From Falsiroseomonas algicola (GTDB lineage Bacteria; Pseudomonadota; Alphaproteobacteria; Acetobacterales; Acetobacteraceae), in NCBI RefSeq assembly GCF_011040385.1, contig NZ_JAAIKB010000003.1, forward strand, positions 186,001 through 250,000: DNA of 64,000 bases, given 5' to 3'. Within the stretch, counting starts at the first letter, position 1; every line of letters starts with the position of its first letter. The notes under the pieces were generated by a model that worked only from the letters and a program-made list of their open reading frames with translations, did not search any database and was not told the origin of the DNA. Position numbers and translations under genes: made by a program. Positions 1 through 64,000 of the stretch are shown piece after piece.

Positions 1-798
1 CTGAACGCGGCGGGCTTCGACGTGCTGGTCAGCGACCGCCGCGGCAACGGCATCTCCGGCGGCGTGTCCGGCTTCAACACGGCGGAACAGGCGCGCGACA
101 TCTGGCGGCAATTGCAGCAGCTGGAGACGGGGGATGGCCTCAGGATGCTGACCCCTGACGGCCAGCTGCTGGAAGGCCGCGCCGCCGGCGGCCGGCTGCT
201 GGCCGGCATGGGGGCGGCGGGCATCCCCATCGTCATCGGCGGCTATTCCCGCGGCAGCTACACGACGGCCTGGGCCATGCACCAGAACTTCGTGGAGGAC
301 TGCAACCGCGACCAGCCCGGCACCGCCTGCGCACCGCCGCGCGGCCAGCCCAACATCCGCGGCGCGATCCTCTATGGCCCGAACGCCGGCGGCCTCGGCT
401 GGCGGCTCGCGGGCCATGACATGATCGAGGCGGCGCTGCGCACGGAGCGCAACACCACCTACTACCCGGATGGGGAGGTCTATGCCGGCATCGCGCAATG
501 GCCCGCGCTGATGGTGGTGAAGGGCACCTACGACTACGTGGAGGGCCTGGAAGGCTCCTTCGCCGCCTTCCACCGCGCGCGGGGCCTCAGGGAGATCCAC
601 CTCTTTCGCGGCCCGCACCAGCTCAACACGCAGGCGCCGGAGGCGATGCGCATCGTGGGCGAACGCATGGTCGCCTTCTCCCGCGCCGCGGTGCTGGGGG
701 AGCCCGCGGCGCAAGGCTTCCGCGAACCGCGCGACCTGCGCGACGCGGTGCTGGCCTCGACCCCGATCTGGGGCGCGACGACCGGCGCGGTGCCGTGA
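1..798 (+). CDS. alpha/beta-hydrolase-like protein, 5'-truncated by window edge
   Basis: The reading frame is open from base 1, so the N-terminus lies outside the window. The visible 265 residues contain a nucleophile-elbow-like motif (GGYSRGS, Ser as likely nucleophile), an upstream DRRGNG loop, and a late GPHQL segment whose His could be the catalytic base. These point to a serine-hydrolase-type alpha/beta fold. The CNRDQPG and TACAPP segments suggest an extracytoplasmic, possibly disulfide-bonded loop, but the signal-peptide region is missing. The stop is followed about 55 bases later by an Asp/Glu racemase-family gene on the same strand. The substrate cannot be told from the sequence. Confidence 0.6.
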   Translation: MNAAGFDVLVSDRRGNGISGGVSGFNTAEQARDIWRQLQQLETGDGLRMLTPDGQLLEGRAAGGRLLAGMGAAGIPIVIGGYSRGSYTTAWAMHQNFVEDCNRDQPGTACAPPRGQPNIRGAILYGPNAGGLGWRLAGHDMIEAALRTERNTTYYPDGEVYAGIAQWPALMVVKGTYDYVEGLEGSFAAFHRARGLREIHLFRGPHQLNTQAPEAMRIVGERMVAFSRAAVLGEPAAQGFREPRDLRDAVLASTPIWGATTGAVP

Positions 799-854
799 CT
801 TGAGCGGGAGTTCCGGCCGGGCGTAGCGTGGCGCCGGTCAGCGGAGGATCGCCC

Positions 855-1667
855 ATGAAGATCGGCCTCGTCGGTGCCACCCAGGCCGCGGTGGCGGGGC
901 TCGGCGCCCCCCGCGAACTCGCCGCCATCGCGGCGCCGGGGACGGAGATCCAGGCCTTCCCGACGCGCATGCCGGTCTTCGCGCATACGCCCCTGGAATT
1001 CGCCATGCAGGCGCTGAACACGGTGGAGGCGGGCGTCGCGGCCGCGGCCGCGGGCTGCGACGCGCTGGTGATCAATTCCTTCTCCGACTACGGGATCGCC
1101 GCGCTGAAGGCCGCGGTGGACATCCCCGTGGTGGGGGCGGCGGAGGCGACGCTGCGCTTCGTCGGCACGCTCGGCCCGCGCTTCGCGATCGTCACGGTCT
1201 GGCCGCCCTCGCTCGACTACATGCCGCGCCAGGTGATGCGGGAGGCGGGGGCGGAGGGTGGCTGCGTCCGCATCCGGCATGTGGGGGCGGAGGAGGTGGT
1301 GGCGGGCAGCGCGCGGCCGGATGGCTATGTCAGCGCGCTGCAGAATGGGCAGGGCGACATCCTGGCCCGTATCCAGGCCGCCTGCGACGCGGCGGTGGCG
1401 GAGGATGCGGTGGATGCCATCATCCTCGGCTGCACCTGCATGTCCCCGATCGCGGATCGGCTGAGGGCGGCGGTGCCAATCCTGAACCCGCTGGGCGTGG
1501 CGCTGAAGGTGGCGGAGATGCAGGCGGTGCTCGGCCTGCGTCCGGTGGCGACGGCGCCTCGGCGGCTGCAATCCCTGGCCCGGCTGTCGCAGATGGTGGC
1601 CGCTGGCGCGACGCTGGGAACGGATGGCGACTGTGCCGTCTGCGCGGTGGCCGCCGCTGCCGAATAG
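855..1667 (+). CDS. aspartate/glutamate/hydantoin racemase-family protein, one Cys replaced
   Basis: This is a 270-residue protein of the Asp/Glu/hydantoin racemase superfamily. It starts MKIGLVGATQ and has the second-half motif AIILGCTCMSP with Cys193. In cofactor-independent racemases two cysteines face the substrate; the first normally sits in a CFGDPG-like loop, which here reads NSFSDYG, so Ser75 occupies the Cys position. Members with a single Cys include the arylmalonate decarboxylases, so racemase activity should not be assumed. The ATG at 855 is preceded by GGAGGA at a normal distance; a GTG at 828 would only add an atypical leader. The gene may be co-transcribed with the hydrolase before it and is convergent with the DUF1289 gene. 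Confidence 0.75.
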   Translation: MKIGLVGATQAAVAGLGAPRELAAIAAPGTEIQAFPTRMPVFAHTPLEFAMQALNTVEAGVAAAAAGCDALVINSFSDYGIAALKAAVDIPVVGAAEATLRFVGTLGPRFAIVTVWPPSLDYMPRQVMREAGAEGGCVRIRHVGAEEVVAGSARPDGYVSALQNGQGDILARIQAACDAAVAEDAVDAIILGCTCMSPIADRLRAAVPILNPLGVALKVAEMQAVLGLRPVATAPRRLQSLARLSQMVAAGATLGTDGDCAVCAVAAAAE

Positions 1668-1858
1668 CGGGCGGCAGTGGCCTTTTAGTCACTAAGCCCT
1701 TTTAGCCGGTTCTGCCGATTATGGGCGTTTAGCACCGATTTTCGAGGGCGGCGGCGAAGGTGCCAGGGGGCAGGGCGGGCTGGATGCAGTGCAGGCGCAG
1801 GATGGCCGGAACATAGAGCGAACATAAGGCGCGCTGCAAGTGTTTTCTCCGCGGCCGA

Positions 1859-2065
1859 TCAGCCCTCGGCCCCGCCGCGCCCCAGGGCGGAGAGCCGCGC
1901 CGCGGCTAGGCCGATGATCGCCCGCCGGGCTGCGGCATCGGCCGTCGGCCAGGCCTCGATCTCGGCCAGGGTCCGTCCGCAGCCATCGCAAAGGCCAAGA
2001 TCGGGCCGATAGCGGCAGCTGCGGCGGCAGGGGGAGGCGACCTCCCCATCCGGCGGCTCAGCCAC
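1859..2065 (-). CDS. DUF1289 small cysteine-cluster protein
   Basis: This is a 68-residue protein with the DUF1289 signature SPCRRSC...GLCDGCGRTLAEIEAW. The four cysteines (13, 17, 26 and 29) are spaced like a small metal or Fe-S site, and the family's biochemical role is unknown to me. The start is a GTG that overlaps the stop of the BLUF gene by 8 bases (GTGGCTGA), so the two are almost certainly translationally coupled. The C-terminal half is Ala/Arg-rich and helical. Its coupling to a light/B12 sensor is the notable point, because AppA itself ends in a Cys-rich tail and this protein could supply a comparable redox-sensitive element in trans. That last idea is inference. Confidence 0.75.
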   Translation of the reverse strand: MAEPPDGEVASPCRRSCRYRPDLGLCDGCGRTLAEIEAWPTADAAARRAIIGLAAARLSALGRGGAEG

Positions 2066-3248
2066 GCGCCGCGTCGCCCGCCAGTCGCCGCAGCACGGTA
2101 TCGAGCCCGTGGGCGGTGCCGGACACCGCATCGGCCCCGACCAGCCCGGCCAGCCAGGGGCGCTGCGCGAAGAGGCGCCCCGACAGGCGGATGCGCAGCG
2201 CCTTGTTGGCGGAGGCCTCGCGGAAGCGGCCGAGCCGCCGGCGCAACAGCCCGGCGCCGTCCAGCCGCTCGAAGCTCGGGCTGAGCGACAGGTCGAGCAG
2301 GTCGTAGCGCCCCGCCCGCAGGTGGCGCGCCAGCGCCATGTCGTTCTCCTCGATCTCGAAGCCATGCGCCCAGCCCGACATCCACAGCCATTCGGAGGCG
2401 AGGGTGGCGCCGAGGCCATGCGGTTCCCCGGGCATCGGTGCGACCAGCACGGACGGCAGCAGCGGGCGCGGCGCCACGATCCCCGTGGAACGCCCGAGAT
2501 GCCGGACGAGCGCCTGCAGGCGTCCGAGCGCGATCGTCACCTCCCACTCCGAGAGCGCATCCTCCACCCAGAGGTCGCCCAGGCGGCGCGCGGCAGGTTC
2601 GAAGAGGGTGGCGACATGGCGCCTTCCGTCGCCGCGGCCGGCCGGCAGCGCGATGTCCTCCACCGCGATCCCGGGTTCGCCGAGCAGGGCGAGGAAGCGG
2701 GCTAGGTCCTCCGCGCCGGCCATGACCGGGGTGGTGCGCGGCACGGCGCCCCGGATGAGCGGCAGCAGGGCGGTGCCAGGCTGCGGTTCGGACCCGTCGC
2801 GCGGCGCCAGGCCGAGCGTCGCCATCGTCTCCGTCAGCCGGTCCGGCTCGGCGTGGAGGGCCTCGATCAGCGGTCCCGGCAGGTGCAGCGCGGCGGGTGC
2901 CGCGGCGTCGGCGGCAAGGCGCATGTCCCAGCCGGCGAAGCAGCGCGAGGCGACCGGGCCCTCCGACACCACCTCGATCGAGTCATGCCGGCGATCCAGC
3001 GCGATCGAGCGCATGAGGGTGGCGACGCCGGCGGGTGGGCCTTCCAGCCATTGCAGGTAATGCCCGCGATCCGCGATCAGCAGGCCGGTCACGCCCTCAC
3101 GGTGGTTGCGCCGGCGCGCGGCGGCCAGCAGGTCACCGAGGGGGCCGGCCGCCAGCGGCAGCACGGCGCGGCTGCGATAGACGAGCCGCGTCAGGCGAGT
3201 GGGATGCGGGGTTGCCGTCTGCGAGGCGGGAAGCGCGACCACTGGCAT
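2058..3248 (-). CDS. BLUF photoreceptor with C-terminal B12-binding/SCHIC-like domain (AppA-like)
   Basis: This 396-residue protein has two domains. Residues about 18-115 form a BLUF flavin domain. The key residues are all present: Tyr24 (LVYRS), Asn48 (RRRNHREGVTG), Gln66 (YLQWLEG), Trp107 and Met109 (GWDM). Each sits at a constant +3 offset from AppA Tyr21, Asn45, Gln63, Trp104 and Met106. Residues about 180-385 look like a B12-binding cap plus Rossmann domain of the AppA/PpaA/AerR type, with PGEPHGLG placing His277 as a possible heme or cobalamin ligand. The AppA-type Cys-rich tail is absent. I chose the ATG at 3248 because GGAGGAAG precedes it; the upstream ATG at 3269 has no ribosome-binding site. 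It lies 124 bases downstream of a cobalamin riboswitch. AppA antagonises the repressor PpsR; the same role here is inferred. Confidence 0.85.
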   Translation of the reverse strand: MPVVALPASQTATPHPTRLTRLVYRSRAVLPLAAGPLGDLLAAARRRNHREGVTGLLIADRGHYLQWLEGPPAGVATLMRSIALDRRHDSIEVVSEGPVASRCFAGWDMRLAADAAAPAALHLPGPLIEALHAEPDRLTETMATLGLAPRDGSEPQPGTALLPLIRGAVPRTTPVMAGAEDLARFLALLGEPGIAVEDIALPAGRGDGRRHVATLFEPAARRLGDLWVEDALSEWEVTIALGRLQALVRHLGRSTGIVAPRPLLPSVLVAPMPGEPHGLGATLASEWLWMSGWAHGFEIEENDMALARHLRAGRYDLLDLSLSPSFERLDGAGLLRRRLGRFREASANKALRIRLSGRLFAQRPWLAGLVGADAVSGTAHGLDTVLRRLAGDAARG

Positions 3249-3274
3249 GCACGTCTTCCTCCGGCCCATGGCGG

Positions 3275-3358
3275 CCGGACGGGCATGCGTGCAGGGTCAG
3301 CCGCCGACGGCCTAGAGGCGTCGCGCAGGCCAAGACCCACCCGGCACACCCCGTCCGG
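3275..3358 (-). promoter_or_regulatory. candidate riboswitch expression platform
   Basis: Between the riboswitch and the BLUF start are a 9-bp inverted repeat (minus strand CCGGACGGG at 3358-3350 and CCCGTCCGG at 3283-3275) and a local hairpin CCGGCC-gccatg-GGCCGG that ends against the AGGAAG ribosome-binding site. The second arm of the long repeat shares CCGG with the first arm of the hairpin, so the two structures exclude each other. That is the layout expected for translational control. The role is inferred from pairing only. Confidence 0.45.
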
Positions 3359-3374
3359 TGATCCTCTGTGCCAT
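3312..3374 (-). CDS. possible 20-residue leader peptide at the riboswitch 3' end
   Basis: An ATG directly follows the conserved GGAGACCTGCC end of the cobalamin riboswitch, whose GGAG is well placed as a ribosome-binding site. The frame runs 20 codons (MAQRITGRGV...) to a TAG, about 64 bases before the BLUF start. It could be a leader peptide whose translation the riboswitch gates, or chance, since this ATG position is common at the ends of such riboswitches. No family is recognised. Confidence 0.3.
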   Translation of the reverse strand: MAQRITGRGVPGGSWPARRL

Positions 3375-3565
3375 GGCAGGTCTCCTGGCTCGCGGGTCGG
3401 TACCGGGCCCCGTCTTCCCGGGCCGGGGCCCAGTGACTCTGGTGGAGCCTGATTCGCCGCTCACAGTTGCGGGGGCAGCGACGGCCTGGGCGATGGCCCT
3501 TCCGTCTTCCCTTTTCACCCGGGGCGTGACACCCGGGCACCATTGGCGGGCCGAGCGTCCAGCCA
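3370..3565 (-). promoter_or_regulatory. cobalamin (B12) riboswitch
   Basis: Read on the minus strand, the element carries the conserved blocks of the AdoCbl/cobalamin riboswitch in order. These are a TGAAAAGGGAA block, GCTGCCCCCGCAACTGTGAG, a GGCGAATC segment, GTCACTGGG, a CGGGAAGACGG block, and the terminal GAGCCAGGAGACCTGCC. It precedes the BLUF/B12-binding gene with no other sizeable gene between, so it most likely controls that gene. The 5' boundary is approximate. Confidence 0.95.
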
Positions 3566-3577
3566 TTCAGACGCCGG

Positions 3578-3595
3578 TGTCAAGGAGAATTGACA
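3578..3595. promoter_or_regulatory. TGT-N12-ACA palindrome, candidate PpsR/CrtJ operator
   Basis: TGTCAA-N6-TTGACA is a perfect 6-bp inverted repeat that fits TGT-N12-ACA exactly, the consensus bound by the photosynthesis repressors PpsR/CrtJ. It lies just upstream of the cobalamin riboswitch. Its left arm reads TTGACA on the minus strand and could double as a -35 element, so bound repressor would block the promoter. The match is seen; the binding protein is inferred from the AppA-like gene downstream. Confidence 0.5.
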
Positions 3596-3643
3596 GAAGG
3601 CGTCCGGATCGCGTGCATACGAACGGCACGATCGAGTGACCTG

Positions 3644-3762
3644 CGGCCGGCGAAGCCGGCCGAGGCCGCGACGGGTGCCCATGCGCGTTGCTCCGCAACG
3701 TGCATGGGGTCCCGGAATGCGGCCCGCGGCCAGTGCCGCGAAGCCAAGCCCGCGGAGCGGGC
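3644..3762. repeat. array of four GC-rich hairpins (REP-like intergenic element)
   Basis: Four perfect or near-perfect hairpins follow one another: CGGCCGGC-gaa-GCCGGCCG (3644-3662), a 14-bp stem with a TCC loop (3678-3708), CGCGGC-cagt-GCCGCG (3725-3740) and GCCCGC-gga-GCGGGC (3748-3762). There is no open frame of interest. Together with the riboswitch leader and the terminator next to it, this fills the 570-base gap between the BLUF gene and the TctC-type gene. Confidence 0.6.
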
Positions 3763-3779
3763 GCCGGCGATTGAGGCAG

Positions 3780-3821
3780 AAAAGACGACTACCAACGAGT
3801 CGCTGCAAGCGGCCGTTGGTA
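3780..3821 (-). terminator. probable Rho-independent terminator of the TctC-type pair
   Basis: On the minus strand, directly after the stop of the binding-protein gene, an ACCAACG / CGTTGGT stem with an inner CGCT/AGCG pairing is followed about 7 bases later by a T-rich stretch (TCTTTTTCT). The spacing before the T-run is longer than ideal, hence moderate confidence. Confidence 0.5.
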
Positions 3822-4793
3822 TCACTCGATGCGGATATTGGCCCGGCGCGGCACGGCGGACCATTTCTCCACCTCCGCCAGGTAGAATCGCTGCCAGGCC
3901 TCGCGCTCCATCGGCGCCGGGATCAGGCCGAGGGTCTGGAGGCGCGACGCGACCTCCGGGACCCCCGCGATGCTGGTGAAGGCGGCATGCATGCGGTCCA
4001 GCGCCGCGGCGGGCGTTCCGCGGGGCGCGATGACGCCGAACCAGCTATCGGCCTGCAGCGCCGTGACGCCGAGTTCGGCGAAGGTCGGGACCTCCGGCAG
4101 CAGGGGGCTGCGCGTCGGGCTGGTCACGGCGAGCGCGCGCAGGCGGCCGGCGCGGACATGCTCCGCCACCTCCAGCACGTTGGAGACCATGAAATCGAGC
4201 CGCCCGGCGATGAGGTCCGTCTGCCCCTGTGGCCCGCTGCGATAGGGCACGTGTTCCAGGGTGAGGCCCAGCGCCTCCTTCATGATCTGGTGGGCGGGCT
4301 GCCAGCCGGCCAGCGCGGCGCTGCCGGTCTGCAAGGGGGCGCTGGCGGCGCGGCCGCGGGCGGCGAGCGCGGCCAGGTCCCGGTCCGGTGACCCGGCCGG
4401 CACCACCAGCACATTGGCGGAATTGCCGGCGAAGAAGAGGGCGGTGAAGTCGCCCGCGGTGTCGTAGGGCAGGCGGGCATAGAGGCCGGGCGCCACCGCA
4501 TGGGCGTTCGGGATCAGCAGGATGGTGTGGCCATCGGGTGCCGCCTTGGCCACGCGGTCGGAGGCGATGGTGCCGCCCGCGCCGGTGACGTTCTGCACCA
4601 CCATGGGCTGGCCGAGCAGGGGCTGCATCCGCTCCGCGAAGGTGCGGGCGATGATGTCGGTGGCGCCGCCCGCGCCATAGCCGACGATGAGGGTGACGGG
4701 CTTGTCGGGCCATGGCGCCTGCGCGCGGGCCGGCATCACGGCGATGAGGGGGGCGGCGAGGAAGGGCGAGGCAAGCAGCGATCGGCGCAGCAT
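3822..4793 (-). CDS. TctC/Bug-family periplasmic binding protein
   Basis: This 323-residue protein has a signal peptide (MLRRSLLASPFLAAPL...ARA) and the TctC (Bug) fold signatures PWPDKPVTLIVGYGAGG and DIIARTFAERM near the N-terminus. It also has AAPDGHTIL, EHVPYRSGPQGQ and LPEVPTFAELG, which line the carboxylate-binding cleft. Bug proteins bind organic acids in the periplasm for tripartite tricarboxylate transporters or signalling, but no TctA/TctB membrane genes are nearby. The start lies 5 bases after the stop of a second TctC-type gene, so both are one operon, divergent from the IclR-SMP30 gene. The ligand is probably a sugar acid or related carboxylate, judged from the neighbours. Confidence 0.85.
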   Translation of the reverse strand: MLRRSLLASPFLAAPLIAVMPARAQAPWPDKPVTLIVGYGAGGATDIIARTFAERMQPLLGQPMVVQNVTGAGGTIASDRVAKAAPDGHTILLIPNAHAVAPGLYARLPYDTAGDFTALFFAGNSANVLVVPAGSPDRDLAALAARGRAASAPLQTGSAALAGWQPAHQIMKEALGLTLEHVPYRSGPQGQTDLIAGRLDFMVSNVLEVAEHVRAGRLRALAVTSPTRSPLLPEVPTFAELGVTALQADSWFGVIAPRGTPAAALDRMHAAFTSIAGVPEVASRLQTLGLIPAPMEREAWQRFYLAEVEKWSAVPRRANIRIE

Positions 4794-4798
4794 GCGCG

Positions 4799-5776
4799 TC
4801 ACTCCACCACGATGTTCTGGGCGCGGGCGAGGTCGCGGAAGGTCGCGAGTTCGCGGGCCATGAAGGCGGCGAAGACCTCGGGCTCCGTCTGCTGCGGCAT
4901 CTCGAGGAAGAGCTGCTTGTAGCGGGCGGCGGTCTCCGCGCTGCGGAGGAAGACCTGCGTCTCCTGCGCCAGGCGGGCCAGGATGGGCGCGGGCGTGCCG
5001 GCGGGGGCGGCGAGGCCGTGCCAGGAGGCGAGCTCCGCGCCCGGGTAGCTTTCGTTCAGCGCGGGCAGGTCGGGGTAGTCCGGCATGCGGGCGGGGGCGG
5101 TGGTGGCCAGCGCGCGCAGCCGGCCTTCGCGCAGCAGCTGGGCGGTGGTGGCGGCGACGTCGAAGCTGAGGTCGATGGTGCCGGCGACGAGGGCCTGCAG
5201 CAGCGGCCCGCCGCCATTGAAGGGCACATGCGTCATGCGGATGCCGGCCTTGGCCATGAAGAGCTCGACGCCGAGATGCAGCGAGGAGCCGACGCCGGAG
5301 GAGCCGTAGTTCAGCGCCTCCGGCCGCGCCTTCGCCGCGGCGACGAGGTCCGCGATGGTGCGGACCTCCGGCAGCTTCTGCGGATTCACCAGCACCAGCG
5401 CCGGCGTCACCGCCAGGTTGGAGATCGGGGAGAAATCCTCGATCGGGCGATAGGGCAGGGGGATGCGCCGCACCGCGGGCAGGATGGCGTTGGCGGCGAT
5501 GTTGATGAGGCCGATCGTGTAGCCATCGGGCGCCGCCTTCGCGAGCGCATCCACGCCGATGGAGCTGCCCGCGCCGCCACGATTCTCGATCACGAAGCCC
5601 CGGTTGAAGGCCGCCTGGAAATGCGCGGCGAGCATGCGCCCGACCAGGTCCGCCGCGCCGCCGGGCGGGAAGGGGACGATGAAGCGGACGGGGCGGCTCG
5701 GCCAGGCGTCCTGCGCGCGGGCGACCGCCGGGATGGCGAGCGTGGCGAGGATGAGGCTGCGGCGGGTGGCACGCAT
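4799..5776 (-). CDS. TctC/Bug-family periplasmic binding protein
   Basis: This 325-residue secreted binding protein has a signal peptide (MRATRRSLILATLAIPAVARA) and Bug motifs: WPSRPVRFIVPFPPGG, ADLVGRMLA, KAAPDGYTIG, THVPFNGGGP and the late AAPAGTP. It is the first gene of the minus-strand pair and resembles its downstream partner only as a family paralog. The divergent IclR-type regulator starts 129 bases away across a region with an IclR-like palindrome, so this gene is the likely regulated target. Its substrate is inferred to be the acid or lactone processed by the divergent catabolic genes. No membrane transporter subunits are encoded in the window. Confidence 0.87.
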   Translation of the reverse strand: MRATRRSLILATLAIPAVARAQDAWPSRPVRFIVPFPPGGAADLVGRMLAAHFQAAFNRGFVIENRGGAGSSIGVDALAKAAPDGYTIGLINIAANAILPAVRRIPLPYRPIEDFSPISNLAVTPALVLVNPQKLPEVRTIADLVAAAKARPEALNYGSSGVGSSLHLGVELFMAKAGIRMTHVPFNGGGPLLQALVAGTIDLSFDVAATTAQLLREGRLRALATTAPARMPDYPDLPALNESYPGAELASWHGLAAPAGTPAPILARLAQETQVFLRSAETAARYKQLFLEMPQQTEPEVFAAFMARELATFRDLARAQNIVVE

Positions 5777-5817
5777 GGGGGCTTCCTCCTGGGTGTTCCC
5801 TGCTGGCCTTGCGGGCC

Positions 5818-5832
5818 GTGGAACTTGGTTCC
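5818..5832. promoter_or_regulatory. IclR-type operator palindrome
   Basis: TGGAAC-ttg-GTTCCA is a perfect 15-bp inverted repeat between the divergent TctC-type and IclR-SMP30 genes. It has the length and outer bases of known IclR-family sites (TGGAA...TTCCA), so it is the likely operator of the adjacent regulator. Confidence 0.6.
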
Positions 5833-5852
5833 AGGATATGGACAGGGTCGGG

Positions 5853-5880
5853 CGGGGTCAATCGGGTGTGTCGATGACCC
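5853..5880. promoter_or_regulatory. GGGGTCA-N14-TGACCCC inverted repeat
   Basis: Perfect 7-bp arms are separated by 14 bases, ending 26 bases before the IclR-SMP30 start. It could be a second operator or a leader hairpin of that gene. Function is not established. Confidence 0.35.
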
Positions 5881-5905
5881 CCACCCGTGCCAGCGAAGGA
5901 AGGCC

Positions 5906-7618
5906 ATGAACCGGCGCAAGCCGAACGAGGACGAGGAAGCAGCGACGGGTGGCGTGCAGGGCACCCAGGCCCTGACGCGCGGCATCGCGCTGCTGAACCT
6001 CGTCGCCGATGCGCCAACCCCGCCGCGCTTCGCGGAGATCGCGGACCGCGCCGGACTCGCGCGCCCGACCGCGCATCGCATCCTGGCCGCGCTGGTGGAG
6101 GCGCGGATGCTGCGGCATGACCCGCTGACCCAGACCTATGCGCTGGGCTCCCGCTTCCTGGAGATGGCGCACCGCGTCTGGGACGGCTTCGACCTGCGCG
6201 CCACCGCCGCGCCGGAGCTGGAACGCCTGGCGCGCCTGGCCGGGGAGACGGCGCGGCTCGCGGTGCTCGATGGCGATGGCGTGCTGTACGTGGACCAGCG
6301 GGAGGCGGAGCAGGAGGCGGTGCGCCTGGTCAACCGCGTCGGCGCCCGCGCCCATCCCCATGCCAGCGCCTGCGGCAAGGCCATGCTGGCGCAGCTGCCC
6401 GCCGCCGAACGTCGCGCGCTGCTGGACCGGATCGCGCCGCTGGCCTCGCCCGGGCCGCGCACCCTGGCCGATGCCACGGCGCTGGAGCGCGACCTGACCA
6501 TCGCCGCCGCGCGGGGCTACGCCCTGTCGCTGGAGGAGGCGACGGCGGGGGTGAATGGCGTGGCCGCCGCGGTGCTGGACCGCCGCGCCCGGCCGCTGGG
6601 TGCCATCTGCCTGGTGGGGCCGGCCTTCCGGCTGGGCGAGGCCAGGCTGCACGCACTGGGGCGGGAGGTGATGGAGGCGGCGCGCCGCATCTCCGGCAAT
6701 GCCGCGGGCAGCGCCATGACGCTGACGGTCGCGCCGCGGCCGGCCGCCGTCTCCCCCGGCGTCACCGTCGCGGTGCGGGCGGAGGCGCTGCTGGGGGAAG
6801 GCCCGCTCTGGCATCAGGGGCGGCTGCACTGGGTGGATATCCTGGCCCCCGCGCTGCATCGCAGCGACCCCGAGACCGGCGAGGACCAGGTGACGCCCGT
6901 GGAGGAACTGGTCGCGGCGCTGGCGCCCCGGCGCGGCGGCGGGCTGGTGGCGGCGGCGCGGAGCGGGGTGCGGGCGCTGGATGGGCGCGGCCTCGGCGCC
7001 GTGCTGGCGGCGCCGCTGGCGGAGGGCGCGGGGCTGCGCCTGAACGACGGGAAATGCGACCGCGCGGGGCGCTTCTGGGTCGGCAGCCTCGCGCTGGATT
7101 CGACGCCGGATGCGGGGGCGCTGCACCGGATCGATGCCGATGGCACGGCGCGGGTGATGCAGGCGGGGCTGCATGTCGCGAACGGGATCGGCTTCAGCCC
7201 GGATGACCGGGTGCTCTACCTCGCGGACAGTGCGGCGCGGCGGATCGATGCCTTCGATTTCGATGTCGCCACCGGCGAGATCGCCAACCGCCGCCCCTTC
7301 GCGCGCTTCGCGGAGGGGGAGGGCGTGCCGGATGGGCTGACGGTGGATAGCGATGGCTTCGTCTGGGTCGCGCTCTGGGATGGCTGGCGCGTGGCGCGCT
7401 TCGCCCCGGATGGGCGGCCCGACCGCGTGATCCACCTGCCCGTGCCGCGGCCGACCAGCGTGGCTTTCGGGGGGGAGGGCTTCGACACGCTCTTCGTCAC
7501 CAGCGCGCGCGTGCGGCTCTCCGCGGCGGAGCTTGCCGCGGCGCCGCTCTCCGGCAGCGTCTTCGCCATCGAGACCGGCGGGCTTCGCGGCCTGCCGGAA
7601 CCCGACTTCCAGGGATGA
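5906..7618 (+). CDS. IclR-type regulator fused to SMP-30/gluconolactonase domain
   Basis: One uninterrupted 570-residue frame carries two families. Residues about 18-265 are an IclR regulator: a winged helix (TRGIALLNLVAD, AGLARPTAHRILAAL) and an effector domain (SACGKAMLA, GVNGVAAAV). Residues about 285-565 are an SMP-30/regucalcin beta-propeller lactonase with its metal residues Glu298 (LGEGPLWH), Asn380 (RLNDGKCD), Asn426 (VANGIGF) and Asp476 (PDGLTVDSDG). The protein can therefore sense a metabolite and probably hydrolyse a sugar lactone to the acid. GAAGGAAGG precedes the ATG. An internal ATG near residue 271 could also yield the lactonase alone. The DapA-like and dehydratase genes follow on the same strand, matching a lactonase-dehydratase-lyase route. 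Confidence 0.88.
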   Translation: MNRRKPNEDEEAATGGVQGTQALTRGIALLNLVADAPTPPRFAEIADRAGLARPTAHRILAALVEARMLRHDPLTQTYALGSRFLEMAHRVWDGFDLRATAAPELERLARLAGETARLAVLDGDGVLYVDQREAEQEAVRLVNRVGARAHPHASACGKAMLAQLPAAERRALLDRIAPLASPGPRTLADATALERDLTIAAARGYALSLEEATAGVNGVAAAVLDRRARPLGAICLVGPAFRLGEARLHALGREVMEAARRISGNAAGSAMTLTVAPRPAAVSPGVTVAVRAEALLGEGPLWHQGRLHWVDILAPALHRSDPETGEDQVTPVEELVAALAPRRGGGLVAAARSGVRALDGRGLGAVLAAPLAEGAGLRLNDGKCDRAGRFWVGSLALDSTPDAGALHRIDADGTARVMQAGLHVANGIGFSPDDRVLYLADSAARRIDAFDFDVATGEIANRRPFARFAEGEGVPDGLTVDSDGFVWVALWDGWRVARFAPDGRPDRVIHLPVPRPTSVAFGGEGFDTLFVTSARVRLSAAELAAAPLSGSVFAIETGGLRGLPEPDFQG

Positions 7619-7631
7619 GGAAACGAACCGC

Positions 7632-8546
7632 ATGACCAGCCTCTCGGGCGTCTTTCCCGTGCTGCCCACGCCCTTCACGCCGGACAACCAGGTGGATGAG
7701 GCCGCCTTCCGCCGGCTGATCGATTTCGCGGTGGAGGCGGGGTCCGACGGCATCGTCTTCCCCGGCATGGCGAGCGAGGTGGAGACGCTGTCGGCCGCCG
7801 AGCGCGGGCGGATGGTGGCGGTGCTGGGGGATCATCTGGCCGGGCGCCTGCCCTTCATCGTCGGAGCTTCCCACGCCGATCCCGCCGAAAGCGCGGCACG
7901 GGCGCGGGAGGGCATGGCGGCCGGCGCGGTGGCCGCCATGATCATGGCGCCGCCCCATGCCGGGCAGGATGTGGGCAGGCAGGCGGCCTTCTACGCGGCG
8001 GTGGCGGAGGCCGCGCCCGGCATCGCCCTCATGCTGCAGAACGCGCCGGCGCCGAATGGCGCGGCGCTGTCGCCGGAAGCGGTCGCGGCCGTCGCCGCCG
8101 CCGTACCGGCGATCCGCTACGTGAAGGAGGAGACGCTGCCCTGCGGCCAGCATGTCACGCGCATCCTGGCCGCCGCCGATGGCAGGCTGGATGGCGTGAT
8201 GGGCGGCGCGGGCGCGCGCTTCGTGCTGGATGAACTGGCGCGCGGTGCCAACGGCACCATGCCGGCGCTGGAACTGGCCGATGCGCATGCCGCGCTGTGG
8301 CGGGCGTGGAAGGCGGGTGACCGCGCGACGGCGCGCGCGATCTACCGCGACACGCTGCCGCTGCTGGCCTTCCAGATGACGTTCCGGGTGCGCGCGACGA
8401 AGGAGGTGCTGAAGCGCCGCGGCCTGCTGGACCACACCGGCGCGCGCGCCGCCGGCCCGAAATTCGATGCGGGCGACCTGGCGGAGATCGGGGAGCTGAT
8501 CGAGACGGCGCGGCCGGCCATGACGATGTATCCGCCCCATGCCTGA
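7632..8546 (+). CDS. DapA-family class I lyase/aldolase
   Basis: This 304-residue TIM-barrel protein belongs to the dihydrodipicolinate synthase/N-acetylneuraminate lyase family. The Schiff-base lysine is Lys165 (IRYVKEET), and the pyruvate-binding region is GIVFPGMASEVETLS, with Ser in place of part of the usual GTTGE loop. The Tyr of the usual YNVP motif is Gln136 here (LMLQNAPAP), so this is not the lysine-pathway enzyme. Members next to sugar-acid dehydratases act on 2-keto-3-deoxy acids, as aldolase or dehydratase, and that is the likely role. It starts 13 bases after the fusion gene and overlaps the dehydratase gene by 8 bases. Confidence 0.83.
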   Translation: MTSLSGVFPVLPTPFTPDNQVDEAAFRRLIDFAVEAGSDGIVFPGMASEVETLSAAERGRMVAVLGDHLAGRLPFIVGASHADPAESAARAREGMAAGAVAAMIMAPPHAGQDVGRQAAFYAAVAEAAPGIALMLQNAPAPNGAALSPEAVAAVAAAVPAIRYVKEETLPCGQHVTRILAAADGRLDGVMGGAGARFVLDELARGANGTMPALELADAHAALWRAWKAGDRATARAIYRDTLPLLAFQMTFRVRATKEVLKRRGLLDHTGARAAGPKFDAGDLAEIGELIETARPAMTMYPPHA

Positions 8547-9717
8547 TCGCATCGAGAAGGTCAGCGCCTTCGTCATCGAGATCCCGCGCGAGGTGCCCTA
8601 TCTCGGCCCGCTGCGCGACGGGGAATTCGTCAACCGCGCGGGCTACATCGTGCGGAAGGGCAACCGAACGCTCTATCCGACGAAGGATCGCAGCGTGGTG
8701 CTGCGCATCGACACGGAGAAGGGGCTGACGGGCTGGGGCGAGACCTACGGGATCGTCGCGCCGGAGGCGGTGCGCGCCATCGTGGATGACGTGCTGGCGC
8801 CGGTGCTGGAAGGGCGGGATCCCGCGGCGCCGGCGGTGATCCATGAGGACCTCTACGACCTCATGCGCGTGCGCGGCTTCTTCGGCGGCTTCTACGGGGA
8901 TGCGCTGGCGGCGGTGGACATCGCGCTGTGGGACCTGCTGGGCAGGTCGCTCGGCGTGCCGGTCTCGACCCTGCTCGGCGGGCGGCGGCACGGGCGCATC
9001 CCGGCCTATGTCTCCGGCCTGCCGAAGGCGACGCTGGATGAGCGCGTGGCCTTCGCGCGGGAGTGGCAGGCGAAGGGCTTCGACGGGTTCAAGTTCGCCG
9101 CCGTCGTGGCGGATGAGGGCGCGGAGGCGGAGATCGCGGCGCTGCGGGAAGGGCTCGGCCCGCGCGCGCGGATCATGGCGGACCTGCACTGGAAATACAC
9201 GGCGCCGGAAGCCATCCGCCTGATCCGGCGGCTGGAGCCGCATGGGCTTGCCTTCGCGGAGGCACCCTGCGCGCCGGAGGATATCGAGGGCACGACGCTG
9301 GTCGCGCGCAGCGTCGGCGTGCCGGTGGCACTCGGCGAGGAATTGCGCACGGTCTTCGAATGGCTGCCGCGCCTGGAACGCCGCGCCTTCGGCATCGGCC
9401 AGCCGGAGATGGGGCGCACCGGCATCACGGAGTTCGCCCGGATCGGCGCGCTGTGCCACGCCTACAATGTCGAGGTCATGCCGCATGCGACGATCGGCGT
9501 CGGCCTCTTCATGGCGGCGAGCCTTCAGGCCTCGAGCGCGCAGCAGAAACTTCCCTGCCACGAATACCAGCACAGCATCTTCGACCCCAACCTGCGCCTG
9601 ACGAAGCCCACGGGCACGCGGCACATGGCGTGCGAGGCGGGGGCCTATGTCCTGCCGGACGGGCCGGGGCTGGGGGTGGAGCCGTCTGACGAAATGTTCA
9701 CGCATCTCGTGTCGTAA
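8539..9717 (+). CDS. enolase-superfamily (mandelate racemase-like) sugar-acid dehydratase
   Basis: This 392-residue protein has the N-terminal capping domain and barrel of the mandelate racemase/muconate lactonizing group. The metal ligands are Asp215 (MADLHW), Glu241 (FAEAPCAPED) and Glu267 (ALGEEL); His316 (MPHAT) is the probable catalytic base, and Lys185 (GFKFAA) stands where a KxK pair would be, with the second Lys missing. The DxH arrangement (Asp215, His217) is seen in several aldonate or uronate dehydratases. It overlaps the DapA-like gene by 8 bases (ATGCCTGA), indicating coupling. It most likely dehydrates the aldonate released by the lactonase to a 2-keto-3-deoxy acid. The exact sugar is unknown. 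Confidence 0.85.
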   Translation: MPDRIEKVSAFVIEIPREVPYLGPLRDGEFVNRAGYIVRKGNRTLYPTKDRSVVLRIDTEKGLTGWGETYGIVAPEAVRAIVDDVLAPVLEGRDPAAPAVIHEDLYDLMRVRGFFGGFYGDALAAVDIALWDLLGRSLGVPVSTLLGGRRHGRIPAYVSGLPKATLDERVAFAREWQAKGFDGFKFAAVVADEGAEAEIAALREGLGPRARIMADLHWKYTAPEAIRLIRRLEPHGLAFAEAPCAPEDIEGTTLVARSVGVPVALGEELRTVFEWLPRLERRAFGIGQPEMGRTGITEFARIGALCHAYNVEVMPHATIGVGLFMAASLQASSAQQKLPCHEYQHSIFDPNLRLTKPTGTRHMACEAGAYVLPDGPGLGVEPSDEMFTHLVS

Positions 9718-9773
9718 CGGGGCGACGTGGGGCGGCGAAGCAGGGGGCATGATCCGAACCGGAGACGCCGCCC

Positions 9774-10247
9774 ATGTCGCCCTTCATCCCGCTCTCGCCC
9801 AAGGCTGACCGCATCCTGCTGCTGCTGGCCTGGCCGGCGGCGATCTGGATCGCCTTCGAATTCCTCTGGTACGAGCAGTACAAGCTGACGGGCAATGAGG
9901 GGTCCGTGTACCTCTTCACCATCCTCTCCGACTGGCTCGGCACGCCGGGCGGGGAGAAGCCCTTCCGGCTCTTCGTCGCGATCCAGGAGATCATCTGCGC
10001 GGTGCTGGTGCTGATCCCCCGCACGCGGATGATCGGCGCGGTGGGGTCGCTGGTGACGATGTCGGGCGCGATCTTCTTCCACACGGTCAGCCCGCTCGGC
10101 ATCGATCCCTATGGCGATGGCGGGCAGCTGTTCAAGGAAGCGGTTTTCACCTGGTTCATGTCGCTCTTCGTCCTCTTCGCCCATCGGGCGGAGGCGGTGG
10201 CGCTGCTGGCGCGGCTGAAGGCGCGGTTCCTGCCGGTGGCGGCGTGA
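9774..10247 (+). CDS. DoxX-like small membrane protein
   Basis: This 157-residue protein has four predicted membrane helices: LLLLAWPAAIWIAFEFLW, FRLFVAIQEIICAVLVLI, MIGAVGSLVTMSGAIFF and VFTWFMSLFVLFA. The size, topology and conserved charged loops (YEQYKLTG, GGQLFKEA) resemble the DoxX/DoxD-like family of inner-membrane proteins of unclear, often redox-linked, function. GGAGA precedes the ATG. The last codons overlap the GTG of the OpgC-like gene, so the two are co-translated. A specific role cannot be assigned. Confidence 0.65.
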   Translation: MSPFIPLSPKADRILLLLAWPAAIWIAFEFLWYEQYKLTGNEGSVYLFTILSDWLGTPGGEKPFRLFVAIQEIICAVLVLIPRTRMIGAVGSLVTMSGAIFFHTVSPLGIDPYGDGGQLFKEAVFTWFMSLFVLFAHRAEAVALLARLKARFLPVAA

Positions 10248-11368
10248 GCGGCGCGGTGCTGAAGCGTCCGCCGAGGGATCTCAGGCTGGACGTGCTGCGG
10301 GGGTGGATGCAGGTCTCCATCTTCGTCAGCCACGCCTTCGGCACCGCCTTCGCCTGGGGCATCCATGCGGCCTGGGGGGTCTCCGACAGCTCCGAGCAGT
10401 TCGTGCTGCTCTCGGGGCTGGTGTTGGGCTCCGTCTTCTCGCTGAAATTCGCGCGGGACGGGTTCGGCGCGGCCTGGCGGGATATCGGCATGCGGGCCGC
10501 CCGGCTCTGGCGCATGCATCTGCTGGTCTTCTTCGCCTTCGCCGCCATGGTCTTCGGCTTCGACCTCTTCACGCCGCTGGACGGCGTGGTGGAGGCGGGC
10601 GGCTGGTGCTGGCTGGCAAGCGAGCCCTGGTTCGCCATCCCCGGCGCGATGGTCGGGCTCTATCAGCCGGACTTCATGGGCGTGCTGCCGCTGTTTGTCC
10701 TCTGCATGCTGCTGCTGCCGGGCTTCGTGCTGCTGCTGACGCGTTTCGGCGCGCGGGCGCTGATCCTGCCCTGGGGGCTCTACATCGCGACGCAGGTCTT
10801 CGAGCTGCGGCCGCCGGCGCTGGGCGGCACCTATATCGCCTTCGATCCGCTGGCCTGGCAGGTGCTGTTCATGACGGGCATCTGGCTCGGCTGGCGGGCG
10901 CTGCATGGCGCGGGCCCGCTTGCGCGGCCCTGGTGGCTGGTGTCGCTGGCGGTGTCGGTGGTGCTGCTGGGCTTCTGGGTGAAGCTGTCCATGCATGGCT
11001 TCGCGCCGGAGATGCCGGCCTGGGTGCTGGCGCTGACGGACAAAGATGTGCTGGCGCCGCTGCGGCTCGCGCATGCGCTGTCGCTGGCCTGGCTGGTCTC
11101 CATCCTGGTGCCGCGGGAGGCACGCTGGATGCAGCAGGCCTTCCCGCAGGCCATGGCGGCGATCGGGCGGAACAGCCTGCAGGTCTTCTGCCTGGGCCTG
11201 TTCCTGTCCTGGATCGTGGCGGCGCTGTTCCGCCTGTTCCCGGCGGATCGGATGCTGCTGGATCTCGCGCTGATCCCGGCGGGCATCGCCATCCTCATCG
11301 CCTTCGCGCGCTGGCGCGAAGGCGACCGGAGCGTCTCCTACAGGGAGGCGACGGCGCGTTCCCAGTAG
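10244..11368 (+). CDS. opgC: OpgC-like integral membrane acyltransferase
   Basis: This 374-residue polytopic membrane protein has about ten helices and the OpgC-type N-terminus LRLDVLRGWMQVSIFVSH, including the early Arg/His residues typical of acyltransferase-3-like enzymes. It then has SEQFVLLSGLVLG and the repeated Trp-rich helices of the OpgC family. OpgC adds succinyl groups to osmoregulated periplasmic glucans. No glucan synthesis genes (opgGH) are seen here, so the acceptor could be another glycan. The GTG start overlaps the stop of the DoxX-like gene by 4 bases. The 3' end runs 31 bases into the convergent NMT1-type binding-protein gene. Confidence 0.75.
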   Translation: MSGAVLKRPPRDLRLDVLRGWMQVSIFVSHAFGTAFAWGIHAAWGVSDSSEQFVLLSGLVLGSVFSLKFARDGFGAAWRDIGMRAARLWRMHLLVFFAFAAMVFGFDLFTPLDGVVEAGGWCWLASEPWFAIPGAMVGLYQPDFMGVLPLFVLCMLLLPGFVLLLTRFGARALILPWGLYIATQVFELRPPALGGTYIAFDPLAWQVLFMTGIWLGWRALHGAGPLARPWWLVSLAVSVVLLGFWVKLSMHGFAPEMPAWVLALTDKDVLAPLRLAHALSLAWLVSILVPREARWMQQAFPQAMAAIGRNSLQVFCLGLFLSWIVAALFRLFPADRMLLDLALIPAGIAILIAFARWREGDRSVSYREATARSQ

Positions 11369-12321
11369 CCGAGGTCGAGGTAGCGATCGGGCGCGGGCGG
11401 CGTCCCGCCCCAGCTGCCCAGCACCTCCGCCCGCACGGCCAGCACGGTGCGGAAGCCCTGCAGGTCGAAGCGGCCATCGATGGCGGAGCCGGTTTCCGGC
11501 GCCGTCAGCAGTGCCAGGTTGCGGCGCGCCAGCGGCTGCGGGATGCGCAGCCGCTCCGCCAGCAGCGCCGTGACGGCGTCCGTATTGGCCGGCGCCAGCA
11601 TCCAGCGGATGCCCTCGACATAGCCCTGGAGGTAGCGGTGGACCACGTCCCGGTTCGCCGCCGACCAGGCCCGCATCGCCCAGCCCGCATTGCCGAGATA
11701 GGGGCCGACCGCCTCCGTCACCGTGGACAGCCGCCGCAACCCGCGATCCTCCGCTTGCAGGCTGAAGGGCGGGTTGAGCATGGAGGCATGCGCGGTCGGG
11801 TCGTTGAACATCAGCTCGTAGCGGGCGAAGGTGCCGCCCGTCGGCCGGATCTCGTAGCTGCCGCGCGGCAGGCCGTTCATCGCCAGCATCTTGTAGCCGA
11901 CCAGCGCATAGGCGGTGTTGGGCGCATCGACGATCAGCGTCTTGCCACGCAGGTCGGCCCAGTTCTGGATCTCCGGCTTCACGTAGAAGGCGTTGAAGGC
12001 GCTGTCGCCGCCGATGAGGATGCCGATGTCATGCCCGGCCTCCGCCATCGCCACCGCATTGTCCACGCCGGCCACGACCAGCTGGTGGTCCCCGGCGGCG
12101 AGGCCGTTGCGCAGCACGTCGGAATTGGGCGTGTTCTCGATCACCACGTTCAGCCCGCGCCGTTCGAAGGCGCCGGTGTGCTGGCCCGCGAAGAGCGGCA
12201 GGTTGGCCAGGCCCGGGAAGACCTTCACCTTCAGCGTGGTGGCCTGCGCGCGGGCAAGGCCGGGCGCGGCAAGCGCGGCGGCGGTGGTGCCGAGCAGCAG
12301 GCGTCGCGTGATGCGGATCAT
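11338..12321 (-). CDS. NMT1/SsuA-type ABC substrate-binding protein
   Basis: This 327-residue secreted protein has a Tat-like leader (MIRITRRLLLGTTAAALAAPGLARA) and the NMT1/THI5/SsuA fold: TLKVKVFPGLANLPLF, FERRGLNVVIE, GVDNAVAMAEAG and WADLRGKTLIVDAP. Such proteins bind sulfonates, nitrate, pyrimidine precursors or aromatic acids for an ABC importer, but no permease or ATPase gene lies next to it. I chose the ATG at 12321 because GGAGGGAAC precedes it; an upstream ATG at 12381 would lengthen the leader by 20 residues. The gene overlaps opgC at its 3' end and is divergent from the Rid gene. Confidence 0.83.
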   Translation of the reverse strand: MIRITRRLLLGTTAAALAAPGLARAQATTLKVKVFPGLANLPLFAGQHTGAFERRGLNVVIENTPNSDVLRNGLAAGDHQLVVAGVDNAVAMAEAGHDIGILIGGDSAFNAFYVKPEIQNWADLRGKTLIVDAPNTAYALVGYKMLAMNGLPRGSYEIRPTGGTFARYELMFNDPTAHASMLNPPFSLQAEDRGLRRLSTVTEAVGPYLGNAGWAMRAWSAANRDVVHRYLQGYVEGIRWMLAPANTDAVTALLAERLRIPQPLARRNLALLTAPETGSAIDGRFDLQGFRTVLAVRAEVLGSWGGTPPAPDRYLDLGYWERAVASL

Positions 12322-12448
12322 GGCGTCCGTTCCCTCCGAAATCGATTGCAGAGAGTTTGCCGGATTGCGGGACGGATTCAACAGCGGAGTGGGTTCCCGT
12401 GTCGGACGGGCCGGCTACAGTCCTGATCCACCGTCAGGAGGCTATGCG

Positions 12449-12832
12449 TTGGACAGGCAGGTCATCACCTCATCCAAGGTCACCTGGATGCGCTCCGGCG
12501 TCTCCCACGCCGTGCGGGCGGGCGACATGGTCTATGTGACGGGCGCGACGCCCTTCCATGGCGACCGGCAGATCGCAAAGGGCGACTTCGCCGCGCAGCT
12601 CCACCAGGTCATGAAGAACATCATCGCCATCCTGGAGGAGGCGGGCACGGGGCTCGACCGCGCGGTGAAGATGAATATCGCGCTGACCGACATGGACCGC
12701 TACGCGGAGTTCGACGCGATCTTCAAGACCTATTTCGAGCCCGGCAACTACCCCGCGCGGCAGACGATCGAGAGCCGGCGCCTGGCGCATCCCGACTTCC
12801 TCGTCTCGATCGACTGCATCGCCTGCTGCTGA
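12449..12832 (+). CDS. Rid (RidA/YjgF) family protein
   Basis: This 127-residue protein has the Rid fold: VSHAVRAGDMVYVTG at the start of the barrel, a middle QLHQVMKNIIAILEEAG helix, and the C-terminal PARQTIESRRLAHPDFLVSI with the Arg that binds the substrate carboxylate in imine deaminases. It probably hydrolyses reactive enamine or imine intermediates, or serves a pathway-specific deaminase. The start is a TTG at 12449 with a perfect AGGAGG 7 bases upstream; the nearby ATG is out of frame. The upstream extension of this open frame overlaps the divergent binding-protein gene and is not coding. It ends 6 bases from the convergent TctC-type gene. Confidence 0.85.
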   Translation: MDRQVITSSKVTWMRSGVSHAVRAGDMVYVTGATPFHGDRQIAKGDFAAQLHQVMKNIIAILEEAGTGLDRAVKMNIALTDMDRYAEFDAIFKTYFEPGNYPARQTIESRRLAHPDFLVSIDCIACC

Positions 12833-12838
12833 CGGGCG

Positions 12839-13810
12839 TCAGTCCGGCGTCAGCCCGATCTCCGTGATCAGGCGGCCGATCCGCGCGCTTTCGGTCCTGA
12901 CGCGCTCCGCCAGTTCGGCGGGGCCGAGCGCGAAGGGCGCGGTGCCGATCGGCAGCTTCTCCGCGAAGGCGGGGGACCTCACGGCGTCCAGGATATCCGC
13001 CGCCGCGCGATCCACCGTGGCGGCGGGCGTGGCCTTCGGGAAGAAGACCGCCATCCAGGCATTCATGAGCTGGATGCCTGGCGCGGCCTCCGCCAGGGTC
13101 GGCACTTCCGGCAGCAGCGGATGGCGTTCCGTGCCGTTGAAGGCCAGCGGCCGCAGCGCCCCGGACTGGATATGCGGCAGGGTGATGGAGAAGCTGTCCA
13201 TCGTGACCTGCACGCGGTTGGCGAGCAGGTCGGTGTTGCCGGCCGCGCTGGTGCGGTAGGGCACGTGCTGCATCGGGAAGTCGAGTCCCCGCGCCAGCGC
13301 CTCCAGGTTCAGATGCGGCACGGTGGCGTTGCCGGGGGAGTAGTAGAAGACCGGGCTGTCCGCGGGGCGTGACCGGGCATAGGCCGCGAGTTCGGCCAGG
13401 CTGCGCACCGGCAGCGCGGCATTGACGGCGAGGAAGGAGCTGGAGATGGCCAGCCCCGTCACTGCCTGCAGATCGGGGAAGGGATCGAAGCGCGGGTTGC
13501 GCTGGATATGCGGCAGGATGGTGAGCGCCGCGGCCGCCACCACGCCGCAGACGCTGCCATCGGCGGGCGCGCGGATCAGGTTGTTGGCGCCCAGCATGCC
13601 GCCGGCGCCGGGCAGGTTCTCCGCCGCGGTACGCCAGCCATGGCGCTGGCCCATCACCTCCAGCAGCACGCGCGCCACCTGGTCCGTGATGTTGCCGGCG
13701 CCATAGCCGATGATCATGCGGGTCGGTGGCGACCAGGTCCGCGACGCCTGGGCGAAGGCGGGAAGGGGAAGGGCAGCGAGGCTGCCCATCAGCCAGTGGC
13801 GACGCCGCAT
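12839..13810 (-). CDS. TctC/Bug-family periplasmic binding protein
   Basis: This 323-residue binding protein has a Tat-like leader (MRRRHWLMGSLAALPLPAFA). Bug-family signatures are present in altered form: WSPPTRMIIGYGAGNITDQVARVLLE, LPGAGGMLGAN, MQHVPYRTSAAGNTD and LPEVPTLAEAAPG. The usual GGxxD near the phosphate-like loop reads GNITD, so the ligand may differ from that of the two paralogs at 3822-5776. No TctAB genes accompany it. It lies downstream of the adenine deaminase operon on the same strand with a 62-base gap, and is convergent with the Rid gene. Confidence 0.85.
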   Translation of the reverse strand: MRRRHWLMGSLAALPLPAFAQASRTWSPPTRMIIGYGAGNITDQVARVLLEVMGQRHGWRTAAENLPGAGGMLGANNLIRAPADGSVCGVVAAAALTILPHIQRNPRFDPFPDLQAVTGLAISSSFLAVNAALPVRSLAELAAYARSRPADSPVFYYSPGNATVPHLNLEALARGLDFPMQHVPYRTSAAGNTDLLANRVQVTMDSFSITLPHIQSGALRPLAFNGTERHPLLPEVPTLAEAAPGIQLMNAWMAVFFPKATPAATVDRAAADILDAVRSPAFAEKLPIGTAPFALGPAELAERVRTESARIGRLITEIGLTPD

Positions 13811-13872
13811 CCGTGGTCTCCGTTGCCTTGGACGCGAAGGCTACGGAGCCCGGTGCGGCGCAACAAGTCCCA

Positions 13873-15642
13873 TCAGGCGGGAAGCGGCTCCGCGGGGTCG
13901 AAGATCTCGCCCGTGGCGCCATCGGTCAGGCCGAGGTCGGTCGGGTGCGGCGCCGGGTTGCAGGCCAGCGACAGGCCCGTCATCGCCCGGAACACCCGGA
14001 AGGGGCCCTGCCAGTCGATGACCTGGTCGGCCTCCGTCCGCAGGGCGGCGAAGTTGGCGGCGGTGACCTCCGGCGGCGTCTCCGCCAGCAGGCCGGCGAT
14101 GGGCAGCGGGACCAGCGCGGTCACCTTGCCGTTGCGCGCCACGGCCATGCCGCCGCCGCACTCGATCAGCGCATTGGCGGCGGCCTGCATGTCGGCGGGG
14201 TCGCGGCCGAGGACGAGCAAATTGTGGCTGTCATGGCTGATAGTGGTGGCGATGGCGCCGCGGGGATTGCCCCAGCCCTCGATGATGGCGGTCTGGGGAA
14301 TGGCGGGGACGCGGCCATGGCGGTGGATGATGGTGATGCAGGCATGGTCGGGCGGCAGGACGGCGAAGCCGTTGCGCACCGCGACCTCCACGCTGCCCCA
14401 CTTCCCATGCCGCGCGCCGACAATCTTTCGCAGGCGCGCGGTGCCATCGCCCACGCCATTCACGCGCGGCATGAAGGATTCGATGGGCTGGACGGACAGC
14501 TTCACCGTGTCGGTCGGGCCCTTCGTCCGACGCGGCGCCTCCAGCAGCTTGCCGTCCTTCGCGACGAGCTTGCCCGCCGTGAAGACGCGCTCCACCGTCA
14601 CGGAGGGCAGGTCCGACAGCACGACAATATCCGCCTGCCGCCCCGCGCCGATCAGGCCGAGATCGTCGCGCTTGAGGCGCATCGCCGCGTGGAAGGTCGC
14701 GCAGCGGATCGCGGCGATGGGATTCATCCCGCGCGCGATGATGCGCGCCATCGTGTCGCGCAGCCCGCCCTTCTCCAGCAGCTCATCCGGGAAGATGTCG
14801 TCGGTGCAGAAGACGAGGTTGGGCGGCAGCATCGGCAGCGCGGCCAGCGCCGTCAGCACGCCAGGCAGCACATAGTCGTGGCTGCCGCGCAGCTCCACCG
14901 TCATGCCGGTGCGGAGCTTCTGCAGGAAATCCTCCGGCCCCACGATCTCATGGCAGCTGGTCACGCCCGCGCTCGCATAGGCCTGCAGGTCGCCATCCAC
15001 CATGCCGCGGGCATGGCCGTTGACGTTCTTGCCGGAAGCCAGGCCCGCGCCGACGATCCCCGCCATATGCGGCGTGCCGCGCAGCACGCCGGGCATGTCC
15101 ATCACCTCCGCGACGCCGGCGATCTCCGGCCAGGACAGCATCTCCGCCATCTCCGCCGGGCCGATATCGGCACCCGCCACTTCCAGCCCCGGCGCGGAGG
15201 GCACGCAGGAGGGCGCGGCCACCAGGCTCCGCAGCGGCAGGTCGCGGGAGGCATCGATGGCCCAGCGGACGCCGGGCAGGCCGAGCACATTGGCGAGTTC
15301 ATGCGGATCCCAGACGCAGGTGGTGGTGCCGGCGGGCACCACGCTCGCGGCGTAATCCGCCGGCGCCATCAGGCTGCTTTCGTAATGCAGGTGGCTGTCG
15401 ATGAAGCCCGGCGCGAGGAATTTGCCCGACACATCCTCGATGCGCTCCGCATCCTCCCGCGATCCGGGCGCGTGGACGGAGGCGATGATCGGGCCGACGA
15501 TGCCGACATCCGCGGCGCGGAGTTCGCCGGTCGCGACATCGACGACGGTGCCGCCCATCAGCAGCAGGTCGAAGCGGGCGGAACCCCGCGCGGCCTGGAC
15601 GGCGCGGGCGCGGAGCGCGGGATCGACGGGGTCGTGGGTCAT
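13873..15642 (-). CDS. ade: adenine deaminase
   Basis: This 589-residue amidohydrolase of the adenine deaminase family converts adenine to hypoxanthine. The first metal site is HxH at His84/His86 (FIDSHLHYESS). Later motifs are WDPHELANVLG, HARGMVDGDLQAYASAGVTSCHE, FCTDDIFPDELLEKGG, GLIGAGRQADIVVLSDL and the C-terminal ISHDSHNLLVLG, all characteristic of Ade. Length is normal for the family. Its start overlaps the stop of the binding-protein gene by 4 bases (ATGA), and a phosphoribosyltransferase gene leads the operon, so it fits purine salvage or use of purines as a nitrogen source. A related deaminase with another purine substrate cannot be excluded. Confidence 0.88.
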   Translation of the reverse strand: MTHDPVDPALRARAVQAARGSARFDLLLMGGTVVDVATGELRAADVGIVGPIIASVHAPGSREDAERIEDVSGKFLAPGFIDSHLHYESSLMAPADYAASVVPAGTTTCVWDPHELANVLGLPGVRWAIDASRDLPLRSLVAAPSCVPSAPGLEVAGADIGPAEMAEMLSWPEIAGVAEVMDMPGVLRGTPHMAGIVGAGLASGKNVNGHARGMVDGDLQAYASAGVTSCHEIVGPEDFLQKLRTGMTVELRGSHDYVLPGVLTALAALPMLPPNLVFCTDDIFPDELLEKGGLRDTMARIIARGMNPIAAIRCATFHAAMRLKRDDLGLIGAGRQADIVVLSDLPSVTVERVFTAGKLVAKDGKLLEAPRRTKGPTDTVKLSVQPIESFMPRVNGVGDGTARLRKIVGARHGKWGSVEVAVRNGFAVLPPDHACITIIHRHGRVPAIPQTAIIEGWGNPRGAIATTISHDSHNLLVLGRDPADMQAAANALIECGGGMAVARNGKVTALVPLPIAGLLAETPPEVTAANFAALRTEADQVIDWQGPFRVFRAMTGLSLACNPAPHPTDLGLTDGATGEIFDPAEPLPA

Positions 15643-17210
15643 CGGGCAGCCCTTCCGGCGCTGAAGGCCAGCGTCATCTCATCGGTGCGGGGTTCGTAGG
15701 TGAAGCCGCGGCGCATCGCCCAGGTGTTCTGCGCGAAGTAGAGCGGGATCAGCGCGGTGTGATCCACCAGCGCCAGGCGCGTCGCGCGCTGCGTGAGCGC
15801 GCGCCGCTGTTCGTCGTCGATGGTGGTGCGCGCCTGCTGGATCAGCGCATCGACCTCCGCGTTGGAGAACCGCCCGCGATTGGCAGTGCCAAGGCCGAGC
15901 GTCGTGTTCCAGCTGTGGATCTGCGTCTCCAGCATCCCGAGCAGTTCCGGGTTCGGGGAGAAGCCGGCCAGGTTCACGCTGTAGCGCAGCTGCGCGGCTT
16001 CGCTCAGCCAGACGGCGCGGGTGCGGGTTTCCACCGTGGTGGTCAGGCCGAGGCGCGTCCACATCTGCGCGATCGCCTGCACCACCTGCTCGTCATTGAC
16101 GAAGCGGTCATTGGGGCCGTTGACCTGCACGGCGAAGCCCTGCGCGAAGCCCGCCTCCGCCAGCAGGCGCCGCGCCTCCTCCAGGTTGAAGGGCGGCGGC
16201 GTCATGTCGGGCGAGGTGCCGAAATAGCCGGGCGGGCCGAGGTCCCCGGCCGGCGTCCCCTGGCCCTGCAGGATGCGGCTGGTCAGGGCTTCCCGGTTGA
16301 TGGCGAGCGACAGGGCGCGGCGCACGCGGGCATCGCGCAGCGGGTTCGGGATGCGGCTGCCATCCTTGGCGCGGATATGCGGGCTGTCCTCCCGGTCGCT
16401 GTCCAAGGTCAGGAACAGCAGGCGGTTGGAGGGGCTTTCGGCGACGGTGAAGCGCGCGGGATCCGCGCGGAAGCGCGTCAGCTGGTCGGGCGGCACGATC
16501 TCGATCAGGTCGACATCGCCGGCCTGCAGCGCGGCGCTGCGCGCGCCGGCATTGGCGATGGGGCGGAACTCCACGCGGGCGAAGGCGGGGGCGGGGCCGT
16601 GGAAGTTCGGGTTGCGCTCCATCACCACGGGGCTGCCGGGCTGCCAGGAGACGTGGCGGAAGGGCCCGGTGCCGACCATGACGCGGCCCGCATTGTAGTC
16701 CTGCGTCGTCGCGCCCTCGCCGTGCTTCCTCGACACGATCATGACGAGCGCAAGGAAGTTCGGCAGCAGCGGCGTCGGCTGCGTGGTGCGGATGCGCAGC
16801 GTCGTCGCATCCACCGCCTCCACCGAGGAGATCGGGCGCGTGGCGTAGCGGAAGCTGGACGGTGAGTTCGGCACGTCGCCGGCGCGGGCGATGGTGAAGG
16901 CCACATCCTCCACCGTGACCGGCGCGCCATCATGGAAGCGCGCCACGGGGTCGAGCTTCACCTCCCAGGTCAGCTCATCCACCGCGCGCATGCTGGTCGC
17001 GATGGCGGGGCGCAGCGCCTGGCGGGCATCCTGTTCCATCAGCGGCTGGAAGACATGCCGGCTGAAGGCGATGTTGGTGATCAGGCTGGCGAAATGCGGG
17101 TCGAGGCTGGTGGGCCCGGCCTCCACCCCGATGCGGATGGAATCCTGTGCGACGGCGGGGCTGGCGAGGAGCGGCGCTGCCAGCAGGGCGGCGCGAAGCG
17201 TCTTGATCAT
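15639..17210 (-). CDS. family-5 (DppA/OppA-type) ABC substrate-binding protein
   Basis: This 523-residue secreted protein has a signal peptide (MIKTLRAALLAAPLLASPAVA) and the family-5 solute-binding fold: SLDPHFAS, LTWEVKLDPVARFHDGAPVTVEDVAFTI, VGTGPFRHVSW, NRLLFLTLDSD and RRALSLAINREALT. Family-5 proteins bind peptides, nickel, glycans or other compounds for ABC importers; the membrane and ATPase subunits are missing here. It sits between a phosphoribosyltransferase and adenine deaminase with 4-base overlaps on both sides. That suggests, by context only, that the ligand is a nucleoside, purine or purine-containing compound. Confidence 0.88.
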   Translation of the reverse strand: MIKTLRAALLAAPLLASPAVAQDSIRIGVEAGPTSLDPHFASLITNIAFSRHVFQPLMEQDARQALRPAIATSMRAVDELTWEVKLDPVARFHDGAPVTVEDVAFTIARAGDVPNSPSSFRYATRPISSVEAVDATTLRIRTTQPTPLLPNFLALVMIVSRKHGEGATTQDYNAGRVMVGTGPFRHVSWQPGSPVVMERNPNFHGPAPAFARVEFRPIANAGARSAALQAGDVDLIEIVPPDQLTRFRADPARFTVAESPSNRLLFLTLDSDREDSPHIRAKDGSRIPNPLRDARVRRALSLAINREALTSRILQGQGTPAGDLGPPGYFGTSPDMTPPPFNLEEARRLLAEAGFAQGFAVQVNGPNDRFVNDEQVVQAIAQMWTRLGLTTTVETRTRAVWLSEAAQLRYSVNLAGFSPNPELLGMLETQIHSWNTTLGLGTANRGRFSNAEVDALIQQARTTIDDEQRRALTQRATRLALVDHTALIPLYFAQNTWAMRRGFTYEPRTDEMTLAFSAGRAAR

Positions 17211-17893
17211 GCGGCGTGGTCCAGGGAGGGGCAGAGATTGTGCGGCGCCGTGCCGGCTTCCGGCAGCCAGCCGGTGCCAGCGCGGCGGAGGATCGGCGTG
17301 GCGAAGGCGGCGCGGACGGGAATGGCCTCCGGCCAGGCCTGCTGCCAGCGATGGCCCTGCGCCATGGCGACCAGCAGCCCGACCGGCGTGACTCCCACGG
17401 CCTGCAGCAGCGCGAGGCCCGCCAGCGCCGAGGCACCGGTGCTGACCACGTCATCCACCAGCAGCACGCGCCGGCCTTCAAGCCGATGCACGATGCGCGG
17501 GTCGAGCCAGAGCCGGCGCTCGATGGGGGAGGTGATGGAGTGGACGGGGACGGAGAGCCGTTCCTCGTACCAGCGCTTGCGGGACCAGCCGGGCGCCACC
17601 CAGTTCGGGTGGCCGAGCGCTTCGGCGACCAGGGGGGCGAAGACCTGGCCGAGGCTCGGCAGGCCGACCACGACCTCCGCGCCCAGCGGGCGCGCCGCCG
17701 CCGTCATCCAGCCGGCCAGGGCGCGGACCACGGGGAAGCTCGCCTGGTTGGCGATCAGCCCGGCCACGGCGAAGTCGCCGAAATCGCGGATCGGCAGCGG
17801 CAGCACCCGGCCATCAGGCAGGGGGGCGGGGTAGAACGCGAAGAAGGCTTCGGGCGCCGGCTCAGGCGCCTCGAAGCTCTGCCAGAACTCCAT
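17207..17893 (-). CDS. phosphoribosyltransferase-family protein
   Basis: This 228-residue protein has the PRPP-binding motif of type I phosphoribosyltransferases (RRVLLVDDVVSTGASALAGL) near residues 140-160, preceded by a base-recognition region (VVVGLPSLGQVFAPLVAEALG). The N-terminal about 60 residues (FAFYPAPLPDGRVLPLPIRDF) are unlike adenine or hypoxanthine phosphoribosyltransferases and resemble a lesser-known phosphoribosyltransferase-domain group. In the same operon as adenine deaminase and divergent from a nucleoside hydrolase, it probably recycles a purine base to its nucleotide or has a regulatory role. The promoter region upstream holds three palindromic 28-bp repeats. The stop overlaps the next gene by 4 bases. 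Confidence 0.78.
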   Translation of the reverse strand: MEFWQSFEAPEPAPEAFFAFYPAPLPDGRVLPLPIRDFGDFAVAGLIANQASFPVVRALAGWMTAAARPLGAEVVVGLPSLGQVFAPLVAEALGHPNWVAPGWSRKRWYEERLSVPVHSITSPIERRLWLDPRIVHRLEGRRVLLVDDVVSTGASALAGLALLQAVGVTPVGLLVAMAQGHRWQQAWPEAIPVRAAFATPILRRAGTGWLPEAGTAPHNLCPSLDHAA

Positions 17894-17923
17894 CAGGGAT
17901 CCCGTTGGGCGAGGGGAACGCAC

Positions 17924-18007
17924 CGTGGCATGGTGCGGCGCGACGCCGCAACGTGGCATGCTGCGGCGCGACGCCGCAACGTGGCATGCTGCGGCGCGAC
18001 ACCGCAA
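17924..18007. repeat. three tandem 28-bp repeats, each with a TGCGGCG-N3-CGCCGCA palindrome
   Basis: Units run 17924-17951, 17952-17979 and 17980-18007 without spacers. Copies differ by one base each at most: the first has GGTG where the others have GCTG, and the third has CACCGCA in the right arm. The array fills the space between the divergent phosphoribosyltransferase and nucleoside hydrolase genes and ends 13 bases before the latter's ATG. It may be a multi-site operator or a set of leader hairpins. Confidence 0.85.
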
Positions 18008-18020
18008 CCCGGGACCCGCC

Positions 18021-18947
18021 ATGCCGCGCACCACCATCATCGACTGCGATCCCGGGACAGACGACGCCATCGCGCTGTGGCTGGCGCTGGGGTCGCCGGA
18101 GCTGGATGTGAAGCTCATCACCGTCGCGGGCGGCAATGTCGGGCTGGACCGCACCACCGCCAATGCGCGCGCCGTGGTCGGGCTGGCGGGCAAGGCGGTG
18201 CCCATCGTGGCCGGCGCCGAGCGGTCGCTGATGGCGCCCTTCCGGGCGGAGACGGCGGTGCACGGCAATGACGGCCTCGGCGGCGTCATGCTGCCGGAGG
18301 GCCCGCCGCTGGCGCCCGGCATCGCGGCCGATGCGATCCGCGACCTGCTGCGGGCTTCGCCGCCGGCCTCCGTCACCGTGATCGGGCTTGGTCCCGTCAC
18401 CAACCTGGCGCTGGCCTTCGCCGCGGAGCCGGCGCTGGTGGATCGGGTGCAGGATCTGGTGCTGATGTCGGGCGCCTGGTCGGAGGGCAACATCACCCCC
18501 GCCGCCGAGTTCAACGCCTGGAACGACCCGGAGGCGCTGGCCATCCTGCTGAATCTCGGCCTGAAGGTCGCGATCGCGACGCTCGACCTGACCTTCCAGG
18601 CCAGGGTGACGCCGGCGGTGATCGAGGCGCTGGCCGCGCGGGAGGGTGGCGCCTGCTGGCGCGCGGCGCTGGCGATCCTGCGGGCGCTGCCGATGTCGCG
18701 CCGCATGAATGGGCAGGGCTTCCCCCTGCATGATCCCTGCGCCATCGCCTGGGTGATCGCGCCGCATCTGTTCGGCGTGAAGGACGCGGCGGCGGAGGTG
18801 GACTGCACGCCCGGACCCTCCCGCGGGCGGACGGTGATCGACCGCTGGAACCGGCTCGGGCGGCCTGCCAACCTGGCGCTGATGGAGACGCTGGACGCGC
18901 CGCGCTTCTTCGACCTGCTGGCGGCGCGGATCGCGCCGCTGCCCTAA
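18021..18947 (+). CDS. inosine-uridine-preferring nucleoside hydrolase family protein
   Basis: This 308-residue protein begins with the family calcium site TIIDCDPGTDDAIAL and continues with VAGGNVGLDRTTANA, GNDGLGGV, LGPVTNLALA, VLMSGAWSEGNITPAAEFNAWNDPEA and a late HDPCAIAW, which supply further ligands and ribose contacts. Such enzymes cleave ribonucleosides to base and ribose. Divergent orientation to phosphoribosyltransferase, binding-protein and adenine deaminase genes supports nucleoside uptake and salvage. The ATG at 18021 comes directly after the palindromic repeats. The 3' end overlaps the convergent kinase gene by 4 bases. Confidence 0.9.
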   Translation: MPRTTIIDCDPGTDDAIALWLALGSPELDVKLITVAGGNVGLDRTTANARAVVGLAGKAVPIVAGAERSLMAPFRAETAVHGNDGLGGVMLPEGPPLAPGIAADAIRDLLRASPPASVTVIGLGPVTNLALAFAAEPALVDRVQDLVLMSGAWSEGNITPAAEFNAWNDPEALAILLNLGLKVAIATLDLTFQARVTPAVIEALAAREGGACWRAALAILRALPMSRRMNGQGFPLHDPCAIAWVIAPHLFGVKDAAAEVDCTPGPSRGRTVIDRWNRLGRPANLALMETLDAPRFFDLLAARIAPLP

Positions 18948-21853
18948 TCCCCCACGCCCTGCGCCATGCGGGGCGGGGGCGCGGCGTCATTGGTGGCGGC
19001 GCGCACCATCGGGGCCTCGATCAGCGGCAGCGTCGCGGCCGCCACTTCCAGCACCTGGCGGAGGCTGGCGCTGGGGTCGCGGCCGGCATGGATCTCCGCC
19101 TGCATGGCCTCGGTGACGGCGCCGAGTCGGCGCGCCCCCAGCGTGCGGGCGGCGCCCAGCATCCGGTGGGCGGCGTGGCGCAGCCGGGGCGGGTCATCCG
19201 CGATGGCGGGGGAGGAAAGCGTCTCGTAGCCCAGCCGGACCTCGCCCACGAATTCGCTGATGACGACATCGGCGGTGGGACCGAGATCGGCGGCCAGGTT
19301 GCGCAGCGCCGCATCGTCCAGCAGCGGCTGCTGCATCTCCCTGGACACGGCGGCGCCGGCGCCGTCCAGCGGGTGGCCGGCGGCCAGGCGCTGCACCGCG
19401 GCCAGCAGGCTTTCCCGGTCGATCGGCTTGGCCAGGTGCCCATCCATGCCCGCGGCGCGGCAGGCCGCGACCTGTTCCGGCAGGGCGGAGGCGGTGACGG
19501 CCAGCACCGGCACGCGCTGCCGGGCACCGTCCAGCTGGCGGATCCGGCGCGTGGCCTCGAGGCCATCCATCACCGGCATCTGCACATCCATCAGCACCAC
19601 GTCGTAGCTGTCCCGCTGCACCGCGGCGAGGGCTTCGGCGCCGTCGGCGGCGCTGTCCACGCGGTGCCCGGCGGCGACCAGCATGGCGCGGGCCACCATG
19701 CGGTTGGCCGCGACATCGTCGGCGACCAGCACGCGGAGGCTGCGGCCGGGCGCGGGCGGCAGGATGTCCGCGGGCGCGGCGGCCAGGGCGGCGGCCGGCA
19801 TCGGGACTTCCCGCAGCGGCAACTCCACCCAGAACAGCGCGCCCTGGCCGGCTTCGCTGTCGCAGCCGATCTCCCCGCCCATGGCGGCGGCGAGGCGGGC
19901 GGAGATGGCAAGGCCGAGGCCGGTGCCGGCGCCGTCCTGCCCCGCGACCGGGAAGAGCTGGGAGAAATCCTCGAACAGCAGGTGCCGCTTTTCCGGCGGC
20001 ACGCCCGGGCCGGTATCCTTCACCTCGATCCGGAGGCCCGGCCGGCCACCGGACAGCGGCAGGGCGCGGAAATCCACGCGCCCGCCGGGCGGCGTGAACT
20101 TCACGGCATTGGACAGCAGGTTCAGCAGCATCTGCCGCAGCCGCGTCGCATCCGCCTCCACCGCCGGCGGCGTGCCGGGGTCGATGTGCAGCGTCAGCGT
20201 CAGGCCCTTGCGGTCCACCTCCGGCGCCAGCAGCCCGGCGCAGGCGTCGAGCATCGGGCGCACGGCGACGTCGCGGAGATGGAGGTCGAGCTTCCCGGCC
20301 TCGATCTTCGAGAGGTCGAGAAGGCTGTTCACCAGTTCCAGCAGGTGGCGGCCGGCATCGTGCAGGGTCTCCACCTGCTCCCGCTGCTCCTCCGTCAGGT
20401 TGGGGTCGCGCAGCAGGACCTGGGCGAAGCCCAGCACGCCGTTCAGCGGCGTGCGGAGTTCGTGCGACATGCGCGCCAGGAACTGGGACTTCGCCTCGCC
20501 CGCCGCGCGGGCGCCGTCGCGGGCGGCGGCCAGCTCATCCATCGCGCGCTTCAGCGGCGTGATGTCGGTGCGGATGCCGACGGTGCCGCCATCCGGCGTG
20601 CTGCGTTCGGTGATCAGCACCCAGCGGCCATCGGGCAGCAGGCGCTCGATCGGCGGGTTGTTGGCGTGGCGCCAGGCATCCATCTCGTCGATGAAGGCCT
20701 CGATGTCGCCGACGGCCTGGGGATACTGCCCGCGCCTGGCGCCTTCGCGCATGATGTCGCGGAAGGAAGCGCCCGCTTTGATGAAGGGCGCCGAGATCGC
20801 GTAGAATTCCTTGTAGCGCTGGTTGCAGGCGATCAGGCGGTCGTCCGGGCCGAACATGACGAAGCCGTCCGACATGCTCTCCAGCGCATTCTCGAGCGTG
20901 GAGCGCCAGCGGGCGCGTTCCGCCTCCACCTTCTCCCTCTGCCGCAGGCCGAGCAGCAGGGCGGCGGCCAGCGCCAGCACCAGGGCGGCGAAGGCGCCGG
21001 AGACCAGCAGCGCGCGCTCCCGGTCGAATTCCCAGCCCGCCAGGGCCGCGCTGCGCTCCACCGTCGTGACGACGGAGAGGGAGGGGTAGAGCGTCGGGCG
21101 GACGGCGACCAGCACCGGTTCGTCGTTGAAGCGGCTGCGCGCCTGGGTGCCGTTGCCGAGCGCGCCGGAGGGCACCGCGAGCCGCCTTCCGATGCGCGTC
21201 TCGTCATGCGGCAGCGCGGCCAGCAGCGTGCCGTCGTCCCGTTCCAGCGTGACGCGCATGCCCGGCGCCTCGCCACCCACCGAGAGCAGGGAGCCCACCA
21301 GCGGCACCGGCACTTCCGCCACCGCGGTGACGTTGCCGATGACGGGCATGCGGATGGGGCGCGCGAAGAACAGGGCCCATTCGCCGGTGGCGGGATTCTG
21401 CACCGGCCCGCCGATCATCACGCTGCCCGCATGCGGCGCCGCATCGGTGAAGGCGGGGCCGAGGGGCAGCGGCAGGGGACGGCGGCGGGAGACGGCGAGC
21501 GCGGTCGAGATCGGCATGCCATCCGACCCCACCAGCAGCACGTCGCGGAAGGTGAAATTCTGGTTGTTCAGCTCCCGCATCACGCGGCCGGCGCCATTCG
21601 CGTCGAACCGGCCGTCCCGCGTGTAGGGCGCCAGGATGGCCGGCAGGCCCGCCAGCATGGCATCGACCTGCACGAAGTTGCGGTTGATGGAGGCTTCGAC
21701 CGCGCGGGCGACCCGGTTGGCGGTGTCGCTCGCGGCCGTCAGCGCCGCGTCGCGCGACCGCTCCAGCAGCAGGGCCGTCGCCACCACCTGCGCGAGCAGG
21801 ATGGCGAAGACGGCACCGAGGACGGCGAGGCGGAGGCGGCGCGCTGTCTGCAT
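18944..21853 (-). CDS. hybrid sensor histidine kinase with Cache, PAS, REC and HPt domains
   Basis: This 969-residue membrane kinase has TM1 at about 8-30, a periplasmic double-Cache-like sensor at about 35-278, TM2 at about 282-304 and a PAS domain at about 318-436. The HisKA phosphoacceptor is His464 (RMSHELRTPLNG), and the ATPase has an N box (NLLSNAVKF, Asn585) and G boxes DTGPGVP and GTGLGLAIS. A receiver domain follows with Asp756 (VVLMDVQMP) and Lys809, and a C-terminal HPt domain has His896 (HAAHRMLGAA). A full phosphorelay is thus in one chain, but no cognate output regulator is in the window. The start lies next to the stop of a DctP-type binding protein, which may present the ligand to the Cache domain. 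Confidence 0.92.
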   Translation of the reverse strand: MQTARRLRLAVLGAVFAILLAQVVATALLLERSRDAALTAASDTANRVARAVEASINRNFVQVDAMLAGLPAILAPYTRDGRFDANGAGRVMRELNNQNFTFRDVLLVGSDGMPISTALAVSRRRPLPLPLGPAFTDAAPHAGSVMIGGPVQNPATGEWALFFARPIRMPVIGNVTAVAEVPVPLVGSLLSVGGEAPGMRVTLERDDGTLLAALPHDETRIGRRLAVPSGALGNGTQARSRFNDEPVLVAVRPTLYPSLSVVTTVERSAALAGWEFDRERALLVSGAFAALVLALAAALLLGLRQREKVEAERARWRSTLENALESMSDGFVMFGPDDRLIACNQRYKEFYAISAPFIKAGASFRDIMREGARRGQYPQAVGDIEAFIDEMDAWRHANNPPIERLLPDGRWVLITERSTPDGGTVGIRTDITPLKRAMDELAAARDGARAAGEAKSQFLARMSHELRTPLNGVLGFAQVLLRDPNLTEEQREQVETLHDAGRHLLELVNSLLDLSKIEAGKLDLHLRDVAVRPMLDACAGLLAPEVDRKGLTLTLHIDPGTPPAVEADATRLRQMLLNLLSNAVKFTPPGGRVDFRALPLSGGRPGLRIEVKDTGPGVPPEKRHLLFEDFSQLFPVAGQDGAGTGLGLAISARLAAAMGGEIGCDSEAGQGALFWVELPLREVPMPAAALAAAPADILPPAPGRSLRVLVADDVAANRMVARAMLVAAGHRVDSAADGAEALAAVQRDSYDVVLMDVQMPVMDGLEATRRIRQLDGARQRVPVLAVTASALPEQVAACRAAGMDGHLAKPIDRESLLAAVQRLAAGHPLDGAGAAVSREMQQPLLDDAALRNLAADLGPTADVVISEFVGEVRLGYETLSSPAIADDPPRLRHAAHRMLGAARTLGARRLGAVTEAMQAEIHAGRDPSASLRQVLEVAAATLPLIEAPMVRAATNDAAPPPRMAQGVGD

Positions 21854-21854
21854 G

Positions 21855-22925
21855 CTATTCGGGCTTCGCCCTGATGCCGAGGGTGGGCGCCAGGTGTTCG
21901 TTCCAGGCCTCCACGCAATCCATGCCGCAGCGGTTGACCCAGCGCGGCAGCACCACCTCCGTCAGCAGGCGGCGGCGGCGGTCGTCATCGGCGGCGGTGA
22001 CCGGTACGACGGTCATGCTGCCGCGGCGGCCGGTGGTGCAGGCGGGCTGGCCGGCATTGCAGGCGAGGCCATCGCCCGTCTCCCGGTCAGCGGCGTTCCA
22101 GATCTCCGGCTCCAGGTCGGCGACGCCGCGGCGGATGATCTCCTGGATGTCAGGGGACAAGGCGGCCCAGGCGGTCTGGTTGGCGCCGAAGATGGAAATG
22201 CCCCAGGTGATGGCCATGGCGTGGACGTGGCTCGTCACCTCATGCAGCCCGACGGCATTGCCGGACAGGGTGCCGGTGATGGCGCATTCGACGACGCCGC
22301 CGCGGATCGCCTGCACCATCTCCGCGAAGGGGGTCACGACCGGCGTCGCGCCCAGCGCCTGCACCATCTCCGACTGCCCGACGGAGGAGGTGCGGATGCG
22401 CCGGCCCGCCAGGTCCGACAGGCCGTTGAAGGGGCGGGTGCAGAAGACGACCTGGGCCGGGTAGGTGTAGATGCCCAGCAGCTCGATCGAATAGCGCTCC
22501 CGCAGCACCTGCTCGATATGGGGGCGGTAGGCGCCGACGGTCTGGCGCAGCGTGCGCATGTCCGGCGACAGGGCCGGCAGGTCCACCGCGTTGAATTCCG
22601 GCTCCTCGGTCGCCACCACGGCCAGCAGGGCGGTGCCGAAGGGCACGACGCCGAGCCGCATGAGCTGCAGCATCTCCTGACCGCGGATGCCGCTGCGGTC
22701 GAAGGGGGCGATCTCCGCCACCACGCGGCCCTGCGTCAGCTCCGTGATCCGCCGGCGCCAGAACGGCTCCTCATAGCGGACATACTGGCTGACATCGGCG
22801 AGGCCGCCGACCACCTTCAGCCGTGCCTGGGGTTCCTGCTGCGCCTGGGCCGGCGGGGACCCGAGCGTTGCAAGCGCCAGCACGGACGCGACTGCAAGAC
22901 CGAACCGGCGACGTGCCGAAGCCAT
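21855..22925 (-). CDS. TRAP-type (DctP family) periplasmic binding protein
   Basis: This 356-residue secreted protein has a signal peptide ending ...SPPAQAQ and the DctP fold: FWRRRITELTQGRVVAEIAPFD, GQEMLQLMRLGVVPFGT, LAGRRIRTSSVGQSEMVQALGATPV and AMAITWGISIFGANQTAW. The conserved Arg in the RRIRTS strand usually binds the ligand carboxylate. No DctQ/DctM membrane genes are present; instead the kinase gene follows with one base between, so the protein probably serves as an extracellular sensor component. An extra Cys-containing loop (GLACNAGQPACTTG) is unusual for the family and may form a disulfide. The ATG at 22925 is preceded by GGGGAA; the frame continues upstream without a better start. 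Confidence 0.85.
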   Translation of the reverse strand: MASARRRFGLAVASVLALATLGSPPAQAQQEPQARLKVVGGLADVSQYVRYEEPFWRRRITELTQGRVVAEIAPFDRSGIRGQEMLQLMRLGVVPFGTALLAVVATEEPEFNAVDLPALSPDMRTLRQTVGAYRPHIEQVLRERYSIELLGIYTYPAQVVFCTRPFNGLSDLAGRRIRTSSVGQSEMVQALGATPVVTPFAEMVQAIRGGVVECAITGTLSGNAVGLHEVTSHVHAMAITWGISIFGANQTAWAALSPDIQEIIRRGVADLEPEIWNAADRETGDGLACNAGQPACTTGRRGSMTVVPVTAADDDRRRRLLTEVVLPRWVNRCGMDCVEAWNEHLAPTLGIRAKPE

Positions 22926-23001
22926 GCGGAATTCCCCGGAGAAGCGACGATCATCCTGACGGTCCGGCGCAGGGGGCGCCAGGGTCAGTCTCACCACGTG
23001 G

Positions 23002-23030
23002 TATAGCAATTTCTTTAACGATTGCGACAA
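23002..23030 (-). promoter_or_regulatory. probable promoter of the DctP-kinase operon
   Basis: Minus-strand TTGTCG (23030-23025) and GCTATA (23007-23002) are separated by exactly 17 bases in a locally AT-richer patch. The adjacent ACCACGTGGT palindrome (22993-23002) overlaps the expected start site and could be an operator. Confidence 0.5.
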
Positions 23031-23134
23031 CCCTAACGCGAGTCAGCGCAATCGCCATCGCGTGTTCATGCGAAAACGGCGGATTTTGCCACGCGATTGG
23101 GCAAGGCTTTACCCCGGATCGGGGTCGCCGCCTC

Positions 23135-23461
23135 TCAGGGCAGCATGTCGCGCAGCCAGGCTTCCGAGTCCGGCGGCAGGCCCGCCCAGGACGCCTTGGG
23201 GCCGACAGTCGTCACCAGCAGCAGGCCCGTGCGCCGGAAGCCCCGCCGCGCCAGCGCGCGCTGGAAATGGCTCACGAGGTAGGAGGGGGAGAGGTCGGTG
23301 GAGACGAGGATGCTGTCATCGGCCACCGCCCAATGGGCGTCCGCCACCTCCCAGATCGCGTCGCGAACGGCCTTGCGCATGCCCTCCGCCCCGCCGGCCT
23401 CGGGGCTCGCGCCTTCGGCATCGGCGGCATCGGGGCGATGGATGACGAGGGACAGGCTCAT
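23135..23461 (-). CDS. conserved-looking small protein of unknown function
   Basis: A 108-residue soluble protein (MSLSLVIHRPDAAD...). It alternates strands and helices: DAIWEVADAHWAVADDSILVS, then SPSYLVSHFQRALARRGFRR, then TGLLLVTTVGPKASWAGLP. It has no signal peptide or membrane segment. I do not recognise a family; the strand-helix pattern would fit a small double-stranded beta-alpha fold. It lies on the minus strand between the glycosyltransferase and the kinase operon, about 80 bases after the former. Confidence 0.5.
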   Translation of the reverse strand: MSLSLVIHRPDAADAEGASPEAGGAEGMRKAVRDAIWEVADAHWAVADDSILVSTDLSPSYLVSHFQRALARRGFRRTGLLLVTTVGPKASWAGLPPDSEAWLRDMLP

Positions 23462-23543
23462 GGCTGGATTGTCGCCGCAATCCGTGGCGCCGTGAAGCCC
23501 GCGATGCGGCCGGTGATGCGCGGCGAGCCGAGGGCCCGGCCTG

Positions 23544-25154
23544 CTACAGGCCGGCCGCTGCCCGATCCTGCCGCCAGGCGAGGGTGTCCTCCATCAGGCC
23601 AAGCTCCACCAGCGCATCGGGGCCGGTGAAGGGGCGCGCCAGCGGCCCTGCGAGGGAGAAGGCCGGGTCCGCTTCCAGCTTGCGGAGGTAGCGCCGGTAT
23701 TCCCGGGACCCGTCGTAGTGGATGCCCCGCGTCACCGCATCCACGGCCCGCTCATGGAAATCCTGCAGGAATTTGTAGTGCAGCAGCACGCCGCTCGGCT
23801 GTTCGGCGGCCAGGCGCATCGGCGCGATCCTGTGGGTGGAGGCGAGCAGCGCCGCGCCTTCCCGCCAACGGATCAGTGGCAGCTTGGTGACGGTCGGCGA
23901 TCGCGGCGGGGCCCAGGCCCGGAAGCGGGCGGACACGCGCAGGCCGGGGACGCGCAGGCCAAGGTTGAACAGCTTCTGTCGCAGCCAGCGCAGGCCATTG
24001 GCCGGATCGGCTTCCGGGAAGAACAGCCGCTCCCTGATCCCGCCATAGTCCAGCGTGCCGGGAAAGTCCTCGATCCGCTCCCGCCGCAGCCGGGGCGGCT
24101 CGAACAGCGGGGCGGCTTCGCTCAGATCCTCGCCCGGCCGATAGGCGCAGTCGGTCAGGGGGCCGCGAGGGAAGCAGTCCAGCATGATCGTGCGAAAGGC
24201 CTCGGCCCCCTGGGCGTCCAGGTGGCGTGTCAGGGCCGGCAGGCCGACACGGTCGCTGCCGGGGAAGACCAGCTGCTCGTCCGCGTCCAGCACCAGGGCC
24301 CAGTGGCCGCGGCCCCAGGCATCCAGCACCGCATTCGTCCAGGTGATGCCGAAGGAGGAGGCCGCATAGTCACCAGGCGCGTCGATCAGGTGCGCGCCCG
24401 CCCTCTGCGCCACGTCGCGGGTTCCATCGGTGGAGCGGTTGTCGATGACGATGAAGCGGTCGACGCCGAGCTGGCGCGCCGCCTCGATGGCCGCCGGCAG
24501 GCGCAACTCCTCGTTCCGCACCACCAGCAGGGCGAGGATCTCGCCCGGCCGCGGCGCGGGTGGCGGGCCGATCGGGGCCAGGCCGTCCGGCAGGCTCGGC
24601 ACGGGGGCCCGCGCCTGGGCGCTGGTGCCCGCCAGGGCGCGGGCAGCGATGACGGGATCGTCGCCGAAGGGGCCGGCGAAAGGCAGGCCGCTGCCGAAGG
24701 CGGCCGGCAGGTCGGCCAGGGAGAGCGCGGCCCCATCGGGCCGCCGATGCGCCAGCGGGGCGGCGGGGCGCGGCAGGGCGCTGCGTGCCCGCTCCGCCAG
24801 GGCGGCGGCATCCGCCGCGCCGTCACCGAGGCGCCTGGCGGTTGCCGCGGACAAGCACCAGGCATCGCCGGCGTCCCGGCCAGGATGGTCGCCCGCCCGC
24901 AGCGCGGCCGCGATCTCCGCCGGCGGCCGGACCGGCAGCGCGCCGGGTGGCAGCCAGGCCAGCGCGACCAGGGCGGGGTCGGAGAGGGCCTGGCGCAGCG
25001 CCGGCCCGTCATCCGCGCTGACCGGGCGGGCGCCCCAGCCTGCCAGCCGGTCCGCCACCCGCGCGGCGGCGCCCAGCACCACCACCCCCGCGAGCGGCGG
25101 GGCGAGTGCCTCGGCAAGGGCCGCGGGAGGAGAACGAGTGGCGGTCACGGTCAA
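23544..25154 (-). CDS. family 2-like glycosyltransferase with N-terminal extension
   Basis: This protein of about 536 residues has two parts. The first about 200 residues are Ala/Pro-rich and contain a Rossmann-like segment (GVVVLGAAARVADRLAGWGARPV) with no recognised function. From about residue 205 on is a GT-A domain of the type that starts VVRNEELRLPAAIEAARQLGVD, with FIVIDNRSTDGTRD and LVLDADEQLVFPG (DxD-like). Long unique segments follow, ending LLHYKFLQDFHERA. Its place at the edge of a polysaccharide locus supports a role in glycan assembly. The start is uncertain: TTG at 25154 has GGAG upstream, while GTG at 25226 would add 24 residues. Confidence 0.72.
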   Translation of the reverse strand: MTVTATRSPPAALAEALAPPLAGVVVLGAAARVADRLAGWGARPVSADDGPALRQALSDPALVALAWLPPGALPVRPPAEIAAALRAGDHPGRDAGDAWCLSAATARRLGDGAADAAALAERARSALPRPAAPLAHRRPDGAALSLADLPAAFGSGLPFAGPFGDDPVIAARALAGTSAQARAPVPSLPDGLAPIGPPPAPRPGEILALLVVRNEELRLPAAIEAARQLGVDRFIVIDNRSTDGTRDVAQRAGAHLIDAPGDYAASSFGITWTNAVLDAWGRGHWALVLDADEQLVFPGSDRVGLPALTRHLDAQGAEAFRTIMLDCFPRGPLTDCAYRPGEDLSEAAPLFEPPRLRRERIEDFPGTLDYGGIRERLFFPEADPANGLRWLRQKLFNLGLRVPGLRVSARFRAWAPPRSPTVTKLPLIRWREGAALLASTHRIAPMRLAAEQPSGVLLHYKFLQDFHERAVDAVTRGIHYDGSREYRRYLRKLEADPAFSLAGPLARPFTGPDALVELGLMEDTLAWRQDRAAAGL

Positions 25155-25235
25155 GGCGTTCTCCGGTCCATCGGGCGGCAGGGCAGCGTAACGTGACGAC
25201 TGCGGCCCGGTTGCGGCTTGCGCCACGGTGGTGGC

Positions 25236-26174
25236 TCAGCTGGGGGAGGCGCTGCCCGTGGTCTCGGCGGCGACGCTGGCCGGCGCGGCCGCCCGGCGCC
25301 CGCGCCACCAGGCAAGCGTGCCGCGCACCACGATGCCGGCGCGCCGCTTGATGTCGCGCAGCCCCTCCTTCACCTCGGTCCGCCAGAAGAAGGGCTTCAC
25401 GGGGTGCCACAGCATGTCGGGCCGCGTGCCCATCCGGTAGAGCGGCGGCTTGAAGACCAGCGTGCCGGGGGAGAGGTTCACCTGCAGCGGCGTGTTGGTG
25501 TAGTGGCGGCCGCGATAGCGCTGCGGCGTCATCGGCCCGTCGCCGCCGAGGTCGATGACCGTGAGGCCGGCTTCCATGCCGAGCGTCGGCCAGGTCGCCT
25601 CGCAATGGCCGCCCCAGCCTTCGCGGTAGGCGGCATCCATCACACGCATCATGGCGGCGGAGGCGCGGTATATCGGCAGGAAGGCGCGCCACTGGCGCGA
25701 TTCCGGCAGCGGCATCGGCGCGCTGAGCGAGGGCCAGTTGTACCAGTCCGGATCGCTGTCGCGCGGGATCAGGCCGGGCGCCAGCAGGTCGGCCTCATCA
25801 TCCTCGAAGGCGTCGAGGAAGCGGCGCCAGCGGCCGGAGTAGCGGACATCGTATTCCACCACCCAGTAGCGCGCATGCTGCGGCTGGGCGCGGTAGTAGT
25901 GCAGCGCGATCAGGTCCGTGTGCCCGCCGGCCCAGAGCGTCCAGGCCTCGCCCCCGGATTTCGCGGGGTAGCCCGGGAACCGCATCTCCGGCGTGCGGAC
26001 GATGTGGTGTGGCACGTCGGCGAGGCGCTTCGGGACCGGCGCGCCCGGGCCCAGGTGGATGATCACCACGGGCCGGTAATGGGCGGGGCAGGCGGCGCGC
26101 AGGCGGTCGAAGGCGCGCGCCGCCCAGCGGTCGAAGAAATGGGTCTGGAACAGCAGCGCGGTGGTTGGCGGCAT
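25236..26174 (-). CDS. polysaccharide-locus protein of unknown function, paralog A
   Basis: This 312-residue protein is clearly paralogous to the gene at 29545-30477. Shared blocks are LLFQTHFFD near the N-terminus, WxLWGGGHxDLIxLH, EYDVxxxGxWxxFxDAFE, ADLL, HWVCWPSL/WYNWPSL, GGHxEATW, IxDxGGxGP, FxKPxxYRxGTRxDxLWHPVKP. The conserved acidic residues (EYDV, DAFE) and lack of a signal peptide would fit a cytoplasmic sugar-transferring enzyme, but I cannot place it in a numbered family with confidence. The ATG at 26174 matches the start of the paralog. It is divergent from rfbF across a region with an 11-bp inverted repeat. Confidence 0.7.
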   Translation of the reverse strand: MPPTTALLFQTHFFDRWAARAFDRLRAACPAHYRPVVIIHLGPGAPVPKRLADVPHHIVRTPEMRFPGYPAKSGGEAWTLWAGGHTDLIALHYYRAQPQHARYWVVEYDVRYSGRWRRFLDAFEDDEADLLAPGLIPRDSDPDWYNWPSLSAPMPLPESRQWRAFLPIYRASAAMMRVMDAAYREGWGGHCEATWPTLGMEAGLTVIDLGGDGPMTPQRYRGRHYTNTPLQVNLSPGTLVFKPPLYRMGTRPDMLWHPVKPFFWRTEVKEGLRDIKRRAGIVVRGTLAWWRGRRAAAPASVAAETTGSASPS

Positions 26175-26299
26175 GCGAGGCTCTGCTCCCTGCCACGCGC
26201 GGGGCGCGCGAGGCTCCGTGCCGCGCGCGGGACGTGCGCGGTCGTGCAGACGCAACCTGCGCGGTCGGCGTGGGCATTGCGCCTCAACAAGCCGCGACG

Positions 26300-26334
26300 C
26301 ACGCGGTTGCGAGCGGCTGTCTAGCAACCGCGTG
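26300..26334. repeat. 11-bp inverted repeat in the rfbF leader region
   Basis: CACGCGGTTGC and GCAACCGCGTG are perfect arms separated by 13 bases. A second, weaker pair (CGGAAC/GTTCCG) follows shortly after. Both lie in the 246-base space between paralog A and rfbF, which otherwise holds no gene, and could be operators or leader hairpins controlling the polysaccharide genes. Confidence 0.5.
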
Positions 26335-26420
26335 AGTTGCGGAACCTTCTTGTTCCGGCAGCGCTCCCCGGACAGTCGTTCCGGCTGTGCTGCATGGCCG
26401 GACCATCAGGGAATTTCGTC

Positions 26421-27236
26421 ATGACAGTGCGCAAGGCAGTCATCCTCGCCGGCGGCTACGGCACGAGGCTGATGGAGGAGACGGAGACGCGGCCGAAACC
26501 GATGGTCGAGATCGGCGGGCGGCCGATCCTCTGGCACATCATGAAGATCTACTCGGCGCACGGGATCAACGAATTCGTGATCGCGCTGGGCTACAAGGGC
26601 TACATGATCAAGGAGTTCTTCGCGAACTACCGTCTGCACATGTCGGACGTGACCTTCGACTACGGCCGCAACGACATCTCCACCCATGTCGGCCGCGCGG
26701 AAGCCTGGAAGGTGACGCTGGTGGATACGGGGGCGGAGACGATGACCGGCGGGCGCCTGAAGCGGCTGGCCGATTACGTCGGTGACGAGCCCTTCTGCAT
26801 GACCTATGGCGACGGCGTCGCGCAGATCGATATCGGTGGCCTCATCCGCTACCACGAAAGCCATGGCCGCGCCGCGACCGTGACCGCGGTTCGCCCGCCC
26901 AGCCGCTTCGGCGCGCTGGAGACGGACAGCAACGGCCAGGTGCGCAGGTTCCGGGAAAAGCCGCCGGGCGATGGCATGCGGATCAACGGGGGCTTCTTCA
27001 TCCTCTCGCCCCAGGTGCTGGACTACATCCCCGGCGACGAGACGGTGTTCGAGAAGGAGCCGATGGAGCGCCTCGCCGAGGATGGCGAACTGATGGCCTG
27101 GGAGCATGACGGCTTCTGGCATTCCATGGACACGCTGCGGGACAAGCGGGCGCTGGAATCCCTCTGGAGCGCCGGCGACGCGCCCTGGATGAAGCAGCCC
27201 CGCATGGAACGCGCGCCCTCCATCGTCACGGCCTGA
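26421..27236 (+). CDS. rfbF: glucose-1-phosphate cytidylyltransferase
   Basis: This 271-residue nucleotidyltransferase makes CDP-glucose from glucose-1-phosphate and CTP. The N-terminal signature KAVILAGGYGTRLMEETETRPKPM is followed by IGGRPILWHIMKIY, YKGYMIKEFFANY, FCMTYGDGVAQID (metal-binding Asp), VRPPSRFGALE, EKEPMERLAEDGELMAWEHDGFWHSMDT. The IKEYF/AEYF-type motif and the VFEKEP region are typical of RfbF rather than glucose-1-phosphate thymidylyltransferase. CDP-glucose normally feeds 3,6-dideoxyhexose or branched-sugar routes, but no CDP-glucose 4,6-dehydratase (RfbG) is next to it. The methyltransferase-like and SDR genes that follow on the same strand probably modify the nucleotide sugar. 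Confidence 0.9.
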   Translation: MTVRKAVILAGGYGTRLMEETETRPKPMVEIGGRPILWHIMKIYSAHGINEFVIALGYKGYMIKEFFANYRLHMSDVTFDYGRNDISTHVGRAEAWKVTLVDTGAETMTGGRLKRLADYVGDEPFCMTYGDGVAQIDIGGLIRYHESHGRAATVTAVRPPSRFGALETDSNGQVRRFREKPPGDGMRINGGFFILSPQVLDYIPGDETVFEKEPMERLAEDGELMAWEHDGFWHSMDTLRDKRALESLWSAGDAPWMKQPRMERAPSIVTA

Positions 27237-27247
27237 GGTTCGCCGGC

Positions 27248-28435
27248 ATGCCGAGGCTGGGGGAGGCGCCCTGGCGGGGTGCGCCGCTCGGCGCCCCGAT
27301 GGCGCCGACCTGCCGCTGCTGCGGCCTGGGATTGGAAGAAGGGGTCGCGGATTTCGGCCTGGCACCGATGGCCTCCGGGCCGGTGCCGGCGGATGCGGCA
27401 CTGCCCTTCCATCCGCTGCGGCTCCTTGTCTGTTCCGACTGCCGGCTGGTGCAGCAGCCCGGCTGCATCCCGCAGGCGCCGCCACCGCAGTCACCCCCCC
27501 CGTGGCGCGAGGAAGCCTTCGCGGCGGAGGCCATCGCCGGGCTGCGCCTGGATGGCTGGACGCCGGTGGCGGAGATCGGCCCAGGCGCCATGCTGCCGGC
27601 CTTCGCCCGGCGCGGGATCCCGACGCTGCGGCAGGACGCGCAGGGCTTCGGCATCGGCGAGGCGCGGCGATTGCGGGCGGAGGGGCTGGAGCCCGTCCTG
27701 TTGCTGGTGCCCGACGCGATGGCGGAGGTCGCGGCGCTGCACGATCTTGTCGCGGGCATCCGCGAATGGCTGGCGCCGGGTGGCATCGCGGTGCTGGAGA
27801 TGCCGTCGCTGCAACGCCTGATGGAAGGAAGGCGGATCAACCTGGTGCGGCATGGGCGCCTGTCCTGGTTCACGCTGGCGACGGCGGAGATGGTGCTGGC
27901 GCAACACGGCCTCGTCATCTTCGATGTCGCCCGCACCGGGCGCGAGGGCGGCGGGCTGCGGCTGCTGGCCCGCCATGCGGAGGACCGCTTCAAGCCGCTG
28001 ACCTCGACGATCGAGGCCCTGCGGCGGGAGGAGACGGCCGCCGGCCTTGGCGCCGCCGCGGCCTATCGCGACTTCGCGCGGCAGCTGGTGGAGGCGAAAT
28101 GCGCGCTGCTCGATTTCCTGGTCGGCGCGCAGCGCGGCGGACGACACGTGGTGGGGATCGGCGTGCCGGATGGCGCGGCGACGCTGCTGACCTGGTGCGG
28201 AGTCGGACCCGAACTGCTGGCCTTCACCGTGGACGACGACCCGCGGCATGAGGGGATGGTGCTGCCCGGCACCAGCATCCCGATCCGCCCGCCCTCCGCG
28301 CTCGTCGCCGCGCGGCCGGACTACGTCCTCGTGCTGTCCGCCGTATCCCGCGCGGAGCTTGCTTCCGGCCTGCCCGACATCCGGGCCTGGGGCGGACGCT
28401 ATGTCGTGCCTCTTCCCACCATCGACATCTTCTGA
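27248..28435 (+). CDS. sugar C-methyltransferase-like protein with altered active site
   Basis: This 395-residue protein has the layout of nucleotide-sugar C-methyltransferases. It has an N-terminal zinc site (CRCCG and CSDCRLVQ), a degenerate central SAM-binding fold (VAEIGPGAMLPAFARRGIP) and the C-terminal domain (GGLRLLARHAE onward, ending RYVVPLPTIDIF). In active enzymes such as TcaB9 the segment after the methylation domain reads YHEHFSYFSLL, with Tyr, Glu and His catalytic; here the aligned segment is RHGRLSWFTLA, so Tyr, Glu and the second His are lost. It may have changed chemistry or be a binding protein. It starts 11 bases after rfbF and 11 bases before the SDR gene, in one operon. 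Confidence 0.78.
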   Translation: MPRLGEAPWRGAPLGAPMAPTCRCCGLGLEEGVADFGLAPMASGPVPADAALPFHPLRLLVCSDCRLVQQPGCIPQAPPPQSPPPWREEAFAAEAIAGLRLDGWTPVAEIGPGAMLPAFARRGIPTLRQDAQGFGIGEARRLRAEGLEPVLLLVPDAMAEVAALHDLVAGIREWLAPGGIAVLEMPSLQRLMEGRRINLVRHGRLSWFTLATAEMVLAQHGLVIFDVARTGREGGGLRLLARHAEDRFKPLTSTIEALRREETAAGLGAAAAYRDFARQLVEAKCALLDFLVGAQRGGRHVVGIGVPDGAATLLTWCGVGPELLAFTVDDDPRHEGMVLPGTSIPIRPPSALVAARPDYVLVLSAVSRAELASGLPDIRAWGGRYVVPLPTIDIF

Positions 28436-28446
28436 GGAAGAATTCC

Positions 28447-29538
28447 ATGCGCATCCTGATCACCGGCAACATGGGCTATGTCGGGCCCGTGGTCGCGGCG
28501 CATCTGCGCGCGACGATCCCCGGCGCCACGCTGATCGGCTACGACGCCGCCTTCTTCGCGGATTGCCTGACGACGCCGGAGGGCCTGCCGGAGTCGGTGC
28601 TCGACGCGCAGCATTTCGGCGATGTGCGCGACCTGCCCTCCGCCCTGCTGCAGGATGTGGACGCGGTGGTGCACCTGGCCGCCATCTCCAACGACCCGAT
28701 GGGCCTGCGGTATGAGGCGCCGACGGCGGAGATCAATGCGCGCGCCTCCCTCCGCCTTGCCGCGCTGGCGCGGGAAGCCGGCGTCTCGCGCTTCGTCTTC
28801 GCCTCCTCCTGCTCCATCTACGGCTTCGCCGAGGGCGGGCCGCGGAAGGAAGGCGATGCGCTGAACCCGCTGACCGCCTATGCCCGCAGCAAGGTGGCGA
28901 CGGAGGAAGGGCTGCATGCCATGGCGCCGCGCGACATGACCGTGACCTGCCTGCGCTTCGCCACCGCCTGCGGTGCCTCCCCCCGCACGCGGCTCGACCT
29001 GGTGCTGAACGACTTCGTCGCGGGCGCGCTGGCCAATGGCGAGATCAGCGTGCTGTCGGATGGCACGCCCTGGCGCCCGTTGATCGAGGTGCGCGACATG
29101 GCGCGAGCCATCGAATGGGCGATCACGCGCGATCCCGGCGCGGGCGGCCGTGTGCTGAGCGTGAATGCGGGATCGGATGGCTGGAACCTGCAGGTGAAGG
29201 ACCTGGCCGAGGCCTGCGTGCGGGAAATCCCCGGCACGCGGCTTTCCATCAATGCGGACGCGCCGCCGGACAAGCGCAGCTACCGCGTCGATTTCGGCCT
29301 GTTCCGCAGCCTGGCGCCGAACCACCAGCCCCGCATCGGCGTGAGCGAGGCGATCCAGGGCCTGCGGGATGGGCTGAACGCCATCGGCTTCGCCGACCGT
29401 CACTACCGCGAAGGCCGCTTCATCCGCCTGCGCGTGCTGGACGCGCTGCGCAACCGCGGCCGCATCGATGGCGAGCTGCGCCGGCAGACGGGAAACGTGG
29501 CGCAGCCCGCGAATGAGGTCGCCGCCAGCGCGGCCTGA
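28447..29538 (+). CDS. NAD-dependent nucleotide-sugar epimerase/dehydratase (extended SDR)
   Basis: This 363-residue extended short-chain dehydrogenase binds NAD(P) through ITGNMGYVGPVVAAHL. It has the HLAAISNDPMG segment and the catalytic set SSCSIYG (Ser) and YARSK (Tyr and Lys). After these come TCLRFATACGASPRTRLDLVLNDF and a late LSINADAPPDKRSYRVDF. Sequences with the ISNDPMG motif often work on nucleotide-activated deoxysugars in O-antigen loci. Last gene of the rfbF operon, it likely finishes a CDP- or dTDP-linked sugar. The about 30-residue basic and Ala-rich tail is variable. GAGGAAG precedes the ATG. Confidence 0.85.
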   Translation: MRILITGNMGYVGPVVAAHLRATIPGATLIGYDAAFFADCLTTPEGLPESVLDAQHFGDVRDLPSALLQDVDAVVHLAAISNDPMGLRYEAPTAEINARASLRLAALAREAGVSRFVFASSCSIYGFAEGGPRKEGDALNPLTAYARSKVATEEGLHAMAPRDMTVTCLRFATACGASPRTRLDLVLNDFVAGALANGEISVLSDGTPWRPLIEVRDMARAIEWAITRDPGAGGRVLSVNAGSDGWNLQVKDLAEACVREIPGTRLSINADAPPDKRSYRVDFGLFRSLAPNHQPRIGVSEAIQGLRDGLNAIGFADRHYREGRFIRLRVLDALRNRGRIDGELRRQTGNVAQPANEVAASAA

Positions 29539-29544
29539 CGCGCT

Positions 29545-30477
29545 TCAGCCTGGCGCCGGTCCACCCCGGCGCCGGGCGATCCAGGCGAGCAGCGCGCGGC
29601 GCTTGGCGCCGGCGATGACCCGCCATTCGCGGAAGCCCGCGCCGATCTCGTCCTTCCAGTGCCATGGCTTCACGGGATGCCACAGCGTGTCCCGGCGCGT
29701 GCCGACGCGGTACATCGCGGGCTTGGCGAAGAAGGTGCCGGGCGCGAGGTAGAACTGCACGGCGCTGGAGGCGGCGGAGGTGTAGAAGCGCCGCTCATTG
29801 CCCGGCGCGACGAAGGGGCCCTCGCCGCCGATATCCTCGATCGCGAAGCCGCGCAGCGCCGCCAGCGTGGACCAGGTGGCTTCCAGGTGCCCGCCGAAGC
29901 CGGCGGCATAGGCCTCGTCCATCGCGCGGAACATGCGCTGGCTGACGCGGAACAGCGGCAGGAAGGCGGCGGTGGCGGCCTGTGACAGCGCCTCCGGCGT
30001 CTCGATCCCTGCCAGCGAGGGCCAGCAGACCCAGTGCGGGTCGTGCTGCCGCGACCGCACGCAGGTGGTCAGCAGATCGGCCTCGCTGGCCTCGAACGCG
30101 TCGAAGAAGCGGCCCCAATGGCCGGTGAAGGCGACGTCGTATTCCATCACCCAGCAGCGGTCGAAATCCGGCAGTGCGCGCATGGCGTGCAGCGGGATCA
30201 GGTCGCAATGGCCGCCGCCCCAGAGTTCCCAGGGCCGGCCGGTCCAGTCCTCCGCCGCGTTCTTGCGGGGATAGGGCATGGCGCGCAGCTCATCGGTGCG
30301 GACCACGTGGTGGGGGTGGCGCAGCAGGCGCGGCGGCACGGGCTTGCCGGGCGGCAGGTGGATCAGCACGCGGCAGTCGAAATGGGACGGCGCCTGCCGC
30401 ACCAGCCGGCGGAAGGCGCGTTCCGATCCGGCGTCGAAGTAGTGCGTCTGCAACAGCAGCAGCGTGCGGGCGGGCAT
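29545..30477 (-). CDS. polysaccharide-locus protein of unknown function, paralog B
   Basis: This 310-residue protein is paralogous to the gene at 25236-26174 (LLLLQTHYFD, PWELWGGGHCDLIPLH, EYDVAFTGHWGRFFDAFE, GGHLEATWSTLAALRG, KPAMYRVGTRRDTLWHPVKPW). The two copies flank the rfbF-methyltransferase-SDR block on the opposite strand. No signal peptide or membrane helix is visible. The strong conservation of acidic, His and Trp residues suggests an enzyme, perhaps a glycosyltransferase, but the assignment is open. It follows the flippase gene by about 18 bases and is likely co-transcribed with it. An alternative ATG at 30489 would add four residues. Confidence 0.7.
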   Translation of the reverse strand: MPARTLLLLQTHYFDAGSERAFRRLVRQAPSHFDCRVLIHLPPGKPVPPRLLRHPHHVVRTDELRAMPYPRKNAAEDWTGRPWELWGGGHCDLIPLHAMRALPDFDRCWVMEYDVAFTGHWGRFFDAFEASEADLLTTCVRSRQHDPHWVCWPSLAGIETPEALSQAATAAFLPLFRVSQRMFRAMDEAYAAGFGGHLEATWSTLAALRGFAIEDIGGEGPFVAPGNERRFYTSAASSAVQFYLAPGTFFAKPAMYRVGTRRDTLWHPVKPWHWKDEIGAGFREWRVIAGAKRRALLAWIARRRGGPAPG

Positions 30478-30494
30478 CCTGCGCCTCATGCGGG

Positions 30495-32000
30495 CTATTC
30501 GGCGGCGATGACGGTGGCGCGGCCGGACAGCGCGCGCGGCAGGCGGCCGCGCAGCATCATCCAGGCGACGGCGCCATAGACGCTGGCGCCGGCGATCGCG
30601 GCCACGATCAGCTCCGTCAGCGCCGACATCTTCAGCGTCAGTTCCAGCGCGATCACCACCGCGGCCAGCGCACCGGTCGCCACCAGCGCGGGCGCGATGC
30701 GGGCCAGCAGCCAGGAGGCCGGGCGGTTCACTTCCCGCAGCACCATCCAGGTCAGGATCGGCGGCATGATCAGCGCCTGGGATGCCCAGGCGAGCGCGAC
30801 GCCGGAGGGCGTGGCGGGCTGGAAGACCGCCAGCGCCGTCAGCGGGATGATGGTCGCGGCGGCCGCGACCGTCACGTTCCGCTTGGGCTTGCCCCGCGCC
30901 ACGAAAAGGCTGGTGGTGTCGCCATGGATGAAGGTGACGATGGCGCTGAGCCCGACGATCTGCGCGGCATGCGCCGTCTGGTACCAGGCGGGGCCGAGCA
31001 GTGCCTGCACCAGGTCCGGCGCCGTCAGCGCGATGCCGGCCGCCAGCGGCATGCCGAGCAGCGCCTGCAGCTGCGCCAGATCCCCGAAGGCCTCGGCCTG
31101 CGCGTGGTCATCGCCCTGAAGGCCGCAGAGCCGCGGCATGGCGATGCGCGACGTCGCCTGCCACACCATGACGAGGGCGGCATCCAGCATCCGGAAGGCG
31201 AAGTGGCAGACCGCCAGCACCGCCTCCGTCGTCACGAGGCCGAGTGCCAGCAGGAACAGCCGGTAGCGTCCGACCATGACGAAGACGGCCAGCACCTGCG
31301 GGCCCGCGACGGGCCAGAGCGCCTTGAGCGATTCCCGGTCGATCGCCGGCCGCGCCACGAAGCGGCCGAGGCAGACCAGCAGCAGGAAGGCGGTGATGGT
31401 GGCGACGACCTGGTTGCCGATCATGGCCCAGGGGCCGTGCCCCGTGGCAGCCAGGCCGAGCCCGACCGCCAGCGCGAGTGGCTGGCCGACCAGCACGCGG
31501 GCGGCCAGTAGCATGAAGCGCTGCTGCCGCAGCACGAGGCCGGAGGCGCAGCCCGCGAAGGCCGAGATCGGCAGCAGCGGCGCGAGGGTGAGCGCCAGCG
31601 CGGCGACGGCCGGCGCATCGGCGGAACTCGCGAGCAGCGGCGCGCCCAGGACCAGGATGACGGCCGCGACGCAGCCCACCAGCGTGGCGCCGATCAGCGC
31701 GCTGCCGGCGTGGCGCGGCGTCAGGCGCGGATGCTGCACCACCGCATCGGTGAAGAGGGTGGCGCCCGCGACGTCCAGCAGCATGAAGGCCGCAATCGCC
31801 ATCATGCCGGTGCCGGTGGCTTCAGGCCCGATGACCCTGCCGATGACCAGCATCGACATCAGCGAGAACACGGCGGAGGTCGCCGTCTCCGCCAGGACCC
31901 ATGCGGGGGAGCGGGAGGCTGGGAGTCGCAGGGCAGTGATCCTTGGCCAGGGACGCGAACGACGTGAACGCGAGCACGATTGTGCAGTGCAATATGGCAT
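30495..32000 (-). CDS. polysaccharide flippase (Wzx/MOP superfamily)
   Basis: This membrane protein of about 501 residues has 12-14 predicted helices. It has features of the oligosaccharide-lipid flippase family: VLAETATSAVFSLMSMLVIGRVIGPEATG at TM1-2, TLFTDAVVQHPRLTPRHAGSAL, then GLVLRQQRFMLLAARVLVGQPLALAVGLG, and GDTTSLFVARGKPKRNVTVAAAATII. It would move a lipid-linked repeat unit to the periplasmic side for the polysaccharide locus. The start is uncertain because the first clear transmembrane segment has no close ATG; the ATG at 32000 gives an unusual Arg/Ser-rich N-terminus and a non-ATG start nearer TM1 is possible. It is divergent from the GDPD gene. Confidence 0.82.
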   Translation of the reverse strand: MPYCTAQSCSRSRRSRPWPRITALRLPASRSPAWVLAETATSAVFSLMSMLVIGRVIGPEATGTGMMAIAAFMLLDVAGATLFTDAVVQHPRLTPRHAGSALIGATLVGCVAAVILVLGAPLLASSADAPAVAALALTLAPLLPISAFAGCASGLVLRQQRFMLLAARVLVGQPLALAVGLGLAATGHGPWAMIGNQVVATITAFLLLVCLGRFVARPAIDRESLKALWPVAGPQVLAVFVMVGRYRLFLLALGLVTTEAVLAVCHFAFRMLDAALVMVWQATSRIAMPRLCGLQGDDHAQAEAFGDLAQLQALLGMPLAAGIALTAPDLVQALLGPAWYQTAHAAQIVGLSAIVTFIHGDTTSLFVARGKPKRNVTVAAAATIIPLTALAVFQPATPSGVALAWASQALIMPPILTWMVLREVNRPASWLLARIAPALVATGALAAVVIALELTLKMSALTELIVAAIAGASVYGAVAWMMLRGRLPRALSGRATVIAAE

Positions 32001-32074
32001 CCAGCCTGCCACGCGCCGCTGACAACTCCGTGCCCGCCCGTAGCGCGAAAGGGGGGCAACGGTTCCTCCACCCA

Positions 32075-32099
32075 GGCTGGATTTCCCCGGCTGGATTTC
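32075..32099. repeat. 11-bp direct repeat upstream of the GDPD gene
   Basis: GGCTGGATTTC occurs twice with a 14-base period in the divergent region between the flippase and GDPD genes. It may be a regulator half-site pair; function unknown. Confidence 0.4.
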
Positions 32100-32126
32100 A
32101 GCGGCGGGGCGCGGCAGCATCCCGCC

Positions 32127-32873
32127 ATGCCACACCGCACCCTGATCGCCGCGCATCGCGGCGGCCTCTTCCTCTGGCCCGAGAACAGCGCCCGGGCCTT
32201 CAGCGAATCCGCCCGCCTGGCCGTCGAACAGGCGGAATGCGACGTGCACCTTTCCGCCGACGGGGAGGTCATCGTGATGCATGACGCGACGCTGGACCGC
32301 ACCACCGATACGCGGGGGCCCGTCGCCGCGCTGACGGCCGCGGAGCTGTCACGCGTGCGTGTCCGCGGCACGGCGGGGGAGGCACCGCCAACGCTGGCGG
32401 AGTACCTGGCGATCCTGGCGCCGACGCCGGTCGCGCCGCGGGTCGAGATCAAGGTCGGCGCCGACAACCGCCCGCATCCCGGGATCGTGCCCAAGGTCAT
32501 GCAGGCGCTGGATGCCAGCGGCCAGCGTGCGCGCAGCTGGATCATCGGCTTCCAGGCCGACACCATGGCGGAGGCGCTGCGGGCGGGTGGGCTGGCGGGC
32601 GTCGCCTGGCTGTCGGAGCTCTCGACGCTTCGCGACATCGGGCTCGACGGCATCATCGCGGTGGCGAAGCAGCACGGCTTCCCCGAGATCGGCGTGACGG
32701 AGGGCGTGATCGATGCGGAGTTCCTGGCGCGCTGCCGCGCGGCGGGGCTCGGCGTCGGCACCTGGGGGGCGAACCACGCGCCCAGCATCCGGCGGATGCT
32801 GGAGATCGGCGTCGACATCTTCGCCACCGACGACCCGCCGCTGGCCATCGCGATGCGGGACGGCGCGGCGTAA
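32127..32873 (+). CDS. glycerophosphodiester phosphodiesterase family protein
   Basis: This 248-residue protein has the GDPD signatures in order. AAHRGGLFLWPENS holds the catalytic His-Arg and Glu, ECDVHLSADGEVIVMHDATLDRTTD holds the metal-binding Glu-x-Asp and the second His, RVEIKVG supplies a further Glu, and GVGTWGANHAPSIRRMLEIGVDIFATDDP is the C-terminal Trp/Asp motif. It hydrolyses glycerophosphodiesters to glycerol-3-phosphate and an alcohol. No signal peptide is seen, so it acts in the cytoplasm. A 63-base gap separates it from the Liv operon. Confidence 0.9.
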   Translation: MPHRTLIAAHRGGLFLWPENSARAFSESARLAVEQAECDVHLSADGEVIVMHDATLDRTTDTRGPVAALTAAELSRVRVRGTAGEAPPTLAEYLAILAPTPVAPRVEIKVGADNRPHPGIVPKVMQALDASGQRARSWIIGFQADTMAEALRAGGLAGVAWLSELSTLRDIGLDGIIAVAKQHGFPEIGVTEGVIDAEFLARCRAAGLGVGTWGANHAPSIRRMLEIGVDIFATDDPPLAIAMRDGAA

Positions 32874-32936
32874 CATGTCTCACACGATGGGCGAGTTGGC
32901 GGACGCGGTGTAACGGGTTGCGGCCAGCCGCGCCGC

Positions 32937-33794
32937 ATGCGTAAGCTTCCCCCCAAGGAGACAAACCAGGGGGGACACGGCGGCGTGGCCGGCGAAGAAC
33001 CGATTCTGTCGGCGGAGGGCGTGAGCCTGCGCTTCGGCGGCGTGAAGGCGCTGACCGACGTCTCCTTCAACGTCCGCAAGGGCGAGGTCTTCTCCATCAT
33101 CGGCCCGAACGGCGCGGGCAAGACCTCCATGGTCAATTGCGTCTCCGGCCGCTACCGCCCGACCGAGGGACGCATCCTGTTCGACGGGCAGGATATCACG
33201 AAGCTCGGCCCCAATCGCCGCGCGGGGCTCGGCATCGGCCGCACCTTCCAGAACCTGGCGCTGTTCGGCCACATGAGCGTGCTCGACAACATCATGGTCG
33301 GGCGACACCACCTGCTGAAGGCCGGCTTCCTGCGCGGCATGGTCTATTGGTGGGGCGGCGCGCAGCGGGAGGAACTCGCGCATCGCGCGGAAGTCGAGGA
33401 GATCATCGACTTCCTCGAGATCCAGCATGTGCGCAAGGCGCAGGCCGGCACGCTGCCCTATGGGCTGCGCAAGCGCGTGGAACTGGCGCGCGCGGTGGCG
33501 CTGAAGCCGAAGCTGATCCTTCTGGATGAGCCGATGGCGGGCATGAACCTCGAGGAGAAGGAGGACATGGCCCGCTTCATCCTGGATCTGAACCAGGAAT
33601 GGGGCATGACCGTGCTGATGATCGAGCACGACATGGGCGTGGTGATGGATATCAGCCACCGCGTCATGGTGCTGGATTTCGGCCGCAAGATCGCGGAGGG
33701 GCTGCCGGAGGAGGTGATGGCGCATCCGCAGGTCCGCCGCGCCTATCTCGGCGTGGATGACGAGGCGGTGAATCCCGCCGAGATCGACGCATGA
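32937..33794 (+). CDS. livG: branched-chain amino acid-type ABC transporter ATP-binding protein LivG
   Basis: ATPase of 285 residues with Walker A GPNGAGKTS, Q loop TFQNLALF, signature-like LPYGLRKRVELARAV, Walker B LILLDEPMAG and switch His (LMIEHDMGVV). The C-terminal extension LGVDDEA is typical of LivG. The AGFLRGMVYWWGGAQREE insertion is common in Liv-type transporters for aromatic or carboxylic compounds. It opens the operon livG-ligase-livH-livM-binding protein-livF. The start is not certain: the ATG at 32937 has no clear ribosome-binding site, whereas a GTG at 32985 follows a G-rich stretch. The stop overlaps the ligase gene by 4 bases. Confidence 0.93.
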   Translation: MRKLPPKETNQGGHGGVAGEEPILSAEGVSLRFGGVKALTDVSFNVRKGEVFSIIGPNGAGKTSMVNCVSGRYRPTEGRILFDGQDITKLGPNRRAGLGIGRTFQNLALFGHMSVLDNIMVGRHHLLKAGFLRGMVYWWGGAQREELAHRAEVEEIIDFLEIQHVRKAQAGTLPYGLRKRVELARAVALKPKLILLDEPMAGMNLEEKEDMARFILDLNQEWGMTVLMIEHDMGVVMDISHRVMVLDFGRKIAEGLPEEVMAHPQVRRAYLGVDDEAVNPAEIDA

Positions 33795-35677
33795 CCGACA
33801 CCCTGCCGAGATTGCTGGCGGAAAATGCTGCCAGGTTCGGCGGCGAGATCGCGCTGCGGGAGAAGCAGTTCGGCATCTGGCGCAGCGTCACCTGGGCCGA
33901 CTACCACGCGCGCACGCGGCTCTTCGCGCTGGGGCTCAGGCGCCTCGGCGTGCAGCGGGGCGAGGTGATCGCGCTGATCGGCGACAACCGGCCGGACTGG
34001 GTGATGGGGGAGATCGCGGCCCATGCGCTGGGGTGCCGCAGCCTCGGCATCTATCGCGACGCGCTGGATGATGAAGTGGCCTATCTGCTGGCGCATGCCG
34101 GCGCCAGCATCGTCTTCGCCGAGGATGAGGAGCAGGTGGACAAGCTGCTCGCCGTCTCGGACCAGGTGCCGGGGCTGACGCGGATCATCTACAGCGATCC
34201 GCGCGGGATGCGGAAGCTGGACGATCCGCGGCTGATGTCGGCGGACGAGCTCTGCAGGATCGGCGCAGGCGAAGACCCGGCCGGGTATGACGCGCTGCTG
34301 GCGGCGATGGATGCCGAGGATATCGCGATCCTCTGCACGACATCAGGCACCACGGCACGGCCGAAGCTCGCCATGCTGACGAGTGCCGCGCTGGTGCGGC
34401 ATTGCCGCGCCTACCTCCAGGCGGACCCCAAGGGGCCGCAGGACGAATACGTCTCCGTCCTGCCGCTGCCCTGGATCATGGAGCAGATCTACGTCCTCGG
34501 CTGGGGGCTGATCGCGCGCATGAAGGTCAACTTCGTCGAGGAGCCCGAGACGATGATGGCCGATTTCCGGGAGATCGGCCCGACCTTCGTGCTGTTTGCG
34601 CCCCGGGTCTGGGAAGCGCTGGCGGCGGAGGTCCGCGCGCGGGTGATGGATGCGTCACCGCTGAAGCGGCGCATGTTCGACATGGGTATGAGATTGGGGC
34701 TGGAGGCGGTGGCGAGGGGCACGCGGTCCGGCCTGGCGGATACGCTGCTGTTCCGTGCGCTGCGAGACCGGCTCGGCTTCACCAATTTGACCTCGGCCGC
34801 CACGGGCGGCGCCGCGCTGGGGCCGGAGACCTTCCGCTTCTTCCAGGCCATGGGCGTGCCGCTGCGCCAGCTCTATGGCCAGACGGAGCTGCTCGGCGCC
34901 TATACGCTCCACAAGGCAGGCGAGGTCGATTTCGACACGGTCGGCGTGCCCTTCGACGAGACGATCGAGCTGCGCGTGCATGAGCCCGACGCCAATGGCG
35001 TCGGCGAGATCGTGACGCGCCACCCCAACATGTTCAGCGGCTATTTCGGCCTGGAGGCGCCGGCCGATCTGCGCGATGGCTGGCTGCACACCGGCGACGC
35101 CGGCTATTTCGGCAAGGGCGGGCAGCTGGTCGTCATCGACCGAATCAAGGACATCGCGGAGACGACCGGCGGCGACCGCTTCAGCCCGCAATACATCGAG
35201 AACAAGCTGAAATTCTCGCCCTATGTGGCGGAGGCGGTGGTGCTGGGCGCGGGGCAGCCGCATCTGGCCGCGATGATCTGCATCCGCTTCCCCATCGTCA
35301 GCAAATGGGCGGAGCGCAACCGCATCGCCTTCACCACCTATTCCGACCTGGCCGCGCGCCCGCAGGTGCTGGACCTGCTGCGGGCGGAGGTGGCGAAGGT
35401 GAACGCGACCCTGCCGCCGGCGCAGCGCCTCAGGCAATTCGTGCTGCTCTACAAGGAGCTGGATGCGGATGACGAGGAGCTGACGCGCACGCGCAAGGTG
35501 CGCCGCGGCGTCATCGCACAGAAATACGGCGACATCATCGCGGCCATCTATCGCGGCGATGCGACGATTCCGGTGGATACGACGATCGCCTTCCAGGACG
35601 GCACGAAGCAGCGCATCCGCACCACGCTGGCCGTGATCGTGACCGATGCGGCGGCGCCGGCGATGGCGGCGGAGTAA
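33791..35677 (+). CDS. AMP-forming acyl-CoA ligase (long-chain/aryl type)
   Basis: This 628-residue adenylate-forming enzyme has the P-loop-like CTTSGTTARPK, the A5 motif YGQTELLG, A7/A8 DGWLHTGDAGYF and IDRIKDIAETTGGDRFSP, and a C-terminal KVRRGVIAQKYG where the catalytic Lys region lies. The FadD-like middle and length over 600 residues fit acyl-CoA synthetases of the long-chain group, but those in Liv operons often activate aromatic or branched acids. It sits between livG and livH with a 4-base overlap to livG, so it is made together with the transporter and probably traps the imported acid as its CoA ester. Confidence 0.88.
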   Translation: MTDTLPRLLAENAARFGGEIALREKQFGIWRSVTWADYHARTRLFALGLRRLGVQRGEVIALIGDNRPDWVMGEIAAHALGCRSLGIYRDALDDEVAYLLAHAGASIVFAEDEEQVDKLLAVSDQVPGLTRIIYSDPRGMRKLDDPRLMSADELCRIGAGEDPAGYDALLAAMDAEDIAILCTTSGTTARPKLAMLTSAALVRHCRAYLQADPKGPQDEYVSVLPLPWIMEQIYVLGWGLIARMKVNFVEEPETMMADFREIGPTFVLFAPRVWEALAAEVRARVMDASPLKRRMFDMGMRLGLEAVARGTRSGLADTLLFRALRDRLGFTNLTSAATGGAALGPETFRFFQAMGVPLRQLYGQTELLGAYTLHKAGEVDFDTVGVPFDETIELRVHEPDANGVGEIVTRHPNMFSGYFGLEAPADLRDGWLHTGDAGYFGKGGQLVVIDRIKDIAETTGGDRFSPQYIENKLKFSPYVAEAVVLGAGQPHLAAMICIRFPIVSKWAERNRIAFTTYSDLAARPQVLDLLRAEVAKVNATLPPAQRLRQFVLLYKELDADDEELTRTRKVRRGVIAQKYGDIIAAIYRGDATIPVDTTIAFQDGTKQRIRTTLAVIVTDAAAPAMAAE

Positions 35678-35686
35678 GGGGAAGCC

Positions 35687-36580
35687 ATGGATCTCGCGCT
35701 GCTGCTGCAACTCACGCTGAACGGGCTGATCGTCGGTGCATTGTACGGCGTCGTCGCCATGTCCTTCGTGCTGATCTACAAGGCGTCCCAGGTCGTGAAC
35801 TTCGCGCAGGGGGAGTTCCTCCTGGTCGGCGCCTGGGTCTGCTGGTGGTTCCTGACGGAATGGCAGCTGCCCTTCTATGCCGGCTTCCTGTTCACCCTGG
35901 TCTTCATGACGCTGTTCGGCCTGGTGCTGCAGGTGGTGGTGCTGCGGCCGCTGATCGGGGAGCCGGTGATCAGCGTGATCATGGCGACCATCGGCCTCGG
36001 CATTTTCTTCCAGGCGCTGATGAAGTGGATCTTCGGCGTCTTCGCCAAGCCCTTCCCGCCGATCTTCGAGACCGAGCGCGTCAGCCTCCTGGGGCTGGAG
36101 GTGCAGACGGTCTATCTGGTGAGCCTCGGCATCTCGCTGCTCATCATGGCGGCCTTCGGCTGGTTCTTCACGGCGTCGAAGCACGGGCTGGCGATGCGGG
36201 CCACGGCCTTCGACCAGCAGGTGGCGCAGTCCCTCGGCGTTTCCGTGCCCAAGGTCTTCGCCATGTCCTGGGCGATCTCGGCCGTCGTGTCCTCCGTCGC
36301 CGGCGTCGTCGTCGGCGTGGTGAACGGCGTGTCCTCCGCCCTGTCCTTCTATGGCATCAAGGTCTTCCCGGCGGTGATCCTGGGCGGGCTCGACAGCATC
36401 ATCGGCGCGGTGCTGGGCGGCGTCATCGTGGGGCTGCTGGAGAACTGGGCGCACTACATCGACAGCGAATGGCTCAACTGGGGCAACATGTTCCAGATCG
36501 CGCCCTTCTACGCGCTGGTCATCATCCTGCTGATCAAGCCCTACGGCCTGTTCGGCACCAAGAATATCGAGCGCGTCTGA
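35687..36580 (+). CDS. livH: Liv-type ABC transporter permease LivH
   Basis: This 297-residue permease has about eight helices and the LivH signatures LTLNGLIVGALYGVVAMSFVLIYKASQVVNFAQGEF at the N-terminus, then GVFAKPFPPIF, and GIKVFPAVILGGLDSIIGAVLGGVIVGLLE, the ATPase-contact region. GGGGAAGCC precedes the ATG. It pairs with LivM 4 bases downstream to form the membrane channel of the importer. Confidence 0.93.
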   Translation: MDLALLLQLTLNGLIVGALYGVVAMSFVLIYKASQVVNFAQGEFLLVGAWVCWWFLTEWQLPFYAGFLFTLVFMTLFGLVLQVVVLRPLIGEPVISVIMATIGLGIFFQALMKWIFGVFAKPFPPIFETERVSLLGLEVQTVYLVSLGISLLIMAAFGWFFTASKHGLAMRATAFDQQVAQSLGVSVPKVFAMSWAISAVVSSVAGVVVGVVNGVSSALSFYGIKVFPAVILGGLDSIIGAVLGGVIVGLLENWAHYIDSEWLNWGNMFQIAPFYALVIILLIKPYGLFGTKNIERV

Positions 36581-36583
36581 CCC

Positions 36584-37651
36584 ATGGTGGCCATGACCCC
36601 CGCTGGCGACTACCGCACCAGCTACCGCGCCGACACCACCATTTTCCCGACGCGCAACAGCCGCATCGCGCTGTTCATCGGCCTGGCCCTGTTGTGCTGC
36701 GCGCCGCTGCTGCTGGGGCGGTATGAGCTGAGCCTGCTGATCAATATCGGCTTCCTCGGCATCGCCGCCCTCGGGCTCAACATCCTGGTGGGCTTCACCG
36801 GGCAGATCAGCATCGGCCATGCCGCCTTCTTCGGGCTGGGCGCCTTCACCTCCGCCTGGCTGCATGAGCATCTCGGCATTCCCGTCATGCTCTGCATCCC
36901 GCTGGCGGGGATCGTGACGGCGCTGATCGGGCTGGTCTTCGGGGCGCCGGCGGCGCGGCTTAAGGGCTTGTATCTCGCCATCGCGACGCTCGCCGCGCAG
37001 TTCATCCTGGAGGATTTCTTCGCCCGCGCGCGCTGGTTCACCGGCGGCGTCGCGGGGCGCATGACGGAAAGCCCCGTGCTGTTCGGCTTCGCCTTCGACC
37101 GGGACGAGACCTTCTTCTACCTGACGCTGGCCTGGGTGGTGATCATGTTCGTCGCCGCCGCCAACCTCATGCGGTCGCGTGACGGGCGGGCGCTGGTGGC
37201 GGTGCGGGACCACTATCTGTCCGCGGAGATGATGGGCATCAACCTGGCCTATTACCGCACGCTGAGCTTCGGCATCGCGAGCCTCTATGCCGGCATCGGC
37301 GGCGCGCTCTACGCTCACTACCTGCTCTTCGTCAGCGTGGAGGCTTTCAACATCCTCTTCTCCATCCAGTTCCTCGGCATGGTCATCATCGGCGGGCTCG
37401 GCTCCGTCATGGGCAGCCTGATGGGCGCGGCCTTCATGGTGATGCTGCCGGAAGTGACGCAATGGGGGGCGGAGGCGTTGGCGGGGAGTGCGATCGACCA
37501 GGCGCTGAGGCTCGGCGCCTCCATCTCCTTCCTGCGGGAGATGGTGGTGGGCGCGGCCATCATCCTGTTCCTGATCTTCGAGCCCGATGGGCTCGCGAGG
37601 CGGTGGCGCCTGATCAAGGCGTACTGGAAACTCTACCCGTATTCACACTGA
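36584..37651 (+). CDS. livM: Liv-type ABC transporter permease LivM
   Basis: This 355-residue permease has the LivM pattern: LINIGFLGIAALGLNILVGFTGQISIGHAAFFGLGAFTSAWL, GAPAARLKGLYLAIATLAAQFILED, RDGRALVAVRDHYLSAEMMGINL and the coupling region FLGMVIIGGLGSVMGSLMGAAFM. A soluble N-terminal stretch of about 25 residues (DYRTSYRADTTIFPTRNSR) precedes TM1 and is common in the aromatic/carboxylate subgroup. The ATG directly follows the livH stop. It forms the permease pair with LivH. Confidence 0.93.
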   Translation: MVAMTPAGDYRTSYRADTTIFPTRNSRIALFIGLALLCCAPLLLGRYELSLLINIGFLGIAALGLNILVGFTGQISIGHAAFFGLGAFTSAWLHEHLGIPVMLCIPLAGIVTALIGLVFGAPAARLKGLYLAIATLAAQFILEDFFARARWFTGGVAGRMTESPVLFGFAFDRDETFFYLTLAWVVIMFVAAANLMRSRDGRALVAVRDHYLSAEMMGINLAYYRTLSFGIASLYAGIGGALYAHYLLFVSVEAFNILFSIQFLGMVIIGGLGSVMGSLMGAAFMVMLPEVTQWGAEALAGSAIDQALRLGASISFLREMVVGAAIILFLIFEPDGLARRWRLIKAYWKLYPYSH

Positions 37652-37685
37652 CCGGCTGAAGCCGGCGTTAGGGAGGACCAAGGCG

Positions 37686-38975
37686 ATGAAGGTCAAGCAT
37701 CTGCTGATGGGGGCCGTGGCGGCGATGGCGGCGGCGCTGCCTGCGGCCGCGCAGCGCATCCCGGTCGGGCACCTCATGGACAATTCCGGCGCCACCAGCG
37801 ATGTCGGTGTGCCCTATGGCCAGGGTGTCGCGGATGCGTTGCAGTGGGTGAACCGCACGCGCAACGGGATCAACGGAAGGCAGCTCGACGTCTCCGGCTT
37901 CGACTATGGCTATGCCGCGCCGCGCGCCGTCAGCCAGTACCAGGCCTGGACGGGCCGCCAGCGCGTCGTCGCGATCCAGGGCTGGGGCACGGCGGATACG
38001 GAAGCGCTGGTCCGCTTCGTCACGCGCGACCGCATCCCCTATATCAGCGGATCCTACGCCGCGACGCTGACGGATGCCGCGGGGCGTTCCGGCCGACAGG
38101 GCGTGGAGGCCGCGCCCTTCAACTTCTTCTACGGCCCGTCCTATTCGGATGCGCTGCGCGCCATGCTGCAATGGGCGGCGCAGGATTGGCGCGCGCGCGG
38201 CCAGCAGGGGCGGCCGAAATACGTCCACATGGGCGCGAACCACCCCTATCCGAATTCGCCGAAGGAAGCGGGTGAGACGCTGGCGCGGGAGCTCGGCTTC
38301 GATGTGCTGCCCGCCATCCAGTTCGCGCTGACGCCGGGCGACTACACCGCGCAATGCCTGACGCTGCGCAATGGCGGCGCCAACTACGCCTATCTCGGCA
38401 ATACGGCGGGGTCCAACATCTCCGTGCTGCGGGCCTGCCAGACCGCCGGCGTGAACGTGCAGTTCATGGGCAATGTCTGGGGCATGGACGAGAACGCCAT
38501 GAAGGCGGCGGGCACGGCGGCGAATGGCGTCGTCTTCCCCGTCCGCACCGGCGCCGTGTGGGGCCAGGATGTGCAGGGGATGCGCACGGTGCGGGAGATC
38601 AGTCGCGTCTCCGACAGCGCCGGCACGGCCTATCGACCCGTCCACTACCTCGCCGGCATCTGCAGCGCGATGCTGATGGTGGAGGCGATGGAGCACGCCG
38701 CGGCGAATGGCGGCCAGGTGGCGTCGGAGCGCATCCGGGAGGGCTTCTACGCCCGGCAGAACTGGGTGCCGCGGGGCTTCGAGGGCGTGTGCAACCCCTC
38801 CAACTTCGCGCCGGATGACCATCGCGGCACGCTGCGCGTCGGCATCTACCGCGCCGTCGTCAGCGGCAATACCTCGGCCGGTTCCGTGGCCGAACTGGTG
38901 CAGGCGGGAACGATCAAGGTCGAACCGGTGACGGTCGTCGAACTCGACCGCCGCCGCGACTGGCTCGGCTGGTGA
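37686..38975 (+). CDS. Liv-type periplasmic substrate-binding protein
   Basis: This 429-residue secreted type I periplasmic binding protein has a signal peptide (MKVKHLLMGAVAAMAAALPAAA). Mature motifs are IPVGHLMDNSGATSDVGVPYGQGVADALQWVN, GINGRQLDVSGFDYGYAAPRAVSQYQ and VRFVTRDRIPYISGSYAATLTD. Ligand-pocket positions differ from LivJ/LivK, and this subgroup is often found with CoA ligases, so the ligand is more likely an aromatic or branched carboxylate than leucine itself. GGAGGACC precedes the ATG. Its stop overlaps livF by 4 bases (GTGA). Confidence 0.9.
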   Translation: MKVKHLLMGAVAAMAAALPAAAQRIPVGHLMDNSGATSDVGVPYGQGVADALQWVNRTRNGINGRQLDVSGFDYGYAAPRAVSQYQAWTGRQRVVAIQGWGTADTEALVRFVTRDRIPYISGSYAATLTDAAGRSGRQGVEAAPFNFFYGPSYSDALRAMLQWAAQDWRARGQQGRPKYVHMGANHPYPNSPKEAGETLARELGFDVLPAIQFALTPGDYTAQCLTLRNGGANYAYLGNTAGSNISVLRACQTAGVNVQFMGNVWGMDENAMKAAGTAANGVVFPVRTGAVWGQDVQGMRTVREISRVSDSAGTAYRPVHYLAGICSAMLMVEAMEHAAANGGQVASERIREGFYARQNWVPRGFEGVCNPSNFAPDDHRGTLRVGIYRAVVSGNTSAGSVAELVQAGTIKVEPVTVVELDRRRDWLGW

Positions 38976-39814
38976 GCGAGACGGCTGGCCTCGGCGTGAA
39001 GGCTCCCCCGGCGACGGGGGAGCCACCTCTGCTGGAGGTGAACAACATCGAGGTCGTCTACAACGACGTTATCCTCGTGCTGCGTGGCCTGTCGCTGGCG
39101 GTGCCCCAGGGAAAGATCGTCGCGCTGCTGGGTGCGAATGGCGCAGGCAAGTCCACCACGCTGAAGGCGATCTCCGGCCTGCTGAAGTCGGAGGAGGGGG
39201 AGGTGACGCGCGGCGACATCCGCTTCGCCGGCGAGCGCCTTAATGGCATCGAGGCGCACCAGATCGTCCGCAAGGGCATCTTCCAGGTGATGGAGGGGCG
39301 CCGGATCATCAGCGACATGACCTGCCTGGAGAACCTCCGCCTCGGCGCCTTCACGCGCAGCGACAGCGCCGGCGTGAAGCGCGACATCGAGATGGTCTAT
39401 GGCTACTTCCCGCGCCTCAAGGAACGCACGGGGCTGGCCGGCTACCTGAGCGGCGGGGAGCAGCAGATGCTCGCGATCGGCCGCGCGCTGATGGCGCGGC
39501 CGAAGCTGATCCTGATGGACGAGCCCTCCATGGGCCTCTCGCCGCTGCTGGTGAAGGAGGTCTTCGGGATCATCCGCAAGCTGAACGAGGATCTCGGCAT
39601 CACCATCCTGCTGGTGGAGCAGAATGCGCGGATGGCGCTCTCCGTCGCCTCCCATGGCTATGTGATGGAACAGGGGAAGGTGGTGCTGGATGGCAGCGCC
39701 GATGCGCTGGCGAACAACGAGGATGTGAAGGAATTCTACCTCGGCGGGCACGGGGCGGAGCGCAAATCCTTCCGCAACCTGAAATCCTACAAACGACGGA
39801 AGCGGTGGCTGTGA
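38972..39814 (+). CDS. livF: Liv-type ABC transporter ATP-binding protein LivF
   Basis: This 280-residue ATPase has Walker A GANGAGKST, Q loop VMEGRRIISDMTCLENL, signature YLSGGEQQMLAIGRAL, Walker B LILMDEPSMGLSP and switch VEQNARMALS, which together define LivF. The N-terminal about 20 residues (MSETAGLGVKAPPATGEPP) are extra. A basic C-terminus (FRNLKSYKRRKRWL) extends beyond the usual end. It starts on a GTG overlapping the binding-protein stop, and its own last bases overlap the next ligase gene. Confidence 0.93.
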   Translation: MSETAGLGVKAPPATGEPPLLEVNNIEVVYNDVILVLRGLSLAVPQGKIVALLGANGAGKSTTLKAISGLLKSEEGEVTRGDIRFAGERLNGIEAHQIVRKGIFQVMEGRRIISDMTCLENLRLGAFTRSDSAGVKRDIEMVYGYFPRLKERTGLAGYLSGGEQQMLAIGRALMARPKLILMDEPSMGLSPLLVKEVFGIIRKLNEDLGITILLVEQNARMALSVASHGYVMEQGKVVLDGSADALANNEDVKEFYLGGHGAERKSFRNLKSYKRRKRWL

Positions 39815-41043
39815 CGGCGCATTACGACGAGCGGGAGACGCGGAGCGCGGCGGCGCGGGAGGACGCGCTGAGGGCCGCGCTGCCGCGCCTGGTGGCGCAC
39901 GCCAAGGCGCGCGCGCCGGCCTATGCGGCGCCGCTGGCCGATGTCGACGCGGCCGCCGTCACGGATCGCGCCGCGCTGGCTCGCCTGCCCGTCACGCGGA
40001 AATCCGCGCTGATCGAGGCGCAGGCGGCGGCGCCACCCCTTGGCGGTTTCACCACGCTTCCGCTCGGCGCATTGCCGCGCGTCTTCGCCTCACCGGGGCC
40101 CATCCATGAACCGCAGCCGGAAGGCCGCGATCCCTGGCGCTTCGCGCGCGCGTTGCACGCGACGGGGCTGCGCGCGGGCCAGCTGCTGCACAACTGCTTC
40201 GCCTACCACTTCACCCCCGCCGGCATGATGCTGGAGGAAGGCGCGCGGGCGCTGGGCTGCCCCGTCTTCCCCGCGGGGCCCGGCAACACCGAGAGCCAGG
40301 CGCGTGCGGCGGCGCATCTCAGGCCCACCTGCTACGCGGGCACGCCCGACTTTCTCAAGTCGATCCTGGAGGCGGGTGACTCGCTCGGGCTCGACCTTTC
40401 CTCGCTGAAGCTCGGCCATGTCACGGGCGGCGCCTATCTGCCGGCGTTGCGCAGCTTCTACGCCGATCGCGGCATGACGGTGCTGCAGAGCTACGGCACC
40501 GCCGATCTCGGCCTCGTCGCCTATGAATCGGAGGCGCGGGAGGGGCTGATCGTCGATGAGGATGTGGTGCTGGAGATCGTGCGCCCTGGCACCGGCGACC
40601 CGGTGCCGGAGGGCGAGGTCGGCGAGGTTCTCGTCACCACCTTCAACGATACCTATCCGCTGATCCGCTTCGCCACCGGCGACCTCTCCGCGGTGCTGCC
40701 GGGGGCCTCGCCCTGCGGGCGCACCAACATGCGCATCAAGGGCTGGATGGGGCGCGCGGACCAGGCGGCCAAGGTGCGGGGCATGTTCGTGCGGCCGGAA
40801 CAGGTCGCGGCGGTGATGCGCGACCATCCGGGCCTCGGCCGCGCGCGCCTCGTCATCGGGCTGGACGGGACGCGCGACACGATGGTGCTGCGGGTGGAGA
40901 CGCCGGTGCGCGACGCGAGCCTGGTGGAAAGCCTCTCGCGCAGCCTGCAGGGGCATACGCGGCTGCGCGGCGTCGTCGAACTGCTCGAACCCGGCGCCCT
41001 GCCGAACGACGGCAAGGTGATCGACGACACGCGCCCGGCATGA
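39811..41043 (+). CDS. PaaK-like phenylacetate-CoA ligase family protein
   Basis: This 410-residue protein resembles the PaaK family: LARLPVTRKSALIEAQ at the start of the core, SYGTADLGLVAYESEAREGLIVDEDVVLEIV, EVLVTTFNDTYPLIRFATGDL and the C-terminal GMFVRPEQVAAVMRDHPGLGRARLVI with a late Lys (NDGKVIDD). The ATP-binding loop of PaaK (ASSGTTG) is replaced by ASPGPIHEP, so phosphate binding must differ. Such variants are typical in Liv operons. The GTG at 39811 overlaps livF by 4 bases and has GGAAG 8 bases upstream; a GTG at 39805 is too close to that site. The protein probably activates an aromatic or branched acid, or forms part of a ligase complex. Confidence 0.8.
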   Translation: MTAHYDERETRSAAAREDALRAALPRLVAHAKARAPAYAAPLADVDAAAVTDRAALARLPVTRKSALIEAQAAAPPLGGFTTLPLGALPRVFASPGPIHEPQPEGRDPWRFARALHATGLRAGQLLHNCFAYHFTPAGMMLEEGARALGCPVFPAGPGNTESQARAAAHLRPTCYAGTPDFLKSILEAGDSLGLDLSSLKLGHVTGGAYLPALRSFYADRGMTVLQSYGTADLGLVAYESEAREGLIVDEDVVLEIVRPGTGDPVPEGEVGEVLVTTFNDTYPLIRFATGDLSAVLPGASPCGRTNMRIKGWMGRADQAAKVRGMFVRPEQVAAVMRDHPGLGRARLVIGLDGTRDTMVLRVETPVRDASLVESLSRSLQGHTRLRGVVELLEPGALPNDGKVIDDTRPA

Positions 41044-42641
41044 CCGGCTACGCAGCGCTTCGCGCCGGTTTCCGCTGGGACATCCCCGCGCGCTGCAACC
41101 TGGCGGAGGAGGTGTGCGACCGCTGGAACGCGGGCGAGCCGCGCCTCGCGCTGATCGAGGTGCTGGGCGATGGCATGCTGGAACTCAGCGGCTACCACGA
41201 ACTCGCCCATCGATCCCGCAAGCTGGCGAACCTGTTCCTGTCGATGGGCATCGGACGCGGGGACCGCATCGGCGTGCTGCTGCCGCAGCGGCAGGAGACG
41301 CTGCTGACGCATCTCGCGGCCTGGCGCATCGGCGCGATCTCCGTGCCGCTCTTCACCCTGTTCGGGGAGGAAGCGCTGGCCTATCGCCTCGCGGATTGCG
41401 GCGCCGTCGCGCTGGTGACGGATGGCACCGGCGCGGCGAAAATCAGTGTCATCCGCGATCGGCTGCCGGCGCTGCGGCATGTGCTGGACATCGATGGTGG
41501 TGCCGACCTGCACAGGCTGATCGAGCCCGCCAGCGACCGGCATGTGTGCGTCGCGACCGGCCCCGATGATCCCGCGCTGATCATCTACACCAGCGGCACC
41601 ACCGGCAGCCCCAAGGGCGCGCTGCATGGCCACCGCGTGCTGCGCGGCCACCTGCCGGGCGTGGAGATGCCGCAGGAGTTCTTCCCCCAGCCCGGTGACT
41701 GTTTCTGGACGCCGGCGGATTGGGCCTGGATCGGCGGGCTGCTCGACGTGCTGCTGCCGAGCCTCTTCCACGGCGTGCCCGTCGTCGCGCTCCGCATGCC
41801 GAAATTCGATCCGGAATATGCGCTGCGGCTGATGGCGGAACGCGGCGTGCGCAATGCCTTCCTGCCGCCGACCGCGCTCCGCATGCTGCGCCAGGTGCCG
41901 AACCCCGCGCGCTTCGGCGCGCAACTCCGCAGCATCGGCAGCGGGGGCGAAAGCCTGGGCGTGGAGATGCTGGAATGGGGGCGCGGCGCCTTCGGCCTGA
42001 CGATCAACGAGTTCTATGGCCAGACCGAGTGCAACCTGACCATCGCGTCCTGTGCCGGCCTCTTCCCGGTGAAGCCGGGCGCGATCGGCAAGCCGGTGCC
42101 GGGGCATGAGGTGGCGATCCTCGGCCCCGATGGCGCGGTGCTGCCGCGCGGCGTGGAGGGCACCATCGCCATCCGCGCGCCCGATCCCGTCATGTTCCTG
42201 GGCTACTGGAACAAGCCCGAGGCGACGGCGGCGAAGTTCCACGGCGATTGGCTGCTGACCGGCGACCAGGCCGTGATGGATGAGGAGGATTACGTCACCT
42301 TCGTCGGCCGCGACGATGATGTCATCACCTCCGCCGGCTACCGCATCGGCCCCGGCGAGATCGAGGATTTCCTCCAGTCGCATCCGGCGGTGGCCGCGGT
42401 GGCCGTGATCGGCCTGCCCGATGCGCTGCGGACGGAACGTGTCTGCGCCGTGATCGTGCCCAAGCCCGGCATCGAGGCAGGGGAGGCGCTGGCGCGCGAC
42501 ATCCAGCGCAGCGTGGCCACGCGCCTCGCGGGCCATCTCTATCCGCGCCAGGTCGAATTCGTGCAGGCGCTACCGCAGACGACGACGGGAAAGATCATGC
42601 GCGGCGAATTGCGCCGCCGCTTCGCGGCATCGGCATCGTGA
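41040..42641 (+). CDS. AMP-forming acyl-CoA synthetase (acetyl/short-chain type)
   Basis: This 533-residue enzyme has the ATP loop IIYTSGTTGSPKG, EFYGQTECN, DWLLTGDQA, GRDDDVITSAGYRIGPGEIE and the C-terminal catalytic TTTGKIMRGELR Lys. The overall pattern (PADWAWIGGL, MPKFDPEYAL) belongs to the acetyl-CoA synthetase-like medium-chain group that uses short to medium or branched acids. It is the last gene of the Liv operon proper, with a 4-base overlap to the PaaK-like gene. With isovaleryl-CoA dehydrogenase downstream, isovalerate or a related acid is a plausible substrate. Confidence 0.9.
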   Translation: MTGYAALRAGFRWDIPARCNLAEEVCDRWNAGEPRLALIEVLGDGMLELSGYHELAHRSRKLANLFLSMGIGRGDRIGVLLPQRQETLLTHLAAWRIGAISVPLFTLFGEEALAYRLADCGAVALVTDGTGAAKISVIRDRLPALRHVLDIDGGADLHRLIEPASDRHVCVATGPDDPALIIYTSGTTGSPKGALHGHRVLRGHLPGVEMPQEFFPQPGDCFWTPADWAWIGGLLDVLLPSLFHGVPVVALRMPKFDPEYALRLMAERGVRNAFLPPTALRMLRQVPNPARFGAQLRSIGSGGESLGVEMLEWGRGAFGLTINEFYGQTECNLTIASCAGLFPVKPGAIGKPVPGHEVAILGPDGAVLPRGVEGTIAIRAPDPVMFLGYWNKPEATAAKFHGDWLLTGDQAVMDEEDYVTFVGRDDDVITSAGYRIGPGEIEDFLQSHPAVAAVAVIGLPDALRTERVCAVIVPKPGIEAGEALARDIQRSVATRLAGHLYPRQVEFVQALPQTTTGKIMRGELRRRFAASAS

Positions 42642-42698
42642 GCAGCCGCCAGCACCCCACCATGGCAGAGACGAGGCGAACAGTCTCGGGATGCCCGG

Positions 42699-43892
42699 AT
42701 GCGCCGCCTGCTGCTCGCCTTCCTCATCGCCGCGCCGCCCGCCCTGGCGGACAGTTTCGCCGGCCTGTCCTTCGATCCGCCGCCGGGATGGCAGCGGCAG
42801 GAACAGCCGGGCGGCCTCATGCTGTCGCGGGAATTGCCCGCCGATGCGGGCCGTGGCACGCCGCGGCCGGGCCGGGCGCTGATCCTGCTGACGCGGCCCT
42901 CCGCCGATCTGGCAACGGCCATGGCGGCCTGGGTGCGGACGCCGGAGCAGCTGGCGCAGGACCGCCCGCGGGTGCGGGAGGGCGAGACGCTGGGCGGCGG
43001 GCGCATGCGGATCGAGGAACGCAGCGGCGGCCGCCCGACCATGCGCGCGATCCATATCGGCATGGAGGAAGCAGGCCGGCGCGCCCTGCTGCTGCTGGTC
43101 ATCGTCAACCCGCCGCGGGAGGCATCGCGCGCGGCGCGCGAGGAATTCGCGGCGATGGTGCGGTCCCTGCGGCTCAACGGCGATGCGCCGGCCCTCACGC
43201 CACCCGGCCCTGGCCGGCTGGAGGGGCATTTCACGCGGATGCAGACGGGGATTCGCCCCAACGCCTTCGGTGGCACCGACTTCACGGCGGAGATGCAGAG
43301 CCTGACCTTTGCGCCGGATGGCCGCTTCATCGCCGACCCGCCGCCGCCGGAGGGCTTGGCGGAGGCCTGCGCCATCCCGCGCGCGGGCTGCGGCAGCTAC
43401 GCGGTCTCGGGCGGCACGATCGTGCTGCGGGAGGTCGAGGACGAGTTCGGCCGCGTCAGCCGCCGCAGCGTGCCGATCGCGGCGGCGCCCTCCGGCCTCA
43501 CCATCGATGGCGAGACCTGGCGGCGCGTCGAGCCCTTCGCGCCTGGCACGCGGCTCGATGGCACCTGGCGCTACAGCTTCGCCAGCAGCGGCAGCACTGG
43601 CTTCTCCAGCGGCTCCGTCGCCGTGGAGCGGACCCTGGCGCTGTCCCGCGACGGGAGCTGGCGCCGCACCGGCTGGGCCGGCGGCAGCAGCACGACGGAG
43701 ACGGGCGGCGGGCGCAGCGGCGTCACCACCTCCGCGCCCCGGCGGGAGAGCAGCGGCCGCTACGACCTCTCCGGCCATGTGCTGGTGCTGCGCGATGCCG
43801 CGGGCGGCGAGGAACGGCTCTCGATCTTCCGCGGGGACGCCGATTCGGACAGGCTGCTGGTGATCGACGGGTCCAACTACCTGCGACGATGA
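42699..43892 (+). CDS. secreted protein of unknown function
   Basis: This 397-residue protein has a clear signal peptide ([17 protein letters not shown]). The mature part opens [18 protein letters not shown], like proteins that report on quality or stress in the periplasm. It then has a second half made of beta-rich segments with SxxG repeats ([44 protein letters not shown]) that look like a lipocalin-like or calycin barrel. Two cysteines ([12 protein letters not shown]) may form a disulfide. I know no characterised family member. It lies between the Liv operon and ivd, on the same strand with short gaps. Confidence 0.7.
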
Positions 43893-43905
43893 AAGGAACG
43901 GCGCG

Positions 43906-45078
43906 ATGATCTCCAACCGCATGCCCATGCTGGATTTCGACCTGGGCGAGGAGATCGACGCGCTGCGCGACAGCGTCCGCGCCTTCTCCGACAACCGCGT
44001 CGCGCCCATCGCGGCGGAGATCGACAGGACGGACGAATTCCCCCGCTACCTCTGGCCGGAAATGGGCGCGCTGGGCCTGCATGGCATCACGGTGGAGGAG
44101 GAATATGGCGGCGCGGGGATGGGCTACCTCGCGCATTGCGTGGCGATGGAGGAAGTCAGCCGCGCCAGCGCCTCCGTCGGGCTGTCCTATGGCGCGCACA
44201 GCAATCTCTGCGTCAACCAGATCCGCCGCAACGGGACGGAGGCGCAGAAGCGCCGCTACCTGCCGAAGCTGATCAGCGGGGAGCATCTGGGGGCGCTGGC
44301 GATGAGCGAGCCCTCCGCGGGATCGGACGTCGTCTCCATGAAGCTGCGCGCGGAGAAGCGCGGCGATCGCTTCGTGCTGAACGGCACGAAGCTCTGGATC
44401 ACCAATGCGCATTATGCGGAGGCGCTGGTGGTCTATGCGAAGACCGATCCCGAGGCCGGCCCGCGCGGCATCACCGCCTTCCTGATCGAGCGCGACTTCA
44501 AGGGATTCCGCCCGGCGCAGAAGCTCGACAAGCTCGGCATGCGCGGCAGCCCGACCAGCGAGTTGGTCTTCGAGGATTGCGAGGTGCCGGAGGAGAATGT
44601 GCTCGGCGCCGTCGGTGGCGGCGTGCGCGTGCTGATGTCGGGGCTCGACTATGAACGCGCCGTGCTGGCGGCCGGGCCCATCGGCATCCTGCAGGCCTGC
44701 CTCGACCTCGTGATTCCCTACATCCATGACCGCAAGCAGTTCGGCCAGCCGATCGGGGAATTCCAGTTCATCCAGGGCAAGGTCGCGGACATGGCGACGC
44801 AGCTGAATGCCAGTCGCGCCTATGTCTATGCGGTGGCGCGCGCCTGCGACAAAGGGCGCACGACGCGACGCGATGCGGCAGGGGCGATTCTGTTTGCCGC
44901 CGAGGCCGCGACGAGGGCGGCCCTCGATGCGATCCAGATCCTCGGCGGCAATGGCTACATCAACGACTACCCCGCCGGACGGCTGCTGCGGGACGCCAAG
45001 CTCTACGAGATCGGCGCCGGCACCAGCGAGATCAGGCGGCTGCTGATCGGGCGGGAGATCTTTCGAGAGACCGCCTAG
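43906..45078 (+). CDS. ivd: isovaleryl-CoA dehydrogenase
   Basis: This 390-residue acyl-CoA dehydrogenase has the FAD/substrate motifs [15 protein letters not shown] and [18 protein letters not shown], and the C-terminal [33 protein letters not shown]. The catalytic glutamate is Glu250 in [14 protein letters not shown], the internal position unique to isovaleryl-CoA dehydrogenases; the straight-chain enzymes carry it elsewhere. It oxidises isovaleryl-CoA to 3-methylcrotonyl-CoA in leucine breakdown. Methylcrotonyl-CoA carboxylase genes do not follow, as they often do; a strong terminator ends the transcript instead. It starts 13 bases after the secreted-protein gene. Confidence 0.92.
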
Positions 45079-45128
45079 GCCAGCTACGGTGTCGGCAGCG
45101 ACGCCGAAGCGGGTCCAGGCGCCTGCCT

Positions 45129-45180
45129 TGACGCATGTTCCGGGTCGTCGGGCGATTCCGCCCGACTTGGAAATGCGTCA
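45129..45180. terminator. long bidirectional hairpin terminator
   Basis: Arms TGACGCAT/ATGCGTCA, TTCC/GGAA and GTCGGGCG/CGCCCGAC pair around an ATTC loop to give a long interrupted stem. It lies between the convergent ivd and small membrane-protein genes and contains the latter's stop codon, so it can serve both. A T-run is absent. Confidence 0.6.
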
Positions 45181-45396
45181 GCGCGGAATGTAGCCGCCCA
45201 TCGCGGCCACGCAGAAGGCGACGAGTGCCGCCAGGGCGATGATCCAGGGCAGGTCCTGCACGAAAGCCTGGCCCAGCGTATTCCGGGCGGTGCGCCCCAT
45301 ATGGTCCCGATGGTCGGCGACGGGGATGTCGGTGTCGGTCAACTCGATGTCGCGGCCCGTCAGGGGCACGCGGTTGTCCTGGGTAATGCCTGACAT
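45178..45396 (-). CDS. small single-pass membrane protein
   Basis: This 72-residue protein has a hydrophilic N-terminus (MSGITQDNRVPLTGRDIELTD, then IPVADHRDHMG) and one membrane helix at about 50-68 (LPWIIALAALVAFCVAAMGG), ending YIPR. The start is the ATG at 45396, with GGAAGAGG upstream; the frame remains open further upstream but lacks a better start. No family is recognised. It is divergent from the rhodanese gene and ends within the shared terminator. Confidence 0.6.
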   Translation of the reverse strand: MSGITQDNRVPLTGRDIELTDTDIPVADHRDHMGRTARNTLGQAFVQDLPWIIALAALVAFCVAAMGGYIPR

Positions 45397-45511
45397 GGAT
45401 GCTACCTCTTCCTTGCAGTCATCCCGTTCGTATCGCCGGGATGCCGGGAAGGTTGCGGCCGGGTATGGATTTGGCCACCCTTCCGTCACTCAACTTTGAG
45501 GGAGATCCCCC

Positions 45512-45928
45512 ATGGCCGGTGTTCCGGATGTCAGTCCCCGCGCGACGTTCCAGGCGTTGTCGGAGGATCCCGAGGCGGTGCTGGTCGATGTGCGGACCGA
45601 TGCGGAGTGGAATTTCGTCGGCGTGCCGGACCTTTCCGTCATCGGCAAGCAGGTCGTGCTGATCCCCTGGCAGGTCTATCCGACCATGCAGGTGAATGGC
45701 GCCTTCGCGGAGCATCTGCACCGCGCCGGAGCCTCGCCGTTGTCGAAGCTCTACTTCATCTGCCGGTCGGGCGCGCGCAGCCTGGCGGCGGGCCAGGCGG
45801 CGCAGGCCGCGGGCTTCCCGCACGCCTTCAACGTGGCCGATGGCTTCGAGGGGCCGGTGGATGCCGAGGGCCATCGCGGCAGCGTGGCCGGCTGGAAGGC
45901 GGATGGCCTGCCGTGGCGCCAGCGATGA
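45512..45928 (+). CDS. rhodanese-domain protein
   Basis: This 138-residue single-domain rhodanese has AVLVDVRTDAEWNFVGVPDL at the first half and the active-site loop YFICRSGARSLAAG with catalytic Cys84. Sulfur transfer is likely, but the acceptor is unknown. The CRSGARS loop of six residues after Cys is standard for sulfurtransferases rather than phosphatases. GGGAG precedes the ATG. The 3' end overlaps the DUF3237 gene by 4 bases (ATGA). Confidence 0.88.
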   Translation: MAGVPDVSPRATFQALSEDPEAVLVDVRTDAEWNFVGVPDLSVIGKQVVLIPWQVYPTMQVNGAFAEHLHRAGASPLSKLYFICRSGARSLAAGQAAQAAGFPHAFNVADGFEGPVDAEGHRGSVAGWKADGLPWRQR

Positions 45929-46401
45929 GCGACGCGACCCCGCGCATGGAGCTGGCGACGGATTTCCTGTTCCGCATGGAGATCGCCGTCGCCGCGCCCC
46001 AGGTCATCGGCGACATGCCGCTCGGCGACCGGCGTATCGGGCTGATCACCGGCGGACGCTTCCATGGGCCCGGGCTGAACGGCGTGGTGCTGCCGGGCGG
46101 CGCGGACTGGCTGCTGACGGGCAATGACGGCGCCACGCGCCTCGATGTCCGCGCCACGCTGCAGGCGGATGACGGCCAGGTGATCGGCATCACCTACCAG
46201 GGCGTGCGCCACGCGCCGCCGGAGGTCGCGGCGCGCATGGCGGGCGGGGAGGCCGTGCCGGTCGGCAGCTATTACATGCGCACCGCCATCCGCTTCGAGA
46301 CCGGGCCGGGGCCGCACGAATGGCTGAACCGGCTGCTGGCGGTGGCCGTCGGCCATCGCTTTCCCGATGGGCCCATCTACGACGTCTATGCGGTGCTATA
46401 G
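45925..46401 (+). CDS. DUF3237-family protein
   Basis: This 158-residue protein matches the DUF3237 pattern: an initial RMELATDFLFRMEIAV strand, ITGGRFHGPGLNGVVLPGGADW, LDVRATLQADDGQVIGITYQGVRH, and the C-terminal SYYMRTAIRFETG and WLNRLLAVAVGHR. It has no catalytic motif that I can identify. The family often occurs in catabolic operons of aromatic or cyclic compounds. It is coupled to the rhodanese gene, and its TAG stop overlaps the TAG of the convergent SucC-like gene in the palindrome CTATAG. Confidence 0.82.
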   Translation: MSDATPRMELATDFLFRMEIAVAAPQVIGDMPLGDRRIGLITGGRFHGPGLNGVVLPGGADWLLTGNDGATRLDVRATLQADDGQVIGITYQGVRHAPPEVAARMAGGEAVPVGSYYMRTAIRFETGPGPHEWLNRLLAVAVGHRFPDGPIYDVYAVL

Positions 46402-47538
46402 GCGCGCGCCGATCGCCTCCGCCAGGCGGCGGACCAGCGCATGCGGGTCCGCCTCCAGCGCCGTGACGCCGACGGCGGCGAGGTCCGCCGCCGCACGCTC
46501 CATCGAATAACCCGCCAGCGCGGCGTGGCCGGCGGCGAGCCCGACGAAAAGCGGCTTGGGGGAGGGCTTCTCCCGCAGCGCCGCGGCCAGCGCCTCCACG
46601 CGGCCCTTCAGGGGACGGGAGGCAAGAGTGGTGTAGAACAGCACCGCGTCGATGTTGGGCCGCTCCGCCATCTCGAAGGCGGCGGCGAAGCGCTGCGGCG
46701 CGGTCTCGGCGGGGCCGCCCTGGGCGTTGTCCATGAAGCAGGCGGCGGGGCAGCCGGCATCGCCGAGCAGGTCCAGCATCATCATGCCGAGGCCGGCGCC
46801 GGCCGTGACCATGGCGACGCGCCCGCCCGGGATTTCCACCATCTGGAAGCCCTGGTCCCGCGCGCGGCGCTCCAGCGGCGTCAGCGCCGCTTCCTCCAGC
46901 GCGGCGGAGAGCGCGGTGCCGGCGGTGTCGTGGCGGAAGGAAGCGGCCTCGTCCCGCACCGCCTTGCAGTCGCAGGCGATAAGGCTGCCATCGGCGAGGC
47001 GGGCGAGGGGGTTGATCTCCAGGCTCTCCAGATCCTCCGCCACCATCACGCGCGCCAGGCGCAGCGCGAGGCGCGCGAGGCGCGCGGCGATGTCGGGCGC
47101 GAAGCGGGTGCGCAGCGCGCGGAGCGCGGTGGCGATGGCGCCGGGCGCTTCCGGCAGCAGGTGGAAGCGGAGCGGGGGCGCGCCGCTCTCGACCTCCACG
47201 CCGCCTTCCGGCGCGCAGAGGATCTCGATCGCCTGGGCGGTGCCGTCCACGCGCAGCGCGAGAAAGATCTCCTGCGCAATGGCGACGGGCTGTTCCAGCA
47301 TCAGCGGCGCGGCGGCGTCGCCAAGTATGCCGCGGATGATGCGGGCGGTGCCAGGGACGTCGCCTTCCGCGCGCCGCACCAGGCCGCGCTTGCCGCGCCC
47401 GCCTTCCAGCAGCTGCGCCTTCACCACGGCATTGCCGAAGCCTTCGGGTGCGGCGTCATCCCGGATCAGCACCGCATCGGGCAGCGCGATGCCGTGGCGG
47501 CGGAGCGCCACCTTGCCGTCCCACTCCGTCAACCGCAT
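46396..47538 (-). CDS. SucC-like (ATP-grasp) acyl-CoA ligase beta subunit
   Basis: This 380-residue protein resembles the beta subunit of succinate/malate-CoA ligases. The N-terminal half is an ATP-grasp domain (LRRHGIALPDAVLI, VVKAQLLEGGRGKRGLV, then EIFLALRVD and the metal-site LESLEINPLARLADGSLIACDCK). The C-terminal half is the CoA-ligase swivel domain (GGRVAMVTAGAGLGMMMLDLL and NIDAVLFYTTLASRP). Several usual positions are altered, including the early nucleotide loop. Its partner, the SucD-like alpha subunit, is encoded divergently with only 11 bases between the two start codons, which is unusual for a heteromeric enzyme. Its acid substrate is unknown. Confidence 0.78.
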   Translation of the reverse strand: MRLTEWDGKVALRRHGIALPDAVLIRDDAAPEGFGNAVVKAQLLEGGRGKRGLVRRAEGDVPGTARIIRGILGDAAAPLMLEQPVAIAQEIFLALRVDGTAQAIEILCAPEGGVEVESGAPPLRFHLLPEAPGAIATALRALRTRFAPDIAARLARLALRLARVMVAEDLESLEINPLARLADGSLIACDCKAVRDEAASFRHDTAGTALSAALEEAALTPLERRARDQGFQMVEIPGGRVAMVTAGAGLGMMMLDLLGDAGCPAACFMDNAQGGPAETAPQRFAAAFEMAERPNIDAVLFYTTLASRPLKGRVEALAAALREKPSPKPLFVGLAAGHAALAGYSMERAAADLAAVGVTALEADPHALVRRLAEAIGARL

Positions 47539-47549
47539 GCTCCGCCTCC

Positions 47550-48410
47550 ATGACCCCGGCCTTCCTGCACAACGCGCCGCAACGCGTCGTCATCGTCAAC
47601 CCCACGGGACGCTACGCCAGCGCGCAGGTCGCCGCCATGCGGGCCGCCGGCACGCGCGTGGTGGCGGGTATCGCGCCCGGGCGCGGCGGCACGATGCAGG
47701 ATGGGCTGCCGCTGTTCGATGACCTCTCGCAGCTGGAGGCGCCCGCCGATGCGGCGGTGCTCTACACCCCGCCGGATGGCGTGCTGGATGCCGTGCGGGA
47801 TTGCTGCGCGGCGCGCATCCCGCTGATCGTCGCCGCGGCCGAATACGTTCCGGTGCATGACAGCCTGAAGGCCGCGGTGGCGGCGCGGGAGGCCGGGTGC
47901 TGGCTGGTGGGGCCGAACACGCTGGGGCTCGCCGTGCCGGGGCAGGTGCTGCTGGGCTCCATCGCGCCGGAATTCATCACGCCGGGGCGCGTGACCTTGC
48001 TCTGCCGCAGCGGGACGCTGACGCTCGCGATCGCGCGGCTGCTGACGGAAGCGGGCATCGGGCAGCGCGCAGTCATCCATATGGGCGGCGACCTCATCAT
48101 CGGGCGCAATCCGCATGAATACCTGGCGGTGCTGGCGCGGGATGCCGCGACTCATGCCGTGCTCTATTGCGGCGAACTCGGCGGCGACAAGGAATATGCG
48201 CTGGCGGAGGCGCTGCCCGCGCTCGGCAAGCCGCTGGTCGCGCTGGTGATGGGCCGCCACGCGCCGGCGGGCACGCGCATGGGCCATGCGGGCGCGCTGG
48301 CGGGGGCGGAGCGTGAGACGGCGGCGGCGAAGCTGGCGGCGCTGCAGGCGGCGGGCGCCATCACGGTGGCGCGGCCGGAACAGGCGATCGAGGCGCTGAA
48401 GCGCCTGTGA
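47550..48410 (+). CDS. SucD-like acyl-CoA ligase alpha subunit
   Basis: This 286-residue protein has the alpha-subunit layout: a CoA-binding Rossmann domain (QRVVIVNPTGRYASAQVAAMRAAGTRVV, VLYTPPDGVLDAV), then VGPNTLGLAVPG and the phosphohistidine motif GTRMGHAGAL with His246, the same position as in E. coli SucD. The nucleotide-sugar-like GGRGGT segment is variable. It likely pairs with the divergent SucC-like gene. It ends one base from the convergent hydrolase gene. A malate-, itaconate- or other dicarboxylate-CoA ligase is plausible; the housekeeping succinyl-CoA synthetase is normally encoded as an adjacent sucCD pair. Confidence 0.8.
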   Translation: MTPAFLHNAPQRVVIVNPTGRYASAQVAAMRAAGTRVVAGIAPGRGGTMQDGLPLFDDLSQLEAPADAAVLYTPPDGVLDAVRDCCAARIPLIVAAAEYVPVHDSLKAAVAAREAGCWLVGPNTLGLAVPGQVLLGSIAPEFITPGRVTLLCRSGTLTLAIARLLTEAGIGQRAVIHMGGDLIIGRNPHEYLAVLARDAATHAVLYCGELGGDKEYALAEALPALGKPLVALVMGRHAPAGTRMGHAGALAGAERETAAAKLAALQAAGAITVARPEQAIEALKRL

Positions 48411-48411
48411 C

Positions 48412-49161
48412 TCAGCGCGGCGTGTGCGCGCGGAGGAAGCTCCGCATGTGGCGCACCGCCATCGGGATGCGCGATGGCGGGTCCTTCCAGGGATAGAGGC
48501 TGAGCTGCGCCTGCGGCGCCAGCATCGCGGCCTCCATCGCCACGGCATAGGGATGCGCGGGCACGTCATCCGGCAGGATCATCACCGGCGTCTGGCATTC
48601 ACGCACGAAGTCGCGCGTGACGGTGAAGACGAAGTCCGGATCGGTCGCATACATGCGGCGCAGATACTGTTCGACCTGCGCCATGGAGATGTCGCGGCGG
48701 CGCGCGACCAGCGCCGGGCCCCAGCCCGCCATGTTGTTGTCGTAGAACAGCGTCGGCTTCTCCGGCCGGAAGCCGCTGGGCTGCGCCAGGATCGCGGCGG
48801 GGATGCGATGGCCCGCGCGCTTCAGCAGGTTCCAGATGAAGGGTCCGCCGATGCAGAAGCCCAGCACCAGGAAGCGATCGATGCCGAGATGGTCCATCAG
48901 CGCCAGCTGGTCGTCCATGTGGCAGTCCCAGGGGCGATCGGGCTCCAGCGGGCCCTGCGATCCGCCGCCCTCCGCATTGCGGAGGTCTAGGGTGATGCAG
49001 CGGAACTCGTCGCTGAAGGTGGCGAGCGCGTCGAAGGGCCCCTTCTCCCGCACGAAGGGGATGGTGGAATTGAGCCCCCCGCCCGGGATCATCAGCAGGG
49101 GAAAGCCGCTGCCGGCTTCCTCGTAATGGATGCGGACGGGGCCGTGGTCGAAGACGGGCAT
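48412..49161 (-). CDS. alpha/beta hydrolase with Cys nucleophile
   Basis: This 249-residue alpha/beta-hydrolase has oxyanion-hole region LMIPGGGLNS and elbow VLGFCIGG, so the nucleophile is Cys103, as in dienelactone hydrolases, not Ser. The acid may be in DDVPAHP and the base His late in the chain (AVRHMRSFL). The sequence otherwise looks more like the haloperoxidase/esterase branch. It lies 11 bases downstream of soxG on the same strand and probably is the last gene of the sarcosine oxidase operon, where such a gene is not standard. The substrate is unknown. Confidence 0.78.
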   Translation of the reverse strand: MPVFDHGPVRIHYEEAGSGFPLLMIPGGGLNSTIPFVREKGPFDALATFSDEFRCITLDLRNAEGGGSQGPLEPDRPWDCHMDDQLALMDHLGIDRFLVLGFCIGGPFIWNLLKRAGHRIPAAILAQPSGFRPEKPTLFYDNNMAGWGPALVARRRDISMAQVEQYLRRMYATDPDFVFTVTRDFVRECQTPVMILPDDVPAHPYAVAMEAAMLAPQAQLSLYPWKDPPSRIPMAVRHMRSFLRAHTPR

Positions 49162-49172
49162 GGCGTCGATCC

Positions 49173-49619
49173 TTATGCGCGGCCGCGCATGGCGGTGTGC
49201 AGCGTCTCCACAAGGCTGTCGCCGTAGGAGCGGTAGCAGGCGAGGCGAAAGGCCTCGCCCTGGCGCCAGACGAGCAGCGGGATATAGGCGCCGATGGTGG
49301 CGGCTGCGGCGCCGTCGGGGAAGGCGCGCGGGTGAAGGTCGATCGGCAGGATTGTCGCCAGCGCCTCACGCGCGCGAGGCCCGGCCAGTTCCAGGATGCG
49401 GCGCGCGCCGGTGAGCGATGTGCGGTGAGACGCAGGCACGGCGGGCGGCGAGGCGGGGTCGTGCAGCAGCAGCCATTGCCGCGGCGCGGTCCAGATCGCC
49501 GTCCCCAGCGGCAGGGTGACGGCGGCGGGGCGGTCCGGCAGGCCGGGCAGCAGGTCCGGCGGGCCGTGCAGCGCGGTGCAGGCCAGGCCGGTGATCTCCG
49601 TCAGCGTGAGGTCAGCCAC
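49173..49619 (-). CDS. soxG: sarcosine oxidase gamma subunit
   Basis: This 148-residue protein matches the small gamma subunit of heterotetrameric sarcosine oxidase: LPGLPDRPAAVTLPLGTAIWTAPRQWLLL, ARRILELAGPRAREALATILPIDLHPRAFPDGAAA, and the C-terminal FRLACYRSYGDSLVETL. The gamma subunit has a fold like part of the GcvT family and helps hold the complex together. The GTG start overlaps the soxA stop by 8 bases (GTGGCTGA). Confidence 0.88.
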   Translation of the reverse strand: MADLTLTEITGLACTALHGPPDLLPGLPDRPAAVTLPLGTAIWTAPRQWLLLHDPASPPAVPASHRTSLTGARRILELAGPRAREALATILPIDLHPRAFPDGAAAATIGAYIPLLVWRQGEAFRLACYRSYGDSLVETLHTAMRGRA

Positions 49620-52551
49620 GGGTGCGGCCTCCCTCGATGTCGATGAAGACGGGCTTCACCACCTCGGCCTCGGAATCGTTCCCCCGCACGGGGTCATGGA
49701 TGCGGATGCGCGTGCCGATGCGCGCGGCACCGCCCGAGAGCAGCCCGAGCGAAATCATGTGCCCGAGATGCGGCGACCAGCAGGCAGAGGTGACGTGGCC
49801 GAGATCGTTGTCGGTGCTGATGGCGACACCGGGCTCGAAGAGGTGCGATCCCGCCTTGATGACCTGCGCGGGATCGAGCGCCTTCAGCCCCACCAGCACC
49901 GGCCGTGCGGTATCGGTGAGGGCGGGCCGCTGCGCCATCACGCGGCCGATGAAATCCTTCTTCCGCGACAGCATGCGCCCGAGGCCAAGGTCGCCCGCCG
50001 TGGTCTGGCCGTTCAGCTCTCCGCCCGCCGCATGGCCCTTCTCGATCCGCAGCACGCTGAGCGCCTCCGTGCCGTAGGGCGAGAGCCCATGCAGCGCGCC
50101 GGCGGCCATCAGCGCGTCCATGAAGCGCTCGGCGTCATCGGGCGGCACGCCGATCTCATAGGCCAGTTCGCCGGAGAAGCTGAGGCGGTAGAGCCGCGCG
50201 GGGATGTCGCCCGCGACCATCGCCTCCACGCAGGCCATGTGCGGCAGCGCCGCATTCGACACATCGGCGCTGGTGATCGCGGCCAGGATGTCGCGCGACC
50301 GCGGCCCGGCCAGAGAGACCTGCGCCCAGGCATCCGTCACCGACAGGATCGCGACATCGAGGTCGGGGCGCAGCAGCTGGTGGCAGAACTCGATGTGCTG
50401 CATCACCTTGCCCGCGTTCACCGTGGTGGTGGTGACGAAGAAGCGGTCTTCCGCCAGGCGGGCGACGGTGCCGTCATCCATGACGAAGCCGTCCTCCCGC
50501 AGCATCACGCCGTAGCGGATGCGGCCGACCGCCAGCGTCGAGATGTCGTTGGCATAGACGAGGTCGAGCAGCGCGGCGGCGCCCGGCCCGACGACCTCGA
50601 TCTTGCCGAGCGTCGAGACATCGCAGACCCCCGCGGCAGCGCGGACATTCAGCACTTCCCGGTCCACGCTGTCGCGCCAACCTTTCTCGCCCGCGCGCGC
50701 ATACCATTCGGCGCGCAGCCAGGGACCGGTCTCGACGAAGCTCGCACCGTTCCGCTTCGCCCAATCATGCAGCGGCGTGCGGCGCGTGGGCTTGATGGCG
50801 CGGCCGACATGGTGGCCGGCCAGCGCGCCGATCGCGACGGGGGTGTAGGGCGGGCGGAACATCGTCGTGCCCGTCTCGGGAATCGTACGCCTCGTCTCGG
50901 CCGCGAGGATGGCGAGGCCCACGACATTCGCCGTCTTGCCCTGGTCCGTCGCCATGCCGAGCGTCGTGTAGCGCTTGGCATGCTCGACGCTGCGGAATCC
51001 TTCGCGCGCGGCCAGCGCGATGTCGTCGGCGGTGACGTCGTGCTGGAAATCGACGAAGGCCTTCCCACGCCCGCCCTTCACATGGAAGAACGGCGCCAGC
51101 GCGGCGGGTTCGTCATCCGCGCGCGGCAGGGTCAGCGCCTGTCCGTCATGCCCCGCGTCGCGCGCCGCGGCGAGGCCCGCGCTCGCGCCATCCGCAAGGC
51201 AGGCGGCCAAGGTCATGCGCCCCGCCGCCGCACCCGCCACGGTGAGGCCGGGCGGCGGCGTGCCGGGGGTGAAGGCGTGGATGCCCTCGTTCCAGACGGG
51301 CCTGCCCCCGTGATGCGCGCTGAGGTTCAACGTCGGGTTCCAGCCGCCGGCGACAGCGAGCAGGTCGGCCTCGGTCCTGCTGCCGTCGATCTCCACGCCC
51401 GTCAGCGCCAGCCGTCCCGTGGTGCCCGTCACGCGCCCGCCCAGCACCTGGCGCGCCTTCGCGGCCATCGCCGTGACGGCGGGCGCGACATCCCGCCGCG
51501 CATCCACCACCGTGACCTCCGCGCCCGCGCCCAGCAGGTCCGCCGCCGTGCGCCAGCCATCGTCGCCGGCGGTGAAGACCACCGCGCGCCTGGCCGGCAG
51601 CACGGCGAAACGGTTGAGATAGCCGCGCGCGGCGGCGGCCGACATCACGCCGGGGCGGTCATTGCCCGCGAAGGCGATGGGCCGTTCGACGGCGCCCGCG
51701 GCCAGCACGGCACGCTTCGCGACGATGGTCCAGGCGCGCTGGCGCGGCGTGCCGGGCGGCGGTTCCGCCACATGGTCCGCCACGCGTTCCAGCGCGCCAT
51801 AGTGCCCATCGTCGAAGACGCCGAAGACGGTGGTGCGCGGCAGCAGCGTCACGTCGGGCATCGCGCGCAGTTCGGCCACCACCTGTTCCGCCCATAGCGC
51901 GGCCGGCGCGCCATCGATCTCCTGCCGGTCCTGCAGCAGCCTGCCGCCGACCCGTGAATCCTCATCCGCCAGCACCACTCGCGCGCCGGTGCGCGCCGCC
52001 GCCAGCGCCGCCGCCAGGCCGGCGGGACCGGCGCCGATCACCAGCACGTCGCAGAACAGGTGCGACCGCTCATAGGCATCGGGATCGGGCGCGTCCGGCG
52101 CGCGGCCGAGGCCCGCGGCGCGGCGGATCAGCGGTTCATAGACCTTCTCCCAGAAGGAGGCCGGCCACATGAAGGTCTTGTAGTAGAAGCCGGCGGAGAA
52201 GACGGGGCCGAGCATCCCGTTCACCGCCAAGGCGTCGAAGCGGAGGCTCGGCCAGCGGTTCTGGGAATTCGCCTCCAGCCCGTCGAACAGCTCCGCCACC
52301 GTGGCCCGGGTGTTGGGTTCGCGCCGCGCGCCGCCGCGCAACTCCACCAGCGCGTTGGGTTCCTCCGCGCCGATGCCCCAGACACCGCGCGGGCGATGGT
52401 ACTTGAAGCTGCGTCCCATCAGCGTGACGCCATTGGCCAGCAGTGCGGAGGCGAGCGTATCGCCGGCATGGCCGGTATAGGCCTGGCCGTCGAAGGTGAA
52501 GCGCAGCGTCGTCGCGCGGTCGATCGCGCCGCCGGTCGCAAGCCGGGTCAT
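49612..52551 (-). CDS. soxA: sarcosine oxidase alpha subunit
   Basis: This 979-residue alpha subunit has an N-terminal 2Fe-2S ferredoxin-like fold lacking Fe-S ligands (TLRFTFDGQAYTGHAGDTLASALLANG) and an NAD-binding module (DVLVIGAGPAGLAAALAAARTG). The C-terminal folate-binding GcvT-like domain (AGVCDVSTLGKIEVVGPGAAALLDLVYAND, GELAYEIGVPPDDAERF) passes the methyl group to tetrahydrofolate. The enzyme converts sarcosine to glycine, H2O2 and methylene-tetrahydrofolate. Overlaps on both sides (ATGA with soxD, 8 bases with soxG) show a coupled operon. No glyA, folD or purU is adjacent, unlike in many relatives. Confidence 0.93.
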   Translation of the reverse strand: MTRLATGGAIDRATTLRFTFDGQAYTGHAGDTLASALLANGVTLMGRSFKYHRPRGVWGIGAEEPNALVELRGGARREPNTRATVAELFDGLEANSQNRWPSLRFDALAVNGMLGPVFSAGFYYKTFMWPASFWEKVYEPLIRRAAGLGRAPDAPDPDAYERSHLFCDVLVIGAGPAGLAAALAAARTGARVVLADEDSRVGGRLLQDRQEIDGAPAALWAEQVVAELRAMPDVTLLPRTTVFGVFDDGHYGALERVADHVAEPPPGTPRQRAWTIVAKRAVLAAGAVERPIAFAGNDRPGVMSAAAARGYLNRFAVLPARRAVVFTAGDDGWRTAADLLGAGAEVTVVDARRDVAPAVTAMAAKARQVLGGRVTGTTGRLALTGVEIDGSRTEADLLAVAGGWNPTLNLSAHHGGRPVWNEGIHAFTPGTPPPGLTVAGAAAGRMTLAACLADGASAGLAAARDAGHDGQALTLPRADDEPAALAPFFHVKGGRGKAFVDFQHDVTADDIALAAREGFRSVEHAKRYTTLGMATDQGKTANVVGLAILAAETRRTIPETGTTMFRPPYTPVAIGALAGHHVGRAIKPTRRTPLHDWAKRNGASFVETGPWLRAEWYARAGEKGWRDSVDREVLNVRAAAGVCDVSTLGKIEVVGPGAAALLDLVYANDISTLAVGRIRYGVMLREDGFVMDDGTVARLAEDRFFVTTTTVNAGKVMQHIEFCHQLLRPDLDVAILSVTDAWAQVSLAGPRSRDILAAITSADVSNAALPHMACVEAMVAGDIPARLYRLSFSGELAYEIGVPPDDAERFMDALMAAGALHGLSPYGTEALSVLRIEKGHAAGGELNGQTTAGDLGLGRMLSRKKDFIGRVMAQRPALTDTARPVLVGLKALDPAQVIKAGSHLFEPGVAISTDNDLGHVTSACWSPHLGHMISLGLLSGGAARIGTRIRIHDPVRGNDSEAEVVKPVFIDIEGGRTRG

Positions 52552-52799
52552 GGCCGCGCGGCCTTCACGGCGGCGATGGCGTGGCTGCGCGTGTCGCGCG
52601 TCACCACCAGCCATTGCCGGCAGCCATGGACGTGCTGCCACAGCTCCTCATGCACGCCCGCGGGATTGTCGCGGATATTGACGTAGTCGTGCCACGCCTC
52701 GGGCGGCGCATCGGGCACCGGGCGCGGCGGTGGCTTCGATCCAACGGTGGAGAACTCGGCGCTGCCACGCGGGCCGCAGAAGGGGCAGGGGATCAGCAC
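52548..52799 (-). CDS. soxD: sarcosine oxidase delta subunit
   Basis: This 83-residue subunit has the zinc site Cys5/Cys8 (MLIPCPFCG) and the late HVHGCRQW (His58 and Cys60), with DYVNIRDNPAGVHEELW between, which is the delta-subunit signature. It begins on a GTG whose G is the last base of the soxB TAG stop (TAGTG), and overlaps soxA by 4 bases. The frame is also open upstream inside soxB, but that part is a shadow. Confidence 0.92.
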   Translation of the reverse strand: MLIPCPFCGPRGSAEFSTVGSKPPPRPVPDAPPEAWHDYVNIRDNPAGVHEELWQHVHGCRQWLVVTRDTRSHAIAAVKAARP

Positions 52800-54049
52800 T
52801 AGTGCAGATTCGGCTGGGCGCCGACTCCCTTCTCGTCCAGCACGGCGCCGCTGGCGAAGCGGTCCAGCCGGAAGGCGGCGTTCAGCGCATGGGGCTCCCC
52901 GGTCGCGATGGTGTGCGCGAAGCACCAGCCCGAGGCCGGCGTCGCCTTGAAGCCGCCATAGCACCAGCCGCAATTCAGGAAGAGGCCCTCGATCGGCGTG
53001 CGGTCGATGATCGGCGAGCCATCCATCGACATGTCCATGATGCCGCCCCACTGCCGCAGGTAGCGGAGCCGCGACATGGCGGGGAAAAGCTGCACGCCGC
53101 CCTCCATCACATCCTCCACCACCGGCAGGCCGCCGCGCTGGGCGTAGGAGTTGTAGCCATCGATGTCGCCGCCGAAGACGAGCCCGCCCTTGTCTGATTG
53201 GCTGACGTAGAAATGCCCGGCGCCATAGGTCACGACGCAGTCGATCATCGGCTTCACGGCCTCGCTGACGAAGGCCTGGAGCAAATGGCTCTCGATCGGC
53301 AGGCGCAGCCCCGCCATCGCCGCGACGCGGGACGTATTGCCCGCGACCGCAAGCCCCACGCGCTTCGCCGCGATGAAGCCGCGCGTGGTCTCCACGCCGC
53401 GCACGCGGCCGCCCTCCACCCGGATGCCCGTGACTTCCGTGTTCTGCAGCAGGTCGACGCCGCGCTGGTCCGCCGCGCGGGCATAGCCCCAGGCCACGGC
53501 ATCGTGCCGCACCGTGCCGCCGCGGCGCTGCAGCAGCCCGCCCTTGACGGGAAAGCGCGGATTGTCGGTGTTCAGCAGCGGCAGCATGGCCTTCACCTGC
53601 GCCGCATCCAGCAACTCCGCATCCACGCCCGCGATGCGCATCGCATTGCCGCGCCGCGCATAGGCATCGCGCTGCCCGTCGCTATGCGCCAGGTTCAGCA
53701 CGCCGCGCTGGCTGACCATGGCGTTGTAGTTGATGTCCTGCTCCAGCCCCTCCCACAGCTTCATCGAATGCTCGTAGAAGTGGGTGTTGCCGGGCAGCAG
53801 GTAGTTGGACCGGATGATGGTGGTGTTGCGCCCGACATTGCCGGAGCCGAGATAGCCCTTCTCCACCACCGCGACATCGGTGATGCCGTGCAGCTTCGCC
53901 AGGTAATGCGCGGTCGCCAGCCCATGCCCGCCGCCGCCGACGATCACCGTGTCATAGGCCGCGCGCGGCGTCGGGAAGCGCCAGACCGGCGTCCAGGCGC
54001 GGTTGCCGGTCAGCGCGTTCCGCAGGATGGAAAAAACCGAGTATTTCAT
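52799..54049 (-). CDS. soxB: sarcosine oxidase beta subunit
   Basis: This 416-residue flavin subunit has the FAD-binding VIVGGGGHGLATAHYLAKLHG after a typical about 35-residue N-terminal stretch (MKYSVFSILRNALTGNRAW). Later motifs are YLGSGNVGRNTTIIRSNYL, GGTVRHDAVAWGYARAA (the region of the covalent FMN His in relatives), VVTYGAGHFYVSQSDKGGLVFGGDID, and the C-terminal WGGIMDMSMDGSPIIDRTPIEGLFLNCGWCYGGFKATPA. It holds the site where sarcosine is oxidised. It is the first gene of the soxBDAG operon and is divergent from the TMEM43-like gene. Confidence 0.94.
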   Translation of the reverse strand: MKYSVFSILRNALTGNRAWTPVWRFPTPRAAYDTVIVGGGGHGLATAHYLAKLHGITDVAVVEKGYLGSGNVGRNTTIIRSNYLLPGNTHFYEHSMKLWEGLEQDINYNAMVSQRGVLNLAHSDGQRDAYARRGNAMRIAGVDAELLDAAQVKAMLPLLNTDNPRFPVKGGLLQRRGGTVRHDAVAWGYARAADQRGVDLLQNTEVTGIRVEGGRVRGVETTRGFIAAKRVGLAVAGNTSRVAAMAGLRLPIESHLLQAFVSEAVKPMIDCVVTYGAGHFYVSQSDKGGLVFGGDIDGYNSYAQRGGLPVVEDVMEGGVQLFPAMSRLRYLRQWGGIMDMSMDGSPIIDRTPIEGLFLNCGWCYGGFKATPASGWCFAHTIATGEPHALNAAFRLDRFASGAVLDEKGVGAQPNLH

Positions 54050-54211
54050 GCGGTTCCATCGGCCGAGGGGAGGGGCCCCATCTAAGCCCAGCCCGCACGG
54101 CCCGACCAGGGACCGCGTAGCCTGAAACACCGCGACACCGCCGCGCCATGCAGGGCAATGGACAGTCAATCCGTTCCTGATACCCCTTGCCGGCAACAGG
54201 AGTGATTCGCC

Positions 54212-55345
54212 ATGCCGGATAGCGGAATCGAGGATGTCTTCACCGAGACCACCAGCCAGTCCTGGTTCTCCCGCCTGGGCGGTGCGCTGACGGGGCTGCT
54301 GATCGGCCTGGTGCTGGTCCCCGGCTCCTCCGTGCTGCTGTTCTGGAACGAGGGCCGCGCCGTCCAGACCGCGCAGTCCCTGGCGGAAGGCGCCGGGCTG
54401 GTGCTGCCGGTGGAGCGCCTGGACCGCGCCAATGAAGGGCGCCTGGTCCATGTCTCCGGCCCCGCCCGCATTGCGACACCGCCGCGTGACCCCGAACTCG
54501 GCGCCGCCGTGCCCGAAGGCACCATCCGCCTCCTCCGCACGGTGGAGATGTTCCAGTGGCGCGAGGAGCAGGAGAGCGAGACGCGCAACAAGCTCGGTGG
54601 CGGGACGGAGACGGTGACGACCTACCGCTACACCCGTGGCTGGGCGGAAGGGCGCATCGACAGCAGCCGCTTCCGGCAGCCCGACGGCCACCAGAACCCC
54701 AATCCGCGCCAGGCCAGCGCCGGCTTCGTCGCCCAGGGCGTGACGCTGAACGGCTACCGCCTGACCGACGCGCAACTCTCGGGGCTGCCTGCCAGCGAGC
54801 GGGTGGCGCCGCCCAATGCCCAGGGCGATGGCGTGCGCTATATCGGCGCCGATCCGGCCAGCCCGCGCATCGGTGACCTGCGCATCACCTGGAGCGCGGC
54901 GCGGCCGGAGGCCATCTCCGTCATCGCCGCGCAATCCGGGGAAGGCTTCGCCCCCTACGCCACCCGCGCCGGGGACCGGCTGATGATGGTCGAAGCAGGT
55001 CGCCGCACCCCCGCCGAGATGTTCCGCGCGGCGGAGGAGGGGAACGTCTTCCTCACCTGGATCCTGCGCGTCGTCGGCGCGGTGCTGATGTTCGTGGCCT
55101 TCGCGCTGCTGATGCGCCCGGTGCGGGTGCTGGCCGACATCATCCCGCCGCTCGGCGCGCTGGTCGGCTTCGGCACCGCGCTGGTGGCGGGCGTGGCCAC
55201 CATGCTGCTGGCGCCCAGCGTCATCGCCGTGGCCTGGCTGTTCTACCGGCCGCTGATCGCCATCGGGGTGCTGGCGCTCGGCATCGCAGCGGCGTGGGGG
55301 CTGACGCGGCTTCGCCGGAAGGCGCCCGCCGCGCGCCCGGCCTGA
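54212..55345 (+). CDS. TMEM43-family membrane protein
   Basis: This 377-residue protein has one helix near the N-terminus (LGGALTGLLIGLVLVPGSSVLLFWNEGRAV) and three near the C-terminus, with a large extracytoplasmic domain between. The FWNEGRAV motif, the conserved MFQWREEQESETRNKLGGGTETVTTYRYTRGW block and the tail (RPVRVLADIIPPLG) place it in the TMEM43/LUMA family. The bacterial members' function is not known. It lies between the divergent soxB and a convergent secreted repeat protein (3-base gap), with no clear operon partner. Confidence 0.88.
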   Translation: MPDSGIEDVFTETTSQSWFSRLGGALTGLLIGLVLVPGSSVLLFWNEGRAVQTAQSLAEGAGLVLPVERLDRANEGRLVHVSGPARIATPPRDPELGAAVPEGTIRLLRTVEMFQWREEQESETRNKLGGGTETVTTYRYTRGWAEGRIDSSRFRQPDGHQNPNPRQASAGFVAQGVTLNGYRLTDAQLSGLPASERVAPPNAQGDGVRYIGADPASPRIGDLRITWSAARPEAISVIAAQSGEGFAPYATRAGDRLMMVEAGRRTPAEMFRAAEEGNVFLTWILRVVGAVLMFVAFALLMRPVRVLADIIPPLGALVGFGTALVAGVATMLLAPSVIAVAWLFYRPLIAIGVLALGIAAAWGLTRLRRKAPAARPA

Positions 55346-55348
55346 ACC

Positions 55349-56413
55349 CTATCGCTGGGGCGGCGGGCAGGTCCCGGCCAGCGCGCAGGCCAACTGGTCT
55401 GCCGCTGCCGCGCTGGGTGGCCTGGCGGTGGGCGCCGGGGCCGGTGCGGGCGATGCGGCGGGCGCAGGCACCACCGGGCGTGGCGCGCTGGCAACCGGCG
55501 GCGGGCGCACGGGGTCCGGCGCCGGCGGCGCCGGGCCGGGGATCGGCGACTTCTCCTCCCCGAAACCCTGGCCACCCTGGCTGATCGGGCCGCCGGGCTT
55601 GCCGACGCCGCCATCCAGCGGCGGGCGAGCCGCCTGCTGCGCCGGGGGCTGCGCCACCGGCGGCCTCGGCGCGGCCTGGACGGGCGGCGGCACCGCGCGC
55701 GCCGGGGTCAGGTTCACGTTGCAGGGCTGCTGCCCGACCAGGCCGCGGGCGTGGATGCGGGCGGGCGTGACGATGACGCCATCGAAGCTGGCGGCGCCGC
55801 TGCGGGGCCCCTGGCCGTCCAGCCGCATCAGCGGCGTCGGGTTCACCCCGATGATGCGGCCCTGCATGCGCACATCCTCGAAGGACAGCGTCAGGACGTT
55901 GTTCACGACGGTGGCGCGCGCCGCCATCTCCCCGCTATCCGACAGGCTGCGGGTCGGGCAGCTCACCGTGCCGGCCCAGGCGCCGTCCATGCTGGCCGCG
56001 CCCGCCGCCGGCCGAGGCGCCGCGGCCTGCGGGGTTGCCGAGGGGGGCGCCGCGCCGGCGGACAACACCAGGTTCAGGTTGCAGGGCCGGTCGCCGATCA
56101 CCCCGCGCGCATGCAGCTGCCCCCCCGCGAGCACCACGCCCGTGAAGGCGGCGGTGCCCTGGCGGTTCTCCCCCTCCAGCCGCACCGCTGCCGCGCCCAG
56201 GTTCAGGATGCGGCCGCTGACCACCATCTCCGGCAACGTGACCGTCATCTCCCCGCCCCGGACCTGGCCGCGCACCGGCGTGCTGCCGCTGTCGAAGAGG
56301 CTGCGGGCCGGGCAATCCAGCGTGCCGGTCACCGGCCCCTCGAAGGATTGCGCGCGCGCCGGCAGCGCGAGCAGGACAGGCAGGGCGGCCAGGGCGGCGG
56401 CGCGCAGGAACAA
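55349..56413 (-). CDS. secreted protein with two Cys-pair repeats and Pro-rich tail
   Basis: This protein of about 354 residues has a signal peptide (LRAAALAALPVLLALPARAQ). Two copies of a domain of about 95 residues follow. Each opens G-T-L/V-x-C-P-x-R-S-L-x-D-S-G and closes with I-H/L-H-A-R-G-x-x-G-x-x-P-C-N-x-N-L, so one Cys pair per copy probably forms a disulfide. From about residue 225 comes a long Pro/Ala-rich tail ending LACALAGTCPPP. The family is unknown to me. The TTG at 56413 has GGGAG 6 bases upstream and starts right at the signal peptide; an ATG at 56476 is further away. It is 59 bases downstream of the SUMF1-fold gene and may be the operon's last gene. Confidence 0.65.
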   Translation of the reverse strand: MFLRAAALAALPVLLALPARAQSFEGPVTGTLDCPARSLFDSGSTPVRGQVRGGEMTVTLPEMVVSGRILNLGAAAVRLEGENRQGTAAFTGVVLAGGQLHARGVIGDRPCNLNLVLSAGAAPPSATPQAAAPRPAAGAASMDGAWAGTVSCPTRSLSDSGEMAARATVVNNVLTLSFEDVRMQGRIIGVNPTPLMRLDGQGPRSGAASFDGVIVTPARIHARGLVGQQPCNVNLTPARAVPPPVQAAPRPPVAQPPAQQAARPPLDGGVGKPGGPISQGGQGFGEEKSPIPGPAPPAPDPVRPPPVASAPRPVVPAPAASPAPAPAPTARPPSAAAADQLACALAGTCPPPQR

Positions 56414-56472
56414 GGGGGTCTCCCGGTGCAAAGCGTCCCCAGGATAGGGGATGCGACGGCCAGCTTGCGATC

Positions 56473-58083
56473 TCATCGTGGCGAGGCCGGGGCGGTGGTG
56501 CGCAGGATATCGGCCCGCAGCGTCGCCACGGGCGGCACGCTGCCGCGCCGTGCCGATGCCGCATGGGTGCCGACGAGGGCGACATAGGGCAGCAGTGCCG
56601 GCACGTTCTGCGCGCGCAGTTCCTGGCTCACCACCTCCAGCTCCGCCGGCAGCGCCACGTCGCTGGCCTGGGAGAGCTGGGCGATGATGGCGGCATAGGC
56701 GCGGACGCCTCCCTCCACCTCCGCCTGCACCGCCGCCAGCATGGGGCGCCAGGCCTGGGCCTGCTGCGCCGTGGCGCCGAAGGCACCCGGGTTCTCCACC
56801 ATGCCCTGCAAGCCATTCGCGCGCTGCTGCGCGATGAAGACGTTGCGGGACAGCACGGCCGCGGCCTGCACCTGCGCCCGCGCCGCGACCCGGGCGCGAT
56901 CCGTCCTCTCCCGCGTCTCCCGCGCATAGGCCGCGCCCAACCGATCCAGCGCCGTCTGCATCAGGGGATCGGACTGCTCCCGCCGCAACGCCGCGATCAG
57001 CGCGGCGGGGTCGTCCTGCGTGCTGGCGCGGGCCTGGCTCTCAGCGTCGAAGGCCTGGCGCAGCGCGGCCGTATCCGCCAGGCTCCCCTGCGCCGGGGCA
57101 GCGAGGACGAAGCGGAAGCCGACGGTCGTGATCCGCATGGGCTCGCCGCTCGTCGCGTCATAGGGCGCGTATTCGATCCGGAGGCTGGACCGGAGCTGCG
57201 CCTCGCCCGTGTTGCGGTAATCGCCACCCCGCGCAACCAGGCCCCCGGCAAGCCCGTGCTGCCGCCCGACGCGATTGAGCCTGAACGGCTCCAGCACCCA
57301 CTCCGCCGCATTCCCCAGCATGTCGTGCAGCCCCAGCGGATTGGGCCGCTTCAACCCGATCGGCGAGAGCCGCCCCGCCGCGCTGCGCGGTCCCTGGAAC
57401 CAGGCATAGGCCTCCGGCCCCTCCGGCATCGGGAAGGTGCGGGCCTGGAACTCGGCCTCCGCCACCGCGGCACCCCCGCGCGCCGCATATTCCCACTCCG
57501 CCTCCGTCGGCAGGCGCACGAAGGCCGGCGCACCCCCCCGCCGCGGCAACCGCGCCCCGCCATTGCGCGCGAGGAAGCCCGAGTAGCGCTGCGCCGCCTC
57601 CATCGCCTCGAACCAGCTCACCTCCACCGCCGGCAGCCGCGCCGCGGGAGTATTCGCCGCCGGACAGGCGGGGTTGCGCAACGCCTCCATCTGCGTGCGC
57701 GTCACCTCATACTTCGACATCCAGTAATGCCGCGGCTCCGCCCCGCCGCCGAACGGCCCCACCAGATAGGTGCGCCGCAGATACTCGATGTAGCCCGTCT
57801 CGGTCTCCGCACTGCCCAGCAGCAAGGTGCGGTCATCCAACCCGCCATCGCCCGCCGGCGTATCCACGCGCCTGAAGGCCATCGCCCCCCCACAAGGCAA
57901 GGGCAACACCAGATCATCCGCCAAGGGCCGCGGATTGAACGCCGCCGCCGGCCAGGTCGGCGCGGGCTGCGCCAGCGCTGGGGCGGCGGTGAGGAGGAGG
58001 GCGGCGAGGGTGGCCAGGGCAGGGGGACGCCGTCCCCCTGCACCCCCTGCAAAGGGGCAGCGGCCCCTTTGATCCCCCTTCAA
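56473..58083 (-). CDS. SUMF1/FGE-sulfatase-fold protein with C-terminal helical domain
   Basis: This protein of about 530 residues has a signal peptide (ALATLAALLLTAAPALAQ). A SUMF1-type C-type-lectin-like domain spans about 65-355: YWMSKYEVTRTQMEAL, VEVSWFEAMEAAQRYSGFL, FVRLPTEAEWEYAARGG, LHDMLGNAAEWVLEPF, ARGGDYRNTGEAQLRSS and TVGFRFVL. The two copper-binding cysteines of formylglycine-generating enzymes are missing from the RSSLRIEY region, so it is not an FGE. The last about 170 residues are helical (RERTDRARVAARAQVQAAAVL). The start is uncertain, because the upstream palindromic element supplies most of the possible N-terminus; TTG at 58083 is a working choice. It is downstream of the ABC transporter genes on the same strand. 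Confidence 0.75.
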   Translation of the reverse strand: MKGDQRGRCPFAGGAGGRRPPALATLAALLLTAAPALAQPAPTWPAAAFNPRPLADDLVLPLPCGGAMAFRRVDTPAGDGGLDDRTLLLGSAETETGYIEYLRRTYLVGPFGGGAEPRHYWMSKYEVTRTQMEALRNPACPAANTPAARLPAVEVSWFEAMEAAQRYSGFLARNGGARLPRRGGAPAFVRLPTEAEWEYAARGGAAVAEAEFQARTFPMPEGPEAYAWFQGPRSAAGRLSPIGLKRPNPLGLHDMLGNAAEWVLEPFRLNRVGRQHGLAGGLVARGGDYRNTGEAQLRSSLRIEYAPYDATSGEPMRITTVGFRFVLAAPAQGSLADTAALRQAFDAESQARASTQDDPAALIAALRREQSDPLMQTALDRLGAAYARETRERTDRARVAARAQVQAAAVLSRNVFIAQQRANGLQGMVENPGAFGATAQQAQAWRPMLAAVQAEVEGGVRAYAAIIAQLSQASDVALPAELEVVSQELRAQNVPALLPYVALVGTHAASARRGSVPPVATLRADILRTTAPASPR

Positions 58084-58232
58084 TCGGGTGGTGGTGGGAG
58101 GGGCACTGCGCGCGCGCCGAACCGGCGGTTCCGCCATGCCCCTCCCACCACCACCCGATGCAAAGCCTGGGGTCCAGGGGCCCGCTGGCCCCTGGCAAAG
58201 GGGGTTCGGGGGAAACGGCGTTTCCCCCGACC
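58018..58232. repeat. ~215-bp composite palindromic element
   Basis: Five perfect palindromes follow each other: AGGGGGAC-gcc-GTCCCCCT (58020-58039), CAAAGGGGC-agcg-GCCCCTTTG (58050-58071), a 23-bp inverted repeat (58083-58105 with 58137-58159, 31-base centre), CCAGGGGCC-cgct-GGCCCCTGG (58174-58195), and GGGGGAAAC-ggc-GTTTCCCCC (58212-58232). The left and right halves are also imperfect inverted copies of each other, so the whole is nested. It fills the gap between the FtsX-like gene and the SUMF1-fold gene. It may be a mobile REP/BIME-like element. Confidence 0.8.
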
Positions 58233-58249
58233 TGCCACCCGCGACGCGC

Positions 58250-59416
58250 TCACTCATCGCGCAGCCCCTCGGCCGGGTCGGCGCTCGCCGCGCGCTGGGC
58301 GGCGGCGGTTGCGGCGAGCGTGGCGGCGAGGAGGGAGAGGGCGAGGGCGGCGCCAAATTCGGGGGCGCCGATGCGGGCGAGGTTCTGGCCGTCGTTGGGG
58401 CCGAGGAGGGGCAGGCGGTTCACGGCTTCCGCGGCGGCGAGGGCGAGGGCCGTGCCGGCCAGGCTGCCGCCCAGCGCGTAGGCCAGGCCTTGCCAGATGG
58501 GGATGAGGGTGAGGGTGGTGCGATCGAGGCCCATGAGGCGGAGCAGGGAGAGGGTGCGGCGCTTGCGGGCCGTGCTGGCCCAGAGGGCGGCGCCGAGCCC
58601 GAGGATGAAGCCGGTGCCGCCGACGAGCGCGATGACGGCGAAGCCGGCGGTGAGGTTGCGGTCGAGCGCCAGCAGGGCTGCGACCTCGTCCGCGCGGGAG
58701 CGGGTTTCGATGCCCTGGGATTGCAGCAGGGCGACGAGGGTCGGCACGTCCTCCAGCCGACGTGCATGGAGGCGGAAGCCCTCGGCGCGGCGTGGAGTGG
58801 TGTCGGCGGTGCGGTCGTCGAGGAAATCCTGCACGCGGCGGCCCAGTGCGGGGGGCGCGAAGATCGCGTCGCGGTCGAAGGCGCCGGCCGGGGCGATGGC
58901 GAGCGTCGTGAGGTCGAGCGCCAGCACCTCTCGCCCCTCGCCGACGCGGCGGATGATGCGCAGCCGCAGCGCGTCACCGGGGCGAAGCGCGAGGCGCTGC
59001 GCGGCGGCGGCGGTGACGATGATCTGGCTGTCGGTCGCGGCGGGGATGCCGGGCAGCAGTGGGTCGCCCGGCGCCGTCGGCAGGATCTCGACGGTGGCGA
59101 TGCGGCCCGGGCGGGCGGCGGCTTCCAGGCTGCCGGTGGCGGCAAGCAGGCGCGTGCGCGGGATCAGGAAGCCCGTCTCCGGTCGTGCGGCCAGCGCCTC
59201 GAACCAGGCAGGGTCCAGCGCCAGGTTCTGGATGTTCGCAATCTCCCGCGTGCGGGGGCTGGCGGAGAGGTCGTCCTTGAGCCCCGCGATGACGCCGGCG
59301 CGCAGCCCCGCCAGCAGGATCAGCGGCGCGATGACCGCGGCCAGCGCCAGCACGGAGCAGAGGGTGAAGGCGGGTTCGCGCCGAAGGTCTGCCAGGGCGA
59401 GGTGGAGCGATCGCAT
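58250..59416 (-). CDS. FtsX/MacB-type ABC transporter permease
   Basis: This 388-residue permease has one N-terminal helix (PAFTLCSVLALAAVIAPLILLAG), a periplasmic domain of about 190 residues, and three C-terminal helices (LTAGFAVIALVGGTGFILGLGAALWAS, TLTLIPIWQGLAYALGGSLAGTALALAAAEA and a last one), the FtsX-like pattern. Permeases of this type do not import nutrients but drive lipoprotein release, toxin export or cell-wall enzyme activation. The ATG overlaps the ATPase stop by one base (TGATG), so both are translated together. With the vWA, Pro-rich and SrfC-like genes it forms one coupled series. Confidence 0.85.
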   Translation of the reverse strand: MRSLHLALADLRREPAFTLCSVLALAAVIAPLILLAGLRAGVIAGLKDDLSASPRTREIANIQNLALDPAWFEALAARPETGFLIPRTRLLAATGSLEAAARPGRIATVEILPTAPGDPLLPGIPAATDSQIIVTAAAAQRLALRPGDALRLRIIRRVGEGREVLALDLTTLAIAPAGAFDRDAIFAPPALGRRVQDFLDDRTADTTPRRAEGFRLHARRLEDVPTLVALLQSQGIETRSRADEVAALLALDRNLTAGFAVIALVGGTGFILGLGAALWASTARKRRTLSLLRLMGLDRTTLTLIPIWQGLAYALGGSLAGTALALAAAEAVNRLPLLGPNDGQNLARIGAPEFGAALALSLLAATLAATAAAQRAASADPAEGLRDE

Positions 59417-60123
59417 CACGCGGGAAGCAGCGCAGGGAGGCGGGAGGAGGCCGGCCCGGGTTGCAGGGGCACTTCGTGAAATCCGGCCGCGCGGGCGGCG
59501 GGCGCGTCATGCGTCGCGAGCAGCACGGCCGCGCCAGCCTGCCGCGCCTGGTCGGCCAGCAGGGCGAGGATGGTGGCCGCCATGTCGGGATGGACGCTGG
59601 CGGTAGGCTCGTCGGCCAGGACGAGCGCCGGGCGATGGGCCAGCGCGCGCAGGATGGCGGCGCGCTGCCGCTGGCCCACGGAAAGCGAGGCCGGCATGCG
59701 CGCCAGCAGGTCATCGATGCCGAGCGTCCCGGCCAGCGCCACCAGATGCGCGGCATCCCGCCGCCCCGCCAGGTCCTGCGCCAGCGCGGCATTGGCGCCG
59801 ACGCTGAGGAAGGGCACGAGCCCGCCGGTCTGCAGCACATAGCCGAAATGCCGCGCGCGGAGTGTTGCCAGCGCGTCCTTCGCACCCCGTGCCCACAGTG
59901 CCGCAGCGTCCGTGCCGCAGATTGCCATCACCGTCGCGTTGTCCGGCCGTCGCGCCAGCGCGGCGATGTCGAGCAGGGTGGATTTGCCGGTACCGCTCGC
60001 CCCCGTCACCGCCACCAGCGAACCGGCCTCGAGTCGGAGGGCCTCGATCGTCAGCGTGAAGGCGGCACCGCCGGCGCGGCGGGTGGCGACCACCCCCTCC
60101 AGCACCAGGGGCGCCTCGGTCAC
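59416..60123 (-). CDS. ABC transporter ATPase (LolD/MacB type)
   Basis: This 235-residue ATPase has Walker A GASGTGKST, Q loop YVLQTGGLVPFLSV, signature SLSVGQRQRAAILRAL, Walker B ALVLADEPTAS and switch His ATHDAPAA. The LSVGQ signature deviates slightly from LSGGQ. The short length and pairing with an FtsX-type permease place it in the LolD/MacB group. The GTG start overlaps the stop of the vWA gene by 4 bases (GTGA). Confidence 0.9.
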   Translation of the reverse strand: MTEAPLVLEGVVATRRAGGAAFTLTIEALRLEAGSLVAVTGASGTGKSTLLDIAALARRPDNATVMAICGTDAAALWARGAKDALATLRARHFGYVLQTGGLVPFLSVGANAALAQDLAGRRDAAHLVALAGTLGIDDLLARMPASLSVGQRQRAAILRALAHRPALVLADEPTASVHPDMAATILALLADQARQAGAAVLLATHDAPAARAAGFHEVPLQPGPASSRLPALLPA

Positions 60124-62018
60124 GGAAGCTGGTCGAGCGGCATGGGGAACACCGCCGCGCCCGCATCGTTGCCGCTGCCGAGTTGCGTCCAGAGCGCCGG
60201 CGTGCGCGCGTATTCGTCATAGAGGCGCAGCTTCGCCTCCAGCGCGTTCAGCAATTCGCGCTGCCCGCCGGATTGCAGTTCCAGCCAGCCGCGCTCGGTC
60301 AGCTCCATCACCTGGCTGCGATAGGGCAGTCCGTCGAGATATTCGCCGAAGGCAGCGCCGAGGCGCTCCAGATTGCCGATGCGCCGCGGATCGCGCGCGG
60401 CGGAGAGCGCGGCGTTGCGGATATTGGCGAAGACCGTCTGCGGCTGCAGCCGCCCCGCATTGGCGCCGTCGATCACCAGGCGCAGCGCGCTGCGAAGATC
60501 AGAGAGCTGGTCGCGCGTCAGCAGGATGCGGACATCGAGGTTGGCGCGGTTGCTGTCCGCCAGGTCCCGGTCGGTCGTGAAGCTGCGCACGATATCGGGC
60601 GCCGCGGCTTCCTGCACGCGGCCGAGATAGGCAAGGCGCATGGCCTGGCCGACCACGTCGATCTGCTGCTGCACCTGGGGCGCGGCGGGGGCATTGCCGC
60701 GGAGCTGGGCGATGGGCGTGTTGGTGATGGCGGCGACCTGGCGCAGCAGGGCTTCGGTGATCGCCTCCACCGTCTGGCCGAAGGCCGCGACCTCGCCATT
60801 CGGGATCGGGTAGTAGAAGGGCTCCGGCGCGCCATCGAAGCGTGTCAGTTCGCGGTACTGGGCGCGGGCGCGGGCGTGATTGTTGCGGCCTTCCGGCGTC
60901 AGCAGGTGCAGCGCGAAGGTCGCGATGGCGCGCTGCTTCAGCAGCTCCCGCATCTCCGCGATGCCGAGGCGCGTGGAGGATCGCGCATCCGTCGCCTCCC
61001 GCGTCCCCGCATCCGTCACCAGGATGATGAAGCGCCCGCCGAGGCTGTTCCAGTCGGCGGCATCGAGCGCGGCACGGAGCCCCGCCACCGCATCCTCGTC
61101 GAAGCCCTCATTGCTTTCGGTGGCGGCGCTGGCTTCGGCGATGCGGGGCAGGATGGCGTCGGCGGGGGCGGAGAAATCGGCGCGGGCATAGGTGCGCGTC
61201 ACGTATTCCAGCGCGGGATTCCCGCCGAGGTCGTCGCGATAGACGACGAGCCCGAAGCGGAAGCGGTCCCGCAGCGCGGTGGTGCCGATCCGCGCCATGA
61301 CGTTGCGGATCGCCTCCCGCGTCCGGTCGAGATAGGGCTGCATGGACAGCGTGGTGTCCACCACGAAGACGAGCGCGCCGCGGAAATCGGCGAGGGGATC
61401 GCGCGCAGGCGGCGGCGCGCGGCGCTCGGCCGGGGCGGAGGCGACTTCCAGCAGCCGCATCCGGTCGCCGCGTTCGTTCTCGACCTCCTCCGCCGACAGA
61501 ACGGGCAACAGGTAGAAATTGCGGCTGATATCGACATAGGTCTCGGGTTCGAGGGCGATGACCCGGCCATCATTGGCGCGCCGCGCCTCCGCCCCGGCCG
61601 CCGCCATGTCGCGTGCCAGGATCACGCGCCGCAGCGCCGCGCCTTCCGCGAAGAACATGGTGCGCTCGCGGCCGGCGGGGTTGGTGAAGGCCAGCACCAT
61701 GGTCTGGCCCCAGGGGAGGGCGCGTTCCTCCCGCATCCAGCCTTCGGTGGTGCCGGTGGCGTCGCGGCCGACCTCGATCCAGGCCTCGGCGCCGCTGCCC
61801 TGGCGGGCATAGACGTGGAACAGGGTGAAGCCCGGCACGGGGGTTCCGGTGCCGGCGCCTGGTGTGGCGTGCAGCGTGGCGCCCGGGCGCGTCAGCACCT
61901 TCTGCGTCAGCGTCTGCTTGCCTTCCATCAGCAGCGCGCGCCGCGCGCCGGTGGGCGCTTGTGCCAGCGCGGGCAACGCGATGAAGGCGGCAAAGATCAG
62001 GGCGAGGAAGCGCATCAT
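60120..62018 (-). CDS. secreted von Willebrand factor A-domain protein
   Basis: This 632-residue protein has a signal peptide (MMRFLALIFAAFIALPALA), an SH3b-like segment at about 35-105 (VLTRPGATLHATPG, WIEVG, EGWM), and a vWA domain at about 213-400. The metal-ion site is DTTLS (Asp221, Thr223, Ser225), with later FIILVTDAGTRE completing it. The C-terminal about 200 residues are helical and unlike known domains. The vWA fold usually binds a partner protein through Mg2+. The gene overlaps both neighbours by 4 bases, so its product probably works with the ABC transporter and the Pro-rich membrane protein in the cell envelope. Confidence 0.85.
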   Translation of the reverse strand: MMRFLALIFAAFIALPALAQAPTGARRALLMEGKQTLTQKVLTRPGATLHATPGAGTGTPVPGFTLFHVYARQGSGAEAWIEVGRDATGTTEGWMREERALPWGQTMVLAFTNPAGRERTMFFAEGAALRRVILARDMAAAGAEARRANDGRVIALEPETYVDISRNFYLLPVLSAEEVENERGDRMRLLEVASAPAERRAPPPARDPLADFRGALVFVVDTTLSMQPYLDRTREAIRNVMARIGTTALRDRFRFGLVVYRDDLGGNPALEYVTRTYARADFSAPADAILPRIAEASAATESNEGFDEDAVAGLRAALDAADWNSLGGRFIILVTDAGTREATDARSSTRLGIAEMRELLKQRAIATFALHLLTPEGRNNHARARAQYRELTRFDGAPEPFYYPIPNGEVAAFGQTVEAITEALLRQVAAITNTPIAQLRGNAPAAPQVQQQIDVVGQAMRLAYLGRVQEAAAPDIVRSFTTDRDLADSNRANLDVRILLTRDQLSDLRSALRLVIDGANAGRLQPQTVFANIRNAALSAARDPRRIGNLERLGAAFGEYLDGLPYRSQVMELTERGWLELQSGGQRELLNALEAKLRLYDEYARTPALWTQLGSGNDAGAAVFPMPLDQLP

Positions 62019-63067
62019 GGCCAGAAATCCCGAAGCGCGCGTTGAGCCACCGTGTCGCCGCCCTGCGCCGCCGTCTCCAGCCGGTCGCGCAGGATGGCGC
62101 GCGGCGCGGCCGCGGCGGTGTCGCCCGCGCGTTCCGCGTTGCGCCACAACTCCGCGGCCTTGGTCGGGTTGGGCATGGAGAGAGCGCCGCCCGGCGTGAA
62201 GGTGGCGGGATCATAGAGCCGCGCGAGGGCGCTGATCGCCGGCGCGTGTCCCGCATCCGCGGCGAGTTCGATCAGCAGCAGCGCATCCTGCGGCCGCGTG
62301 GCCTGGCGCGCCTGGCCGATCTCCAGGACCCGCGCGGGCGGCAGGTTCATGGCGGCAATCTCGGCGGGGGTCGCATTCGCCGTGGGGTCGGCGGGCGTGG
62401 CCGGCGTGGCCGGTGCGGCGGGCGTGGCCGGCAGGGCCACCTGCCGATCCCGCGCCGCCGGCCAGAACCACCAGGCAGCGCCGCCACCCCCGGCCAGCAG
62501 CAGCAGCGCCAGCAGGATCAGCGGCAGGCGGGAGGGTTGCGCCGGTGCCTCCGGCGGGCGGATCGGCGGCGGATCGACCGGGCGCGGCGGCAGCAGCGGT
62601 TCCGCGCGGGGCGCGGGTCGCAGCACCACCGTCTCGTCGCCGGCGGGCGGCTTCGGCGGCGGTGGTGGCGCCTCCACGCGCCCCGGCACGCGGCGCGGCT
62701 GCGCCTGGCCGGGCCGATTGGCGCCGAAGCCGCCGCGCTTGCCCGCCTGGGCGGGCGCGATCTCCGGCCAGATCACCACCTGGTCGATGCCGAGCGCGGG
62801 GATGCCGAGCCGCACGGGCCCGGGTTCCAGATGCTCCGCCGCCTCCGGCCCCAGCACCAGCACCAGCGCATCGCTCTCGCTGCCGCTCTCGATCGGCACG
62901 AGGCGCCCCGCCGCGACCTGCCAGCCATCGGGGCCAAGGCTGTCCGCGCCGAATCCCTCGCGCGTGAAGGTCACGGCAGGCGCTTCGCGGCCCGCCATCC
63001 CGGGCAGGATGATCCGCGCGCAGCCCTCGCCGGGGCGGTAGGGGTCTTCCTCGATGCGAAGACGCAT
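62015..63067 (-). CDS. single-pass Pro-rich membrane protein
   Basis: This 350-residue protein has an N-terminal domain of about 110 residues (MRLRIEEDPYRPGEGCARII...). A Pro-rich linker (about 130-180) follows, then one membrane helix at about 181-203 (LPLILLALLLLAGGGG, then WWFWP) and a C-terminal helical part that resembles Sel1/TPR-type repeats (ALLLIELAADAGHAPAISALARLYDP). The order is cytoplasmic domain, helix, periplasmic repeats. It may correspond to the SrfA-type protein that often accompanies SrfB and SrfC, but this is inference. The ATG overlaps the SrfC-like stop by one base (TGATG). Confidence 0.72.
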   Translation of the reverse strand: MRLRIEEDPYRPGEGCARIILPGMAGREAPAVTFTREGFGADSLGPDGWQVAAGRLVPIESGSESDALVLVLGPEAAEHLEPGPVRLGIPALGIDQVVIWPEIAPAQAGKRGGFGANRPGQAQPRRVPGRVEAPPPPPKPPAGDETVVLRPAPRAEPLLPPRPVDPPPIRPPEAPAQPSRLPLILLALLLLAGGGGAAWWFWPAARDRQVALPATPAAPATPATPADPTANATPAEIAAMNLPPARVLEIGQARQATRPQDALLLIELAADAGHAPAISALARLYDPATFTPGGALSMPNPTKAAELWRNAERAGDTAAAAPRAILRDRLETAAQGGDTVAQRALRDFWP

Positions 63068-64000
63068 CACGCCGCCTTCGCGCCATGCAGCGCGGTGTCG
63101 AGGTCGGACAGGATCCGCCCCAGCGCCGCGTTGCGCGCGACATCCACCGCATCCTCCCCATCGCCCTGCACGTTCAGGTCGGTGGAGCGGAGGAAGGCCT
63201 GCACCCAGTCCAGGCTCTGCTGCCGGTCGTAGTCGGCGGCCACCACGCCGAGCGGCGGCAGGCCATCGATCTTCGGCCGTGGCGCGAAGACCGGCCGGCG
63301 TTCGGCGCCGACCACCGGGCGTTCCGCGATCGGCTTGGTGTCGAAGCCCAGCGCGGCGACGAAGCCGCCGATGCGCAGCGCCGCGCAGAGCCCGCAGATG
63401 GCCGCCGCCGCCGAGGCATGGCGCCGGAAGCCGAGAATGCCCCGCAGTTCCGCCGCCAGCGCCGTCTGCAGCTTCTCCCGCCGCGCGGATCGCAGCAGCT
63501 CCGCCACCAGCGTCCCCGTCACTTCCGGCGTCATGCCATAGAGCGCGTGCGTCGCCGGCGCATCGGCGAAGGCATGCAGCCGGTCCGCCCACAGCTTCAG
63601 CGCGACGGAGGCGAGGTGGTCCGCCTCATCCTCCGGCCCCGAGCTCTCCACCTCTGGCGGCGGTTCGTCGCCGAAATCGAGCTCCGCCAGCAGCCCGGCC
63701 GCGGCGGTGCGGGTGCCGACCGGCACGGCGCCGGCCTCCGTCGCCGCGAAGCGGGTGCGCGCCAGCACGGCCGCGATCTCATCGGCCTCCGGCGCCAGCG
63801 CCCGCAGCAGATGGCCGAAGCGCTGCCGCTCCACCGCCTTGGCCAGCGCGACCGCCACGGCGCGGGACGCCGCGCGGCGTTTCGCCAGCTCCTGCGCGAG
63901 ATCGGCGGAATGCCAATGCGGCAGCAGCCGCGCGCGCAGCCTCTCCCCCAGGTCAGCCAGCCGCGCGGCCACCTGCCTGCGCTTCAGCGCGGGATCGCAG
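63067..64000 (-). CDS. probable SrfC/virulence-factor-family protein, N-terminus outside window
   Basis: About 311 residues are visible and the frame is open to the window edge, so the gene starts further right. The segments SARREKLQTALAAELRGILGF, then GGFVAALGFDTKPIAERPV, then RRPVFAPRPKIDGLPPLG and a final LDWVQAFLRSTDLN look like the C-terminus of the large putative virulence factors (SrfC type) that occur with SrfA and SrfB. The match is from memory of the pattern and needs a profile search. It is the first visible gene of a chain of minus-strand genes joined by 1-4 base overlaps. Confidence 0.6.
   Translation of the reverse strand, partial: CDPALKRRQVAARLADLGERLRARLLPHWHSADLAQELAKRRAASRAVAVALAKAVERQRFGHLLRALAPEADEIAAVLARTRFAATEAGAVPVGTRTAAAGLLAELDFGDEPPPEVESSGPEDEADHLASVALKLWADRLHAFADAPATHALYGMTPEVTGTLVAELLRSARREKLQTALAAELRGILGFRRHASAAAAICGLCAALRIGGFVAALGFDTKPIAERPVVGAERRPVFAPRPKIDGLPPLGVVAADYDRQQSLDWVQAFLRSTDLNVQGDGEDAVDVARNAALGRILSDLDTALHGAKAA

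Follow-up and report, generated by a model that had tools for sequence, protein, structure and literature searches.

A complete cobalamin riboswitch lies directly upstream of, and on the same strand as, a gene for an AppA-like BLUF photoreceptor in Falsiroseomonas algicola; the original prediction of such a pair was confirmed, and the same arrangement was found at 11 of 56 homologous loci coding for both protein domains. We give a probability of about one half to the reading that the riboswitch represses this regulator of photosynthesis when adenosylcobalamin is plentiful, the protein being a B12-sparing counterpart of AerR.

The riboswitch and the genes behind it

Within the window (the whole 64-kb stretch of DNA that was analysed) the RF00174 cobalamin riboswitch was the sole Rfam match at the gathering threshold. 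Its aptamer, at 3358..3559 (all features described here lie on the minus strand), covered the full model (positions 1-189) and scored 107.8 bits in cmscan (E 4.9e-26), far over the gathering score of 31.5; the riboswitch was as clear as had been claimed. The sequence also has the B12 box of RF00174, GCCAGGAGACCUGCC, read inside the aptamer (3375..3389), and, in its expression platform, a predicted partner for the L5-L13 kissing loop. The latter is the P13 hairpin CCGG[ACGGGGUGUG]CCGG (3341..3358), whose CGGGG is able to pair with CCCCG in the aptamer stretch GCUGCCCCCGCAACUG (about 3464-3479); an L5/L13 kissing loop is known for the cobalamin riboswitch from passages of PMC10653944. A CGGGG hairpin loop stood directly behind the aptamer in 11/11 leaders examined, with the start codon 93-122 nt downstream of the aptamer (109 nt in the window). 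Between the window and its nearest homologue, locus L034, the aptamer was 90.5% identical, the coding sequence 73.9% and the 200 nt upstream 41.0%; the difference between aptamer and upstream DNA indicates that the RNA is under selection.

The Shine-Dalgarno sequence of the photoreceptor gene, GGAGGA at 3257..3262, lies mostly within a predicted hairpin. A crude folding model gave it a mean unpaired probability of 0.23 with P13 formed vs 0.27 with P13 open, so this model displays no switch in the window leader; the largest difference that it gave among the 11 leaders was 0.29 vs 0.43, in L037. Among the 11, L078 alone had a run of T after a short hairpin (the hairpin judged by eye). A corrinoid riboswitch that activates is also on record (in part of PMC10653944). 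Behind the upstream TctC-type gene, a terminator-like stem with a T-rich tail (3785..3803, by consensus match only) would separate that gene from the riboswitch unit; positions 1600-4000 held 2 terminator-like sites vs a mean of 0.5 in shuffles.

The photoreceptor gene (2058..3248) codes for P0001, a protein of 396 aa with a BLUF domain, a four-helix bundle and a B12-or-heme-like domain. The ATG at 3248 was taken as its start, with GGAGGA at 3262-3257, an alternative upstream ATG at 3269 being less likely; the stop is at 2058. The original prediction had the riboswitch leading to a single light-sensor gene: the photoreceptor does come first, but its stop is overlapped by 8 nt by a DUF1289 gene with a GTG start (1859..2065; a longer open frame here matched PF06945 at E 1e-12), probably the second gene of the riboswitch unit. 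L034 has the same pair, with DUF1289 genes 70% identical.

Domains of the photoreceptor and the putative cobalamin pocket

AppA of Rhodobacter (Cereibacter) sphaeroides is a BLUF plus SCHIC antirepressor of PpsR, and AerR/PpaA proteins are cobalamin-binding antirepressors of CrtJ/PpsR. The BLUF domain of P0001, predicted to be complete with key residues at AppA spacing, was just that: residues 19-109 (2922..3194) matched PF04940 at E 2.1e-23, and Y24, N48, Q66, W107 and M109 are spaced as Y21, N45, Q63, W104 and M106 of AppA; the first three are invariant in 57/57 aligned proteins. The C-terminal cap and Rossmann-like part, residues 208-396 (2061..2627), was delimited by PDB sequence matches, alignments and a structural model; it contains W227, PGEPH277GLG, a long strand-3/helix-3 loop and G357. 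Full-length P0001 matched AppA at E 3.2e-29, and among PDB sequences residues 171-396 alone matched both AppA (E 1.4e-9) and AerR 7te2 (E 1.8e-7), in agreement with the AppA/AerR type proposed for this domain. Among Pfam models, AppA_SCHIC (E 0.0015) stayed under the cut-off and AppA_4HB reached E 0.047; the B12-binding models gave no match to P0001. In the AlphaFold2 model (mean pLDDT 82.0, pTM 0.81) the fold was closer to AppA: the top Foldseek match was AppA 4hh1 (E 3.0e-21 over 394 columns), and the C-terminal part had a TMt of 0.81 to AppA 4hh3_C vs 0.65 to AerR 7te2.

AppA, then, is the best match in sequence and structure and has its domains (BLUF, four-helix bundle, Rossmann-like) arranged as in P0001; the window genome is likewise phototrophic with PpsR. 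Unlike AppA, P0001 has no C-terminal Cys-rich region (its single Cys is residue 103), and it stands behind a cobalamin riboswitch, whereas the Rhodobacter-type AppA loci L084 and L086 have none. Its His also differs: the heme ligand of AppA, His284, corresponds to E275, and His277, two residues away, is in the cobalamin register of AerR. With AerR/PpaA the protein shares the E-x-H ligand motif (H277, His145-type) and the cap Trp (W227, Trp94-type), and the same repressor partner would be expected. AerR differs from P0001 in having no BLUF domain (the motif was absent from all 14 AerR loci examined), Phe in the cap and a shorter loop, and in adjoining ppsR with no riboswitch at any of the 14 loci (about 1.5 kb flanks searched).

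In an alignment of all 57 proteins (a smaller one had 40/57) the E/D-x-H motif was kept in 54, the losses being two Rhodobacter-type AppA proteins and L104; for this reason the sequences suggest that heme-type AppA is a derived exception. The cobalamin-type His was kept in 11/12 riboswitch-bearing proteins, that of the window included, L104 lacking it though its riboswitch is kept. The cap Trp was present in 50/57, the riboswitch-bearing L092 having lost it. In other respects the pocket departs from AerR: the equivalent of AerR Phe101 is Glu (E234), and the strand-3/helix-3 region has 33 residues vs 29 in 8/8 AerR rows (those correctly framed; loci L149-L152, L156 and L158 gave none) and 32 in two AppA rows. 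A longer loop of this kind is reported, in part of PMC9144470, to block cobalamin in AppA. Hence His277 and W227 speak for the ligand pocket of the original prediction, Glu in place of Phe101 and the AppA-like loop against it.

Recurrence of the arrangement and its genomic company

The locus set comprised 80 of 290 relatives found. Of these, 54 were scanned with Rfam (one batch at E 0.1, others at the gathering score) and 26 were covered by a sequence pattern and a purpose-built covariance model; among the 26, L099 and L104 span both domains and the remaining 24 match mainly BLUF. One of these 24, L079, is cut by a contig end at residue 249. Upstream riboswitches were located by B12-box scan and cmscan. 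The 11 riboswitch-bearing loci span alpha-, beta- and gammaproteobacteria, so gene order in relatives gave support to the prediction; the idea that the arrangement is unique to the window's genome, compatible with the first 19 loci (none had it), was rejected when the wider survey found others. Upstream DNA was sufficient at 54 of the 56 two-domain loci (too short at L041 and L043), and about 0.004 riboswitches would be expected by chance in 54 loci, given 89 riboswitches in 49 genomes (220.6 Mb; L081 lies outside this survey). No riboswitch was found at 43 of the 54; B12 control is therefore not essential to the photoreceptor family. On a tree of 55 rows, 11 of them riboswitch-bearing (L117, L041, L043, L099 and L104 omitted), the riboswitch label has to change 9 times, and well-supported branches force at least 6 of these changes. 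The weak L037 aptamer (42.2 bits) may be decaying.

In plasmid records, 16 matched and none covered 80% of P0001; P0001 as a single query had no match in viral contigs. We found no paper in the open-access literature describing a cobalamin riboswitch ahead of a BLUF plus AppA/AerR protein, and passages of PMC2654016 and PMC12654162 have no mention of 'riboswitch'. The wiring had been put forward as a case not described before; this stands as far as that literature goes, but the wiring itself recurs in other genomes.

Neighbouring genes were informative. B12-independent isozymes that have a cobalamin riboswitch of their own are encoded at 5/11 riboswitch-bearing loci (MetE at L034, L037 and L092; NrdAB at L081 and L104) and at 0/69 other loci (hypergeometric 1.9e-5 for 80 loci and 1.2e-4 for 56 loci, the test having been picked post hoc); the other six riboswitch-bearing loci have no metE or nrdAB neighbour. 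The window gene is not adjacent to metE, which in this genome is on another contig and has its own riboswitch. MetH was over cut-off in 10/11 genomes tested, including the three metE genomes and that of the window; in the L081 genome two matches passed the NrdJ-type cut-off, one of them at the position of this genome's nrdA and the other apart from it. Control of metE (with metH) and nrdAB (with nrdJ) is a close parallel in riboswitch family and genomes, although those systems regulate enzymes and P0001 is a signalling protein that senses light. Together, riboswitch and isozyme neighbours suggest that the light sensor is made as a stand-in when B12 is short. In two relatives, where riboswitches shared a contig with photosynthesis genes or lay close to them, the genes around the riboswitches were ordinary B12 genes, including TonB receptors and cob/btu-type genes (judged by eye from translated sequence).

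Each of the 11 riboswitch-bearing genomes tested (the window's and ten others, all but that of L104) had photosystem genes, PpsR and, next to ppsR, a distinct AerR of the B12 type; in the window genome AerR is at C66:108387-109373. PpsR was found in 15/15 genomes tested, 14 of them over cut-off. Of 397 family genomes, 25 had the two-domain gene (E <= 1e-40), and each of these was one of the 125 that matched Photo_RC; in a wider set Photo_RC was present in 32/33 genomes. As AerR was also present in three riboswitch-free genomes tested, its presence does not discriminate.

Possible roles of the riboswitch-controlled photoreceptor

In the reading that we prefer, plentiful adenosylcobalamin would turn the photoreceptor gene off, and B12 shortage would lead to synthesis of the protein. 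It would sense blue light through the BLUF flavin and, like AppA, bind PpsR/CrtJ, lifting repression in the dark or in dim light. AerR/PpaA, the other PpsR partner, requires B12 as chromophore and to bind PpsR; in a Dinoroseobacter two-hybrid assay, described in part of PMC10890935, B12 was essential for the PpaA-PpsR interaction. The BLUF protein would then relate to AerR as MetE under riboswitch control relates to MetH, and NrdAB to NrdJ. The sign of the switch (off), PpsR as the target, the benefit from replacing AerR and the pairing of the BLUF protein with AerR as functional counterparts are our inferences. L104, with its riboswitch retained and the cobalamin-type His lost, counts as support; the same His in the other riboswitch-bearing proteins counts against, as a protein working entirely without B12 would have no use for it. 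Somewhat more tentatively, with the odds a little on the other side, we propose that the photoreceptor belongs to a B12-sparing regulon in phototrophs of at least three proteobacterial classes, with repeated gain or loss, in which the riboswitches would pass control of photosynthesis genes from AerR to the BLUF protein when B12 is scarce.

The retained His could also mean that B12 is sensed twice: the C-terminal domain would bind cobalamin, the riboswitch would raise synthesis when B12 is scarce, keeping the photoreceptor loaded, and the protein would integrate blue light (flavin) with B12 state or light (cobalamin). Conservation of E/D-x-H and cap Trp and the presence of AerR 7te2 among both sequence and fold matches are consistent with this, and photocobilins combine B12 with a second chromophore in one photoreceptor (according to part of PMC10979010). 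These resemble P0001, whose fold matches include 8j2w, in adding a chromophore domain to a B12-type fold, but use bilin in place of flavin and have another output, B12 binding by P0001 being only putative. Against double sensing are the loop length and Glu described above, the AppA-like fold, the lack of a Pfam B12-binding match and the losses of the His in L104 and of the cap Trp in L092; the neighbourhood evidence points rather to B12 sparing, and we regard double sensing as possible yet rather unlikely.

One could also speculate that light itself gates the riboswitch, destroying adenosylcobalamin and leaving the aptamer empty; bright light would then induce the BLUF protein, which would help to shut down pigment synthesis as photoprotection, with B12 supply of secondary weight. 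The gene under control codes for a light sensor, reaction-centre genes accompany it in 11/11 riboswitch-bearing genomes tested, and AdoCbl and MeCbl are light-labile, regulation by light-stable aquocobalamin having been suggested for bright waters (part of PMC8123684). However, in these genomes the same riboswitch family also stands ahead of metE, nrdAB and a TonB receptor, where light is not the known signal; we hold this account to be improbable. Still far less credible is a riboswitch with no photoreceptor role, left by a lost B12 gene or belonging to an adjoining metE or nrdAB. A second riboswitch-controlled gene does adjoin at 5/11 loci and the L037 aptamer is weak, but the aptamer is conserved far better than the DNA upstream, leader spacing and CGGGG hairpin are consistent, and the arrangement recurs in three classes. 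Copying from the neighbour is likewise unsupported as a simple cause: identity was 57.6-65.3% within adjacent riboswitch pairs, against a mean of 60.4% for riboswitches at large.

Established targets of cobalamin riboswitches are genes for uptake and synthesis and for enzymes that do without B12; the gene described here codes for a light sensor that probably regulates photosynthesis. Should the B12-sparing reading be true, it would explain why B12-based and flavin-based PpsR partners are found in the same phototrophs, and photosystem expression would be tied to vitamin supply through RNA. The role of AppA-like proteins outside Rhodobacter would then become directly testable.

A cobalamin riboswitch in front of a photoreceptor gene

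On the minus strand, cmscan found a complete cobalamin riboswitch (3559-3358, 107.8 bits, E 4.9e-26), the sole Rfam family over threshold in the whole 64-kb window. The covariance check bears out the original prediction of a clear riboswitch before a light-sensor gene, which runs on the same strand from the ATG at 3248 to 2058 (396-aa frame, GGAGGA before the ATG). A complete BLUF domain, also predicted, is present (PF04940, E 2.1e-23), with Y24, N48, Q66, W107 and M109 aligned at AppA spacing. The proposed AppA/AerR-type C-terminal domain holds as well: among PDB sequences this part matched AppA (E 1.4e-9) and AerR (E 1.8e-7), but the match to the Pfam SCHIC model stayed below its cut-off.

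The claim of a single gene was inexact, since a Cys-containing DUF1289 gene (1859-2065, minus strand) overlaps the photoreceptor stop by 8 nt. AppA has a Cys-rich tail, whereas the window photoreceptor has none; the DUF1289 protein may possibly stand in for it. The same gene pair is present in L034, an Acetobacteraceae MAG locus. Upstream of the riboswitch unit lies a tandem pair of TctC-type solute-receptor genes (3822-5776, minus strand), one recognized by Pfam and the other from reading the translated frame; a terminator-like site, a consensus match only, lies between the unit and the TctC-type gene upstream of it.

Distribution among relatives

An alignment of four full-length homologues, scanned over one genome per species, gave 290 relatives, 80 of which were kept; both domains matched in 56 of the 80. 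L034 was the nearest homologue found (protein identity 69-72%); nucleotide identity with the window was 90.5% in the aptamer, 85.0% from aptamer to start, 73.9% in the coding sequence and 41.0% in the 200 nt upstream.

The Rfam scan covered 54 of the 80 loci; in ten of them (L034, L037, L048, L051, L053, L057, L071, L078, L081, L092) a cobalamin riboswitch stands immediately upstream, on the strand of the gene. The other 26 were searched by pattern and by our own covariance model; both showed a riboswitch at L104 (110.5 bits with the model), and L099 has none. Window excluded, 11 of the 56 two-domain loci bear the riboswitch (11 of the 54 with enough upstream DNA); pattern and own model found none at the 24 loci matching mainly the BLUF domain. 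By chance, about 0.004 such placements would be expected in 54 loci (89 riboswitches in 49 genomes).

Hosts, named from record titles, include Acetobacteraceae and kin (Plastoroseomonas, Roseicella), Aquibium, Rhodobacteraceae, Rhodovibrionaceae, Burkholderiales, Lysobacteraceae and other Gammaproteobacteria. A protein tree of 55 rows requires 9 changes of the trait, at least 6 of them forced by well-supported branches; repeated gain, repeated loss or transfer may each account for this, and the tree does not tell them apart. At L037 the riboswitch is deviant (4623-4832, 42.2 bits, altered aptamer loop), possibly caught in decay; the Rfam scan showed none at its close relative L040.

Isozyme genes and photosynthetic hosts

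Genes of B12-independent isozymes lie next to several BLUF genes. In L034 a riboswitch, the BLUF gene, DUF1289, a second riboswitch and metE follow one another in that order; at L037 and L092, metE with its own riboswitch faces the BLUF gene (metF between them in L092). L081 carries nrdA and nrdB with a riboswitch, then riboswitch and BLUF gene, and at L104 nrdAB diverges from the BLUF gene, each having its own riboswitch. The two L104 riboswitches (4426-4875) are about 120 nt apart; the BLUF protein there has lost the cobalamin-type His. Pfam confirmed MetE, MTHFR and both subunits, large and small, of ribonucleotide reductase. MetE, NrdA or NrdB matches (tblastn) occurred at exactly these five of the 80 loci, all riboswitch-bearing; the probability of this by draw is 1.9e-5, a guide only, the test having been picked post hoc. 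Two riboswitches paired at one locus resemble each other no more closely than riboswitches do in general.

The window's genome (6.56 Mb, 99.3% complete, 3.5% contaminated) has reaction-centre genes, MetH and three cobalamin riboswitches, one each before the BLUF unit, a TonB receptor and metE. Two PpsR/CrtJ matches exceeded the cut-off, one adjoining an AerR-type gene and bchF; the second (G000:C90:29435-30763, 443 bits) lies on a different contig, within a 1086-codon open frame. Among 397 genomes of the host's family, 25 have the two-domain gene (E <= 1e-40, split two-piece matches counted once), all within the 125 with a reaction-centre match; four more match the C-terminal part only. A reaction-centre match was present in 32 of 33 wider genomes and missing from that of L046. 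PpsR was found in all 15 genomes tested (over cut-off in 14), and each of the 11 riboswitch-bearing genomes tested (the window's and ten more, that of L104 left out) has a separate AerR next to ppsR. AerR also occurs in three of three riboswitch-free genomes, so its presence does not discriminate. Neither a riboswitch (within about 1.5 kb) nor a BLUF motif was seen at any of 14 AerR loci. MetH was over cut-off in 10 of the 11 riboswitch-bearing genomes.

Control and possible role

In all 11 leaders examined (window and ten) a hairpin loop directly behind the aptamer carries CGGGG, and start codons as chosen lie 93-122 nt behind the aptamer. According to PMC10653944, such a loop is a known kissing partner stabilizing the P13 stem; in repressing corrinoid riboswitches the kissing interaction promotes a hairpin closing the ribosome site, and one corrinoid riboswitch is activating. 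Access to the ribosome site did not differ clearly between the leader folds compared. That the window riboswitch would be an off switch is therefore drawn from how the class behaves in general. L078 is the sole leader of the 11 in which TTTTT follows a short hairpin (4879-4930); control there is possibly transcriptional rather than translational.

The main rival reading, that of the original prediction, is that B12 is sensed twice, by RNA and by protein, as would be the case if the C-terminal domain binds cobalamin. SAerR uses His145 as lower ligand and Trp94 with Phe101 as cap; AppA has its heme His shifted by two residues, and its cobalamin site is filled by a longer loop (both from PMC9144470). 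The window protein is AerR-like in His277 and W227; unlike AerR, it has Glu for the cap Phe, and its loop region, at 33 residues, is longer than that of eight AerR (29) and of two AppA (32). Across 57 aligned proteins, 54 keep the E/D-x-H (all but L104 and the two AppA of Rhodobacter type) and 50 the cap Trp, which among the riboswitch-bearing ones is missing from L092. The loop region measures 33 residues in 53 of these rows; three rows have 32, and L104 has 30. The AlphaFold2 model (pLDDT 82.0, pTM 0.81) is closer to AppA than to AerR. The domain may bind cobalamin, heme or neither. Light could also act on the aptamer through AdoCbl loss, adding either to double sensing or to the stand-in role that we favour.

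Riboswitch and BLUF protein are each of a known kind; their coupling, its recurrence and the isozyme link were not found in the literature searched (mostly without subscription papers), in keeping with the original remark that no described case of this wiring was known.

In a Dinoroseobacter two-hybrid assay cobalamin was essential for PpaA-PpsR contact (PMC10890935), and in B. subtilis constructs metE riboswitch specificity largely aligned with MetH function (PMC9600662). From these results we infer that low B12 would weaken AerR and, via the riboswitch, raise the amount of BLUF protein, which may then serve as a flavin-based stand-in.
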